This document shows, piece by piece, positions 1 to 49,443 of a DNA stretch of 49,443 nucleotides. Origin of the DNA: a bacterium. Lineage in GTDB: Bacteria > Patescibacteriota > Minisyncoccia > Moranbacterales > UBA2206. How positions within the stretch are numbered: position 1 is the first letter of the stretch; the number at the start of each line of letters is the position of its first letter. A program made the translations under genes and the position numbers. The stretch is from contig JAKQLJ010000017.1 of the NCBI GenBank assembly GCA_029567195.1, forward strand, positions 1 to 49,443, given 5' to 3'. Below the pieces are notes generated by a model. That model had not been told where the DNA came from. It did no database searches and saw only the letters and a list, made by a program, of their open reading frames with translations.

Positions 1-150
1 AAAAAATAAAAGAAAAATAAAATTATTTGGCCAGTATGATAAAGAATACTCAAGCAATAAGCATTGTTTGTATTTGACCGAATTTTAATAAAACTTCATA
101 ATGGGGAATAATAAAGAGGAATATGCATTAAAATTAACCGAACAATACCG

Positions 151-807
151 ATGCTAAACGACACTGCTTCAAAAAATGAAAAAAGCAGATCGGAAGTTAC
201 CGAAGAAAAAAAAGAAAAAAGAAACAGAGAAGGGATTATTGATAATGAATTGGTAAGGATGGTGAAGGAAGAAAATCAGGAAAAATATGCGGAAATCATC
301 GAAAGGTATCGAGGCAAACTTTTTGCCTATTTGTATCGTTTAATTGGAGAAAAAGAGGAGGCGGAAGATCTGCTTCAGGATGTTTTTATCAAAGCTTATC
401 GTAATCTTTCCAGCTACGATGCCAACAGAAGATTTTCTTCTTGGATTTATCGCATAGCTCACAATGAAGCGGTCAATCATATAAAGAAAAAATCACTGAG
501 AAAATTCATTCCTATTGATAACATTGTTTCTACCAAAGATAAGCTTAATTTTTCCAGTAATGAGGAAGATGCGCAAACCTCTTGGATCAGGAAGGAAACC
601 AATAAGGAGCTGGATGATGCCATCAACAAGCTGCCCCTAAAATACAAACAGGTCTTGGTATTACGTTATTATTCGGACAAGTCTTATGAAGAAATAGGCG
701 AAATATTAGGCAAGCCGGTAAATACCATAGGAACGCTTATTAAAAGGGCAAAAAACAGATTGTCATTGGAATTAAGCAATCCAAATAGCAGAGGATTGGG
801 GGATTGA
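151..807 (+). CDS. RNA polymerase sigma factor, sigma-70/ECF family
   Basis: Protein has region 2 (YRGKLFAYLYRLIGEKEEAEDLLQDVFIKAYRNL..RFSSWIYRIAHNEAVNHIKKK) and region 4 (LPLKYKQVLVLRYYSDKSYEEIGEILGKPVNTIGTLIKRAKNRL). Confidence 0.93.
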   Translation: MLNDTASKNEKSRSEVTEEKKEKRNREGIIDNELVRMVKEENQEKYAEIIERYRGKLFAYLYRLIGEKEEAEDLLQDVFIKAYRNLSSYDANRRFSSWIYRIAHNEAVNHIKKKSLRKFIPIDNIVSTKDKLNFSSNEEDAQTSWIRKETNKELDDAINKLPLKYKQVLVLRYYSDKSYEEIGEILGKPVNTIGTLIKRAKNRLSLELSNPNSRGLGD

Positions 808-897
808 TTATTTTTTTTCTTTATGCTAATATCTTCTTGTTGATTAAAAAAGTGCTTTTTGGCACTTCTTTAATTAAATTTAAAAGTTTAAATTATC

Positions 898-969
898 GGC
901 CTCATCGTCTATCGGTTAGGACATCAGGTTTTCATCCTGAAAAGAGGGGTTCGACTCCCCTTGAGGCTA
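898..969 (+). tRNA. tRNA-Glu (UUC)
   Basis: Acceptor GGCCTCA/TGAGGCT, anticodon loop TTTTCAT, T-arm AGGGG-TTCGACT-CCCCT. Confidence 0.93.
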
Positions 970-1129
970 CACACTAAAATGAGGTTAATTCAAATCCTTG
1001 TTTTTTGTTGCCTTTGGTGAAGGCTGGAACTTTTTGATCGTTGATTTTTTTTAACTTGCAATTATTAATTTTTAATGATTTAATAAATTGCCAACTTCTT
1101 TAACAACCAACTAAAAGGAGATTATAGAT

Positions 1130-1351
1130 ATGGAAATCAGGGTGGAAGTCGAAATCAACAGTTGTAGCGATTGTAATAAACATTATCTCTACACATGCGA
1201 AGGTTCATTTTGCAAACACCCTAGAATACAGGAATTACTTGGGGGAAAAAACGGTCTGATCAGTAATGGCTTCGTTGGTAAAGGATTTCCTGCATGGTGT
1301 CCTCTCAAGCCTGAAAATGAAAATACTGATTTGAGAAAGTATCTGAAGTAA
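1130..1351 (+). CDS. Small Cys-rich hypothetical protein (73 aa)
   Basis: Good SD (aaaggag) upstream; Cys-rich (CSDC...C...C...C), possibly metal binding; no family recognised. Confidence 0.6.
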   Translation: MEIRVEVEINSCSDCNKHYLYTCEGSFCKHPRIQELLGGKNGLISNGFVGKGFPAWCPLKPENENTDLRKYLK

Positions 1352-1382
1352 TAGCCAAATAGGTATTGTGATAAATATCTAT

Positions 1383-1416
1383 AGGAACGGTCGAGATTAA
1401 TCCCTTGGCCGTTTTA
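1383..1416 (+). terminator. Rho-independent terminator
   Basis: AACGG...CCGTT followed by TT-rich tract after the 1130-1351 ORF. Confidence 0.5.
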
Positions 1417-1556
1417 AATTTTAATTAAAACACAACATTGAAATTCTTTGACTTCCTTCCACTTATATTAATGTGTTCTATCCTCTAATGGCAGATATAA
1501 TAATGATATTTAAGCGATATTTTCTGTATATTTCATTTGTTTTCCGAATAATTGCC

Positions 1557-1645
1557 ACTCTTTTAGTTCCGTAATAAGCTGGTTCCAAGAGTTTCCAACT
1601 TAGGCTACGAATTTACGAAAAATGGCTACAGTCAGCCATTTTTTG
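1557..1645 (+). repeat. Conserved noncoding element copy 1 (TTCCG..ATAA.CTGGTTCCAA...AGGCTAC) ending in a hairpin/T-run
   Basis: Shares an ordered set of motifs with 2541-2631; followed by AAAAATGGCTacagtcAGCCATTTTTT. Confidence 0.6.
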
Positions 1646-1810
1646 TTTATGCTATTGACTTATATTAGTTTTTATGATAAGCTTTTTTGTTGATGAAGTT
1701 CTTTCACATGTCGAGTTGCCAATCATAAATTTGATTTTTTGAATTTATATTTAGCGACTCAAGTTAAAGAAATTATATGCATATAACCAGATGAAAAAAG
1801 GAGGTTGGAT

Positions 1811-2416
1811 ATGTATTACAGGAGCAAGACTTTTGATAATATAAATGTGAAGTTCGGATGTCTTCCTAACGGTCTGCCCGGGAAGATAATATCTCTCAGG
1901 GGAATCGGAAAAACAATGGTATTTCCAAGCTCAGGGTTTAACCCTATGATAGGGAAAAGTTATTGCTGTTTTCTGGTAATAGCAAATACCCAATACATAG
2001 AAGGAAGTAATTGTTTTCCGGTTGCGCATGCAACTGCTTACAGTGATGACGAAGCTGGCTCGGGAGAAGGTTTCACCCATACTTGGAAAAATCGTCACAG
2101 AGAGGTAGGAACTTCTTTGGCTGATTTGGCCATCGGTCTGGCTGGCATTCGTGAGCAACTTCCTGATCAGCGAAAGATCGTGAACCTCGTCGCTGTGCGG
2201 GATTATAAGAGGGCGGTGGTTGTTTTCGCTCCTCAATACCCTGGTCGTGATCCTGTGGTCGATAACTTGCCGTCGATGAGGTTTTTCTACACCAAGGACA
2301 AGCAAGAACTCATTCCTGGAAAGAAATACCGGGCTGAAGAAATTTCAGCCGTTCGCACCGGCAGAAGAAATGCAAGAAATGTGGAAATTGTGGAGGTTGT
2401 TGTAAGGATTTTGTAA
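1811..2416 (+). CDS. Hypothetical protein
   Basis: SD AAAGGAGG six nt before ATG 1811 (ORF track uses the upstream TTG at 1805); no family recognised. Confidence 0.6.
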   Translation: MYYRSKTFDNINVKFGCLPNGLPGKIISLRGIGKTMVFPSSGFNPMIGKSYCCFLVIANTQYIEGSNCFPVAHATAYSDDEAGSGEGFTHTWKNRHREVGTSLADLAIGLAGIREQLPDQRKIVNLVAVRDYKRAVVVFAPQYPGRDPVVDNLPSMRFFYTKDKQELIPGKKYRAEEISAVRTGRRNARNVEIVEVVVRIL

Positions 2417-2469
2417 ATGCCTTCACGTTCTTTTCGTGCATCAAGTTATTCTCGATTAGTGGTGCATTG

Positions 2470-2503
2470 TGAGGCGGGAGAGTTTTAAGCTTCCGCCTTT
2501 TTT
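2470..2503 (+). terminator. Rho-independent terminator
   Basis: AGGCGG..CCGCCTTTTTT hairpin plus T-run. Confidence 0.7.
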
Positions 2504-2540
2504 ATTTTTAATACTAAAAAGTAGTTTTCAATTTCTCCCA

Positions 2541-2631
2541 ACCTCTTAATTCCGCCATAATCTGGTTCCAACTATTGAGCAAGCAGGCTACTTTTCAAGC
2601 AAAAAACAACTTTCTGCTGTTTTTTGCTTAA
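2541..2631 (+). repeat. Conserved noncoding element copy 2
   Basis: Matches copy 1 (TTCCG..ATAA.CTGGTTCCAA...AGGCTAC) and ends in AAGCAAAAAACA...TGTTTTTTGCTT hairpin. Confidence 0.6.
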
Positions 2632-2652
2632 TTTGCGGATTTTTTAAGCCAT

Positions 2653-3510
2653 TTGCATAAAAACAAGGAAGTTATTATCATTAATGATATGGTTAAAAAG
2701 CTTTACAAGAAAGTAAAAAGCGTTATTTTCGCCAATCCGTCGTTGCTATATAAAGAAGAGATCCATCTTACTAATAAACCTTTCTTTTTTCAAGGAACAA
2801 ACGGAGAGGCGATTTTGCTTATTCATGGTTGGACATCGACACCCTACGAAGTAAGGCGGCTGGGTATATATCTGAACGAAAATGGCTATACTGTTTCCGG
2901 TCCGATGCTTTCTGGTCACGGAACCGTGCCGAAAGATCTGGAAAATATAAAGTGGAGCAATTGGATGATGGATATCAAAAAAGCTTACGGAGAGCTTAAG
3001 GAAAATCACGAAAAAGTTTATGTTGGGGGAACTTCTATAGGCGCCAGTCTGGCTATCATGTTGGCTAAAGAAAAAGAGGAAATTCCGGGACTGATTTTGA
3101 TGGCTGCTCCGTATAAGGTAAAATTTGAATTTTTGTCCATTCTTTTCGCCAAAATATTCAGTTTGTTTTTTCGATACAATAAAAAATATTATCCGCCGAC
3201 TTTTGGAGTTTCTACCACCATCACTCGCCTTATTGCTTATCAGACATATCCTGTTTCCAGTGCTTTGGAAACCTTCTCCCTCATTAAAATCGCCCGAAAA
3301 AAATTGGAAAAGATAAAAATGCCGGCGTTTTTAATTCAGTCCAAAAGCGATCATATAGTTTCCAAAAACAGCATGGAAAAAATTTATGACAAAATAGGAT
3401 CAAGAATAAAGAAGAAAAAATATATTCACCGTGCTTACCACACCTTTATTTCTGATATAAAAAACGAAAGCGTTTTTGAAGAAATATTGGATTTTATAAA
3501 AAGCAATTAA
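2653..3510 (+). CDS. Alpha/beta hydrolase (carboxylesterase/lipase-like)
   Basis: ILLIHGWTSTPYEVRRLG, nucleophile elbow GGTSIGAS, C-terminal His region (RAYHTF); start may be the downstream ATG at 2689. Confidence 0.85.
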   Translation: MHKNKEVIIINDMVKKLYKKVKSVIFANPSLLYKEEIHLTNKPFFFQGTNGEAILLIHGWTSTPYEVRRLGIYLNENGYTVSGPMLSGHGTVPKDLENIKWSNWMMDIKKAYGELKENHEKVYVGGTSIGASLAIMLAKEKEEIPGLILMAAPYKVKFEFLSILFAKIFSLFFRYNKKYYPPTFGVSTTITRLIAYQTYPVSSALETFSLIKIARKKLEKIKMPAFLIQSKSDHIVSKNSMEKIYDKIGSRIKKKKYIHRAYHTFISDIKNESVFEEILDFIKSN

Positions 3511-3536
3511 ATTATCATTACGGCGAGTCTTTATTT

Positions 3537-4715
3537 GTGGTGAATGATATGAAAATAGCTATTTTCACCAACAATTATCTTCCCAATCCTTATGGCGTTT
3601 CAGCTTCCATTGAAACTTTTCGCCATGAGTTGGAACGTCTGGGTCATACTGTTTTTATTTTCGCTCCCAAATGGCCGGGATATACTGATGAAAATAAAAA
3701 CGTTTTTCGTTATCCGGCCATCGATATAGAAATTAAAATCCGGTTTCCCATAGCCATCCCGTATTCTCTAAAAATCAGTAAAATTATTAAAAAGCTAGAT
3801 ATTGATGTGATTCATGCCCAGCATCCCAATCTTTTGGGAGGGGCAGCCATGAAATGGGCGAGAAAGCTTGCCCGCCGACGAGGCGGGAAAAAAATTCCCC
3901 TGGTCTTCACCTGGCACACTCTCTATGACCAATATACAAACTTCGTGCCTTTTTTGCCGTCTAAACTTTCCGCTTGGTACATCATCAAAAAGGCGGTTAA
4001 TTTTGCCAACAAAGCTGACGCTGTTGTAGCGCCGACTGACTCCATTATTCCTGTTTTGAAAAAATGGGGGGTAAAAAAAGAAATTGTTCCCGTAGCCACG
4101 GGGGTGATGGAAAAAGAATTCGAAAATCCCGATCGAAAATTAATCAGAGACAAATTCAATATAGCAGATGATGAAATTCTGTTGCTTTTGATTTCCCGTT
4201 TAACTAGTGAAAAAAACGTGGAGTTCGTTCTTGCCTCCATAAAAGACATTTTGAAAAACCGCCAAAATGCGAAATTATTGATTTCTGGTGGCGGATATCT
4301 GGTGCCAAAAATAAAAGAATTCATCAAGCAGGAAAAATTAGAAGAAAAAATTATTCTTACCGGAGTGGTGGAAAGGAAGGAAATTAAAAATGTTTTTGCT
4401 GCCGGAGATATTTTTGTTTATGGCTCGAAATCGGAAACCCAGGGAATGATTTTGACGGAAGCCATGTATTCCGGACTTCCTGTGGTGGCTGTCAACGCTA
4501 CCGGCTCCAATAGCTTGGTGTTAAATAATGCCAGCGGTTTTTTAGTGAAAGAAGACAAAAAAGAGTTTGGAAATGCCGTGGAAAAATTGATAAACGACAA
4601 AGATTTACGCCAAAGGTTCGGCGAAGCAGGCAAAAAAATCGCCCAGGATAATTTTACCAGCGCCATTTGCGCCAAAAAGATGCTGGGGGTGTATGAAAAG
4701 TGTCTGAACCACTGA
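3537..4715 (+). CDS. Glycosyltransferase family 4 (GT-B)
   Basis: MKIAIFTNNYLPNPYGVSASIETFRHELERLGHTV N-terminus and SKSETQGMILTEAMYSGLPVVAVNATG motif. Confidence 0.93.
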   Translation: MVNDMKIAIFTNNYLPNPYGVSASIETFRHELERLGHTVFIFAPKWPGYTDENKNVFRYPAIDIEIKIRFPIAIPYSLKISKIIKKLDIDVIHAQHPNLLGGAAMKWARKLARRRGGKKIPLVFTWHTLYDQYTNFVPFLPSKLSAWYIIKKAVNFANKADAVVAPTDSIIPVLKKWGVKKEIVPVATGVMEKEFENPDRKLIRDKFNIADDEILLLLISRLTSEKNVEFVLASIKDILKNRQNAKLLISGGGYLVPKIKEFIKQEKLEEKIILTGVVERKEIKNVFAAGDIFVYGSKSETQGMILTEAMYSGLPVVAVNATGSNSLVLNNASGFLVKEDKKEFGNAVEKLINDKDLRQRFGEAGKKIAQDNFTSAICAKKMLGVYEKCLNH

Positions 4716-4748
4716 TTAGCACTGATGGGCACATGATGACACTTGATT
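4701..4748. repeat. Left inverted repeat flanking GxxExxY gene
   Basis: TCTGAACCACTGATTAGCACTGATGGGCACATGATGACAC matches the reverse complement of 5144-5187. Confidence 0.65.
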
Positions 4749-4755
4749 TAAGAAA

Positions 4756-5142
4756 ATGGAAAAATATATAAACAAAAATTATTATAAATCAGATATAACT
4801 GCAAAAATAATCGGTTGTGCCCAAAAAGTTCATCGGCAACTTGGCAACGGTTTTCAGGAAGTGATTTACCAAAGATCTCTAGAAATAGAATTCGAGAAGG
4901 AAAAATTAAAATTTGAAAGAGAGAAAGAAATGGATATATTTTATGAAGATAAGTTAATTGGCAATAGAAGAGTGGATTTTCTTGTTGATAAGGATATTAT
5001 GGTTGAATTGAAAGCAATAACGAAATTAGAAGATGTGAATATTGCGCAACTCATAAATTATATCGAAGCTTATAAAGTTAAAGTTGGTTTACTTATTAAT
5101 TTCGGAACAAAAAGCCTGCAAGTAAAAAGATACATAAAATAA
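4756..5142 (+). CDS. GxxExxY family protein
   Basis: IIGCAQKVHRQLGNGFQEVIYQRSLEIEF (GxxExxY motif) with PDDEXK-like VDFLVDKDIMVELKA. Confidence 0.9.
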   Translation: MEKYINKNYYKSDITAKIIGCAQKVHRQLGNGFQEVIYQRSLEIEFEKEKLKFEREKEMDIFYEDKLIGNRRVDFLVDKDIMVELKAITKLEDVNIAQLINYIEAYKVKVGLLINFGTKSLQVKRYIK

Positions 5143-5143
5143 T

Positions 5144-5187
5144 TTCAGTGAAATCACGTGTGCTCAGGTGATAATCAGCGGTTCTGA
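5144..5187. repeat. Right inverted repeat flanking GxxExxY gene
   Basis: Reverse complement TCAGAACCGCTGATTATCACCTGAGCACACGTGATTTCACTGAA aligns with the left repeat. Confidence 0.65.
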
Positions 5188-5188
5188 T

Positions 5189-7321
5189 TTATTCCAAATG
5201 AATATGTTTTGAAAACCTTTCAAGTTCGTCTGCCAAAAGCGGATGTTTTTTTAATCGGGGATCAAGATGCATGATGCTTTGCGCTTCTTCACGGGCGCAC
5301 TTAACAAGTCGGATATTGGTAAGATTTTCCATAGTGATGTCAGGCAAACCTGATTGCAGAGTCCCAAAAAATTGTCCGGGACCCCTAAGCTCAAGATCGA
5401 TTTTGGAAATTTCGAAGCCGTCATTGGTTTTTTCCATTGCCTTGAGCCGGGAAACGGATTTTGTAGAAGAATTTTCCGTGAAAAGAAAACAATACGACTG
5501 ATGTTCTCCTCGGCCGACGCGGCCGCGGAATTGATGAAGCTGAGACAGGCCAAACCTCTCGGCATTTTCAATGATCATTACAGTGGCATTAGGGATATCA
5601 ATTCCGACTTCTACGACTGAAGTAGAAACCAGGATTTGAGTTTTTTTGTTTTTAAATTCCTTCATAATCTTTTCTTTTTCTTTGGCTTTTAACCGGCCAT
5701 GCATAAGACCGATTTTAAATTCGGAAAATATTTCAGATAATTTTTTATACTCTTCAGTGGCGGCCTTGACTTCAGACAAGACTTTTGATTCCTCAACCAG
5801 CGGAAAAATAACAAAAATCTGCCGACCAGAAGCAATCTCATGCCGGATAAAATTATAAATTTCTTTTCGTCCGGCCGGAGTGACGATCTTAGTGACGATC
5901 GGTTTTCTGTTGCGCGGCATTTCATCGAGAATCGAGAGGTCCAGACTGCCAAAAAAGGCAATAGCCAAAGTTCTTGGAATAGGGGTGGCGGTCATAGTGA
6001 GGAGATGGGGAATGGTATTATTTTTACCGTCACTTATATGCATAGTTTCACCCTGAAGCATAGCGCGTTGAGCGACACCGAAACGATGTTGCTCATCGAT
6101 AATAACCAAGGCTAAATTTTTGAATTTCACGTCTTTTTGAATCAGGGCGTGAGTGCCGATAACCAGATTTGTTTGGCCGGTGGATATTTTTTGGAGAAGA
6201 CCACTTCTCTTTTTATCATTCTTATGAAAGCGAGAATCCAGACTGGATCCCCGATCAGGTCGGGGATGACAATTAATAAGTTTATACGAATTAGTCAGCA
6301 ATGCAATATTAAAATCATAATTTTCAAACAGCTTACAAAAGCTTTCAAAATGCTGGCGTGCCAAAACTTCCGTCGGCGCCATAATAGCCACCTGAAAACC
6401 TGAAGAAATAGCCTGGAGAGATGAAATGGCGGCGACAATAGTCTTTCCCGAGCCAACGTCTCCTTCCAACAGCCGGTTCATCGGTTTGGATTTTTCCAGA
6501 TCCTTTAAGATTTCAAAGGAAGCTTTTCTTTGGGCGTCGGTTAATTTGAATGGCAGACGGGACACAAAATTTTTAATGAGCTCTTCCTCGAATGATATTC
6601 TTATGGAATTATTTTTATCCCATTGGTTTTTTATTTCCAGAGCCTTAAGCTGAACCAGGAACATTTCCTGGAAGGCGAATCGTTTTTGCGCTCTGATAAG
6701 CTTTTCTTTAGAATCGGGAAAATGAATTTGACTTAGGGCGGTATGAATATCATAAAGGTTAAATTTTTTCCTGATTTCAACCGGTAGGACATCGGGAATT
6801 TCACGGGCTGAAATGAGAAGCGGTTTTATCTGCCAACGGATCCATTTGGAAGAAATACCCGAGGTTTCGCTATAGATCGGAACCAGCCTGCCGGTGTTGG
6901 TTGCGTCCCGCGAAGCTTTTTCCCAAGCAGGACTGTTCATTGAAAAATATTTTCCGCGAATTTCCAATTTTCCTGACAATCTGACAATCGCTCTTTCCTT
7001 AAGGCTTTCCAAAATAAAAGGCTGGTTGAACCAAACGGCTTTTAGAGGTGTGCCGTTCTTATCTTGTAAAGTAATTTCAACAACGGTCATTCTGCGCTTA
7101 AAAATACGATTCAACTTCGTTTTTGTTATTTCTCCTTCAACTGTCACGCTTTCACCCAGATGGTCCTGGCTCAGTTCGACGGTTTTAGAAAAATCATCAT
7201 AACGAAAGGGGAAATAAAAAAGGAGATCCCGAACCGTCAGAAGGCCCATTTTTTCTAAAACCTTCTGGTATTTGGGAGTTATTTTGGGAATGGATTTTAG
7301 GGGGGAATCTGGACGAATCAT
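5189..7321 (-). CDS. recG: ATP-dependent DNA helicase RecG
   Basis: GDVGSGKT, IIDEQHRFGV, TATPIPRTLA, RGRVGRGEHQSYC motifs; wedge OB domain at the N-terminus. Confidence 0.97.
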   Translation of the reverse strand: MIRPDSPLKSIPKITPKYQKVLEKMGLLTVRDLLFYFPFRYDDFSKTVELSQDHLGESVTVEGEITKTKLNRIFKRRMTVVEITLQDKNGTPLKAVWFNQPFILESLKERAIVRLSGKLEIRGKYFSMNSPAWEKASRDATNTGRLVPIYSETSGISSKWIRWQIKPLLISAREIPDVLPVEIRKKFNLYDIHTALSQIHFPDSKEKLIRAQKRFAFQEMFLVQLKALEIKNQWDKNNSIRISFEEELIKNFVSRLPFKLTDAQRKASFEILKDLEKSKPMNRLLEGDVGSGKTIVAAISSLQAISSGFQVAIMAPTEVLARQHFESFCKLFENYDFNIALLTNSYKLINCHPRPDRGSSLDSRFHKNDKKRSGLLQKISTGQTNLVIGTHALIQKDVKFKNLALVIIDEQHRFGVAQRAMLQGETMHISDGKNNTIPHLLTMTATPIPRTLAIAFFGSLDLSILDEMPRNRKPIVTKIVTPAGRKEIYNFIRHEIASGRQIFVIFPLVEESKVLSEVKAATEEYKKLSEIFSEFKIGLMHGRLKAKEKEKIMKEFKNKKTQILVSTSVVEVGIDIPNATVMIIENAERFGLSQLHQFRGRVGRGEHQSYCFLFTENSSTKSVSRLKAMEKTNDGFEISKIDLELRGPGQFFGTLQSGLPDITMENLTNIRLVKCAREEAQSIMHLDPRLKKHPLLADELERFSKHIHLE
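6215..6278. repeat. Palindromic dispersed repeat inserted in frame in recG
   Basis: CCCCGATCAGGTCGGGGATGAC core; encodes CHPRPDRGSSLDSRFHKNDKK in RecG. Confidence 0.75.
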
Positions 7322-7414
7322 ATATTATTTAGTATAAGGTATTATGTATAATGTATAAAGCGGCGTAAAATATTAAGGATGGCATCAGGGTAAAAATTTG
7401 TAATATAAAAAACT

Positions 7415-8233
7415 ATGGCTGGTAAAAAATCAATCGGCATTTTTGATTCCGGATTTGGCGGACTCAGTGTTATGAAGGGCATTTTGAAAGAATTGCCCCA
7501 ATATGATTATGTTTATCTTGGCGATACCGCCCGAGTGCCTTATGGCACGCGTTCAAAAAATACAATCTACCGATTTACCAGACAGGCGGTGGATTTTTTA
7601 TCACAGAAAAATTGCGGACTTATCATTTTGGCTTGTAACACTGTTTCCAGCGAGGCTTTGTGGAAAATTCAACACGAATATGTTCCTCAAAAACATGGAG
7701 GCGAGAAAGTTCTTGGCGTTCTTATTCCGGCAATAGAGGAGGCGCTGAAAAAAACAAAAAACGGAAAAATAGGCATTATGGCGACGAACGCTACCGTAAA
7801 ATCAAAAGCTTTTTTTAAAAAAACCAAAAAAATTGATTCGCGAATGAAAATTTTTCAGGTGGCTTGTCCGGCTTTAGTGCCGCTGATTGAAGCGGGGAGA
7901 TACAACAGCCCGGAAATGGACGAGGCACTAAGGAAATATTTGAAACTTTTGTCCGGCAAGGAAATAGACACCTTGATTTTGGGCTGCACTCATTATGGAA
8001 TAATTGAGGGAAAGATAAGGAAGATAATCGGCCAGCGCTTAAGTGTAATTTCCCAATCAAAAATAATAGCCGGAAAATTGAAAAATTACCTGGATAGGCA
8101 TCCGGAGATAGAAAAAAGTCTCAGGAAAAATAAACGCCGGGTTTTTTATTCCACCGATCCGACTGATAATTTTGGGAATTTAGGAAGTAAATTTTTAGGG
8201 GAAAAAATAAAAGTGCAGAAAGCACTTTTGTGA
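7415..8233 (+). CDS. murI: Glutamate racemase
   Basis: IGIFDSGFGGLSVMKGI, DTARVPYG, ACNTVSS, LGCTHYGII motifs. Confidence 0.97.
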   Translation: MAGKKSIGIFDSGFGGLSVMKGILKELPQYDYVYLGDTARVPYGTRSKNTIYRFTRQAVDFLSQKNCGLIILACNTVSSEALWKIQHEYVPQKHGGEKVLGVLIPAIEEALKKTKNGKIGIMATNATVKSKAFFKKTKKIDSRMKIFQVACPALVPLIEAGRYNSPEMDEALRKYLKLLSGKEIDTLILGCTHYGIIEGKIRKIIGQRLSVISQSKIIAGKLKNYLDRHPEIEKSLRKNKRRVFYSTDPTDNFGNLGSKFLGEKIKVQKALL

Positions 8234-8243
8234 TATAATCTCG

Positions 8244-8316
8244 TGCGCTTAGCAGGAATTGAACCTGCGACCTTCTGGACCGCAACCAGACGCTCTATCC
8301 ACTGAGCTATAAGCGC
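8244..8316 (-). tRNA. tRNA-Arg (GCG)
   Basis: RC: GCGCTTATAGCTCAGTGGATAGAGCGTCTGGTTGCGGTCCAGAAGGTCGCAGGTTCAATTCCTGCTAAGCGC; acceptor GCGCTTA/TAAGCGC. Confidence 0.92.
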
Positions 8317-8467
8317 TTTTTATTTTTGTAAATCAACGGGATTTATCCGCCTCTGGCAAAATCTTCTGGACCCGTCTGCTTCGCGATTCAACTTATTAAT
8401 GGAATAATTTTAAACTTTATTGTTTATTAATGATATATCAATTAAATAGTTAACTCTTGCTGGCAGG

Positions 8468-8548
8468 CCGCAACCAGACGCTCCCTGCCTGCATGCCTAA
8501 CGGCATGTAAACCGGCAGGCAGGTATCCACTGAGCTATAAGCGCTTTT
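8468..8548 (-). pseudogene. Truncated tRNA-Arg 5' half interrupted by a 40-bp palindrome
   Basis: ccgcaaccagacgctc + [8484-8523 cctgcctgc...gcaggcagg] + tatccactgagctataagcgctttt, identical to the intact tRNA outside the insert. Confidence 0.85.
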
Positions 8549-8586
8549 ATTAAACAATATAAGATATAAAAGATAATATAGCAAGA

Positions 8587-8622
8587 GAAAAAACACGCAC
8601 TTTGTCGGTCGCGTGTTTTTGA
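8587..8622. terminator. Hairpin terminator, possibly bidirectional
   Basis: AAAAACACGC...GCGTGTTTTT. Confidence 0.6.
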
Positions 8623-8637
8623 TAAATTATCCGAAGA

Positions 8638-9252
8638 TCACAAGCGCAAAAGCCTTTCCATCACTTCCATCATTCCTTCTTCCTGTTTTTTTTCCGGCAA
8701 GAAATCCAAAAGAATTTCCCTGATGTGCACCGGATCTTCTTCATGAATGGGAATGTGAACATAAGGAAGGAGGTAGCTTTTGTTTTTAAGGCTCAAAATT
8801 TTCATATGCGGCGGCTCATAAAAAATCCAGAACGATTCAATATTGTCAAAATCATACATCTCTTTCCCGGCTACCACGCCGTCATAGGTCAAGATGAAAT
8901 CGAGAATTCTCGGCTCTTTTTGGATATAAATATAGCCTACCATGCCGATAAGAATAAAAGTGATGGCCATTATCAGGCTATCGGAATAAAGTGCCCAAAC
9001 AACAATAGCGCCTAAAATTACAGTTATCCAGATATACCATTTTCTATCTCGCTCGTATTCTTCGAATTCTGGCGCTTTCCAATGGGCAAGGACGTCTGTG
9101 GAATGTTCCGGAATCATTTTTTCTTCTGCCGGTTCCAAAAGCGGCTTTTCATTGGAGCCATATAAAAAATTGTCTATTTTTCTTTCTCTTGCATCATCAT
9201 GGCGCATATTGGCGTTAATGCTGTTTTTTTGACCCTGTTTTTCTATATACAT
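8638..9252 (-). CDS. Hypothetical membrane protein
   Basis: Central two-TM stretch WYIWITVILGAIVVWALYSDSLIMAITFILIGMVGYIYI. Confidence 0.75.
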   Translation of the reverse strand: MYIEKQGQKNSINANMRHDDARERKIDNFLYGSNEKPLLEPAEEKMIPEHSTDVLAHWKAPEFEEYERDRKWYIWITVILGAIVVWALYSDSLIMAITFILIGMVGYIYIQKEPRILDFILTYDGVVAGKEMYDFDNIESFWIFYEPPHMKILSLKNKSYLLPYVHIPIHEEDPVHIREILLDFLPEKKQEEGMMEVMERLLRL

Positions 9253-9383
9253 TTTTTTGATTTTATTCTAGCTAAATATTATCACAGTTGAATTTAAATG
9301 ACTAATTAATAAAATCCGGGGTTTACAAAGACCCTTATAATTGGTAATATGATGCTTATGGGATTAAGCCAAAGCGGGTTTTT

Positions 9384-9470
9384 GGAAGGGTGGCTGAGTG
9401 GCTGAAAGCAGCACACTGCTAATGTGTTGACCTCGAAAGGGGTCCGTGGGTTCGAATCCCACCCCTTCCG
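9384..9470 (+). tRNA. tRNA-Ser (GCU)
   Basis: Class II tRNA, acceptor GGAAGGG/CCCTTCC, anticodon loop CTGCTAA. Confidence 0.93.
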
Positions 9471-9608
9471 CCTTCAATCCGTCATATTGGATTTTCGGTT
9501 TGACAAAGTTCGCAGTAGTTTTGCGAAGACGACCAAGCGATCTCGGCGTAATATATCAAAATTTTTTGGGGGCATGTGAGTGTTTGTATTTTAGTTCTGT
9601 AGAAAAGC

Positions 9609-9695
9609 GGAGGAGTGCCCGAGTGGTTTAAGGGAACAGTCTTGAAAACTGTCGTATCGGAAACGGTACCGTGAGTTCGAATCTCACCTCCTCCG
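9609..9695 (+). tRNA. tRNA-Ser (UGA)
   Basis: Class II tRNA, acceptor GGAGGAG/CTCCTCC, anticodon loop CTTGAAA. Confidence 0.93.
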
Positions 9696-9761
9696 CATCA
9701 AGCTTGCGTTATCGAGCAAGACCCGAGAGCCACAAGGGTCGCTCAATAAGAAAGAACGCTA

Positions 9762-9783
9762 AGACCGCCTTATGGGCGGTTTT
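9762..9783 (+). terminator. Rho-independent terminator
   Basis: ACCGCCttatGGGCGGTTTT. Confidence 0.65.
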
Positions 9784-9843
9784 GAAGTTTCTCTGGCAGA
9801 TATTTACATGGTTATAATTATGTAAAAATGGTATAATAGAGCT

Positions 9844-11016
9844 ATGGAAAACGACCAAAAACATCTTAACTATAATGACACTATCAATCTCGGTTCTTAT
9901 TATACACCAGAGGTTATTGTGGATTTGGCTTATTCCATTTTGCAAAAAAATATTCCAAACATTAAATATTTTACAATTTTAGATTCGTCTTGCGGATACG
10001 GTTCATTTTTAGCAAAAAAAGATATTGCAAAAAGATGGGTTGGAGCAGATATTGATCAAGAGGCTATTTCTGAAGCCAAGAAAATAATTGGCGATATTGA
10101 TTATATCCATCTAAATTCACTCTCAAATGTTTGCCGCAAAAATCTTACAATTAGAAATGATGAAAAACTTATAGTCATAGGCAATCCGCCATATAATGAC
10201 ACCACATCCATAATTAGGAATTCTATAAAAGATGTTTCTATCCAAGACAAGATTGATACTGACATAAAAACCAGAGACTTGGGAATGTCGTTTTTGCTTT
10301 CTTACGATAAGCTCAAAGCAGATTATATTTGTGTTTTGCATCCCTTATCGTATCTAATTAAAAAAGCAAATTTTTCGTTACTTTCAAAATTTTCCAGAAA
10401 CTATAAATTAATTGACGGAATAATTATAAGCAGTCATGAGTTTTCTAATACCTCTCGAGGCATGGCCTTTCCCATCCTAGTAGCTTTTTACAAAAGAGAT
10501 CAGAGGGGAATGACTTATGATCATATTCAAAATTATAAATTTAAGGTTAAAGATGATGGCTCTTTCTGTTTGAATGATTTCGACACCATAGTTAATTATG
10601 TCCAAAAATATCCAAATAAAAAATATTTGAATAAAAACGACAAGCCAGTCGCAAAATTTTGGACGCTGAGAGATATAAACGCACTCAAGCGCAATCGTAC
10701 TTTTATTGATTCTGATACCTATAACACCGTTTATGTATTAATGGAAAAACTCCCTTATTATTGTTATATTGATGTTTTCAAGCAATACGCAGATAGGATG
10801 CCATATTTTATTGGAAATTGTGATGTAATAATTGATAACAAAAAATTTAATGAGATAAAAGAATGCTTTGTTGCGCAAAGTATTCACACAAATCCCATTT
10901 TAAAAAATAAATTTAAATTTAGGGAAATTCCTAATGCTAAATTAAAAATAGAAAAATATTTTAAGGAATTATTAGGTAGTAAATTAGGTGAAAAATATGC
11001 CAAAAATTTTAATTAA
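9844..11016 (+). CDS. DNA adenine methyltransferase (type II RM)
   Basis: SAM motif LDSSCGYGSFL and catalytic IGNPPYND. Confidence 0.88.
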   Translation: MENDQKHLNYNDTINLGSYYTPEVIVDLAYSILQKNIPNIKYFTILDSSCGYGSFLAKKDIAKRWVGADIDQEAISEAKKIIGDIDYIHLNSLSNVCRKNLTIRNDEKLIVIGNPPYNDTTSIIRNSIKDVSIQDKIDTDIKTRDLGMSFLLSYDKLKADYICVLHPLSYLIKKANFSLLSKFSRNYKLIDGIIISSHEFSNTSRGMAFPILVAFYKRDQRGMTYDHIQNYKFKVKDDGSFCLNDFDTIVNYVQKYPNKKYLNKNDKPVAKFWTLRDINALKRNRTFIDSDTYNTVYVLMEKLPYYCYIDVFKQYADRMPYFIGNCDVIIDNKKFNEIKECFVAQSIHTNPILKNKFKFREIPNAKLKIEKYFKELLGSKLGEKYAKNFN

Positions 11017-11758
11017 AGAAAGGGAGCGTAAAATTGAAGTGCCAATACTGTTAACTGCTGTTAGCGGAAAAATTCGTGTTAAAAAACGCTCGATTGTGAA
11101 TGAATATGGAACGCCAGTTGCGGTTAGACGAGATGGATTTTCTTTGAACAATTATGTAGAATGGCAAATTGGTTATGATGTTGTTAAGAAAGAAACTGAA
11201 AAGCTTGCGGAGTCATCTTTACCAGACACAGAGTTTATTGGTGCAAACGGGAAGACTAAAGCACTTTATGAATTATCAGAATATATTTGGTATTTTTATA
11301 AATGGAATATTGTGTCAAAAACAGATCTAGAGAATATTATCGATTATCTGAGTTTGATGCCAGGTAATAATTTAATTGATAATAATTCCGAGTTACAAAT
11401 TGATCGTAGCCATCCAACGACCAAAAATATAAACGGATTTGATTTTGAATATACTCAAGTCAAATATCCTCTTCTGATCTATAAATTTAACGGATATGAA
11501 ATTGTCACTGAAATAAAGATTACTGAGAAGCAATATGCTATTGGCACCCAACCCATGTTATATTTATGTTTCCCGATTACAGAGCTAAAATCGGAAACCA
11601 ATTTAGTTGGACGAACTGCCAATGCAAAAGAAATTGCCCATTTTGAAATCTCAGAGAGCAATATTAAAGTGTTTTTGGAGATGTTAAAAATGTTTGGTAT
11701 TTTGTCAAAAAATCACAAACACGACATTCTACAGATTATCAATACGATTATAAATTAG
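10997..11758 (+). CDS. Candidate cognate type II restriction endonuclease
   Basis: Overlaps the MTase 3' end in another frame (ATG at 10997; track uses GTG at 10988); size and position fit an REase; fold not assigned. Confidence 0.55.
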   Translation: MPKILIKERERKIEVPILLTAVSGKIRVKKRSIVNEYGTPVAVRRDGFSLNNYVEWQIGYDVVKKETEKLAESSLPDTEFIGANGKTKALYELSEYIWYFYKWNIVSKTDLENIIDYLSLMPGNNLIDNNSELQIDRSHPTTKNINGFDFEYTQVKYPLLIYKFNGYEIVTEIKITEKQYAIGTQPMLYLCFPITELKSETNLVGRTANAKEIAHFEISESNIKVFLEMLKMFGILSKNHKHDILQIINTIIN

Positions 11759-12059
11759 GCGGCGCGCCAGTCTCACTGGCACGAAATTCGGCGGTGGCGA
11801 AAGCGAGGGCGGGTAAAAATTCCTTCCCACCAACTTCCTTCCTTTTTGCCTGCTCGAGTGATTAGATTTCAAAATTTGCAATCCGGATTTTCATCAAAAA
11901 AGGTTCGGATTTTAACCAAAAGGCACTGCCAAGTTTTGCATTACCTATTTTTATGATAAACTATAAGCAATAAAAAACCAGTCAGGTTATGAAAAAGATT
12001 ATGAAAAAAACAAACAGAAAATAATTCTTAAGAAGTCAGTTTTAAGCGTTAGTCAAAGA

Positions 12060-14207
12060 ATGTTTTTTAGTTTTCTTTTGGTTTTTATTTTTGGTTTTTG
12101 CTTTGGAGCAAGGGCCAGCGCAACGACATATTATGTTAGTCAAAGCGCTACTAATGGATACAATATAGGAGTTGATACCAATAGCGGACAGACAAAGGAA
12201 CTCCCGTTTCTTACTGTGGGGAAAGCGGTCAGTACTTATAGCGCCGGCGATACTATTGTGCTAAATGACGGAACATATTTAACAACCGCTGGAGGATCCG
12301 GAGCTGCATATCTGACATTGACAAAAGCAGTTACGATAAATGCTGAAACTACTCTCGGAGCTACAATAACATCAACCTCGGCATCTTATACCATCTATAT
12401 AAATCCATCAGCAACGGGAACCTATACATTTGGAAGTTTAATTTTAAATTCTAATAACGTTTCTTATACATCTCTAACATTAGCCAACTCGGCATATAAT
12501 CCAACTCTTGTTTTAAACGGAACCAGAATATTAAATCCCACCTTACGGGGGATAATAGTTACAGAAGGCAATCCCGCCTTAATTGATGTAAATGATGCTT
12601 CTATTTACATATCCAGTCTTAGCAATGCCGGAACGATATTTGATTTGTCTTATCTGGCGGCTGGGAACGTAGAGATAGATGGACTGACATTAAATGTTAC
12701 CACAGCGGCTGGCGCGGCAAGCGTTGAAGGTATTAAGATAGTTTCTTCGACCGGAACAGGCTCAACAGTGAGCGTAAAAAATGTTACCGGCAGTGTTTCC
12801 AGTGCTGTTGGAAATGTGAATCCCGGAGTAATTTCAATAAACAATATTCCTTCGGCTGAAGTTTCAGATTTCGATATCACTCTAACCGCTGCCGGAACAT
12901 ATGGCATCAACATCATAACAGGAAGTGGCGCTAGCATTCACGACGGAACGATTAACTATAACGCTCCTGCTGGATATGCCATTTATTCCAATGCTCCGTC
13001 AATAAGCATTTATGGAAATACGGTTAGTAATAATAACACGGATCAGTCGAAAACTCCCCACGGAATAGCTATTTATAATACGACCGGCGGCCATGTCTAT
13101 CAAAATAGCGTTTCTGGTTTTTGTCCTGCTTATCTTGCTGCCCTTACAGATGCCACGACAATGTTTGATTATAATATAGTTATGAATCCTTATGGGAATT
13201 ATCAGCTCTATGCGAAAGGAGCCACAGGTTCGAAGTTTTATAACAACACGGTCTATGCCAGGACGGGATATAACGGAGTTTGTATGGGAATGCAGGACAA
13301 TGGAGTAACCCATAGCACAGGAGTGGAATATAAAAACAATATTTGCTATGACTCATCGACAAGTCCTAAGTTTTTATTTACTGATGCGAATCAAACCGCA
13401 ACATTTTCAAATAATCTCTATTATTCTCCCGAGGCATTAATAGCCACGTCTTGGCAATATGGAGGTTCAAATTATAGCACTTTTGCGAATTGGCAATCCG
13501 CAGAGGCTTCGGCAATATGGGGAGATCCGCTTTTTGTTTCTTCTTCCGACTATAATCTTCAATCTACTTCTCCTGCTATCAATGCCGGAATAGATGTTTC
13601 TCTTACTGCTGATTATGCGGGCAATCCAATTTGCGGTCTTCCTGATGTTGGCGCTTACGAAAATTGTGTTAGTGAGGAGGAGGAAGAAGAAGAAAACGAT
13701 CTTAATGTTCATTCCGTTAAACTGACATCCACTGAAAACTCAGTTACTCTCAAATGGAAAACTGACAATAATACTAAATCAATCGTAAAATATGGGATAA
13801 ATAAAAATATTAGAAAAAATAAAAAAGATAATGATAAGGAAAAAAATCACAAAATGACCATAAAAAATCTTCTTCCTAACACTCAATACTACTTTAAGAT
13901 AAAAGCCAAGGATAGTGAAAATAATGAGGATTCCAGTCGGGTTCATTCTATAAAAACATTGCCAAGGACAGTGATTGCCCGAACAGTCTTGTCATCTCAG
14001 AAAGAAAATCAAGCCAAGAACGAAACCGCACCTAACGCTTGCTCGTATGTCGTAGAGCCCGGCGATGCCTTATGGAGTATTGCTAAAAAAATATACGGCG
14101 ATCCCACAGCTTACTTGTTGATCATTGAGAAAAATAAAAATAATTATCCGAATATCGGATCAAAACTGTTAGTCGGGCAAAAATTAACTTTTGATTGCGA
14201 TAATTAG
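12060..14207 (+). CDS. Secreted parallel beta-helix protein with fibronectin-III-like and C-terminal LysM domains
   Basis: Pectate-lyase-type repeats (YNNTVYARTGYN, INAGIDVSLTADYAGNP..PDVGAYE), FnIII-like segment, LysM CSYVVEPGDALWSIAKKIYGDPTAYLLIIEKN..NIGSKLLVGQKL. Confidence 0.85.
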   Translation: MFFSFLLVFIFGFCFGARASATTYYVSQSATNGYNIGVDTNSGQTKELPFLTVGKAVSTYSAGDTIVLNDGTYLTTAGGSGAAYLTLTKAVTINAETTLGATITSTSASYTIYINPSATGTYTFGSLILNSNNVSYTSLTLANSAYNPTLVLNGTRILNPTLRGIIVTEGNPALIDVNDASIYISSLSNAGTIFDLSYLAAGNVEIDGLTLNVTTAAGAASVEGIKIVSSTGTGSTVSVKNVTGSVSSAVGNVNPGVISINNIPSAEVSDFDITLTAAGTYGINIITGSGASIHDGTINYNAPAGYAIYSNAPSISIYGNTVSNNNTDQSKTPHGIAIYNTTGGHVYQNSVSGFCPAYLAALTDATTMFDYNIVMNPYGNYQLYAKGATGSKFYNNTVYARTGYNGVCMGMQDNGVTHSTGVEYKNNICYDSSTSPKFLFTDANQTATFSNNLYYSPEALIATSWQYGGSNYSTFANWQSAEASAIWGDPLFVSSSDYNLQSTSPAINAGIDVSLTADYAGNPICGLPDVGAYENCVSEEEEEEENDLNVHSVKLTSTENSVTLKWKTDNNTKSIVKYGINKNIRKNKKDNDKEKNHKMTIKNLLPNTQYYFKIKAKDSENNEDSSRVHSIKTLPRTVIARTVLSSQKENQAKNETAPNACSYVVEPGDALWSIAKKIYGDPTAYLLIIEKNKNNYPNIGSKLLVGQKLTFDCDN

Positions 14208-14310
14208 TAAAATTAATATAATCATTATCTAAAATATTTTTATAAATTTCTATCACCGACGATTTACTTTTCCGGCCGACTGTGCTAAAATACGAATAAA
14301 GAAGGAATTT

Positions 14311-15057
14311 ATGCTGGAACAAGAACTGCAAAAATTGGGATTGTCGGATAAAGAGGCGAGAATATACCTAGCTTCGCTTCAGCTTGGCAAATCGCCGGTT
14401 CAGGAGATTGCCGAGCAGGCGAAAGTTAATCGTGGAACGGCTTATGATATCATCCGGTCTTTAATGAATAAGGGTCTAATGAGCTCATTTGATCAAGGCA
14501 AAAAAACCTATTTCACGGCCGAATCGCCGGAGCGGCTTTCTAGTCTCATAAAAATCCAAGGAGAAGAACTAAAGCTTAAGGAAAAGGAATTTTCCAAATA
14601 TCTACCGGAGCTGCGTTCGATGTATGGATCGGCGGATAATAAGCCTAAAGTGAAGTATTATGAAGGCAGAGAAGGCATACTTGCTATTCAGGAGGAATGT
14701 CTTAAGGTGAAAACAAAAAATATATATGGGATTACATGCCTTGATACAGTTGCTAATTTGTTTCCCGAAACATTTAAATATTATTCACCAAAAAGAATAT
14801 CCAAAGGAATACAATCAAAAGTTATTTATACGACAATAAATGTGCCCCCGCTTAACCATGAGGATGACAAAATATCTCTTCGCGAAATGAAGCACATTCC
14901 TCATGAAGAATTTCCTTTTTCTATAGATATAACGATTTTTGATAATAAAGTTGCTTTTAGGTCATTAAATGAGGAAAAACCAGGCGGAGTTATTATAGAA
15001 GATAAACAGATTGCTGAATCTATGGTGGCAATATTTAACCGACTTTGGGAAAAATGA
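14311..15057 (+). CDS. TrmB-family HTH transcriptional regulator
   Basis: LGLSDKEARIYLASLQLGKSPVQEIAEQAKVNRGTAYDIIRSLMNKGL plus a C-terminal TrmB-like domain. Confidence 0.9.
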   Translation: MLEQELQKLGLSDKEARIYLASLQLGKSPVQEIAEQAKVNRGTAYDIIRSLMNKGLMSSFDQGKKTYFTAESPERLSSLIKIQGEELKLKEKEFSKYLPELRSMYGSADNKPKVKYYEGREGILAIQEECLKVKTKNIYGITCLDTVANLFPETFKYYSPKRISKGIQSKVIYTTINVPPLNHEDDKISLREMKHIPHEEFPFSIDITIFDNKVAFRSLNEEKPGGVIIEDKQIAESMVAIFNRLWEK

Positions 15058-15085
15058 TTAGAGTTTCTTCTACATTTATTGAAGA

Positions 15086-15116
15086 GTGAAATGCCTATAA
15101 TAAGGGCATTTTTTGA
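15086..15116 (+). terminator. Rho-independent terminator
   Basis: AAATGCCtataataaGGGCATTTTTT. Confidence 0.75.
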
Positions 15117-15142
15117 TATAATTGGAGTTTCGTAGATATAGA

Positions 15143-15172
15143 TTGACAAAATCAGAAATAGGTGCTATACTT
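15143..15172 (+). promoter_or_regulatory. Sigma70 promoter (TTGACA-N17-TATACT)
   Basis: ttgacaaaatcagaaataggtgctatact. Confidence 0.8.
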
Positions 15173-15175
15173 CCT

Positions 15176-15495
15176 GCAGTTGGTTTATTATAGCAGAAAG
15201 GAGGTAAAATACAGTGGGCGGATTCTAGCTGAAAAAGCTTCATTAACAGAAAGGATTGTGTAGATGCGGCGATTTTATCGGATTTAGGTTAAGAATGGCT
15301 AAAATGAGCGATTTATTGTTATGATCGCCAGCGTCCGCAAAAGGCAAGGGAGTTGTACTGTTTATTCAAGAAGGCAGGGAGAACACTTTGACACCCTGCA
15401 ACCGCGGGAAAACGCTTGAAACCCGCGGCGTAATATGACAAGGCGCTCGCTGATCTTCCCAAAGAGGACGACACGAGCGCCTCTTTTTTTATCTA
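15176..15495 (+). ncRNA. Structured putative ncRNA (about 320 nt), class unknown
   Basis: Promoter just upstream; nested helices GGCGAT/ATCGCC, GCAGGG/CCCTGC, CCGCGGG/CCCGCGG; no significant ORF; ends in a terminator. Confidence 0.55.
15440..15492 (+). terminator. Rho-independent terminator
   Basis: AAGGCGCTCG...CGAGCGCCTCTTTTTTT. Confidence 0.85.
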
Positions 15496-15627
15496 TTTTT
15501 TATGTTTTCAAAAGCTTGAAAAAACACGGATAAAAAATAATAGGCATAAGTCTGCTAAATTATAATACTAAAATAAGGCTTAAATAGTGTATAAAACAAC
15601 AATGACAAAAAATAATGTAGAAAAGAC

Positions 15628-15657
15628 TTGACAAAATTTCAGTCGTTTGCTATACTC
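15628..15657 (+). promoter_or_regulatory. Sigma70 promoter (TTGACA-N17-TATACT)
   Basis: ttgacaaaatttcagtcgtttgctatact; followed by a ~290-nt leader with helices CTGGTT/AACCAG, CTTATC/GATAAG, CCCTCACTT/AAGTGAGGG. Confidence 0.8.
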
Positions 15658-15944
15658 CCAAAGTCAAGCTAAAAGATAGATTCGTCTGGCGCTGGTTATA
15701 AGTAATATATTTTGAACCAGAAATAAAGATGAATCACTTATCTGTTTGATAAGATAAAAAATACGGTGAATATCAGGCCCTTTGACAACTTACCCTCACT
15801 TTTCTTCGCAAATTAGCTTTGTTGGGAGAAGTGAGGGAGTTATATCACATTCAACTTTTACCCGATTTGTAAATAGTTCTAAATTTTTAGAGGGAAAAAC
15901 ATTGGGTTTTTTCAATCAAATCACTCTTGCTTAGGGAGGTTACA

Positions 15945-16256
15945 ATGATCAAGAAACACAAGATCTTTCAAGTAATCCAGGAGGGAGTAATCCCGAATGG
16001 AGGCAGGGTCGAACGCTGGAAAAGCTGCAACGGAGAGTTCCATGTGGACTTTCTGATTGAGCTTTTCTTCGAGGAGAATGGTGAGGTCGCATTTGCCAGG
16101 CAACTTTTAGAAATAGAAGTCGGCCAGTGCGATTGTCAAATCATTCTCAAATACACTTTCCCTTTTTCCCAGGATGAATCCGATGAATTTGACTGGGACG
16201 ATGATCTACTAGCTGCAATGGAGGCTGGTAGATTAGAAAACTTCGCTACTCTCTAA
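15945..16256 (+). CDS. Array ORF A: hypothetical protein, paralogue of ORF B
   Basis: SD agggagg before ATG; shares GG.V.R.K.CNGE.H.DFL pattern with ORF B. Confidence 0.7.
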   Translation: MIKKHKIFQVIQEGVIPNGGRVERWKSCNGEFHVDFLIELFFEENGEVAFARQLLEIEVGQCDCQIILKYTFPFSQDESDEFDWDDDLLAAMEAGRLENFATL

Positions 16257-16290
16257 AAGTTTGTAAATAGTTATAAATTTTTAGAGGGAA
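16237..16290 (+). repeat. Array hairpin element 1
   Basis: AAAACTTCGC then CTCTCTAAAA/TTTTAGAGGG stem. Confidence 0.8.
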
Positions 16291-16341
16291 AAACATTGGG
16301 TTTTTCCGATTGTCCTTTCGCTTTATTATAGGAGGCATACC

Positions 16342-16660
16342 ATGCGCGACTGCTGCTATATAATTTTCGAAACCGTCGAAGAAGGAACCACCCTCGATGG
16401 CGGCGTGGTTTTGCGGTCAAAAGGCTGCAATGGAGAAAATCATATGGATTTTCTTCATACGGTCTGTTATGACCAAGACGGGGGAGTTGAATGGTCCGAT
16501 GAGTTAGCTTATATCAATCGGGGCCGTTGTGATCATGGATGGTTTACTACATCCCGCCGTCTTTGCTGATAACTCCTTCCCGGATGAATATCATTGTCCG
16601 GTCGCACAGCTACCAGCTGGAATGAGGGCTGGTAGATTAAAAAACTTCGCAACTCTCTAA
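16342..16660 (+). pseudogene. Array ORF B: frameshifted paralogue of ORF A
   Basis: Annotated ORF stops at 16569, but a +1 frame continues FADNSFPDEYHCPVAQLPAGMRAGRLKNFATL*, matching the C-terminus of A (EAGRLENFATL*). Confidence 0.65.
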
Positions 16661-16704
16661 GACATCTTTATTTACTAATGTGAGTCGAGATGTCTTAGAG
16701 GGGA
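16641..16704 (+). repeat. Array hairpin element 2
   Basis: AAAACTTCGC then CTCTCTAAGACATCT/AGATGTCTTAGAGGG. Confidence 0.8.
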
Positions 16705-17061
16705 TTTGTTTTCCTCTTGCACTCTGCAAGATTTACCTCTGCACCATTTCTACGTCGATTATTTTTGAAGAAATAATTTAATTAGAAATGGTGCGGGGTG
16801 GGACAAAATTTTTACCTGCGAAGTTTTTATTTTGTTTAAAATCTCATCGAGATGATCTTGTGGAGTCCAAGAGGGAAGCAAATTATTCTCGCAGTAGTTT
16901 TGCTAGTTTCTTCAGAGTAAAAAACTAGCCTACGGCGTAGCTGAAACGTCGTGGAACACGGAATTATTTCGTGGCCGGAAAGATTTCGGGTTTCCTGGGA
17001 ACCTACTTATCTTTTCAGCAAGGATCAGAGAAGGGGAGAACTGGTCTAAATCAGCGATTAT

Positions 17062-17115
17062 AAACTTCGCTTCCCTTAAAAAATTTTTATTTGAAAAGAA
17101 ATTTTTTAAGGGAAA
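17062..17115 (+). repeat. Array hairpin element 3
   Basis: AAACTTCGC then TTCCCTTAAAAAATTT/AAATTTTTTAAGGGAA (16/16 bp). Confidence 0.8.
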
Positions 17116-17151
17116 TAAAAACTAAAACAATCAGACTGCCGTGGAGGGGTT

Positions 17152-17343
17152 ATGGCAGATCAAATCATTCGTATTTCCGGCCAGTATCGTACTTACTCTT
17201 GGACAAGAGGTCTTGCACCTCAACGTCCGGTGCGGTCGCTGGAAGAAGAGGCTCGGAGAAATCCGCAGGCCGTTATCTTCCGCCTTCTCAATGAGGGTCG
17301 TGAAGATGAGGCTGAGAATTTTTTCCAACGCTTCGTCCAGTAA
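17152..17343 (+). CDS. Array ORF D: hypothetical 63-aa protein
   Basis: SD ggaggggtt before ATG; MADQIIRISGQYRTYSWTRGLAPQ... Confidence 0.55.
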   Translation: MADQIIRISGQYRTYSWTRGLAPQRPVRSLEEEARRNPQAVIFRLLNEGREDEAENFFQRFVQ

Positions 17344-17465
17344 GGCCACTGCTTATCCCATAGCAGAATATAAAATGGGCGTAATACTCCGGGGAAGCAC
17401 CGGGGCGCGAGATGCCTGTCTCCCGCGTACAATCAAGTTTTAGCGGACAGGAAAAATGAGAGTGA

Positions 17466-17520
17466 TAAAAACTTCGCACTCTCTAAAAGATTATTTTTCT
17501 AAGTAATTTTTTAGAGGGAA
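17466..17520 (+). repeat. Array hairpin element 4
   Basis: AAAACTTCGC then CTCTCTAAAAGATTA/TAATTTTTTAGAGGG. Confidence 0.8.
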
Positions 17521-17580
17521 AAAACTTCGCAAATGATTTGCGGGGTTTTTCATTCCAAAACAATTTAAAGGGAGTGAGAC

Positions 17581-17982
17581 ATGCCAATTATCGAACGTTA
17601 TGGAGAAAGAACACCGTGGCTGGAATCCAAGCATATAGAGGAGGAAAAAATGAAAAAAGTGTTGTGGTTTTCAAGGCATGAGTTGTCTCCGGAGCAGTTG
17701 GCCGATCTCAAGCGGATTTTTGGGGAGGTTGAAGTAAATCAGATCAACCAAACCATCAATCACGCCTCTGAGATCAAGGCAGACATCGAAGCAGCCGATG
17801 TTATCGCCATTGTCGCCCCGCTGCCTCTCCAGCAGGAATTCTTGCAACTGTCTGGAGTGAAGCCTGTAATATTCTGCAAGAACGCCCGTATTGTCGACCC
17901 GGTGGACAATACTAAGGTAACGTTCCAGCACACCGGGTGGTTCCGGATTAAGGAGATAAAAGTGGTTTTTGAGCCGCTCTAA
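17581..17982 (+). CDS. Array ORF E: hypothetical protein (133 aa)
   Basis: SD aagggagtgagac before ATG; alternative SD gaggaaaaa before internal ATG (MKKVLWFSRHELSPEQ). Confidence 0.65.
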   Translation: MPIIERYGERTPWLESKHIEEEKMKKVLWFSRHELSPEQLADLKRIFGEVEVNQINQTINHASEIKADIEAADVIAIVAPLPLQQEFLQLSGVKPVIFCKNARIVDPVDNTKVTFQHTGWFRIKEIKVVFEPL

Positions 17983-18009
17983 TCCTGAAACGGACCAAGA
18001 CGGAGAGTG

Positions 18010-18065
18010 TAAAAACTTCGCTCTCCTATAAAAATATTCTTTGAGAAGAATATTTTTATAGGAGC
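18010..18065 (+). repeat. Array hairpin element 5
   Basis: AAAACTTCGC then CTCCTATAAAAATATTC/GAATATTTTTATAGGAG (17/17 bp). Confidence 0.85.
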
Positions 18066-18073
18066 AGTGGGAT

Positions 18074-18379
18074 ATGGCAGTGGTTTCCACGCATACCCGT
18101 GGTGAGAGATCAAAAAAAGAGGCACACATGCCAGTTTATGAAGGTGGTGATATTCCGATGAATCATTGTGAACAAAACGAAGAACCCAAAAATAAGGAAA
18201 AAGAAATGGAAGAAAAAAAGAGTTCATTGCTGGTAATTAGAGGAATTGTTGTAGTTGCAGAGAGTGGCCGCGGTGCCGAGGAACTTATGCAGTCGGCACT
18301 CGTGCGTTTGGCAAAAATCTTAACAGAAGGAGAAAGGAATGAAAAAGAAAAAAGTTCTCAAGCCCCGCCTCCCGCGTGA
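18074..18379 (+). CDS. Array ORF F: hypothetical protein (101 aa)
   Basis: The 3' arm of hairpin 5 (TAGGAG) lies at SD distance from the ATG. Confidence 0.5.
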   Translation: MAVVSTHTRGERSKKEAHMPVYEGGDIPMNHCEQNEEPKNKEKEMEEKKSSLLVIRGIVVVAESGRGAEELMQSALVRLAKILTEGERNEKEKSSQAPPPA

Positions 18380-18470
18380 GGCGCAGGAAGTGCTTCGCCA
18401 CCGCGGCGGAGCACATAGCCAGAACGGATACGACCACGCCAAAGAAAGGAGAAAGAATAAGGTGCGGTGA
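18339..18470 (+). CDS. Array ORF F2: basic 43-aa protein, not in the ORF track
   Basis: SD gaaggagaaagga before ATG; MKKKKVLKPRLPREAQEVLRHRGGAHSQNGYDHAKERRKNKVR*. Confidence 0.5.
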   Translation: MKKKKVLKPRLPREAQEVLRHRGGAHSQNGYDHAKERRKNKVR

Positions 18471-18490
18471 AGAAAGTGGAGGGCACAATA

Positions 18491-18556
18491 AAAACTTCGC
18501 GCTCTCTAAAAGATAATATCAAAATAAAAATGATTAATATTATTTTTTAGAGGGAA
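18491..18556 (+). repeat. Array hairpin element 6
   Basis: AAAACTTCGC then CTCTCTAAAAGATAATAT/ATATTATTTTTTAGAGGG. Confidence 0.8.
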
Positions 18557-18674
18557 AATATTTCATCAATTAACAACGAAAACGTAAAAGGAGAGAAGCA
18601 TGTATACGGTAAAAGACAATGGGTTGCGTCACGGATTGCTTCATAATTCCGGTCAAGGACAACTGATTTAGGAA

Positions 18675-19136
18675 ATGGAAGAAAAGTTCATGAATACTGG
18701 CGAGGAACAAGTTTTCATAACGCACATTGAAGAATCCGAGGGTTTTATGGAACCTAAAGACATTTACGAGGTGACTTGCACCCTTAAAGTACGGGATGAA
18801 GTGAATAGGGTGGGTTATTGGACATATCGGAAAAACAAATTTACTAACAGGAGGCAAGCCATGAGATTCAAAGGTAATCCGTTCCAAAAGACCAGCTACA
18901 ACGATTCAAAAACTCCCCGTAATCTACTCGAAGTTGTTGCTGTTGCCGCTCGTGATCTCAAGCTCGATCTGGTTAATGGTTGCTGTCACAACATCTGGCT
19001 AGAAGCTCGCTCTCGCTCTGCCGAAAGGCGCATCCTCGCTCATGCTGAAACTCTCTCGGAAAAAGATCCTCGCATTCTCGCTACAGTTGAGTCGTTCAAA
19101 ATCGCTCTCCGCTCATATGTTTGTTCCTTCCGTTAA
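18675..19136 (+). CDS. Array ORF G: hypothetical protein (153 aa)
   Basis: Longest ORF of the array; preceded by a 23-aa leader ORF at 18600 with its own SD. Confidence 0.6.
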   Translation: MEEKFMNTGEEQVFITHIEESEGFMEPKDIYEVTCTLKVRDEVNRVGYWTYRKNKFTNRRQAMRFKGNPFQKTSYNDSKTPRNLLEVVAVAARDLKLDLVNGCCHNIWLEARSRSAERRILAHAETLSEKDPRILATVESFKIALRSYVCSFR

Positions 19137-19203
19137 TTCACCTCAAAGGCTTATGCTTGAGCCTAGTAATAGAATCAAGCAACGTGAAAAAATTTCGCAA
19201 TCA

Positions 19204-19257
19204 AAAAACTTCGTGCTCTCTAAAATAATTTTTATTTAAGAATTATTTTAGAGGGAA
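19204..19257 (+). repeat. Array hairpin element 7
   Basis: AAAAACTTCGTG then CTCTCTAAAATAATT/AATTATTTTAGAGGG. Confidence 0.8.
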
Positions 19258-19376
19258 TTTGAAAAAACAACCGAAGTCTATGTTCAAATTTTTTTTGGGG
19301 CCAATTAGATAAAATATTTTTATAAAAAAATCGCCAAAAGTTTCTTATTTGGCGATTTTGTGTTATAATAAAACAA

Positions 19377-20039
19377 ATGAAAAAAAGTAAAAATAAAAAT
19401 ATGAAAAAAAATAAAAAAGATATAAGTGTCGGCCTTTTTTATCCATGGAAAATTTTTCTGATTTTTTCTATCGCTTTTTTAAACCTGCTTACTTATTTTT
19501 TAGTTCTTCATTTTAAAATCCCGCTTTTTCTTGATACTTGGGCGACGGCCTTAGGAACGCTTCTTGGCGGTCTTCCGGTCGGAATTATCGGAGGTGTCCT
19601 GTATAACGTGGTTTTGTCTTCTGTAACCGGAGGTCCGGTTTCCATTATCTGGGCGCTATCCAGCATTCTTATAGCGATAATGACCTGGGTTTTCTGGGAA
19701 AGGGGATGGATGGATATTAAAAAACCAAAAATGGTTTTAGTTTCAGGGCTTATTACCGGATTTTTTAACGGCATGCTTACTCTTCTCATCAGCTTTGCTT
19801 TTTTTGACGGACTGCCTACTTTTGAGCCAACGGCGGTGATTTGGGAAAAATGTTATAATCTTTTCGGCGGTAATATCGTGGCAGCCGGACTTTTTGAGCA
19901 TATGGGGGTGGAAATTGTCGATAAAACCTTGGTTTTTTTCATTGCCGCGTTTTTGCTTGATCTTCTAACAAGAAACAGAAAAAAAAGAAAAAACAAAAAA
20001 CCTGCCTTGATCAAGAAAAAAGCGCTCCGGAAGAAGTAG
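19377..20039 (+). CDS. ECF transporter S component-like membrane protein
   Basis: LFLDTWATALGTLLGGLPVGIIGGVLYNV... multi-TM pattern. Confidence 0.7.
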   Translation: MKKSKNKNMKKNKKDISVGLFYPWKIFLIFSIAFLNLLTYFLVLHFKIPLFLDTWATALGTLLGGLPVGIIGGVLYNVVLSSVTGGPVSIIWALSSILIAIMTWVFWERGWMDIKKPKMVLVSGLITGFFNGMLTLLISFAFFDGLPTFEPTAVIWEKCYNLFGGNIVAAGLFEHMGVEIVDKTLVFFIAAFLLDLLTRNRKKRKNKKPALIKKKALRKK

Positions 20040-20070
20040 TTTATTTTTGTAAAATTTTTTTGTGTGCCAT

Positions 20071-20100
20071 AAACGCGTCTTTTTTTGAGCGCGTTTTAAT
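20071..20100 (+). terminator. Rho-independent terminator
   Basis: AACGCG...CGCGTTTT. Confidence 0.6.
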
Positions 20101-20208
20101 TTATTGGCTGTCTTGACAAAATCTTTTTTTCATCTTAAATTAACAGGAAAGCGTTTTGAGGCGTCAAGTTAATTTATCCCGTTATAAACCAAAGGAGGAG
20201 GGTAGCTA

Positions 20209-20850
20209 ATGAAATCGGGATTTTTTATTTTTCTGTCTTTCATCGCGCTTGTTTTTTTGACAGTTCCTTCAAATGTGGTTGCGCAAAGCGCTGTTCAAGG
20301 TCCAAAAGAAGTAGTGGCGGCGGCATCAAGCGAATTTATTTCAGTCATGGAAAAGAACATTTCCCAAAAGGAAAAGAAAGCGGAATTGGGATGGCTAGTC
20401 GACCAATATTTCGACTTGGTGGAAATGGGAAGGAGATCTTTGGGTCCGGTTTTTAAGCGGATAGGGGAAAAAGAACGCTCCCGTTTTCTAGATTTATTCC
20501 CTAAGGCTTTTTCCAAAACCAACGATTTTGTCAAAAAGATATTCGATTTTCAGGATGAAAAAATACGAATAATCAAGGAAGAAACAAAAGACAATGTAGC
20601 GGTGGTTTATACAAATGTCATAGGCAGCCGGATGAAGGATGATGGCGTAAGCGTGAACTACCGGCTTATTCTGAAAGATGGAAAGTGGAAGATTTACGAC
20701 ATTCTCATTGAAGACATCAATTGGAGCTGCATTTTGTCGTATAAGGATGAATTTTCAATAGGAGAGAGAATAAGAGGCGATTCGATCTCCGGCCTGCTGG
20801 CGTATCTGGAAGAAAAAATAAACAAGGAAGAGCAATCTCTTTCGAACTAA
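20209..20850 (+). CDS. MlaC/Ttg2D-family phospholipid-binding protein
   Basis: Signal peptide; VDQYFDLVEMGRRSLGPVFKRIGEKERSRFLDLFPKAFSKT...VNYRLILKDGKWKIYDILIEDINW..YKDEF fits the MlaC pattern. Confidence 0.82.
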   Translation: MKSGFFIFLSFIALVFLTVPSNVVAQSAVQGPKEVVAAASSEFISVMEKNISQKEKKAELGWLVDQYFDLVEMGRRSLGPVFKRIGEKERSRFLDLFPKAFSKTNDFVKKIFDFQDEKIRIIKEETKDNVAVVYTNVIGSRMKDDGVSVNYRLILKDGKWKIYDILIEDINWSCILSYKDEFSIGERIRGDSISGLLAYLEEKINKEEQSLSN

Positions 20851-20854
20851 ATAC

Positions 20855-20887
20855 GGGAACCCCCAAAGGGGTTCCTCTTTTTCTTTT
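20855..20887 (+). terminator. Rho-independent terminator
   Basis: GGGAACCCCcaaaGGGGTTCCTCTTTTT. Confidence 0.8.
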
Positions 20888-20936
20888 CAAAAAAATAATT
20901 TTGTTGTTATAATAAACCAGGGAAAATAAATTTTAC

Positions 20937-21007
20937 CGGGGCATAGTATACCGGTAGTACGCACCCATGGGGTGGGCGTAGACTGGGTTCGATTCCCAGT
21001 GCCCCGA
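20937..21007 (+). tRNA. tRNA-Pro (GGG)
   Basis: Acceptor CGGGGCA/TGCCCCG, loop ATGGGGT, T-arm CTGGG-TTCGATT-CCCAG; one apparent A.C mismatch in the anticodon stem. Confidence 0.85.
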
Positions 21008-21197
21008 CATTCTGAGGCGAGCGATTTTTTTGAATTCCTGCCGGCTGACGGGCAGGCAGACAGAAATTGCCGGTATCCTGACTGGTAAAGACTTTGATAA
21101 AAGCTAAAAAATAGATTTTTTTAGTTACAGATCGAACAATAATTTTAAATATAAAATCAGTTTCAAAAGACAAAAAACGGGAACCCTGATGGGTTCC

Positions 21198-21485
21198 CTA
21201 GTCTTCGGTATAAGGAAGATGTTTTCTCTCGTGAGCTCTTGATTGAGCTATGAGAGATCGGAGAAGTTTCCGAGAAAAAACCGGCTTGGTTTTTTCCACA
21301 ACAAATCCTTCATTTTGCAGCGCTTTTTTTACCGCGCGGCTATAAGGTTTGTAACTGTCATTTTCCAAATTTACCTCTCTGGCGGCGGCGCAGAAAGCTG
21401 TGTAAAATTCGGCTTCTTTATGGGGCCTGCCCGCTTCTCCTAAAATTTCTTTTGTTCTTGCGGTCAATCCTTCTAAGTTGGCCAT
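21198..21485 (-). CDS. Hypothetical protein (95 aa)
   Basis: SD aaaggaggg before ATG on the minus strand; a terminator-like hairpin follows. Confidence 0.6.
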   Translation of the reverse strand: MANLEGLTARTKEILGEAGRPHKEAEFYTAFCAAAREVNLENDSYKPYSRAVKKALQNEGFVVEKTKPVFSRKLLRSLIAQSRAHERKHLPYTED

Positions 21486-21577
21486 TTTTCCCTCCTTTTA
21501 GGGAAAAAAAGGTTAATAATAAGGAACTGATACTAACTTAATATTATAGCACGATTTATCCTATTTTGCAAGTGCCA

Positions 21578-22345
21578 TCAACTGTCCATTTCTTGTCTGG
21601 CTATCACCACGCTCAATACCGATGAAGCGCCGTGGAATTTTAAAACTTTTCCGCACTCAAACATAGTGGCGCCGGTGGTAGAAATATCATCCACCAGAAG
21701 CACTTTTTTATCTTTCAAAATATTTTTTTCCGTATTTTTCTCATTAAAACGGAACATATTTTTGATATTTTTCTTGCGTTCCTGATAGTTTTTTATTTTC
21801 ATCTGAGGCGAAGTATGTTTTTTTCTTTCCAAAACATCGGAAAAAACGGGAATAGAAAAGCCTGGTGCAAGGTTCTGGCTGATGAAACGGGATAAAAGTT
21901 CCGCCTGATTGAACCCCCGCCAGCGCAATCGCCTTTTATGAAGGGGGACGGGGATGATGGCATCGGGAAGAGGCAGGTTATTTTTGAGGATAGCTGAGAC
22001 AAGAATTTTTCCCAATGTCTGGGAAAGCTCGCTGATGAAATTATATTTATAAGCATAAACCAAGCGGGAAATATTGTTTTCCTTATATTTGGTGGCGCAT
22101 ATCAGGGCGTCAATGGGAATGATAATGCTTTTGGCTAAAAATAATTGGCGGCATTTTTGGCAAAGGCGGCCGCTGTCGGTTATTTCTTTTTCACAATAAG
22201 GGCAGACCTGAAAATCGAGAAGAACTATTTTTTCATTGCATTCCGGACATAACCACTCCGAACCTTTCCTGCAAAAAAGACAGGAAACGGGGAAGAGCGT
22301 GTCCAGAATTAACTTTTTAACAGGTTTTGCAATTAAAAATTCGAT
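21578..22345 (-). CDS. comF: ComF family phosphoribosyltransferase with N-terminal zinc ribbon
   Basis: PRTase motif VLLVDDISTTGATMFECG; the upstream in-frame region gives CLFCRKGSEWLCPEC...CPYC...CQKC, so the 22063 start in the track is internal. Confidence 0.85.
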   Translation of the reverse strand: MEFLIAKPVKKLILDTLFPVSCLFCRKGSEWLCPECNEKIVLLDFQVCPYCEKEITDSGRLCQKCRQLFLAKSIIIPIDALICATKYKENNISRLVYAYKYNFISELSQTLGKILVSAILKNNLPLPDAIIPVPLHKRRLRWRGFNQAELLSRFISQNLAPGFSIPVFSDVLERKKHTSPQMKIKNYQERKKNIKNMFRFNEKNTEKNILKDKKVLLVDDISTTGATMFECGKVLKFHGASSVLSVVIARQEMDS

Positions 22346-22355
22346 AAGATTAAAA

Positions 22356-24926
22356 TTATTTTAGGATAATTTTATTATCTTTTGCGGCAATAACGATTTT
22401 ATTCTTCTTCACTTCGTCTTTCATTATCATTTTGGCTATTTTATCCTCGATCATTTCCTGAATATTTTTTCTGATAAGTCTGGCTCCCTGATTTTTGGCC
22501 GAAGCTTTCTTGGCGATAATTTTAAAAACGCCCTTTCTAATTTCCAAAGTTAAATTCTGTTTTTGAAGCCTGCGTCTAAGATTTTCCGTTTCTGTCCGGG
22601 CTATTTTTTCCATCGCCGAAGGGGAGAGCGGACTGAATACCAAAATATGATCCAGGCGGTTCAAGAGCTCCGGACGGATTTTTTCTTCCAGCTCCTTTAG
22701 GGCCGATTCTTTGGTCAGGGCAATTGTTTTTCCTTTGGAGGATGTTTTTTTATCAGAAAATCCCAAAGGAGACGAAGAAATTTCATTAAATTCCCTGGTG
22801 CCGATATTGGTAGTGAGGATAATAATGGTATTTTTGAAATTTACCTCCAATCCTTGGGCATCAGTCAGTATTCCTTCTTCTAAAATTTGCAAAAGAATAT
22901 TAAAAATATCACTGTGGGCTTTTTCTATCTCATCAAAAAGAACCACGGAATATGGCTGGCGGCGAATTTTTTCCGTCAGTCTTCCGCCTTCGCCATAACC
23001 GACGTATCCGGCCGGCGAACCGATAAGGCCGGAAACGTTATGGCGCTCCATAAATTCGCTCATATCAATCCGAACCAAGTTTTTTTCGTTTTCAAAAAAT
23101 TCTTTGGCCAAAACTTTGGCAGTCAGGGTTTTTCCCACTCCAGTGGGTCCGAGAAAAAGAAATGAACCCAGCGGCCGGTCAGGGCTGGAAATGCCGAATT
23201 GCGATCTGGTAAGAACGCTGGATATTTTTTCCACCGCCTCTTTTTGTCCGATTATTTTTTCATTCAGAACTTTGGAAATCTTCTTTATTTTTTGGTTTTT
23301 TGCCCGGGCTATTTTTTCCATCGGAATGCCGGAAATTTTAGCGACCGTTTCCATAATATCTTCTTTTTGAATGATGACGCTTTTTTCTTTTTCCTGCTTT
23401 TCCTGGTTGTTTTTGAGAAAAGTGATTTTTGCCTCCATTTCTTTTTCCAGATCTTTGAGGCCGATGGCGTTTTCATATTTTTCTTTGGTGATATGCAATT
23501 CTTTTTCTTTCATTATTTCCTGTTTCTGCCTTTCTAATAATCGTATTTTTCTGTTCATATCGGAAATTCCCTGCTTTGACCGCAATTGGGAAGCGGCTTC
23601 ATCGATAATGTCGATGGCCTTGTCAGGTAAAAATCTTTCCTGGATATAGCGGCAGCTGAGATCGACGGCCAGTCCGACAGCCTCGTCAGTTATGGAGATA
23701 TTGTGGAAAACTTCGTAGTCATTTTTAATTCCTAACAGGATTTTTTTAGTTTCTTCTTTCCCCGGCTCTTTGATATGAACCAATTGGAATCTTCGATCCA
23801 AGGCGGCATCTTTTTCTATGTGCTGTTTGTATTCTTTCAAAGTAGTGGCCCCGATAAGCCGCACCTCTCCTCGGGAAAGTGCCGGCTTTATGATGTTGGC
23901 CAGGTCCAGGCTTCCGGCGATGTTTCCCGCTCCGACAATATTATGGATTTCATCGATAAAAAGAATGATGTCCTTATTTTGGGAAACTTCTTTTATTATT
24001 TCCTTTAATCTCATTTCAAATTCTCCCCGGAAGCTCGTTCCGGCAATAAGGGCGGCGACATCCAGATTCATTATTTTTTTGCCGAAAAGGAAAGGAGGAA
24101 CCAGATCATTATTTATAAGTTGGGCGAGTTTGCCCACGATGGCTGTTTTTCCTACTCCCGGCTGGCCGATAAGGAGAGGATTGTTTTTGTTTTTTCTCCC
24201 CAAAATATTTATAATTCTGGCTACTTCCTTGTCTCTGCCTATAATCGATTCATTTTTGGACGATATTTCTTCATTGAGATTCAGGCAAAATTTATTCAAA
24301 TAGGGAGTTTTCTCTAAATCGGGAGAATTGATATTTTTTACTCCGGTGCTTATTTCAGGAAACATCGGCATATCCGGAAATCCAGACAGCATATCTTTGA
24401 GTCCGGAAAGAAGCTCTTTGGGATCAGAAAAAATAATGTCCTCTGAAGGGATTTTTTTAATGGAAGGTTTTTTAAAATTTTGGCGGTTTTTTCTGGTTAT
24501 CTTTGGAACGGAAGAGATGATTTTTTTTATTTTTCCGTCAGGATTGTTTAACAGGGCATAAGTCAGATGTTCCGTTCCTACATAAGAATAATTGAGATTT
24601 TTAGCGATAGAAAAAGCCTTAACCAGCACATTTTTAGTTTCCGGAGAAAGAAAAAATTTTTCTCTTCTGCCGGATTTTTTGCTGTTTTTTTTGTTTGGTG
24701 CCAGTATTTTTTTGAAATTTTCCTTTTTTATGCCCATATCTTTCAAAATGGTGGATCCCAGACTGCCTTTTTCCAAAAAAACAGAATAAAAAACATGAAT
24801 ATTTTCTACTTTTAGGGAATTTTGCTTCTGAGCCACATATTGGGCGCGAAGAAGAGTATTTTTGGCATGAGCCGTCAATTTTTGGCCGGCTTTTTTTTGA
24901 GCTAAGAAATCAAAAGAATTTGTCAT
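22356..24926 (-). CDS. clpC: Clp ATPase ClpC-like (AAA+ unfoldase)
   Basis: Clp-N repeats, two Walker A (GQPGVGKT, GPTGVGKT), RLDHILVFSPL C-terminal region. Confidence 0.93.
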   Translation of the reverse strand: MTNSFDFLAQKKAGQKLTAHAKNTLLRAQYVAQKQNSLKVENIHVFYSVFLEKGSLGSTILKDMGIKKENFKKILAPNKKNSKKSGRREKFFLSPETKNVLVKAFSIAKNLNYSYVGTEHLTYALLNNPDGKIKKIISSVPKITRKNRQNFKKPSIKKIPSEDIIFSDPKELLSGLKDMLSGFPDMPMFPEISTGVKNINSPDLEKTPYLNKFCLNLNEEISSKNESIIGRDKEVARIINILGRKNKNNPLLIGQPGVGKTAIVGKLAQLINNDLVPPFLFGKKIMNLDVAALIAGTSFRGEFEMRLKEIIKEVSQNKDIILFIDEIHNIVGAGNIAGSLDLANIIKPALSRGEVRLIGATTLKEYKQHIEKDAALDRRFQLVHIKEPGKEETKKILLGIKNDYEVFHNISITDEAVGLAVDLSCRYIQERFLPDKAIDIIDEAASQLRSKQGISDMNRKIRLLERQKQEIMKEKELHITKEKYENAIGLKDLEKEMEAKITFLKNNQEKQEKEKSVIIQKEDIMETVAKISGIPMEKIARAKNQKIKKISKVLNEKIIGQKEAVEKISSVLTRSQFGISSPDRPLGSFLFLGPTGVGKTLTAKVLAKEFFENEKNLVRIDMSEFMERHNVSGLIGSPAGYVGYGEGGRLTEKIRRQPYSVVLFDEIEKAHSDIFNILLQILEEGILTDAQGLEVNFKNTIIILTTNIGTREFNEISSSPLGFSDKKTSSKGKTIALTKESALKELEEKIRPELLNRLDHILVFSPLSPSAMEKIARTETENLRRRLQKQNLTLEIRKGVFKIIAKKASAKNQGARLIRKNIQEMIEDKIAKMIMKDEVKKNKIVIAAKDNKIILK

Positions 24927-25118
24927 AAAAATATAGCTAGTCAGTTTACTTATTACTTAGTCTATTTTTAAAAAGGATCAATGTCAAATAAGGGTAAAAA
25001 AAGTGTTTTTTCGGGTGTGGATAACTTTTTAGGACACGTTGCATAGTTTATAATTCAAAAATGTGTTATAATTATTTTGCGATAATATTTTTTTAAGAAA
25101 AATCAATACAAAGATAAA

Positions 25119-26231
25119 ATGTTTGGACTGAATTTTGGTAAAAACACGTTTGTTGGAATTGACATTGGCACTTCCGCTATTAAGGCAATGGAGATAAAAG
25201 TTTCCGGTGGAAAACCTGTTCTTTCCAATTATGCCTGGGCGGCCATTCCTGAATTTTCCGGGCGTGATGATATCGGCTCCTCCTATTTCGAAACAGCATT
25301 TCCCCAATATTTGCAAAGGCTGATGAAGGAGTCGAAAATGGACAGTGGTAATATTTATATTTCCGTCCCGGCTTTTGGCGGTCTCATTACTTTTATAGAA
25401 TTTCCCCAGATGAACGAGGGCGATATGGAGCAGGCGATAAAATTTGAAGCGCACAAATATATTCCCACTTCGCTCGATGAAGTGGTTCTCAGCTGGGATA
25501 TTATTGGAAAAACGGAAAATGGAAATGAAAAAAAAGAAGGAGCGGAAGCAGGTTTGGAAGAAACAAAAAGAATGAATAGGGGCAACGTTCAGGTTCTTTT
25601 GGTAGCGGCTTCAAAAGCCAGGGTCATGCGGTATGAAAAAGTGGTTTACGGGGCGGGAATGAAAATAAAGTCTATTGAGTTGGAAAGTTTTTCCCTTGTC
25701 CGTTCGCTTGTCGGCAATGATCCGGGTCGATTCGTTATTATTGACATAGGCTCGAGAGTGTGCAATATGGTTTTGGTGGACAAGGGAATCATCAGGTCCA
25801 ACAGGAATATTGATGCTGGCGGAAGAGATATGACAAAAATGATAGCCAAAAGCATGGGAATAGACTTTGAAAGGGCGGAGAAAATGAAAATTTCAGGAAA
25901 AGATTTTTTTGCCAAAGACTCTTATATCAACTTTTCTGTTTTGGAAATGATTTCCGGGGAAGTTAGGCGGATGATCAGCTCCTGTTACAAAAATCAGGAA
26001 AATGTGCGAATGGACGGAATAATTCTTTCCGGCGGTTCGGCTAATTTGTATGGCTTGGAGAATTATTTTACCAATTCTTTGGGAATCAAAACATTAATGG
26101 GCAATCCTTTCGGCAGGATCAATTATGACAAAAAACTGGAGCCGATAATAAAAAATATTCAGGCGAAATTTGCCGTTTCTGCGGGGCTGGCTCTTCAGGG
26201 GGCGGATAACTTTTTAAATAATAAAAAATAA
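25119..26231 (+). CDS. pilM: Type IV pilus assembly protein PilM
   Basis: VGIDIGTSAIKAMEI...FVIIDIGSRVCNMVLV...ILSGGSANLYGLENYF. Confidence 0.93.
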   Translation: MFGLNFGKNTFVGIDIGTSAIKAMEIKVSGGKPVLSNYAWAAIPEFSGRDDIGSSYFETAFPQYLQRLMKESKMDSGNIYISVPAFGGLITFIEFPQMNEGDMEQAIKFEAHKYIPTSLDEVVLSWDIIGKTENGNEKKEGAEAGLEETKRMNRGNVQVLLVAASKARVMRYEKVVYGAGMKIKSIELESFSLVRSLVGNDPGRFVIIDIGSRVCNMVLVDKGIIRSNRNIDAGGRDMTKMIAKSMGIDFERAEKMKISGKDFFAKDSYINFSVLEMISGEVRRMISSCYKNQENVRMDGIILSGGSANLYGLENYFTNSLGIKTLMGNPFGRINYDKKLEPIIKNIQAKFAVSAGLALQGADNFLNNKK

Positions 26232-26263
26232 AAAATTAAATAAATTTAGAACTGCTGAATAAG

Positions 26264-26809
26264 GTGGTTCGTAAAAACAAAAATATGGCAAATATAAATT
26301 TGGTTACGGAGCCGGAAAAGCAAAAAAGCAAAATAGCCGAGGGCGGCTTGGCGATAATAACTCTGGTGTTTGTCCTGATAATGCTGCTTTATGCCGGGCT
26401 GGTTTTTTATAACAAAACCTTGACGGGCAAAATTAGCAATGTCAAGGCCCAATATGAGTCAAAATATCAGGAGATGGTTTCCGGAGAATCCACCAAAACC
26501 GTTTTGGATTTTAATAACAGAATAACCATTTCCAAAGAATCTTTGAAACAGGAAAAAAACATGGTTGAGGATTTGGCCCAGATTGAAAAATCAATAATTT
26601 CCGGAGTCTTCCTTGATTCTTACGAATATGATCAAAAGGGCAATGCCATAACTCTGAATTGCATGGGAGACAACTACAACAAGGTAGCCAAGCAGATAGT
26701 CAATTTTAAAAGCAATGAATATTTTCCCAATGTTACTTCCGGTGAAACCACATTGGACAAAGAAAAGGGAAAAATTAGTTTTAAAATAATTCTTTCTTTA
26801 AATAAGTAA
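26264..26809 (+). CDS. pilN: PilN-like protein
   Basis: Position after pilM; NLVTEPEK.. single TM plus coiled coil. Confidence 0.7.
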   Translation: MVRKNKNMANINLVTEPEKQKSKIAEGGLAIITLVFVLIMLLYAGLVFYNKTLTGKISNVKAQYESKYQEMVSGESTKTVLDFNNRITISKESLKQEKNMVEDLAQIEKSIISGVFLDSYEYDQKGNAITLNCMGDNYNKVAKQIVNFKSNEYFPNVTSGETTLDKEKGKISFKIILSLNK

Positions 26810-26862
26810 CTTCTAATGCAGGGTAGAGTTTTAAAAATTTACCCGTATTAGCAAAAATAAAT

Positions 26863-27630
26863 ATGAAATTAAAAATATTACTTCCCCCGCTACTTATCGT
26901 AGGCATTATAATAGTCGCCATCTGGATGGTTTATCCGGCCTATACCAACGGGGCGGATGGCTTCAAGGAAAAAAGGGCGGAGCTGAAAGCGGAAGAGGAA
27001 AAACTGACCAATGTGGAGAATAAGATTGAGAATGTAAAGAAGCTTTCCGCTCAACTTTCTTCCATTACTGATAAAAAAGAAGAAATTGTTTCCTACATTC
27101 CGGAAACTATAAAAGAGGAACAAATAATCGACAATGTCAATTTTATTGCCGGAGAAGAAGGGTTGTCTGTCAAGAATATTTCCGTTGTCCAGCCTAAAGC
27201 CAAAGCCGTTGATACGGAGATGACGGACGAAGAGCTGGAAGCTTCCGGTCTTGAAGTGCCGGCAATAAAGAAACCGGAAGCCACCCTTTTTGATGTCGAG
27301 GTTTCTATGGTGGGGAATTATGATAAGATAAAAAACTTTTTGGACAAAGTTCATCGTTTTCATCGCTTTAAACGTTTTGATACGATAGAGATAAAAAAAT
27401 ATGCTTCTGAAAAAGAAGGAGATACGGTTTCTGGCTTACAATTGGACGCCGTTCTTAGTTTTAATTTTTACAAAAAATCAAATAAACCGGCGGATATGGA
27501 AGATCCGGTCTTTGCCAATGGCAACTTCAGCGGATTGCAAATTGTTGATGATATAAAAAACAAGAAAAATATCAGCATGTTGAAAATGGAAGCCGAGCAA
27601 GCCGGTCGAGTTGATCCATTTTCTCCCTAA
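26863..27630 (+). CDS. pilO: PilO-like protein
   Basis: Single TM, coiled coil, VSMVGNYDKIKNFLDKVHRFHRFKRFDTIEIKK. Confidence 0.8.
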   Translation: MKLKILLPPLLIVGIIIVAIWMVYPAYTNGADGFKEKRAELKAEEEKLTNVENKIENVKKLSAQLSSITDKKEEIVSYIPETIKEEQIIDNVNFIAGEEGLSVKNISVVQPKAKAVDTEMTDEELEASGLEVPAIKKPEATLFDVEVSMVGNYDKIKNFLDKVHRFHRFKRFDTIEIKKYASEKEGDTVSGLQLDAVLSFNFYKKSNKPADMEDPVFANGNFSGLQIVDDIKNKKNISMLKMEAEQAGRVDPFSP

Positions 27631-27633
27631 TTA

Positions 27634-29370
27634 ATGATGAATAACGACAGCCAAAATACCAATAAGCAGAAAGACGATCCCGCTATTAGTGGAAAATCCA
27701 TTGCGGATGATTTTTCTGTTTCTCTGAAAAAGGAATCTGGAGCGGCAACAGAAAAAAATAAGGAAAAAAAAATTTCCATTGCCGTCCTGAACGAATTGCC
27801 GGCTAAAGTCAAAAACGACGTCATTAATCTTATCCCGGAAGAAGTAGCCAGGAAATATAAGATTGCCGCTTTTGAAAAAAAAGGGAATTTGGTGAAAATT
27901 GCGGCAGTAGATCCGCAGGATATAAACGCTCTCAACGCCTTGCGTTTTGTGGCGGAAAAGGAAGAAATTGAATTGGATATTTATCAAACCTCTGAAGGGA
28001 TTTTTGAAGACATTCTGAATTTTTATAGCGGTCCGAGCGAAATGATAAAAAAGGCGGTTACGTCTTTTAAACAGGGAAATGTTGATGACTTGGAAATAAC
28101 AGGGATAAAAAAAACTTCAGAAAAAGAAATATTAAAAGATGCCCCGCTGGCCAAATTGGTTCAGGTAGTAATCAGCCATGCCATTGAAGGAAAAGCCAGC
28201 GATATCCATATCGAACCGATGGAAGGGGATTACAGGGTGCGTTTCAGAGTGGATGGAATTTTGCATGTCAGCCTTGTTTTGCCCAAAGAAATTGGTCCGG
28301 CGGTAATTTCAAGAATTAAAATTCTGGCCAATCTGAAGATTGATGAAAAAAGGAAGCCGCAGGATGGACGTTTTCGGCTTAACAATGAAGGCAAGGATAT
28401 AGATTTTCGCGTTTCCACTTTGCCGGTCATAGACGGGGAGAAGGTGGTGATGAGAATTTTAGACAAGGAAGGCGGCGTGGCTAATATAGAATCTTTGGGA
28501 CTGGTCGGAGAAGCCCTGGAGAATATGAAGCTGGCTATCAGGGAAACTTACGGGATGATTTTGATAACCGGGCCGACCGGTAGTGGAAAATCAACCACGC
28601 TTTATGCTCTTTTGAAGATATTGAACAGCGAGGAAAGAAATATCGTAACTCTGGAAGATCCGATTGAATATAATATTGAAGGGCTGAACCAAAGCCAGAT
28701 AAAACCGGAAATAGGTTACACTTTCGCTTCCGGTCTGAGAACCATTCTTCGTCAGGATCCGAATGTCATAATGGTGGGAGAAATCAGAGATGCCGAGACG
28801 GCGGAATTGGCTGTTCACGCCGCGCTTACGGGGCATTTGATGTTTTCCACCCTCCATACCAATACGGCCATTGGCGCTATTCCGAGATTGATTGTTATGG
28901 GCATTGAGCCGTTTTTGCTCTCTTCATCTCTAAGGTTGGTAGTGGCACAAAGACTGGTGAGAAGAATTTGTGAAGACTGCAAGGAAAAAAAAGAAGTTCC
29001 GGATTCGGTCAAGAAAAAAGTAATGGAAGAAATTAGCCGTATTTCCAAGGAAGAATTAAAAAAACAAGGGCTGGATTTGGAAAAGGGCATTGATTTTTAT
29101 CACGGAAAAGGCTGTGACAAGTGCAACGGCACCGGGCTGAAAGGGCGAGTGGCTATTTATGAAGTGATTCCGGTTAATGAAAATGTAAAAAATATCATTA
29201 CTGAAAAAAGGGGGAATGAAGAATTGATAACCAAAGAAAGAGATGCTTTGGGAGTTCTGACGATAAAGCAAGACGGACTTATAAAAATAGTAAAAGGACT
29301 TACTACCATCGAAGAGGTGGAGCGAGTGACGGAAGGCAGTATCACTTTATCAGAAGAAAATGATGCTTAA
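27634..29370 (+). CDS. pilB: Type IV pilus assembly ATPase PilB/GspE
   Basis: GPTGSGKSTTLYALL, TLEDPIEYNI, GEIRDAETAELAVHAALTGH, CxxC zinc motifs. Confidence 0.96.
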   Translation: MMNNDSQNTNKQKDDPAISGKSIADDFSVSLKKESGAATEKNKEKKISIAVLNELPAKVKNDVINLIPEEVARKYKIAAFEKKGNLVKIAAVDPQDINALNALRFVAEKEEIELDIYQTSEGIFEDILNFYSGPSEMIKKAVTSFKQGNVDDLEITGIKKTSEKEILKDAPLAKLVQVVISHAIEGKASDIHIEPMEGDYRVRFRVDGILHVSLVLPKEIGPAVISRIKILANLKIDEKRKPQDGRFRLNNEGKDIDFRVSTLPVIDGEKVVMRILDKEGGVANIESLGLVGEALENMKLAIRETYGMILITGPTGSGKSTTLYALLKILNSEERNIVTLEDPIEYNIEGLNQSQIKPEIGYTFASGLRTILRQDPNVIMVGEIRDAETAELAVHAALTGHLMFSTLHTNTAIGAIPRLIVMGIEPFLLSSSLRLVVAQRLVRRICEDCKEKKEVPDSVKKKVMEEISRISKEELKKQGLDLEKGIDFYHGKGCDKCNGTGLKGRVAIYEVIPVNENVKNIITEKRGNEELITKERDALGVLTIKQDGLIKIVKGLTTIEEVERVTEGSITLSEENDA

Positions 29371-29404
29371 TCAAATTTAATAATAAGGTAAGGAATAAAA
29401 AAGT

Positions 29405-29776
29405 ATGGCGCAAAGAATAATGGTGGTTGAAGACGATTCTTTTGTGATGGATATCTATCAGACCAAGTTAACCCAGGAAGGGTATGAAGTTATTTCTGCC
29501 AGCAATGGTATCGAGGCGATTAAGAAACTGGAAGAGAATAAAAAGCCCGAGCTTATCCTTTTGGATATAATTATGCCCTATATGGACGGCTTGGAAGTTC
29601 TGAGAAAAATAAAAAATAACAAAAATTGGAAAAAAATTCCGATCATTCTTTTGACTAATTTGAGCCAGAAAGAAGAAGTGCAGGAAGGCTTGAAGCTGGG
29701 AGCCAAGGATTATCTGATAAAATCCCACTTCACGCCATCAGAGGTTTTGGAAAAAATAAAAATAGCCTTAAAATAA
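29405..29776 (+). CDS. CheY-like response regulator
   Basis: MVVEDDSFVMDIY...LILLDIIMPYMDGLEVL...ILLTNLSQKEE...GAKDYLIKS. Confidence 0.94.
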   Translation: MAQRIMVVEDDSFVMDIYQTKLTQEGYEVISASNGIEAIKKLEENKKPELILLDIIMPYMDGLEVLRKIKNNKNWKKIPIILLTNLSQKEEVQEGLKLGAKDYLIKSHFTPSEVLEKIKIALK

Positions 29777-29785
29777 AATAATTTT

Positions 29786-30856
29786 ATGATTCATGCCGAG
29801 CAAAAAATAAAAAACCTGTTGCGATTGGTGGCCCAGCAGGGAGCTTCCGATCTTCATCTGACTGTCGGACGCCATCCTACCTTTAGGATTGACGGCAAGC
29901 TGATTCCTTTTATGGAAGACGAAATATTGACGCCGGCCGTTACCAAGGAAATTTGCGGAGTGATTTTGAGCGAAGAAGGGCAAAAAAAACTTAATGCGGA
30001 GGGCCAAACAGATTTTTCTTATAATTTTGAGGATAAGGTGCGCTTCAGGGTTAACGCTTTTTTTCAACAAGGGTATATCAGCATTGCCTTTCGTCTTATT
30101 CCGCGGGAAATAAAAACTTTGCAAGAATTGAATATGCCGGAAGGGCTGTATGACTTTACCAAGTTTTCTCAAGGATTGTTTTTGGTAGTCGGTCCGGTGG
30201 GACACGGAAAATCCACCACGCTGGCGGCGATGATTAATGAAATAAACCACAACCAGGAAAAACACATCGTTACCATCGAAGACCCGATAGAATATGTTTA
30301 TGAGCAGGACAGGTGCATTATAAACCAGCGGGAAGTTTATCAGGATTCCCAGTCTTTTCAGGCCGCTCTCAAATCTGTTTTCCGGGAGGACGCCAATGTG
30401 GTTTTGGTTGGTGAAATGCGGGATCTCGATACCATAAGCACGGCCATTACGGCGGCGGAAACAGGACATTTGATTTTTGCCACTCTTCATACCAATGATT
30501 GTCCGCAAACTATAGACAGAATCATCGATGTTTTTCCGGCTCATCAGCAAAATCAGGTCAGGAGCCAGTTGGCCAATGTTCTTCTGGGGGTCATTTCCCA
30601 GCGTTTGATTTCCAGGATAGACGGGGGACGAGTGCCGGCGGTGGAGATAATGCTTAAAAATCATGCCGTAGAAAATTTGATACGAGAGAACAAGTCTTAT
30701 CAGATTGACAATGTGATCGAAACCAGTTCCGATCAGGGCATGATCAGCATGGATAAATCGCTGGCCAGCCTTGTCAAACAGGGGATAGTTTCCATCGATA
30801 GCGCAACTGCTTATGCCAAAGATCCGAAGAATTTCCAGTCGATGTTAAAAATATAG
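29786..30856 (+). CDS. pilT: Pilus retraction ATPase PilT
   Basis: GPVGHGKSTTLAAMI, TIEDPIEYVY, GEMRDLDTISTAITAAETGHLIFATLHTN. Confidence 0.95.
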   Translation: MIHAEQKIKNLLRLVAQQGASDLHLTVGRHPTFRIDGKLIPFMEDEILTPAVTKEICGVILSEEGQKKLNAEGQTDFSYNFEDKVRFRVNAFFQQGYISIAFRLIPREIKTLQELNMPEGLYDFTKFSQGLFLVVGPVGHGKSTTLAAMINEINHNQEKHIVTIEDPIEYVYEQDRCIINQREVYQDSQSFQAALKSVFREDANVVLVGEMRDLDTISTAITAAETGHLIFATLHTNDCPQTIDRIIDVFPAHQQNQVRSQLANVLLGVISQRLISRIDGGRVPAVEIMLKNHAVENLIRENKSYQIDNVIETSSDQGMISMDKSLASLVKQGIVSIDSATAYAKDPKNFQSMLKI

Positions 30857-30950
30857 ATGAAAAAAGTTTCTTAGAATGGTTGATTAGTTGGTTTTGTGTT
30901 AAAATAAAAATATACAAAATCGGGTAAAATTTTAAACTAACAAAAATAAA

Positions 30951-32162
30951 ATGAAATTTGTTTTTAAAGCCAAAGATAAAACGGGAAATTTACGGGAAGG
31001 AACAATCGAAGCGGCAAGCAACGAGGCGGCTCTTTCCGTTCTCCAAAAAAACGGCCTCTTTCCGGTCAGCATAGCGGAAGAAAAAGAGGGAGACTCATTT
31101 AAAAAAATAATTTTAAAATATTATGACCGGGTAACATCCAAGGAGCTGGCTATCTTTTTCAGGCAACTGGCCATCCTGATTGAAGCCCGGGTTCCCATTG
31201 TAGCTTCGATTACCGCCATCAGCGAACAGACAGTCAATCTCTATTTTAAAAAAATTCTCAAAGAAGCCATAAACGACATTGATGACGGCTTGGCTCTTTC
31301 TGACGCCCTGGCCAAACATGGCGATGTTTTTTCAACTCTTTCAATAAACATAATAAAAGCCGGGGAAACATCGGGAAATCTAAAAAAATCAGTGGAATAT
31401 GTGGCGGATAACATTGAAAAAAATAACGCCTTAACCAGCAGGGTTCGTTCCGCTCTGATGTATCCGGCTATCGTTTTGGTGGTTTTCTTCATCATTGGTT
31501 TTATCGCCGTTTCTTTTTTGATTCCCAAACTGACGGCTATCATTAAAGAGCTTAACGCCGATGTGCCTTGGTATACCCAGATAGTTATAACGGTCGGTGA
31601 TTTTATGTCTATGTATTGGTGGGCGGTGGCGATTGTTATTTTGGGGTTTTTCGGCGGAATCCTTTATTATATAAAAACCGAAGCAGGAAAAAAGGAGTGG
31701 GATCAGATAAAAATCAGACTGCCTATTGCGGGCGTGATTTTTCGGTATGTCTACATCACCCGTTTTGCTGAAAATCTGGCGGTTCTTCTCACCGGCGGCA
31801 TTCCTATTCTCAGAGCCTTGACCGTTGTCAGTTCGGTTATAAACAACACTGTCTATGAAGCCATTATCCTTCGGACAGCCGAGGAAGTGAAAGTGGGCGG
31901 CAATATGAGCGATGTTTTGAAACGCAGTCCGCTCATTCCGCCGGTTGTGTCGCATATGATAAAAATCGGAGAAGAATCCGGGCAAATAGACACCGTGCTT
32001 AATCATGTGGCGAAATTTTATGATCAGGAAACGGAGATGATGACCAAAAATCTCTCCACTCTTATTGAACCGGTGCTGATGGTCATTATCGGAATAGCAG
32101 TCGGATTTATGGCCTTTGCGATCCTGATGCCGATTTATAACATTGCCGGACAGATAAAATAA
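30951..32162 (+). CDS. pilC: Type IV pilus inner membrane platform PilC/GspF
   Basis: Duplicated FRQLAILIEARVPI / FAENLAVLLTGGIPILRAL, EPVLMVIIGIAVGFMAFAILMPIYN. Confidence 0.95.
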   Translation: MKFVFKAKDKTGNLREGTIEAASNEAALSVLQKNGLFPVSIAEEKEGDSFKKIILKYYDRVTSKELAIFFRQLAILIEARVPIVASITAISEQTVNLYFKKILKEAINDIDDGLALSDALAKHGDVFSTLSINIIKAGETSGNLKKSVEYVADNIEKNNALTSRVRSALMYPAIVLVVFFIIGFIAVSFLIPKLTAIIKELNADVPWYTQIVITVGDFMSMYWWAVAIVILGFFGGILYYIKTEAGKKEWDQIKIRLPIAGVIFRYVYITRFAENLAVLLTGGIPILRALTVVSSVINNTVYEAIILRTAEEVKVGGNMSDVLKRSPLIPPVVSHMIKIGEESGQIDTVLNHVAKFYDQETEMMTKNLSTLIEPVLMVIIGIAVGFMAFAILMPIYNIAGQIK

Positions 32163-32275
32163 ACAAAGAGCAATGAACAAAGAACAATGATCAATGAACA
32201 ATGAACAGGGGACAAAGAACAATGAACAATGATCAATGAACAATAAATAAAGGACAAAGAGCAATGAACAAAAAG
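32163..32275. repeat. Degenerate tandem repeat (AACAATGAACAA / GATCAATGAACAATGA)
   Basis: Recurrent ACAATGAACAA/ACAATGATCAATGA words between pilC and the pilins. Confidence 0.7.
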
Positions 32276-32437
32276 GCAGAAGCGAAAGGATAGTCGTGAT
32301 TTATAAATTGATAAATGACCTTATTAAAGAAAATAATATTAAAATGAAGAATAGAAAAAAAGAGTCGGAAGCGCAATGAAAAATTTCTGCTTTCTGCTTC
32401 TTACTTCTTTCTTCTTACCTAGAGAGGCGGTGATATT

Positions 32438-32881
32438 ATGGCTAAAAAGAAAACTAAAAAGAAAAAAGGCTTTACTTTGATCGAACTTTTGATTGTTATC
32501 GCGATTATTGGAATTTTAGCTTCAATAGTTCTGGTAAGTTTAACTAGCGCACGAGAAAAAGCTAATATTGCGGCTTACAAATCGCAAGTGAGTTCTTTAG
32601 CCGCGGCTCTTGTCATTGAATGTGATACGAGAATTTTAGCAATTAATAATATTAATGCTATGCTACCTCCTGTAGCAAATAGAAAAGTTCAAGGCATTGT
32701 CATTTATGCTGGAAATACTGCCGCTAATTGTTCCAATACTGGAACTGGAGTTTTTGATGTAGGATTGAGATCTATTGAAATTGGTACTTCTGCAGCAGCG
32801 ACTGCTTGTGAAACAGCGCCTTCGGCAACTGAAGGAACCCATATTACTAATACCGGCGTTACTTTTCCCGCAGGCTGTTAA
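32438..32881 (+). CDS. Type IV pilin (copy 1)
   Basis: Prepilin motif [29 protein letters not shown]. Confidence 0.95.
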
Positions 32882-32939
32882 TTTTCTGTGAAGATTATTT
32901 TTTGAATAAAAATAATTAATTTAGAACGGAGGTGATATT

Positions 32940-33359
32940 ATGGCTAAAAAGAAAACTAAAAAGAAAAAAGGCTTTACTTTGATCGAGCTTTTGATTGTTA
33001 TCGCGATCATTGGAATTTTAGCTTCAATAGTTTTGGTAAGTTTAACTAGCGCACGAGAAAAAGCTAATGTTGCTACCTACAAATCGCAAGTGAGTTCTTT
33101 AGCCGCGGCTCTTGTCATTGATTGTGATACTGATCTTTTAACTGATGCTATAATTACTACGCATATAGCTACTATGGGTACTAACAATAAAGTAACTCCT
33201 GGAGCTATATCTGAAAATTCCTGCGGATCGAGTGGAACAGGAGAATTTACGGTAGCAGTCAGTTCAATAGAATTAGGATCTTCTGCAGCAGCAACTGCTT
33301 GTGAAAGCGCTGGTGGATCCATAACAGAGTCAGGCGTAACATTTCCTGCTGGTTGCTAA
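32940..33359 (+). CDS. Type IV pilin (copy 2)
   Basis: First ~60 aa nearly identical to copy 1; divergent C-terminus. Confidence 0.95.
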
Positions 33360-33471
33360 CGCACGTTTAATTTGAAAATTTTTATGCTTGCCAATGATAT
33401 GTATTTGGCAAGCAGGTATAGTTTTTAAACTAGTAAACGAGGAAGGGCAACGGAGTAAATCAATTATTAGG

Positions 33472-33813
33472 ATGAATCAGGGAATCAAGCATCTTATCAT
33501 ATTCTTATTCAACTTGGCGTTGCTTTTTGCAACGCTTTTTGTGCCTAGACAAGTTGATAACAAGGAGCAGATGAAAAATGTAAGACTGGGTTATCCTGTG
33601 GCGTTTGTTTCCCAGGATTTTTCTTATTATAATAAATATTTTTCTTTCTTTCCGAATTGGCAAAAATTTAATCCCCAAAATAAGAATTGCCCTTATAAAA
33701 TTATCCCTGTAAATCTCATTATATCAATGGCTACAGTTTTTGCTTTGCTTGAATTTTTTATTTGTATTATAGAAATTATTCATATTAAAATTTTTTTTAG
33801 AGAAGTTAACTGA
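33472..33813 (+). CDS. Hypothetical membrane protein
   Basis: Two TM segments; internal ATG 33472 is the likelier start (track starts at 33388). Confidence 0.5.
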   Translation: MNQGIKHLIIFLFNLALLFATLFVPRQVDNKEQMKNVRLGYPVAFVSQDFSYYNKYFSFFPNWQKFNPQNKNCPYKIIPVNLIISMATVFALLEFFICIIEIIHIKIFFREVN

Positions 33814-33873
33814 TTCTACAAATAGCAAAAAACTATTTTTTATGATATGATAAAGACATAAAATAAATCAAAA

Positions 33874-34671
33874 ATGACTAGTATCATATTTCTTTTGTTA
33901 GGACTTATTTTCGGAAGCTTTTTAAATGTGGTGGTTTACAGAATCGGCGTGGCGGAAGACATTCTGGGGCGATCGTATTGTCCAAAATGCAAGAAAAAAA
34001 TAAAATGGTATGATAACATTCCGGTTATCAGTTTTATCATGCTCAAATTCCAGTGCAGAGAATGTGGAAAAAAAATATCATGGCAATATCCGATGGTGGA
34101 AATTGCCACCGGCATCCTGTTTGCTCTGGTGGGAGCTAATTTTTTTTCCGCCATTGATCCTGCCACATGGATGCCGACTTTCTATTATCTGGGTATTGTC
34201 AGTTTTTTAATGGTTGTTTTGGTTTACGATTTTATACATATGGAAATTCCCTCCACTGTTCTTTGGGCCGGAATTGCCTGGACTGTTTTTTTCAATCTCA
34301 TTTTTGATTGGTATAGCCTTAGCTGGTCGGTTCCGTTGGAAAGCGCCATTTATTCCGGAGTGTTGGCGGCTTTTGTGTCATTCGTCTTCTTTTTTCTGAT
34401 GGTGGTTTTTTCGCGGGAAAAATGGATGGGTCTGGGGGATGCCTATCTGGTTATTTTTCTTGGAATGATAACCGGCTGGCCGGAGATATTATTGGCTCTT
34501 TTTTTGGCCTTTGCTATTGGCGCGATTTGTGGCATAATTCTAATAGGGATGAAGAAAAAGAAAATAAAAAGCCAAATTCCTTTTGCTCCTTTTTTGGCCT
34601 TGGGAACATTGATAACAATTTTTTTCTATCAGGCAATAGTTAATTGGTATTTTGGTCTGGTTGCTTTTTAA
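33874..34671 (+). CDS. pilD: Prepilin peptidase (PilD)
   Basis: GSFLNVVVYR, CPKCKKKIKWYDNIPVISF, GLGDAYLVIFLGMITGWP. Confidence 0.95.
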   Translation: MTSIIFLLLGLIFGSFLNVVVYRIGVAEDILGRSYCPKCKKKIKWYDNIPVISFIMLKFQCRECGKKISWQYPMVEIATGILFALVGANFFSAIDPATWMPTFYYLGIVSFLMVVLVYDFIHMEIPSTVLWAGIAWTVFFNLIFDWYSLSWSVPLESAIYSGVLAAFVSFVFFFLMVVFSREKWMGLGDAYLVIFLGMITGWPEILLALFLAFAIGAICGIILIGMKKKKIKSQIPFAPFLALGTLITIFFYQAIVNWYFGLVAF

Positions 34672-34678
34672 ATAAATT

Positions 34679-35260
34679 ATGAAAAAAGATAAAAATAAAA
34701 ACAGAGGATTTACTCTTTTGGAGGTGATGATTGTTATCGCTATTGTCGGCATAATGTCGGCGTTGGTTTTAATTAACTTTAATTCTACAAAAAATAATGC
34801 GCGCGTAAAAGCATCGCAAAGAGAAGTGGCTTCCGCTATAAAGCTGGCGCATAGTTATGCCCTTCAAGGTAAAACCCAGCCCAGATGGGACGGGGAAATG
34901 GTTACTCCTTGCGGCTACGGAATATATTTCATTCCTGCTTCCGAAGGAGAAAATATAACACGATACAGATTATTCTATAATATGCCAGGCGGTGCTTCCT
35001 GTGATGATTTAAACAAACTTGCTAAGAATCGCAGGTTCATAGAAGGGGAATCAAAGACGGAAGAGATTCAAACTCTGGAAAGCGGCGTTTATTTAAGATT
35101 TTCTTCCGGCCGGCAAGTCTACTTTACTGTTCCCCATGGAGAAACATACAGCGGCGCCGGGGGTGCTCTTGGCTCTGCGGTAACTATGACGGTGAGAATT
35201 GGAAGCACTGAAAAAACCATAACCATTAATCCCGGCGGACTGGTAGAGGAAAGCGATTAA
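34679..35260 (+). CDS. GspH/FimT-like pseudopilin
   Basis: RGFTLLEVMIVIAIVGIMSALVLI. Confidence 0.88.
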   Translation: MKKDKNKNRGFTLLEVMIVIAIVGIMSALVLINFNSTKNNARVKASQREVASAIKLAHSYALQGKTQPRWDGEMVTPCGYGIYFIPASEGENITRYRLFYNMPGGASCDDLNKLAKNRRFIEGESKTEEIQTLESGVYLRFSSGRQVYFTVPHGETYSGAGGALGSAVTMTVRIGSTEKTITINPGGLVEESD

Positions 35261-35264
35261 AAAA

Positions 35265-35813
35265 ATGAAAATAGGAAAAATCAAAAACAAAAAAGGATTA
35301 TTTGCCGGCAAGCGAGGATTTTCTCTTCTGGAGGCCATACTTTCTGTTTTTATAGTAAGTGTAGGATTGGTAGCCGTCATGTCTCTTCTTACAGCCAGCA
35401 TAAAAGAAACTCTTGGTAGCCGTAGCCAGCAAGTGGCTTCTCTTTTGGCTCAAGAAGGAGTAGAGCTTGTCAGAAACATACGCGATAACAATTGGGCAAG
35501 GCAATTGGACGATAGTTTTAATGGCATTGATGCGGCCAATAATTGCACCATTGCTTATAACTCCACACTAAGTTGCAGTGGGGACTACAAACTTTCCCGA
35601 AATACAAGCGGATATTATGTCCACAACAGCAATCTTCCGGATACGAGATTTTCCAGAAAAATCATAATATCGGGAGGAGCCAACGTCAGAAGAATTATCA
35701 GCATGGTGGTCTGGGACAGGGATGATTTTCCCGGTAGTGTTGATGGATGCACAACAAAAAACAAATGCTCTTATGCGGAAATAACCTTAACCAAATGGGG
35801 AGGAAATGATTAA
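35265..35813 (+). CDS. PilV-like minor pilin
   Basis: KRGFSLLEAILSVFIVSVGLVAVMSLLTASI. Confidence 0.85.
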   Translation: MKIGKIKNKKGLFAGKRGFSLLEAILSVFIVSVGLVAVMSLLTASIKETLGSRSQQVASLLAQEGVELVRNIRDNNWARQLDDSFNGIDAANNCTIAYNSTLSCSGDYKLSRNTSGYYVHNSNLPDTRFSRKIIISGGANVRRIISMVVWDRDDFPGSVDGCTTKNKCSYAEITLTKWGGND

Positions 35814-36483
35814 TAATAAAAAAATGGTTAATTTCAGAAATATAAACAAAATAAAAAACAATAAGAAAAAAACAAGAACTGCGCCTGTCGGCAAGCGGGG
35901 ATTTTCACTTGTGGAAATGCTTGTCGCTCTTTTCATTTTTTCCTTGGTAATGATGACGGTTGTTTCTGTCTTTGCCTCTTTCGTTTCCAATAGAAAAAAA
36001 ATAGGAAATGTCCAACGTGATTTGGAAAACGGACGGACAGCCATAGAACTTATGGCTAAAAACATCCGAATGAGTTGCGGAGTAGGCATCGGATACGTTT
36101 CTTCCGGCGAGGAAACGACCGGCAGCGCCCTTTTTATGTATAATAACTCCCAAGGCAAGTGTTTAATTTACCAATTTCAAAACGGAAATTTGAAGAGTTC
36201 ATCGGCTCCTATTGAAGCCCCTCCAGGATCGGAAAATGAGCCTTGTCCATATGATTGCCGGCCGGTAAATGCAGGATATAGTAATTGGAAAACGCTAGTT
36301 TCCTCCAATATTCAAGCCGGAGAGTTCAGGATAGTAAAAACTGATCGCGAACCTGCCAGTGTTGACGGCGATCCACGAGTTGTTGGCAAGGCTACGATAT
36401 TAATGTCTATTGGCGCAGATATGCCGGTCACGCTTCAAACAACCGTGTCTCATCGTGACTATGAAGAATTGGCTCCTAATTAA
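35806..36483 (+). CDS. PilW/GspJ-like minor pilin
   Basis: KRGFSLVEMLVALFIFSLVMMTVVSVFASF. Confidence 0.85.
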   Translation: MINNKKMVNFRNINKIKNNKKKTRTAPVGKRGFSLVEMLVALFIFSLVMMTVVSVFASFVSNRKKIGNVQRDLENGRTAIELMAKNIRMSCGVGIGYVSSGEETTGSALFMYNNSQGKCLIYQFQNGNLKSSSAPIEAPPGSENEPCPYDCRPVNAGYSNWKTLVSSNIQAGEFRIVKTDREPASVDGDPRVVGKATILMSIGADMPVTLQTTVSHRDYEELAPN

Positions 36484-36534
36484 TTTTGGGTTTAATTTAT
36501 CCCTCATCATCAAGGGGAAGGGGGAAACAAAAAA

Positions 36535-37251
36535 ATGAAAAAGCACAAAGCATCCATTCTGGTTGTATCTTTAATAATTTTGGGAGCGATTTTAGTTATT
36601 GCTCTTAGCATCTCTCTGGTCTCGATAAAGGAAAGAAAGGCATCCATCGGAGGCGGAAGAACCAATCTGGCTTACCAAGCGGCGGAAACCGGGGTGGAAA
36701 CGGTTTTGAATTATCTTACCAGTAATTCCTACGAATTAGTCAATAAATTGCCTAATTGCGATACTGAAACTGGAAAAATTTTTGATCCCAGCACTGATAA
36801 GAGATACGAAGTAGTTTTAAAAAATGATGATGGAGACATTGTTCCTTGTAACAGCGATGACACTGTCAAGGTGGGCGATATTACCAGTATCAAATCCACA
36901 GGATTAGTCGATCCTAATAACCGACGGGCGATTGAAGCGGCCGTGGCGGCGGGAAGTTTAAAATGCAGGAGAATTACTAAAGAATCTGAATCTAGCGGAG
37001 GTCTTGTAGCCAGTGCTGTTTGTGATACCGGGGAATTTGTTCTTACCGGTGGAGGACGGTGTGAAACAGGAACCAATTTTTGCGGAAGATCCGGTTCGGG
37101 TGTTGTCGGATCAATGAATTACAGCCGGCCATATAACAACTATCATGAATGGCGCGTTGATTGCAACGCTCAAGATGATACCGGAGAAGCTTGCGCCGAA
37201 GCTTTTGCTGTTTGTTGCCAAAGCAATCCGTTAGCCATCAGTTTTGAATAA
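36535..37251 (+). CDS. PilX-like protein
   Basis: KASILVVSLIILGAILVIALSISLVSIKERKASIGG; tandem paralogue of the next gene. Confidence 0.7.
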   Translation: MKKHKASILVVSLIILGAILVIALSISLVSIKERKASIGGGRTNLAYQAAETGVETVLNYLTSNSYELVNKLPNCDTETGKIFDPSTDKRYEVVLKNDDGDIVPCNSDDTVKVGDITSIKSTGLVDPNNRRAIEAAVAAGSLKCRRITKESESSGGLVASAVCDTGEFVLTGGGRCETGTNFCGRSGSGVVGSMNYSRPYNNYHEWRVDCNAQDDTGEACAEAFAVCCQSNPLAISFE

Positions 37252-37269
37252 TTTTTTAAAAATAAAAAT

Positions 37270-37881
37270 ATGAAAAATAAAAATTACAAAGCATCTGCTT
37301 TGGCTGTGTCCCTTATAATCTTAAGCGTTGTTTTATTCATCGCTCTCAGTATTTCTTTGGTATCCTTAAAAGAAAGAAAGGCTTCTGTCGGATCATCCAA
37401 AAGCGGTATAGCCTTTCAAAATGCCGATTCCGGACTGGAAGTGGTTTTGAATAAGATTATGAATGACAATGATATTGAAAATGTGGGAGATTTATGCGAT
37501 AGCGGAATACTGAAAGGCGATAATTATCAGGCAGAAATAAAAAAAGAAAACGGAGATGTCATCAATTGTTCCGGAGATCGCAATCTTGGCTTGTCGGAAA
37601 TCGCGCTCTTGAAATCAACCGGGTTCAATGAAGACAAAACAGAACAAAGGGCAGTGGAGACTGCTGTGGCGGCCGAAGAAGAAGGAGACGTTATTTTTGA
37701 TGATTGCAAGTGGGTAGAAGGCAAGTCTATGGATAGCGGAGGAGTGAATTGCCGGTTTGATGAATTCGGAGCGGTGCGTGGCAAAGACGGTGAACAATTC
37801 AAGGGGGTAATGGCAGGAATCCAAATGCATGACAAGAACAATAAATTCGACGTCTTTTGTTGCAGGTTGAAAGTGAAATAA
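37270..37881 (+). CDS. PilX-like protein (paralogue)
   Basis: KASALAVSLIILSVVLFIALSISLVSLKERKASVGS. Confidence 0.7.
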   Translation: MKNKNYKASALAVSLIILSVVLFIALSISLVSLKERKASVGSSKSGIAFQNADSGLEVVLNKIMNDNDIENVGDLCDSGILKGDNYQAEIKKENGDVINCSGDRNLGLSEIALLKSTGFNEDKTEQRAVETAVAAEEEGDVIFDDCKWVEGKSMDSGGVNCRFDEFGAVRGKDGEQFKGVMAGIQMHDKNNKFDVFCCRLKVK

Positions 37882-37957
37882 CGATAAACCAACTTTTTTA
37901 TATTTGAGCAGTGTTTTTAACATTGCTCTTTTTCTTTATTTTTCCCATTCTCTTTGA

Positions 37958-40148
<2,191 letters not shown>

Positions 40149-40156
40149 CGGGGAGC

Positions 40157-40519
40157 ATGGCAGAATATTGCGGATATAAAAAATTGAATGTTTATATAAA
40201 AGCTAATGATTTAGTGATCGGTGTTTATGATATTACAAAAAGGTTTCCCAAAGAGGAGTTGTTCGGGTTGGTTTCTCAAATGAGAAGATGCGCTATATCA
40301 GTGGTAGCAAACATTGCAGAAGGTTATGGAAAAAATACCAAAAAAGATAAGCTAAATTTTTGTTACATTTCCAGGGGATCATTGACTGAAATTGAATATT
40401 ATATAGATCTTAGTTATCAGTTAAAATATATTTCTAAAGATCAATTTTTTAATTTAAAAGGAAAAAGAGACGAAGTGGGAAGGTTGTTGTTTGGATATAT
40501 GAGATCATTAGCTAAATAA
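40157..40519 (+). CDS. Four-helix bundle protein (S23 / 23S rRNA intervening-sequence protein family)
   Basis: YKKLNVYIKANDLVIGVYDITKRFPKEELFGLVSQMRRCAISVVANIAEGYGKNTKKD..YISRGSLTEIEYYI. Confidence 0.92.
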   Translation: MAEYCGYKKLNVYIKANDLVIGVYDITKRFPKEELFGLVSQMRRCAISVVANIAEGYGKNTKKDKLNFCYISRGSLTEIEYYIDLSYQLKYISKDQFFNLKGKRDEVGRLLFGYMRSLAK

Positions 40520-40542
40520 CCTTGTCGCTTGTCACATATTAC

Positions 40543-40827
40543 ATGTTACTTAGAAATGATGAAGTAAAACACATAGCCGAACTGGCCAGGATCGGGTTGG
40601 ATGAGAAAGAGATCGAGAAATTCTCGACTGATTTGTCATCCATTTTGGATTTTGTCGAGCAGTTAAAAGAGGTGGACATAGATAAGGCGGAAGCAATGGC
40701 GCATATAACCGGGCTGGAAAATATTACGCGAGAAGATAAAAATCGTGATTTTGAAAATGTTTCCGGGATAAAAAAATTATTTCCGGAGGAGAAAGGTGGT
40801 TATGATAAGGTAAAAAGTGTCTTGTAA
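40543..40827 (+). CDS. gatC: Asp-tRNA(Asn)/Glu-tRNA(Gln) amidotransferase subunit C
   Basis: VKHIAELARIGLDEKEIEKFSTDLSSILDFVEQLKEVDI; start placed at ATG 40543. Confidence 0.92.
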   Translation: MLLRNDEVKHIAELARIGLDEKEIEKFSTDLSSILDFVEQLKEVDIDKAEAMAHITGLENITREDKNRDFENVSGIKKLFPEEKGGYDKVKSVL

Positions 40828-40940
40828 GTGACAAGGGACAAGTGACAAGGGACAAGGGACAAGGGACAAGTAACAAGGGACAAGTGACAAGGGACAAGCG
40901 GTAGGTTTTATTGCTTGTTACTTGTCACATATAACTTATT
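40828..40940. repeat. (GTGACAAGGGACAAG)n repeat with inverted CTTGTTACTTGTCAC arm
   Basis: Tandem GACAAGG units between gatC and gatA. Confidence 0.8.
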
Positions 40941-40950
40941 ACTAGTGCTT

Positions 40951-42408
40951 ATGATTAGAGAACTGCATGAAAAATTAATAAAAGGAGAAATAACTTCAGT
41001 CGAACTTACTGAAAAGTATTTTGACGCGGTTGAAAAAAAGGATAAAGATCTGAATGCTTATCTGACTCTCACTAAGGATTTAGCGATGGAACAAGCCAAG
41101 AAAGTGGATGAAAAAATTAAAAACGGCGAAAAAATAGAATTACTCGAGGGTATTCCAGGAGCGATTAAAGACGTCCTATGCACAAAAGGAATAAGAACAA
41201 CCGCTGGGTCAAAAATTTTGGACAGCTATATCGCGCCTTTTGATGCGACAGCGATAAAAAAACTCAAAGAAAATGGAGCGGTAATCTTAGGAAAAACCAA
41301 TTTGGATGAATTTGCCATGGGATCTTCCACAGAAAACAGCGCTTATGGACCGACCAAAAATCCGCATGATTTGGAAAGAGTGCCTGGCGGCACTTCCGGC
41401 GGTTCGGCTGCGGCTATCGCCGCCGATATGGCTGCTTGGGCACTTGGATCTGATACAGGAGGTTCATGCAGGCAACCGGCATCGCTTTGCGGAGTGGTCG
41501 GCATGAAACCGACATACGGCCGGGTTTCGAGATATGGTCTCATTGCTGCCGCATCGAGCTTCGACCAGGTCGGCACTTTGACGCATAGCGTGGAAGATGC
41601 GGCTATCGTCCTTTCCGCTATATCTGGACAAGACAGGCATGATGCAACTTCTGCCCACAGCAGTGACAAAAAATTTGAAGATTATTTGGACGGTAAGATA
41701 AAAGGAGTGAAAATAGGAGTGGTAAAAGAATATTTGGAAGGACTTAAGGAGGATGTCAGAAAAGTTATGGAAGCGGTTGTAGAGAAATATAAAAAACTGG
41801 GAGCGGAAATTGTCTATATTGATATGCCATATAACAAATATGCCCTTCCTGCTTATTATATTATCCAGCCTTCGGAAGTCAGCTCGAATCTTGCCAGGTT
41901 TGACGGGGTGAAATACGGCTTACGCGCCGATGATGAGAAAGACAACCAAGCGGAAAATGAATTTGGCCTGCCCAAAACACTTTTGGAAACATATTTGGAT
42001 ACGCGCTGCTACGGGTTGGGAGCAGAAGCAAAAAGAAGAATAATGTTGGGAACCTATGCCTTGTCAGCCGGATATTATGAAGCTTTCTATGTTCGGGCGC
42101 AAAAAGTTCGAACGCTTATCAAAAAAGATTTTGAAAGAGTTTTTCAGGAAGTCGATGTGATATTGACGCCGACCACTACCGCTCCAGCTTTTAAGATTGG
42201 TGAAAAAGCCGATGACCCTTTGCAGATGTATCTCGAAGATATTTTTACAGTTACTGCCAATATTACCGGTGTGCCGGCTATTTCTGTGCCAGCAGGAACG
42301 GTAGAAAGAGAGGGTAAAAAGTTACCGATCGGATTCCAACTTATGGGCAAGTGGTTTGATGAAGAAGGGCTGTTTAGAGCCGCCCATGCTTATGAAATAA
42401 GCCAATAA
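40951..42408 (+). CDS. gatA: Amidotransferase subunit A
   Basis: Amidase signature GGTSGGSAAAIAADMAAWALGSDTGGSCRQPA; track start at 40915 is probably too early. Confidence 0.96.
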   Translation: MIRELHEKLIKGEITSVELTEKYFDAVEKKDKDLNAYLTLTKDLAMEQAKKVDEKIKNGEKIELLEGIPGAIKDVLCTKGIRTTAGSKILDSYIAPFDATAIKKLKENGAVILGKTNLDEFAMGSSTENSAYGPTKNPHDLERVPGGTSGGSAAAIAADMAAWALGSDTGGSCRQPASLCGVVGMKPTYGRVSRYGLIAAASSFDQVGTLTHSVEDAAIVLSAISGQDRHDATSAHSSDKKFEDYLDGKIKGVKIGVVKEYLEGLKEDVRKVMEAVVEKYKKLGAEIVYIDMPYNKYALPAYYIIQPSEVSSNLARFDGVKYGLRADDEKDNQAENEFGLPKTLLETYLDTRCYGLGAEAKRRIMLGTYALSAGYYEAFYVRAQKVRTLIKKDFERVFQEVDVILTPTTTAPAFKIGEKADDPLQMYLEDIFTVTANITGVPAISVPAGTVEREGKKLPIGFQLMGKWFDEEGLFRAAHAYEISQ

Positions 42409-42424
42409 ATTTAAAATAAAAAAT

Positions 42425-42967
42425 ATGAATAATCCCGACAATATTATATTAGTCGTGGTGGACGGCCTGATTAATTTTTATAACTCCACCACTTTTGCGG
42501 TTATTAAATTTATTTTGGGGATATACGCGGCTGTTCTTTTTGTGGATATTATACTTCTTCTTATCCAGCGAGGCCTGGGAGGCGACATCAAAGACACGTT
42601 TTTGGGTATGAATTTGCCCAGGGAATTTGTCAGAAAAAGGCCAAAAGATAAATTGAAAATTAAATGGGAAAAAATTAAAAGCAAACTGGATAACGACAAC
42701 AAAGCTGATTTAAAAATGGCGATTATTGAAGCGGATGATTTGATTGATGATTTGATAAAGAAAATGAAATATCCGGGAGATAATTTTGGCGAGAGATTGG
42801 AAAATATCAATCCCGGACAGATTGAAAATATAGAGGATCTCAAAAAATCTCATTTGATGAGAAATAGAATAATTCACGAAGAAAAATTTGAACTTACTAA
42901 AAAAGAAGCGGAAGAAATTCTGGCGTCTTATGAGGAATTTTTGAGAGCTTTTGAGGTGGTGGATTAA
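42425..42967 (+). CDS. Membrane-anchored hypothetical protein with HEPN-like RX4H motif
   Basis: N-terminal TM; helical C-terminal region with HLMRNRIIHE. Confidence 0.6.
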   Translation: MNNPDNIILVVVDGLINFYNSTTFAVIKFILGIYAAVLFVDIILLLIQRGLGGDIKDTFLGMNLPREFVRKRPKDKLKIKWEKIKSKLDNDNKADLKMAIIEADDLIDDLIKKMKYPGDNFGERLENINPGQIENIEDLKKSHLMRNRIIHEEKFELTKKEAEEILASYEEFLRAFEVVD

Positions 42968-42989
42968 ACAAGAGGACTTTAATTTTTTG

Positions 42990-43128
42990 TTCGTCATTCT
43001 GAGTTCCGATTAGAAATCGGAAAGAAGAATCTGCCCAAAGTCAGGAAATTTTTACCCATAGATCAGCAGGCTTACAGGTTAAAATTGGCAGATCCTTCCC
43101 TCTCATAAATTCGAGCTCAGGATGACGG
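42990..43128. repeat. Dispersed palindromic repeat
   Basis: GTCATTCTGAG...CTCAGGATGAC termini flanking an intergenic segment. Confidence 0.55.
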
Positions 43129-43261
43129 CTATGATCGGTTTTTGTATAAATTACTATTGAAGACTTGTGGAAAAACTCAATGCGTTATTTATGAAGCCAG
43201 TGAAAGTTGACATAGGACCAGTCAAGCGCTAAAATAAGGGATAGTTTTTATATATACATAT

Positions 43262-43347
43262 AGTGGGGTGGAGCAGTTCTGCCTAACGGCAGACAAGCTG
43301 TCTGACTCGCGTGGCTCACTTGCCTGCCGATAGGCAGGTAACCACGA
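43262..43347 (+). pseudogene. Truncated tRNA-fMet 5' part interrupted by two palindromes
   Basis: agtggggtggagcagt + [tctgcctaacggcaga...] + tcgcgtggctca + [cttgcctgccgataggcagg] + taaccacga versus the intact gene at 43590. Confidence 0.82.
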
Positions 43348-43361
43348 ATAAATAAAATATA

Positions 43362-43628
43362 ATGTATAAGATATATGTGTTGTTTTTTAATAAAAACGTT
43401 TATACCAGAATGACATCGGATTTAAGCAGAAGAACCAAAGAGCATCAGAGAGGTAAGGTAAGATCAACAAGAAACAAGGGGAAATTTGTTGCTAAAGTAA
43501 TAGAAGAGTGTGGAGACAGAAAAATAGCCAGGAAAAGAGAGAAATATTGGAAATCAGGTTGCGGGAAAGAAAAATTAAAAAAACTATATAGCGGGGTGGA
43601 GCAGTCTGGTAGCTCGCGTGGCTCATAA
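43362..43628 (+). CDS. GIY-YIG nuclease-family protein, C-terminus encoded by tRNA-fMet
   Basis: MYKIYVLFFNKNVYTRMTSDLSRRTKEHQRGK...KREKYWKSGCGKEKLKK; second GIY-YIG motif looks degenerate. Confidence 0.8.
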   Translation: MYKIYVLFFNKNVYTRMTSDLSRRTKEHQRGKVRSTRNKGKFVAKVIEECGDRKIARKREKYWKSGCGKEKLKKLYSGVEQSGSSRGS

Positions 43629-43663
43629 CCACGAGGTCCTGGGTTCAAATCCCAGCCCCGCAA
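43590..43663 (+). tRNA. tRNA-fMet (CAU)
   Basis: GCGGGGTGGAGCAGTCTGGTAGCTCGCGTGGCTCATAACCACG..., initiator-like unpaired first position (A1.A72). Confidence 0.93.
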
Positions 43664-43725
43664 CATTTTTATAAAATATAAAACATACGGTGTGTTTTTG
43701 TTTCTTTTTGCGTTACATAAAAAAT

Positions 43726-43777
43726 GCCGGCGTAGCTCAGTTTCGGCCATAGGCCGACCAGCCTATGGCTGGGGTTA
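43726..43777 (+). pseudogene. Truncated tRNA-Met(CAU) 5' fragment interrupted by a 30-bp palindrome
   Basis: gccggcgtagctcagtt + [tcggccataggccgaccagcctatggctgg] + ggtta; intact copy begins at 43792. Confidence 0.82.
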
Positions 43778-43791
43778 TAAATTTGTATAAT

Positions 43792-43865
43792 GCCGGCGTA
43801 GCTCAGTTGGTTAGAGCGATGGACTCATAAGCCATAGGTCAGAGGTTCAAATCCTCTCGCCGGTA
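43792..43865 (+). tRNA. tRNA-Met or tRNA-Ile2 (CAU)
   Basis: Acceptor GCCGGCG/CGCCGGT, loop CTCATAA; elongator Met versus lysidine-Ile not resolved. Confidence 0.88.
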
Positions 43866-43960
43866 CTAAAATTTTTTAGGGGCGTAGCCCCGACGTAAAA
43901 ATTCTCTACCTGTCGGCAGACAGGCTTTGGAATTAACGGGACAAGCAGTTGATTGTGTAT

Positions 43961-44034
43961 GGACTGGTAGCTCAGTTGGTTAGAGCGTCCGCCTGTCACG
44001 CGGAAGGTCGCGAGTTCGAGTCTCGTCCAGTCCG
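43961..44034 (+). tRNA. tRNA-Asp (GUC)
   Basis: GGACTGG/CCAGTCC, loop CTGTCAC. Confidence 0.94.
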
Positions 44035-44088
44035 CGATTAACTGCTTGTCCCGTTAGTTGAGCAAAGTGAAACTTTACGGGGTCCATC

Positions 44089-44166
44089 TTAGCAGGTCGA
44101 GGGTTCCCTGCCCGCCAATGGCTTTGCCGAAGGCGAAGGCAGGCGGGGAGTCCCTTCGCTCCCGCA
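44089..44166 (+). pseudogene. tRNA 3' fragment interrupted in the T-loop by a ~41-bp palindrome
   Basis: gcaggtcgagggttc + [44107-44147] + gagtcccttcgctcccgca; no intact parent in window. Confidence 0.65.
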
Positions 44167-44173
44167 CAAATAA

Positions 44174-44201
44174 AACAGCCTCAAAAAGGGCTGTTTTTTG
44201 A
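44174..44201 (+). terminator. Rho-independent terminator
   Basis: ACAGCCtcaaaaaGGGCTGTTTTTT. Confidence 0.8.
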
Positions 44202-44298
44202 TCAGTAAAATCCTTGCAAAATGATGTCAGAAGAGCTATAATTATGTAGTAATCACGCCAAAAAAGACGGGATTAAAGGACGAAAATAAACAATAAAT

Positions 44299-44670
44299 AT
44301 GACATTGGGAGCTTACATTTGGGGAATGCGCCTCTTAGCTTTTTTATCCCTTTTGGCTTTTGGAGCAGTTCTGATTTATGTTAATCCGGAAGAAACAGGC
44401 GCCGGGGGGAAGGCTATTTTTTATTTAACTCTCGGATTATTTCTGGGCGGTTTTCTAAATATGTTTCTGTTGCTTCTGAGACGAAAAATGATTGGAAATG
44501 ATGTGGCCATAGAAAATGCCGGACTTAGTTTTCGGCAGGGGTTTCTTTTGTCTATTCTTGTTATCGGACTTTTGATTTTGCAAAGCTTCAGAATGCTGGT
44601 CTGGTGGGACGGTCTTTTGGCGGTAGCCGCCGTATTTTTAGTCGAATTATATTTTTTATCAAGAAGTTGA
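44299..44670 (+). CDS. Hypothetical four-TM membrane protein
   Basis: Hydrophobic segments throughout. Confidence 0.75.
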   Translation: MTLGAYIWGMRLLAFLSLLAFGAVLIYVNPEETGAGGKAIFYLTLGLFLGGFLNMFLLLLRRKMIGNDVAIENAGLSFRQGFLLSILVIGLLILQSFRMLVWWDGLLAVAAVFLVELYFLSRS

Positions 44671-44696
44671 GACGTTAACAAGGTTTAATAGTTTAA

Positions 44697-46748
<2,052 letters not shown>

Positions 46749-46780
46749 AAATAATAAAATCAGATAGTCTTATCATACGA

Positions 46781-46806
46781 AAAACCCCGCTCAAGCGGGG
46801 TTTTTA
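46781..46806 (+). terminator. Rho-independent terminator after gyrB
   Basis: AAAAACCCCGCtcaaGCGGGGTTTTT. Confidence 0.9.
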
Positions 46807-46814
46807 GCGCTTTC

Positions 46815-46846
46815 TTTATCTATATTTGATATCAAATATAGATAAA
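46815..46846. promoter_or_regulatory. 32-bp perfect palindrome, candidate operator 1
   Basis: TTTATCTATATTTGATATCAAATATAGATAAA. Confidence 0.65.
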
Positions 46847-47073
46847 AATATATTATGAAAAAAGCTTTAAAAAAATAAATAGATCCAGGAAGGCAAGTAA
46901 GCGGCTCAGCATAAAAAATATGCCTAAGAACACCATTATTGTCTTTATGAATTGAGAAAAATTAGAGTTGATAATAATATAAAAAAATAAATAGCAAACA
47001 GTTGTGGATAACTTATAAATTTTTCTTGTTGACAACCGTTAAAAATGATATAATTTAACCAGAATTTAAGGAG

Positions 47074-47091
47074 ATATTTGATATCAAATAT
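47074..47091. promoter_or_regulatory. 18-bp perfect palindrome, candidate operator 2
   Basis: ATATTTGATATCAAATAT, the core of the 46815-46846 palindrome, over the start codon of the next ORF. Confidence 0.65.
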
Positions 47092-48196
47092 GAGCTTTAA
47101 TGAAGCTAAAAAAGAGACGAAAATAAATGATGAGCTCTTGCCTCTTTCTGAGGCCTCAAAAATATCCGGATACACTCCGGAATATTTAAATTCCCTTTCC
47201 CGAAAAGGGATGCTTAAGGCAAAAAAAATTGGGAGGAATTGGCATACCACTTTTCAGTGGCTGGATGACTATCTTGTATCCATCGGAAAGAAGGATAAGG
47301 CGGAGAAAAGTGGAGAGGTTTTCAGGGCCGATATTTCGGGAGAAAAATCCGTTCAGGAAACAGATCAAAAAGCCGTTTCGGAAATGGTCAATAAGGATAT
47401 TGAAGAAAAGAAATTTTTAACCGACAAGTCGGAAAAACTAAAAATTGCCGGATTGCCAAAAAAAGATAACCAAGGTTTTTTTATGAAAGTAATGGCCGGA
47501 TCATTTTCTGCCCTGGTGGTGGTTCCTCTGATTTTTATTTTCATTTACACAGCCAAAGTTTTCATAGACCAGAGAAATTTTAATTTGGAAAAATTGGCGC
47601 TGGTCAATGACAGTCCAAATGGAATAGTTTTTAACGAAAATACTTTGGATGGAAAAAATGGCAAAGAGGAATATTCGGGAGAAGTCCGGGGGGAAGAAAC
47701 TTCAGAAGCGGACGAGCAAGCAAAAAAATCCGGAATACTTTTGGCGAGTGAAAATTTCAAAGCCAACCAAGTGAGTCTTTCCGGAGCGGTGGTGCTGGCG
47801 GCGGAAGACGACAATCGGCCGCTGGAAATTTCCGACATCAAATCTGAATCATTTGTTTCTGCCAAAAAAGACAATGCCGGAGGTTCAGAGGAAGTGAAGC
47901 TGGTGGTTTCCTGGAAAACAAATAAGCTGGCAATGTCTGAAATTGAATATTCTAAAAATAACGGACAAGATACAAAAAATTTGAAAGAACAATCTTACGG
48001 ATTCAATCACGCCGTGGTTGTTACCAAAATCAATCCCAGAACTTCCTATACTTATTCCATAAAAGTTCGCGACCATTGGGGAAACGAAATCGACTCCGGC
48101 AGATATGGAGTGTTTACCACTTCCAAGCCTACTTCTATTTTTGATGTCATCTCGGAAGAAATAAATGAAATTTTCGGGTGGGCGATAAACAGATAA
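47078..48196 (+). CDS. Membrane protein with N-terminal HTH (MerR/excisionase-like), TM and FnIII-like domain
   Basis: LLPLSEASKISGYTPEYLNSLSRKGMLKAKKIGRNWHTTFQWLDDYL; TM FSALVVVPLIFIFIYTAKVFI; TTG start 47078 fits the SD better than ATG 47090. Confidence 0.75.
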   Translation: MISNMSFNEAKKETKINDELLPLSEASKISGYTPEYLNSLSRKGMLKAKKIGRNWHTTFQWLDDYLVSIGKKDKAEKSGEVFRADISGEKSVQETDQKAVSEMVNKDIEEKKFLTDKSEKLKIAGLPKKDNQGFFMKVMAGSFSALVVVPLIFIFIYTAKVFIDQRNFNLEKLALVNDSPNGIVFNENTLDGKNGKEEYSGEVRGEETSEADEQAKKSGILLASENFKANQVSLSGAVVLAAEDDNRPLEISDIKSESFVSAKKDNAGGSEEVKLVVSWKTNKLAMSEIEYSKNNGQDTKNLKEQSYGFNHAVVVTKINPRTSYTYSIKVRDHWGNEIDSGRYGVFTTSKPTSIFDVISEEINEIFGWAINR

Positions 48197-48241
48197 AAAA
48201 GTTTTCATAAACCAACAAGGAAAAAAACAAAATCAAAAACC

Positions 48242-49443
48242 GTGAAAATAAATTTTCAAAATAAAATAATCACATTTATTTTCGCCCTGGTGGTGGCGCT
48301 TGAAGGTGCCAGCTTGCTTTTTGATTTTTCTCTGGCGCAAATTGTTCCCCTGGCCACTCCGAGAAAAATTGATATTTCCGCTCACATCATCAATAACGAA
48401 AACAGGGAAATCAGTAATGGGGAATATGAAATTCGTTTTGCTGTTTATAGCATCAACCGAGAAACAGTCGATCCGTATCCGTCAAACACCGATGCCCGCC
48501 TTTGGGAAGAAACCCAGACTGTGTTCATAAAAGACGGAATCCTGAGAGCATATCTTGGAACGGTTTCTCCTCTTCCCACTGGTTTGAATTTTTCCAGCGG
48601 AGAATATTATTTGGGAATCAGAATCGGCCAAGACAGCGAGATGGTGCCAAGAAAAAAAATCGGCGCTGTTCCCTTGGCGATTGACGCCCTGAGCATTGGC
48701 GGAGCGACAGTGGGAACGGCGGAAGGAAATCTGATAAAACTGGGCACCGGAGGCAAGGTGGACATCTCCATGTTGCCCACCGGAAAATCCGGAAAAAAAT
48801 TAGTTTTGGCCAATGATCCGCGGCTGGAAGAAAGCGAAGCAGAAATAGAAATTTCCGGAAGCTACAGCTACATTGACGCTTCCGGATCAGAATTGACACT
48901 GAATGCGATTAACCTAACCAGCGATGTGACTGGAATTTTAGGAATAGCCAATGGCGGAACGGGACTGAGTTCATATGCCGCCGGAGATATGACATATTAT
49001 TCTTCCGGAAATTCTTTTTCTAAAATTTCTATCGGAAACGTCGGAGAAGTTTTAACTATTGTTGGCGGTGTTCCTTCCTGGCAACCGTCAACTTCCGGAA
49101 TTTCCGGAACAGGAGTAGTCGGCCATATAACTTATTGGAGCGGAACTTCCGCTATAACTTATGATTCTAACGGCAGTTTTTATTGGGACTCAACCAATAA
49201 TCGTTTAGGCATCGGCACCACCAACCCAGTTCAAAAATTGGATGTTTCAGGAAAAATCGCCCTAAACGGCACAACAGTAGCTTATCTTCCAACCAATGTG
49301 ACAGGAACGCTGGTTTTGGGAAACGGCGGAACAAACTTATTAAGCGGGGCTAATTACAATACTTTTGTGGGACTAAATTCTGGAAGCGCCAACACCACCG
49401 GAAACAATAATATTGCTGTTGGCTATAATTCTCTTTATTCCAA
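48242..49443 (+). CDS. Large secreted fibre/adhesin-like protein, partial (runs off window)
   Basis: GTG start, signal-like N-terminus; NRLGIGTTNPVQKLDVSGKI and NTFVGLNSGSANTTGNNNIAVGYNSLYS (YadA-head/tail-fibre type repeats); not in the ORF track because it is open at the end. Confidence 0.8.
   Translation, partial: MKINFQNKIITFIFALVVALEGASLLFDFSLAQIVPLATPRKIDISAHIINNENREISNGEYEIRFAVYSINRETVDPYPSNTDARLWEETQTVFIKDGILRAYLGTVSPLPTGLNFSSGEYYLGIRIGQDSEMVPRKKIGAVPLAIDALSIGGATVGTAEGNLIKLGTGGKVDISMLPTGKSGKKLVLANDPRLEESEAEIEISGSYSYIDASGSELTLNAINLTSDVTGILGIANGGTGLSSYAAGDMTYYSSGNSFSKISIGNVGEVLTIVGGVPSWQPSTSGISGTGVVGHITYWSGTSAITYDSNGSFYWDSTNNRLGIGTTNPVQKLDVSGKIALNGTTVAYLPTNVTGTLVLGNGGTNLLSGANYNTFVGLNSGSANTTGNNNIAVGYNSLYS

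Follow-up and report, generated by a model that had tools for sequence, protein, structure and literature searches.

Phage T4 encodes SegB, a free-standing GIY-YIG homing endonuclease located among tRNA genes, which cuts within tRNA genes at RAWTSGAAC (PMC13096335). This motif reads as the complement of T-loop sequence. In CPR bacteria, GIY-YIG ORFs have been found in non-intron insertions of the rRNA genes, and short insertions without an ORF at the tops or bases of stem-loops (PMC11270868); that report makes no mention of tRNA and describes no second, replacement gene copy. Various families of palindromic repeats, such as REP/RAYT, the Rickettsia palindromic elements, the mitochondrial GC clusters and the double-hairpin elements, are likewise short, dispersed and hairpin-forming and insert cleanly within genes. 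In the part of the literature that was covered, neither GIY-YIG cassettes within bacterial tRNA genes nor palindromes within pieces of tRNA were found to be described.

Here we describe a locus at which such a palindrome splits a displaced tRNA gene copy. The window, i.e. the whole stretch of 49,443 nucleotides that was analysed, is contig C16 of its own genome, G000 (829 kb, 54 contigs). Those relatives for which a named record exists are metagenome assemblies, each from a different species; among them, G018 is 'Candidatus Moraniibacteriota', JAUXSI010000044.1. G000 is thus most likely of the Moranbacteria type, within the Patescibacteria (CPR).

The displaced tRNA-Arg(GCG) copy

The intact gene and the pieces of the displaced copy are arranged on the minus strand as follows.

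8243/8244..8316, minus strand: intact working tRNA-Arg(GCG) (ARAGORN and Rfam RF00005, 73.9 bits)
8334..8372, minus strand: third, decayed piece of the displaced copy, consisting of GGTCCAGAAG and a T-arm with its own GCC..GGC hairpin (from alignment to the outer copy of G018)
8373..8467 (95 nt), minus strand: ORF-free, AT-rich sequence where the copy breaks off in the anticodon loop (after nt 37); missing from the orthologous copy of G018
8468..8483, minus strand: nt 22-37 of the displaced copy, from the 3' strand of the D-stem to the anticodon loop, 16/16 match to the intact gene
8484..8523, no strand: 40-bp palindromic element between nt 21 and 22 (D-loop/D-stem junction), with perfect inverted repeats of 9 bp at its termini and a hairpin inside; relatives are split at this bond as well
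8524..8544, minus strand: nt 1-21 of the displaced copy, from the 5' strand of the acceptor stem to the D-loop end, 21/21 match to the intact gene

A preliminary description of this DNA had read the arrangement as an upstream 5' half of the tRNA gene, identical to the intact gene and interrupted cleanly in the D-arm, between GGATA and GAGCG, by an element with 9-bp perfect terminal inverted repeats. An insertion into a displaced tRNA-Arg copy is indeed supported by the analysis. The displaced sequence and the intact gene are identical at 37/37 nucleotides, zero bases are missing at the insertion, and the coordinates and the terminal repeats of the element were recovered as described; to the latter can be added an inner hairpin, ATGCC-taac-GGCAT. 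With breaks at bond 21/22 and in the anticodon loop and a third piece after these, the displaced copy was longer than half a gene and has been broken three times. The third piece aligned to its G018 counterpart, with the GCC..GGC hairpin in both, at a local score of 28, against a maximum of 16 in 500 shuffles. In the orthologous copy of G018, nt 22-47 are uninterrupted and the AT-rich stretch is lacking. What the preliminary description missed altogether were the nested replacement tRNAs and the GIY-YIG ORFs treated below.

The region between the two tRNA-Arg copies (8317-8548) holds no ORF of at least 80 aa, and hence no tyrosine or serine integrase. A group I intron core was not found, and an Rfam scan of the window yielded tRNAs only. 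We are highly confident that the displaced copy is a dead relic into which a palindrome was precisely inserted.

The palindromic element and its distribution

Folded alone, the 40-bp element reaches -23.2 kcal/mol (z = -4.1), a value equalled by 0/200 shuffles. It consists of a common 20-bp palindrome, CCTGCCTGCCGG/CAGGCAGG (CCTGCCTGCCGGCAGGCAGG), the middle of which holds a hairpin of 20 nt; G018 carries the plain 20-mer at the very bond that holds the 40-mer in the window. The long element occurs three times in G000, each time in tRNA debris: in the window tRNA-Arg(GCG) copy, in the T-loop of a tRNA-Lys piece on contig C4 (reverse orientation) and, as a shortened derivative, in a tRNA-Arg(TCT) copy on C4 at the bond between GGATA and GAGC. 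Four copies of the element in the genus of G018 are embedded in AT-rich intergenic sequence. On C4 (L006, 3720-4245) we also observed a tRNA-Lys(CTT) inside the D-arm of a broken tRNA-Lys, the T-loop of which holds an element of the window's 40-bp type.

The plain 20-mer is present in 23/34 genomes of the family, with up to 18 copies. The preliminary description had suggested mapping the element against tRNA fragments throughout the genome. Read in context, 11/59 sampled copies of the 20-bp core fit a tRNA across the junction (score at least 12), compared with 0/189 control sites; in the best nine of these 11 the break lies in the D-loop, the anticodon loop or the T-loop. As the majority of the 20-mer copies are located outside tRNA, the association is one of enrichment and is not exclusive. 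Outside tRNA the preference for hairpin loops is weak (a stem of at least 5 in 27% versus 12%, p = 0.02). The palindromes may select the loops of hairpins and not a short sequence. The stricter statement that all insertions lie in loops was dropped, as bonds 12/13 (Asn, Glu) and 28/29 (Asn) are in stems. Of 379 genomes sampled throughout the phylum, two had the insertion in its CC..GG form, both from the order of the window. Separately, a recG-like ORF in the window (5189-7321) contains an in-frame stretch, CHPRPDRGSSLDSRFHKNDK, that resembles a translated REP-type palindrome within a conserved helicase.

The same bond is split in other genomes and tRNAs

Bond 21/22 is split in tRNA-Arg(GCG) of G000, G018, G012, G016 and G040, and also in tRNA-Arg(TCT) (G000, C4) and tRNA-Arg(CCT) (Ignavibacteria, L103). 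The equivalent bond is split in tRNA-Asp of G020, where it is numbered 22/23 because the D-loop is longer. G040 and G020 are from different families, yet the palindrome at this bond is an identical 32-mer, CCCGCCCGTACCGAACGGTACGTTCGGGCGGG, in tRNA-Arg of the former and tRNA-Asp of the latter. Another palindrome, the 30-mer TCGGCCATAGGCCGACCAGCCTATGGCTGG, splits bond 17/18 in three genomes, namely in tRNA-Met (window), tRNA-Val (L181) and tRNA-Asp (L197). Because this bond is also hit in a number of other genomes and in other tRNA species, the insertion cannot be attributed to chance, and because it is common to independent metagenome-assembled genomes it is not an assembly error of a single genome.

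A comparison with a genome that lacks the insert, which had likewise been proposed, is provided by G016 and G025. These belong to the same genus, and both have a broken tRNA-Arg, orthologous and with the same anticodon-loop hairpin. G016 carries a palindrome at bond 21/22, and in G025 the site is empty (GTGGATAGAGCG); nothing has been lost or duplicated, in agreement with the clean insertion in the window.

When 84,980 genomes were searched for TAGCTCAGTGGATA-gap-GAGCGTC, this returned 24 loci, three of which are real insertions (G018, G040 and the Ignavibacteria locus L103). The remaining ones were discarded as 18 ordinary tRNAs with GAGCGTC further along and three unrelated chance sites.

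GIY-YIG ORFs beside tRNA genes

Two further cases of broken tRNA copies beside intact genes are found in the window, the first of which includes a GIY-YIG ORF.

43258..43347, plus strand: 5' copy of tRNA-fMet, broken; its D-loop and its anticodon loop contain hairpins
43362..43628, plus strand: GIY-YIG endonuclease ORF (88 aa) between the broken and the intact tRNA-fMet (PF01541, 1.3e-7 on 43362-43583); its 3' end overlaps the tRNA
43590..43664, plus strand: intact tRNA-fMet, downstream of the GIY-YIG ORF
43726..43777, plus strand: broken 5' piece of the next tRNA-Met, split at 17/18 by TCGGCCATAGGCCGACCAGCCTATGGCTGG; same 30-mer and site in L181 and L197

The broken tRNA-Met piece ends 14 bp before the intact tRNA-Met (43792), and this stretch (43726-43866) has no ORF.

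The arrangement in which a GIY-YIG ORF is preceded by a broken 5' copy and followed by the intact tRNA recurs in G000 for tRNA-Gln (C33), besides tRNA-fMet in the window, and in L103 for tRNA-Arg. In L103 a 44-bp direct repeat, formed by 11 bp of upstream sequence and nt 1-33, flanks the ORF. ORFs of this type are present in 31/34 genomes of the family. Among the 123 that were examined, being the better-scoring of the matches listed, 44 have an intact tRNA on their own strand, no more than 160 bp downstream, and none has one on the opposite strand; the other 79 loci lack a downstream tRNA. A piece of the locus' own tRNA, defined as at least 12 exact nucleotides from the first 45 nt of that tRNA, lies upstream of the ORF at 22/44 of the tRNA-adjacent loci, against 1/352 in a control with tRNAs of other identity. 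An outer 3' remnant has been kept at 7/44. The residues Y5, Y16, G18, R26 and E62 are conserved at 99% or more in 119 GIY-YIG sequences, so that the cassettes show the domain with the catalytic Tyr, Arg and Glu of GIY-YIG homing endonucleases, and region 8317-8548 has no ORF. The link with GIY-YIG thus holds for the general pattern and not for the tRNA-Arg copy in the window. At the tRNA-Arg(GCG) locus itself, a GIY-YIG ORF is found in G014.

Inverted repeats of at least 12 bp surround 23/78 of the GIY-YIG ORFs away from tRNAs (control 3/312) and 2/44 of those at tRNAs. Six of the loci away from tRNAs (L195, L196, L204, L216, L224 and L255) have the ORF within inverted repeats of 19-21 bp (e.g. 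CCCCGCACTAACTTTTGCT) and constitute compact candidate mobile cassettes.

Broken shells and nested tRNAs

By the criterion of our script, pieces of the own tRNA lie up- or downstream of tRNA-Arg(GCG) in 15/38 of the genomes that have the gene, a count that would be raised by L034 and L040, which were judged by eye. Close relatives, e.g. G002, a member of the G018 genus, lack the pieces. At L051, L042 and L282 the intact gene sits within the broken one, between inverted repeats; the layout of L051 reads ...GGTCGCAGG/cacgccccacaccaaat-tRNA-atttggtgtggggtg/aaattcctgctaagcgcac. In G014 (L207, C121:1-1300), tRNA-Arg(GCG) is present in three layers, one inside the other, the acceptor stems of which differ, and a GIY-YIG ORF lies upstream.

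The inner and outer tRNA-Arg(GCG) of G000 are of the same type. In G025 (L270, C39:2900-4900) the inner tRNA-Arg(GCG) is clearly diverged, with D-loop, anticodon stem and acceptor stem all different, and the outer one, split near nt 46, is of the usual family type. For this reason, the live gene of G025 looks like an incomer, and is a candidate for a natural tRNA replacement.

Origin of the displaced copy

We consider it somewhat more probable than any other origin taken together that the displaced copy is debris of the invasion and replacement of a tRNA gene, which the palindromic element entered later at its preferred bond 21/22. The invaders of tRNA genes in this bacterial order would be compact units with a full replacement tRNA, which either stands alone between inverted repeats or follows an ORF of ~85 aa for a GIY-YIG endonuclease. 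Such a unit would disrupt the resident gene, the function of which would pass to the tRNA brought in, so that the cell survives. The broken gene would persist as displaced pieces and, because these are free of selection, they would gather more palindromic elements, mostly in the former tRNA loops. The association of ORF, tRNA and own piece suggests that the GIY-YIG protein may cut tRNA genes and drive their replacement. The window copy may have arisen by an invasion of this type as well, to which the neighbouring ORF in G014 points at this locus.

Against this origin speak the lack of an ORF between the two copies in the window, the 79/123 GIY-YIG loci with no tRNA downstream, the location of most 20-mer copies outside tRNA, the small share of loci with an outer 3' remnant (7/44) and the weak loop preference outside tRNA. 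The main point left over by the invasion and replacement of the tRNA gene is the perfect conservation of nt 1-37. These are still 100% identical, although the ORF adjoining the tRNA-Arg(GCG) locus has only 68% identity between the window genome and G018. A neutral relic of such age would be expected to have diverged, and therefore needs to be complemented by a recent origin, gene conversion or selection, each of which could account for the identity.

Ordinary decay is a possible, but distinctly less probable, origin of the copy. A tandem duplicate of tRNA-Arg(GCG), generated by slippage or unequal recombination, would have lost its function and then received REP-like palindromes moved by a Y1/RAYT transposase, with neither an endonuclease nor a replacement tRNA being involved. 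In line with this, the Y1_Tnp domain (PF01797) is encoded in 11/18 relatives, including the own genome (weakly there; the genes lie on contigs C21, C38 and C8), the copies of the 20-mer are mainly outside tRNA, the spacer is without an ORF, and GGCAGGCAGG is found also within TCATTCCCGC-type repeats. It leaves unexplained, however, why GIY-YIG ORFs are sandwiched between a tRNA and a piece of that same tRNA (22/44 versus 1/352), and how a diverged tRNA came to be nested in a native one (L270).

We think it improbable that the 5' half and its hairpin constitute a selected leader, kept for a role in the transcript or the DNA, e.g. as a leader against misfolding, a nuclease decoy or a lock against recombination between repeats. 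The identity at 37/37 nt while the third piece decays, and the same D-arm insertion bond in the orthologous copy of G018, would fit such a role, but gene conversion from the adjoining intact gene would yield equal identity, and the structure is missing in G002 and in most of the family.

No bacterial tRNA-splicing enzyme is known that would suit such a site. That the displaced copy still works, as a functional split or intron-bearing tRNA or with a hairpin removed by RNase III as in rRNA intervening sequences, is highly unlikely in view of the decayed 3' half, the intact tRNA that always adjoins and the in silico excision of the 20-mer, after which ARAGORN recognized a tRNA at 0/63 copies, even though the hairpins are mainly in loops, the exons are unchanged, and the short insertions in CPR rRNA at the top or base of stem-loops include some that match RNase III-cut 23S intervening sequences (PMC11270868).

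Starting from invasion and replacement, a more specific and rather speculative scenario can be envisaged, to which we give slightly less weight than to ordinary decay. A tiny GIY-YIG cassette would break an essential tRNA gene and supply a working tRNA of its own, which would keep the host from losing the cassette. Repeated rounds of such a 'cut and replace' drive would produce nested shells like those of G014 and G025, the palindromes would be structure-seeking satellites landing in tRNA loops, and the window copy would be an old shell.

Genes for tRNA are usually treated as stable and essential. Here, in bacteria whose genomes are very small, they seem to be targeted again and again, being disrupted and then replaced on the spot. 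Invasion and replacement would account for the tRNA debris around tRNA genes and give a role to the many small GIY-YIG ORFs beside them, and would be a natural parallel to engineered cut-and-rescue elements. Moreover, as one fixed bond is used in several tRNA species, the choice of target is directly testable.

Comparison with known systems

The window element agrees with REP/RAYT in being a dispersed imperfect palindrome with terminal inverted repeats. What sets the present case apart from the palindromic repeats listed at the outset is that a given palindrome is found again at a given bond in different tRNA genes, in dead copies beside a live one. Integrative elements that use tRNA genes for attachment also leave a displaced tRNA fragment beside a restored intact gene, but here there is no integrase, the units measure a few hundred bp and it is mostly the 5' part that is displaced. 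The nearest functional parallel is SegB, in that the gene of a GIY-YIG nuclease lies beside tRNA genes. The present ORFs differ from it in being bacterial, chromosomal and ~85 aa long, with a broken tRNA copy before and an intact tRNA after them. Finally, the insertions in CPR rRNA genes share with our case the kind of bacteria, the GIY-YIG ORFs and the short insertions without an ORF at stem-loops, and the replacement tRNA copy is the feature of the present one.

Follow-up and report, generated by a model that had tools for sequence, protein, structure and literature searches.

A covarying hairpin RNA recurs between small orphan genes downstream of a TrmB-family regulator gene in Patescibacteria

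The hairpin elements that separate a series of small orphan genes in a patescibacterial contig are RNA structures, and they are the local form of a Paceibacteria-wide RNA family that is uncatalogued in Rfam. The window, i.e. the whole stretch of DNA analysed here, comprises 49,443 nt of contig JAKQLJ010000017.1 (assembly GCA_029567195.1; Minisyncoccia; Moranbacterales; UBA2206). The locus is best explained as a single operon of small orphan proteins lying 3′ of a TrmB-family regulator gene, a reading that, taken as a whole, we put forward tentatively; within one long transcript, the hairpin probably serves to tag the message of each gene or to make it ready. Patescibacteria, with their tiny genomes, form a large group that is for the most part uncultured; its many small orphan proteins lack any handle, and a covarying RNA at a class-wide conserved locus offers one. 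It points to a shared small-protein pool, a common regulator and the possible use of an rrn-type boxA on mRNA where Rho was not found, making the role of boxA without Rho a directly testable question.

The locus recurs in a set order, namely a TrmB-family regulator, a strong promoter, a leader with an rrn-type boxA and a hairpin, and then orphan small proteins, whose genes form a shared pool that is reshuffled between arrays (see Table 1 for the window). The regulator scores 56.6 bits against a Pfam cut-off of 25.6 and is the sole match in its genome, and relatives that are 40–44% identical sit 5′ of three other arrays (L031, L032 and L033). The single array promoter proposed in the preliminary description is confirmed.

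Table 1. Features of the array and its upstream region (window coordinates)
Feature	Position	Strand	Remark
TrmB-family transcriptional regulator, 248 aa	14311..15057	+	Pfam PF01978, E=2.4e-15
Separate short transcript between TrmB and array	15143..15492	+	promoter, mini-ORF, hairpin and T-run
Promoter of short transcript	15143–15171	+	
Minimal ORF, GTG GGC GGA TTC TAG	15214–15228	+	GGAGG in front
G+C-rich hairpin and T-run of short transcript	near 15450–15490	+	
Array promoter, TTGACA-17-TATACT	15628..15656	+	11/12 matches; TG preceding −10
Leader boxA, rrn-type, GCCCTTTGACAACTTA	15777..15792	+	top matrix score in the 49-kb contig
Leader hairpin, CCCTCACTTTT../..AGAAGTGAGGG	15793..15837	+	immediately 3′ of boxA
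e0	15866..15894	+	3′ half of element, without 5′ half; ahead of unit 1
Unit 1 ORF, 103 aa	15945..16256	+	orphan
e1	16237..16288	+	stem 16249–16288
Unit 2 ORF, 75 aa	16342..16569	+	related to unit 1 (E=1e-15); frame broken ahead of its element
e2	16640..16702	+	stem 16653–16702
Unit 3 RNA, hairpin (16737–16798) and module ACAAAATTTTTACCTGCGAAGTTTTTATTTTG	16737..16875	+	matches leaders of arrays G033 and G010
e3	17060..17114	+	stem 17071–17114
Unit 4 ORF, 63 aa	17152..17343	+	orphan
e4	17467..17518	+	stem 17479–17518
Unit 5 ORF, 110 aa (MKKVLWFSRH...)	17650..17982	+	
e5	18011..18064	+	stem 18023–18064
Unit 6 ORF, 101 aa	18074..18379	+	orphan
Unit 6 second ORF, basic protein, 43 aa	18339..18470	+	RLPREAQEVLRHRGGAH
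e6	18490..18554	+	stem 18502–18554
Unit 7 ORF, 153 aa	18675..19136	+	
e7	19204..19255	+	stem 19216–19255; final element of array

At least seven intergenic elements, each with a conserved motif followed by a long stem, had been described for this array. The seven with stated positions (e1–e7) all lie where they had been placed and all have the stem (18–22 bp); the motif is exact in e1–e6, while e7 carries a one-base variant, AAACTTCGTG. Exact copies of AAACTTCGC number eight in the window (0.77 expected from shuffles), every one of them within the array: six at the heads of e1–e6, one at 17522 in a second hairpin directly 3′ of e4, and one in reverse orientation (16818–16826). The half-element e0 falls within a 51-base repeat that is 94% identical to e1. 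The 3′ flanks of the elements are mostly A-rich, none of the e1–e7 long stems is listed as an intrinsic terminator under a criterion of sense-strand stem plus U-tract, and no convincing ORF separates e7 from the next operon.

Each of the seven elements folds at −17 to −31 kcal/mol, with z-scores between −5.2 and −8.4. Their stem cells are paired in 98.4% of cases, compared with 77% once the 3′ arms are swapped between elements (0 of 2000 swaps as high), and the mismatches comprise 13 G.U and no A.C. Among 13 elements selected by their motif, 98.3% of cells are paired, with 30 G.U against one A.C on the coding (+) strand; a larger element set gave 61 G.U against five A.C, the P2 examples beyond the motif set having mostly been found via a hairpin search. 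Because G.U far exceeds A.C on the sense strand, the bottom strand folds less well. Across 22 elements from eight genomes, 95.4% of cells are paired, both sides have changed in 17 of 18 pairs, and the covariation score reaches 0.658 (0.244 when shuffled and at most 0.225 when slid). The earlier observation that complementarity is kept while the sequence changes is thus confirmed, with strong covariation.

Class-wide, the family is laid out as two abutting hairpins, P1 and P2, often with a boxA-like GTTCTTT on their 3′ side and with a start codon typically tens of bases further on. P1 is a short stem on the upstream side, which in the window is reduced to a variable one whose loop contains or adjoins AAAACTTCG; P2 is the long stem. 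The two often vie for identical CTCTC bases, and alternative upstream stems can be drawn for e4, GAGAGTG(..AAAAACTTCG)CACTCTC, and for e5, GGAGAGTG../..CGCTCTCC. Of 36 class-wide modules, 24 have a P1 that scores above the 95th percentile of its shuffles, and in 17 of 35 G[TC]TCTTT occurs 3′ of P2 (0.63 expected; two in the upstream control); in the window array, no downstream GTTCTTT box follows e1–e7 and boxA is found only in the leader. From the end of P2 to the next start codon the median distance is 41 nt (range 3–137 nt), a scatter due in part to automatic start calls. Since the final elements of the window array and of two further arrays (G033 and G010) have no clear ORF after them, the modules do not in every case lead into a further ORF. 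Rfam returned only tRNAs above the gathering threshold in the window and, at permissive E-values, nothing credible in the array and four relatives, in line with the initial impression of no described family; copies do exist beyond this locus.

The leader of the array carries a boxA closely resembling that of rRNA operons. A boxA matrix was built from 14 rrn-leader boxA sites of related genomes, because 16S is absent from the own assembly; scored with this matrix from relatives, the leader boxA is the contig's top-scoring site for the window array and for nine others. The leader (15780–15840) folds at −25.5 kcal/mol (z −4.9), and boxA followed by a hairpin is also seen in L033, L038 and L042. 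NusB and RNase III are each encoded in 12 of 13 genomes, as neighbouring genes in most, and RNase III is present in the own genome. The RNA-binding domain of Rho was found in none of the 13 genomes, compared with nine of 14 control genomes.

On this basis, we tentatively favour a scheme in which one transcript is treated partly like pre-rRNA and the intercistronic modules mature or insulate the cistrons, with RNase III as the likeliest enzyme. Opening with the boxA found in these organisms' rRNA leaders and then a hairpin, the leader would be expected to recruit NusB and S10 to the polymerase. The P1–P2 module that separates cistrons, usually tens of bases ahead of the next Shine-Dalgarno (SD) site, would present P2 to be cut or bound as a duplex, most obviously by RNase III, and each small message would in this way acquire its own hairpin-protected end. 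Both the steps of cleavage and NusB–S10 binding and the purpose given to them are what we infer. Stem positions are conserved in part, among them a recurrent G.U; this suggests a specific binder, is not needed by RNase III and counts against the RNase III reading.

The array resembles rrn antitermination and maturation signals (boxB-boxA-boxC, NusB–S10) in its leader boxA, which is close to that of relatives' rrn operons, in the adjoining hairpin and in the presence of NusB and RNase III genes. Unlike these signals, it belongs to an mRNA that encodes small orphan proteins and contains no rRNA, repeats its hairpin modules between cistrons, lacks boxA after e1–e7 and occurs where Rho was not found. 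The T7 early region, with its strong promoter and its RNase III hairpin sites between small genes, offers the analogy for hairpin-protected ends: the array, too, is a run of small genes behind a single strong promoter, with duplexes of about two helical turns (18–22 bp) between cistrons and an encoded RNase III, whose cleavage here is a prediction. It differs in being chromosomal, in its perfect stems with overlapping P1, and in element patterns that are unmatched in IMG/VR. More doubtful is the broader proposal that two competing hairpins, joined in many cases by boxA, organise a widespread TrmB-driven locus of fast-changing tiny orphan proteins through rRNA-style handling of mRNA, cistron by cistron; if true, operons would be built here in a new way, one that does not reduce to a modified terminator, attenuator or integron of known type.

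It is rather unlikely that each P1–P2, with boxA if present, is instead an antitermination or elongation signal, modifying polymerase for read-through of an operon that is long, structured and poorly translated, as rrn nut sites or HK022 put RNA do. Such a role would accommodate the leader's boxA with its immediately 3′ hairpin, the boxA-like box 3′ of P2 in class-wide modules, the encoded NusB, and two adjacent stem-loops (~60–70 nt) reminiscent of put, itself an early-transcript RNA of two adjacent stem-loops and ~70 nt (PMC9378689). However, Rho was not found, intrinsic terminators to be passed are few, e1–e7 lack boxA, and the modules are repeated for each cistron although a single site would do, given that put acts over 10 kb (PMC9378689). 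The likeness to put lies in the stem-loop layout, whereas sequence, repetition per cistron and the lack of matches in viral contigs set the module apart.

A translational switch, in which mutually exclusive P1 and P2 folds expose or mask the ribosome-binding site that follows, or make its use depend on translation of the preceding ORF, appears improbable. A/B stems do contend with P2 for shared bases in e4, e5, e6 and L042, and the 3′ arm doubles as an SD-like stretch in L031 (AAAGGAG) and e5. Yet in most units the SD lies far outside P2, P2 alone (−17 to −31 kcal/mol) is the dominant fold, and several family elements have a weak P1, with eight of 18 exceeding the 95th percentile.

Long A+T-rich hairpins are frequent at cistron ends and commonly stabilise mRNA, so the elements might be plain stabilisers that spread by duplication and need no specific factor. 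We regard this as quite improbable, as the flanking motif, the stem positions and the P1–P2–boxA order are conserved over many families.

The preliminary description had offered two readings, an exchangeable cassette array and a polycistron with a repeated RNA processing or regulatory module. The latter is borne out at the RNA level by covariation, G.U bias, placement before ORFs and an uncatalogued family; the former is supported only in the loose sense that arrays of different genera share a small-ORF pool, and not as recombination at the hairpins. The refuting conditions named there, a lack of covariation, no copies elsewhere, or units that all descend from one gene by decay, did not materialise. 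Integron-like cassettes, with hairpins as single-strand recombination sites and units swapped by a recombinase, are highly improbable and were rejected: despite small ORFs behind a single promoter, a hairpin for each unit, a common pool in differing combinations across genera, a leader module within unit 3 and the e0/e1 duplication, there are no RYYYAAC or GTTRRRY (attC) boxes within 30 nt of e1–e7, IntI (TIGR02249) reaches its 265-bit cut-off in none of 17 genomes (best 132.8 bits; control genomes likewise give sub-cut-off matches, as expected of general tyrosine recombinases), the G.U excess on the sense strand speaks against a bottom-strand fold, and the module stands before the same 203–212-aa ORF in two families (G020 and G160).

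A viral origin was likewise rejected, with three exact element patterns unmatched in IMG/VR; the unit 5 protein has distant viral relatives (see below). Also rejected was the motif as a tmRNA tag (KNFAL in one frame), as the organism's own tag is ANFITKAKTAIAQAFAPSFAPALA and the motif's frame varies among units.

As for the units themselves, three points amend the preliminary description: the remnant e0 precedes unit 1, unit 2 is related to unit 1 and has a broken frame, and the unit 3 interval (16703–17059) lacks a + strand ORF of at least 60 aa and contains an RNA module; duplicates are confined to units 1 and 2. The unit 1 ORF has no match in Pfam or PHROG; a relative of it occurs in L153, a TrmB array from a different family (BLASTP E=6e-10). 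Unit 5 is coding, as judged from codon-position differences of 18/16/44 to a relative of 77% identity in array G033 of another genus; three viral contigs of IMG/VR encode distant relatives of its protein, and the phage collection yielded none. For the basic 43-aa protein, whose family is present in six arrays, viral relatives were sought and none confirmed. A 23-codon ORF with its own SD (at 18600) precedes the unit 7 ORF. Finally, the leader loop GCGAAGTTTTT in the unit 3 module is antisense to AAAAACTTCGC, with 11 nt of pairing.

The small-gene array lies on contig 16 of a metagenome assembly of 829 kb. At this locus, the window's relatives belong to Patescibacteria, with Moranbacteria as the nearest to carry a name. 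Upstream stand a large surface-type protein, a TrmB-family regulator and a methylase–endonuclease pair that is likely a restriction-modification system. Within the window, AAACTTCGC occurs eight times, always inside the array (0.77 expected), and all seven listed elements (e1–e7) form long stems with fold z-scores of -5.2 to -8.4, bearing out the preliminary description of seven elements with a motif followed by a long stem. Its claim that complementarity is kept while sequence varies also holds: pairing in e1–e7 is 98.4% but averages 77% once 3′ arms are swapped among them, with none of 2000 trials reaching the observed value, and both-side changes occur at 17 of 18 stem pairs in 22 elements from eight genomes. 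Pairing figures for these 22 are favoured because many members were found as hairpins; 13 motif-selected elements agree (98.3% paired), with 52 both-side changes versus 12 after shuffling.

Features of the window discussed here
Feature	Position	Detail
DNA methylase adjoining R.Pab1-family restriction endonuclease	9844-11758	Pfam E=1e-43 (endonuclease)
Minimal ORF in TrmB-array gap	15200-15228	MGGF*
Array	15628-19255	promoter to end of e7
Leader boxA site	15777	GCCCTTTGACAACTTA
P1-type stem of e4		GAGAGTG/CACTCTC
Second hairpin directly 3′ of e4	17520-17550	AAAAACTTCGCAAA-TGA-TTTGCGGGGTTTTT
P1-type stem of e5		GGAGAGTG/CGCTCTCC
P1-type stem of e6		GGAGGGC/GCTCTCT

Structure selected in RNA retains G.U pairs, the opposite DNA strand then showing A.C mismatches. 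On the coding strand, G.U outnumbers A.C by 13 to 0 in e1–e7 alone, by 30 to 1 in the 13 motif-selected elements and by 61 to 5 in a larger set, the last ratio being partly built in, since G.U pairs were allowed when hairpins were searched for. It is thus in the transcript, or in same-sense single-stranded DNA, that the fold matters.

Nothing in Rfam resembles the element. A covariance-model search, as the preliminary description had suggested, recovered copies beyond the locus: the e1–e7 model matched several genomes of the window's own family, and a 22-sequence model matched 37 of 387 genomes of the class (35 of 297 genera), the weakest matches looking spurious and many good ones lying several per contig. 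In the own genome, every match of the latter model falls within this array. In its general form, the module comprises a short upstream stem, P1 (e.g. GGAGGCAAGCA/TGCTTGCCTCC), that abuts or overlaps the long stem P2 (e.g. CTCTTTCAGAGATTT/AAATTTCTGAAAGGG), often with the boxA-like GTTCTTT next. In 24 of 36 modules, P1 is above the 95th percentile of shuffles; 17 of 35 have G[TC]TCTTT after P2, where 0.63 would be expected. P1 is reduced in the window elements; the loops of the upstream stems of e4, e5 and e6 contain or run into AAAACTTCG. The second hairpin after e4 has another copy of the motif within its stem and a T-run at its end. P1–P2-like modules (three seen by eye, one by scan) also occur outside any TrmB array, at 8836-12029 of locus L149 (genome G138), between a 195-aa PHROG family 4652 protein and a helicase-like protein.

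GAACTTTGACAATTTAA and its variants, chosen by eye, occur in the rRNA-operon leaders of related genomes. A matrix of 14 such sites has its contig-wide best site in the array leader, both in the window and for nine other arrays; the scan found none in the remaining, mostly distant arrays. Support is weak for any single array, 2–11% of random windows being equally good (0.6% for the window), but the leader boxA is there in each of the seven near relatives tested. Directly 3′ of it lies a hairpin in the window and in the related loci L033, L038 and L042.

In E. coli, boxA is necessary and sufficient for recruitment of the rrn complex, and leader–trailer helices are cut by RNase III (PMC10250234). 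NusB and RNase III are each encoded in 12 of the 13 genomes searched, their genes adjoining in most. The module recurs per cistron, usually tens of bases 5′ of the start codon (median 41 nt), with P2 forming an almost perfect duplex. On this sequence evidence, the module may mature or insulate each cistron locally; this is tentatively our first choice. Modification of the polymerase, ranked second, seems rather unlikely, and a translational switch, ranked third, is more doubtful still. A search for the Rho RNA-binding domain found none in 13 genomes, the own included, which makes protection from Rho improbable as a purpose; most of these genomes retain rrn boxA and NusB. A reading of the hairpins as integron-type recombination sites fell, the attC-box, integron-integrase and bottom-strand-fold tests all coming out against it, and as intrinsic terminators the elements fail the terminator test.

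Many TrmB relatives across Patescibacteria have a TTGACA/TATAAT promoter a few hundred bases downstream, followed by small-ORF arrays. A literature search lying mostly outside subscription journals returned no mention of Patescibacteria with TrmB or of Parcubacteria with such RNAs. Small-protein families recur across the arrays in differing combinations: a basic RHRGG protein in six, a 203–212-aa zinc-ribbon protein in the related arrays G020, L042 and G160, and relatives of the proteins of units 1 and 5 (stretches between elements) in L153 and G033, respectively. Unit 5 is clearly coding, since its differences by codon position number 18, 16 and 44. Inside unit 3 lies the module seen in the leaders of arrays G033 and G010.

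The TrmB-array gap holds a minimal ORF with a strong Shine-Dalgarno sequence, on the opposite strand as a rule, in the window and in L033, L038, L040, L052, L086, L110, L031 and L032 (mostly MGD*, MGDL*, MGDD*, MGDEG*, MGDAK*, MGG* or MGGC*); MG-starting ones occur at 13 of 33 loci versus 5 of 269 random 700-nt windows. Other repeated non-coding stretches within arrays (L031 about 2885-2760 and 1195-1080, - strand; L033 5640-5710; L034 8550-8615) resemble other structured RNAs, e.g. ACCGTCCAACCAATGACG... and AATAAACGGGGA.ACC.... Read by eye, L034 7900-8530 (G020) contains a template/variable repeat pair resembling a diversity-generating retroelement, with a hairpin element and small-ORF array following closely downstream.

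Follow-up and report, generated by a model that had tools for sequence, protein, structure and literature searches.

Hairpin-split tRNA copies beside small GIY-YIG genes in Patescibacteria: a probable displacement scar upstream of tRNA-Met

A hairpin-split tRNA-Met copy and its neighbours

The window, by which we mean the whole 49,443-nt stretch of DNA analysed here, comes from a patescibacterial genome of 829 kb in 54 contigs (the host genome) and carries an operon of tRNA-fMet, tRNA-Met and tRNA-Asp. Upstream of the intact tRNA-Met(CAU) lies the 5' part of a second, displaced copy, split by a double hairpin and made up as follows:

43726-43742, + strand: 5' piece of the displaced tRNA-Met(CAU), positions 1-17, GCCGGCGTAGCTCAGTT, 17/17 identical to the intact tRNA
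43743-43772, + strand: 30-nt double hairpin at the D-loop site between tRNA positions 17 and 18 (the 17/18 junction), with the same exact junction in G022 (two sites) and G041
43743-43757, + strand: first 15-nt hairpin of the insert, TCGGCCATAGGCCGA
43758-43772, + strand: second 15-nt hairpin of the insert, CCAGCCTATGGCTGG
43773-43777, + strand: GGTTA, equal in sequence to tRNA positions 18-22, the tRNA's own continuation after the insert
43792-43866, + strand: intact tRNA-Met(CAU) (ARAGORN, Rfam)

The two copies share a strand and lie 66 bp apart from start to start, and a spacer of 14 nt separates the end of GGTTA (43777) from the intact gene. The sequence bears out every element that the sequence-only reading, which preceded this work, had given for the site: a tRNA-Met fragment, a palindrome and GGTTA, with 66 bp from this copy to the intact tRNA. 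The displaced copy aligns with a score of 34, exactly at the threshold of the genome scan described below, and the stretch folds with z = -2.18. No GIY-YIG ORF is present at this copy, where scar and tRNA leave only 14 nt between them, and a comparison of the flanks finds no 3' piece downstream of the intact gene. A group I intron at the site was considered and rejected: an Rfam scan of the window at gathering cut-offs returned tRNAs only. As a separate observation, the intact tRNA-Met (43792-43866) matches its counterpart in G008, a genome of another genus (locus L105), at every one of 78 nt, against 92% identity for the next tRNA-Asp, and transfer of the tRNA gene is possible.

The junction recurs elsewhere. 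Across 128 genomes, the 17/18 junction, tRNA sequence included, was found without mismatch at three more sites, which belong to two other genera; a further family has it with three mismatches. The exact sites lie in tRNA-Asp of G022 and tRNA-Val of G041, each with a GIY-YIG ORF, and in tRNA-Ile of G022, which has none; junctions of this type without an ORF also occur in tRNA-Asp of G029 and tRNA-Met of G041. The ORFs that follow the G022 Asp and G041 Val junctions are closest to the Asn/Ser genes of loci L062, L098 and L077, whose scars carry double hairpins too.

The sequence-only reading had named displaced copies of tRNA-Arg and tRNA-fMet beside that of tRNA-Met, and both are real. Together with the tRNA-Asp region, the remaining features are:

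8243-8316, - strand: intact tRNA-Arg(GCG)
8468-8544, - strand: displaced tRNA-Arg(GCG) 5' piece, positions 1-37, with a 40-nt nested palindrome between positions 21 and 22
43207-43235, + strand: promoter-like TTGACA-17-TAAAAT immediately upstream of the fMet scar, an 11/12 match judged by consensus only
43262-43347, + strand: displaced tRNA-fMet copy, with hairpins in the D-loop (about 43278-43304) and the anticodon loop (43319-43338)
43362-43628, + strand: GIY-YIG ORF of 88 aa between the fMet scar and the intact fMet gene, overlapping the tRNA
43590-43664, + strand: intact tRNA-fMet(CAU)
43879-43888, + strand: weak candidate for the 5' piece of an older tRNA-Asp (score 20, equal to the shuffle maximum)
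43931-43953, + strand: left arm of the inverted repeat around the intact tRNA-Asp, 23 nt, 91% complementary to 44037-44059
43961-44035, + strand: intact tRNA-Asp(GTC)
44037-44059, + strand: right arm of the inverted repeat around tRNA-Asp
44094-44165, + strand: 3' piece of the same older tRNA-Asp (44094-44106 plus 44148-44165; score 38, shuffle maximum 24)
44107-44147, + strand: 41-nt palindromic insert in the T-loop of the older tRNA-Asp

The fMet copy does hold the D-loop palindrome attributed to it, accompanied by the second hairpin in its anticodon loop. What had been overlooked are the GIY-YIG genes between scar and intact tRNA, at fMet the ORF at 43362-43628, and the tRNAs enclosed in inverted repeats. 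This ORF matches PF01541 with 31 bits (cut-off 22.6); Arg replaces the glycine of its YIG motif, and judged from this residue the protein is possibly inactive. The promoter-like consensus match suggests that the promoter position may have stayed with the old tRNA-fMet copy. The inverted repeat around tRNA-Asp scores 36, where the 99% level of a swap control is 24. Each of the three tRNAs of the operon, fMet, Met and Asp, appears to have gone through one or more displacements, the 5' end of the older tRNA-Asp being weak.

Partial tRNA copies across genomes

We compared every tRNA locus found in four genomes with its own flanks, an unselected scan that used an aligner permitting long insertions, a score of at least 34 for a partial copy and, as control, tRNAs and flanks swapped. 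Draft assemblies, many from metagenomes, make up most of the genomes compared in this work, the window's own included. In the host genome, upstream partial copies accompany 5/27 tRNAs (swap control 1/156), an enrichment that extends beyond the three cases named earlier; its matches comprise six upstream, one of them a Lys/Arg cross-match to the neighbouring Arg scar, and one downstream. The 47 tRNAs of G019 gave seven upstream and five downstream copies (control 1/278), the 41 of G020 three and none (0/238), and the 41 of G003 none on either side (0/242). A GIY-YIG search returned nine matches in the host genome (one UvrC-like), eight in G019 and none in G003 or G020. The scars are thus common, as in G019 and the host, and not universal, since G003 has none; they can also arise without a detected GIY-YIG gene, because G020 has upstream copies at 3/41 tRNAs and no GIY-YIG match. 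Unscarred fMet-Met-Asp operons are found in G003, G005, G009 and G025. Nor are scars always 5' and upstream, as had been proposed: tRNA-Ile in three genomes is of a mirror type, in which the intact tRNA is followed by an ORF and then by a 3' piece starting at position 37, with the hairpin before the piece.

In a second class of scar, which has no ORF, an intact tRNA bounded by inverted repeats lies between the two parts of an older tRNA of its own isotype, in some cases with nesting. The window's tRNA-Asp belongs to it. Such tRNAs inside older tRNAs occur in G001, G013, G032 and G038, and relatives have, in their fMet-Met-Asp operon, an inverted-repeat-flanked intact tRNA-Met within an older split tRNA-Met, twice nested in G038. 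In G019, the tRNAs for Ile, Leu, Val and Ser have this design, and the repeat core CCCCGCAC, both strands counted, has 23 occurrences in the 15,031 nt that lie no more than 150 nt from a tRNA and a single one in the 51,028 nt farther away. The inverted repeat CACCCCNCACYAAAAT, searched as an exact pattern that proved too strict, gave two sites in 22 genomes. The tRNA-Met scar might itself have begun this way, with an inverted-repeat-bounded tRNA landing beside or in an old tRNA-Met and its repeats eroding since; the four genomes above and the adjoining tRNA-Asp offer precedents, but the intact tRNA-Met has no flanking inverted repeat above control and lacks the 3' piece downstream, and we regard this origin as quite unlikely.

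GIY-YIG genes and hairpin inserts

Short GIY-YIG loci, 96 in number, were collected from 20 of the 22 genomes searched, the window's own among them, after leaving out long-frame UvrC-like matches and seven short or cut-off ones. A same-strand tRNA (in one case a tmRNA) lies at most 160 nt downstream of 34/96, at most 60 nt in 28, and a same-strand tRNA or tmRNA lies at most 160 nt upstream of 17/96; on the opposite strand, neither was found within 160 nt of any of the 96. Among loci of Y1 transposases, taken as control, any tRNA was found in 1/30. Many GIY-YIG loci have, beyond the ORF, a partial copy of the neighbouring tRNA, often split by a hairpin and up to 100% identical, and the scars directly precede the ORF start. 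Upstream segments contain a strict hairpin at 19/34 tRNA-adjacent genes versus 10/49 and 14/79 in controls, an excess that is only supportive, as the sets differ in G+C (0.435 versus 0.383 and 0.370).

The proteins are mostly about 80-90 aa long, with the domain spanning most of that length. Residues Y, Y, R, H and E, which we take to be the catalytic ones, are kept in 87/87. Homing endonucleases usually have a separate DNA-binding part; these proteins are a bare catalytic domain. Two of four matched NCBIfam models, under the curated cut-offs, and the nearest solved structure is the UPF0213 protein 1zg2 (E 0.0007).

In a tree of the 87 proteins, the Trp, Ile, fMet, Asn and Ser genes each group across genera, as read off by eye. 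Isotype labels require 32 changes versus 38.4 when shuffled, with 0/200 shuffles as low; the Gln-adjacent genes are scattered (6 changes, 5.9 shuffled), and 48/87 proteins carry no tRNA label. A genome scan with the Trp subfamily found relatives in many Patescibacteria groups, and the 80 loci retained include three whose proteins are the same as Trp-clade members of the earlier set. A tRNA-Trp lies within 160 nt of 10/16 new genes nearest the Trp clade versus 1/61 others, the classes in this out-of-sample test having been assigned by eye from a printed table. A search for viral contigs carrying the Trp subfamily gave four weak relatives only.

Among loci without a tRNA, generic direct repeats of any kind were seen at 3/49 (50 loci listed, one too short), and an Rfam search of 40 gave eight matches in six loci: four tRNAs and one each of 16S rRNA, 23S rRNA, tmRNA and the sRNA DUF3800-V, the last at 1119-1217 of L088. 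Several single loci deserve mention in their own right. At L092, in G001, a 23S rRNA match encloses a GIY-YIG gene, and at L034, L082, L089 and L109, in three genomes, the genes adjoin a tmRNA, before or after it; the L034 gene, from the host genome, has two in-frame TAG stops. By eye, a 16-bp inverted repeat directly surrounds the ORF before tRNA-Ala at L059 in G021. At L098 (1251-1784), beside an Asn-subfamily gene, the anticodon loop of tRNA-Asn is split by a long insert that, again by eye, resembles a group I intron.

The hairpins have a life outside the tRNAs as well. The core GCCNNAGGCNNNNNNGCCTNNGGC of the double hairpin occurs in 18/31 genomes of the family (reversed-pattern control 0), and 17 of 42 inspected hairpin sites lie in open frames of at least 300 codons; the family thus occupies unrelated, dispersed sites, also in genes, as RPE-like palindromic mini-elements do. 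Rickettsia palindromic elements and REP/BIME are likewise brief hairpin-forming repeats scattered over genes and spacers, and REP sequences of the RAYT kind are mobilised by a linked Y1 transposase. Unlike the Rickettsia and REP/BIME repeats, the hairpins here are also found at recurring loop positions of displaced tRNAs beside GIY-YIG genes. Within displaced tRNAs, 34/43 inserts fall in a loop or at a loop edge where 19.0 were expected, the events not all being independent; the count comprises 42 of 48 breakpoints plus that of tRNA-Met, the six dropped being inserts outside 10-45 nt or cross-isotype alignments. The breakpoint sets are enriched for GIY-YIG neighbours and contain related sites, the four-genome scan alone being unselected, and the outlines of several scars were traced by eye on printed sequences. 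The preference proposed for the D-loop holds for tRNA loops in general, sites in the anticodon loop and T-loop being common. Separately, at L199 (around 1000, G041), a double hairpin lies in the apparent T-loop of a tmRNA 3' end.

These counts bear on a different account, in which dispersed palindromic mini-elements enter redundant tRNA duplicates left by ordinary tandem duplication, the GIY-YIG genes being unrelated. The genome-wide repeat, its presence in long open frames and three Y1 transposase matches in the host genome are in keeping with it. Against it, loops are favoured, the same site recurs across different tRNAs and genera, upstream copies outnumber downstream ones, and the hairpin type matches the GIY-YIG subfamily in most cases seen (a double hairpin is also found beside a gene of another clade, at L104, Glu). 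We consider this account unlikely, and the idea that palindrome insertion drove the duplication is unsupported.

Phages and integrative elements at tRNA attachment sites restore the tRNA and leave a displaced piece, and a partial tRNA duplicate adjoining an intact tRNA has that appearance. Here, however, the breaks fall in several different loops (D, anticodon and T), the scars are mostly 5', the recurring gene is GIY-YIG, no integrase was noticed at the junctions inspected, and the 14 nt between scar and tRNA-Met leave no room for an element with an integrase; an attachment-site scar is hardly credible.

Displacement of single-copy tRNA genes

The reading that we favour, with a probability of roughly 60%, is that a homing-like GIY-YIG event pushed aside a single-copy tRNA gene and left the tRNA-Met fragment as its scar, the ORF having since been lost. 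The copy is read as an ORF-lost scar mainly because a GIY-YIG ORF follows the exact junction at two other sites, and break and repair at a tRNA gene fits because inserts lie in loops, the replacement is of the same isotype and relatives are unscarred. The GIY-YIG genes stand beside their presumed tRNA target, and unoccupied alleles exist in relatives. The proposed course of events is:

(i) A small homing-type GIY-YIG endonuclease would break the resident tRNA gene, present in one copy, within one of its loops.

(ii) Repair would install a cassette, presumably moved by recombination, whose far end brings an entire tRNA of that isotype.

(iii) The old 5' part would remain on the promoter side, with a hairpin closing the break, and would then decay; the hairpin may mark the cut and shield the old copy.

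(iv) The tRNA-Met locus would formerly have held a GIY-YIG ORF, later lost.

Several observations weigh against displacement by such an enzyme. The intact tRNA retains the presumed target, leaving donor immunity unexplained; the proteins, at about 80-90 aa, are without the usual homing DNA-binding part; 17/18 junctions without an ORF exist elsewhere, as do the G020 copies; and the Gln genes do not cluster, many proteins are unlabelled and the double hairpin appears at L104.

The scarred copy could instead be a working leader, its structured 5' part controlling how the endonuclease is expressed or how the downstream tRNA is processed. Scars sit directly before ORF starts, the tRNA-Met stretch folds with the z value given above, and hairpins regulate the T4 homing endonucleases segB and mobE (accessible part of PMC2988022); the insert site, insert length and remaining tRNA span are nevertheless widely variable among scars, and the tRNA-Met copy has no ORF to regulate, which makes this very unlikely.

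Returning to displacement, the closest known system is SegB, a free-standing GIY-YIG homing endonuclease of T4/T6 phages which, in the accessible part of PMC13096335, cuts inside tRNA genes and amplifies tRNA segments by recombination. Its cut motif, RAWTSGAAC (PMC13096335), may be read as the complement of a T-loop, and the same portion states, from earlier work, that donor alleles are poorly cut by free-standing GIY-YIG enzymes. Many of the GIY-YIG genes described here likewise stand beside tRNA genes, which their products would cut; unlike the phage system, as far as that portion describes it, they are chromosomal, would leave a hairpin-scarred dead tRNA, would replace a single-copy host tRNA and encode bare-domain proteins. 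CPR bacteria, the same bacterial group, have mobile inserts in other structural RNA genes, namely rRNA insertion sequences with homing endonucleases, among which those of the GIY-YIG kind match neither of the intron types (accessible part of PMC11270868); here the target is tRNA, a word absent from the main text of that paper. Disrupted tRNA genes in the accessible part of PMC4390854 are introns and split tRNAs, mostly archaeal. In the accessible portions of the open-licence literature on GIY-YIG and homing endonucleases of Patescibacteria and the candidate phyla radiation, tRNA displacement is not described.

A single mechanism for the three cases, as the sequence-only reading had suggested, gains from the enrichment and from one recurring architecture; its palindrome driver, its restriction to the D-loop and its restriction to 5', upstream copies fall away. 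More broadly, and as a tentative proposal to which we give somewhat less than even odds, selfish elements of Patescibacteria may break essential single-copy tRNAs, seal them with hairpins and replace them, using either a GIY-YIG gene or a bare inverted-repeat tRNA, and leave nests and second-hand tRNAs behind. If this is true, tiny mobile elements would time and again break and replace tRNA genes that are essential to a huge and mostly uncultured group, and selfish DNA would gain indispensability at once. It would account for the partial tRNA repeats, the tRNA-adjacent GIY-YIG genes and the odd hairpins of these genomes, and would invite direct tests of site choice by a bare GIY-YIG domain. 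Successive rounds would yield nests of a tRNA in a tRNA in a tRNA, and a large share of the tRNA set of these bacteria would be second-hand.
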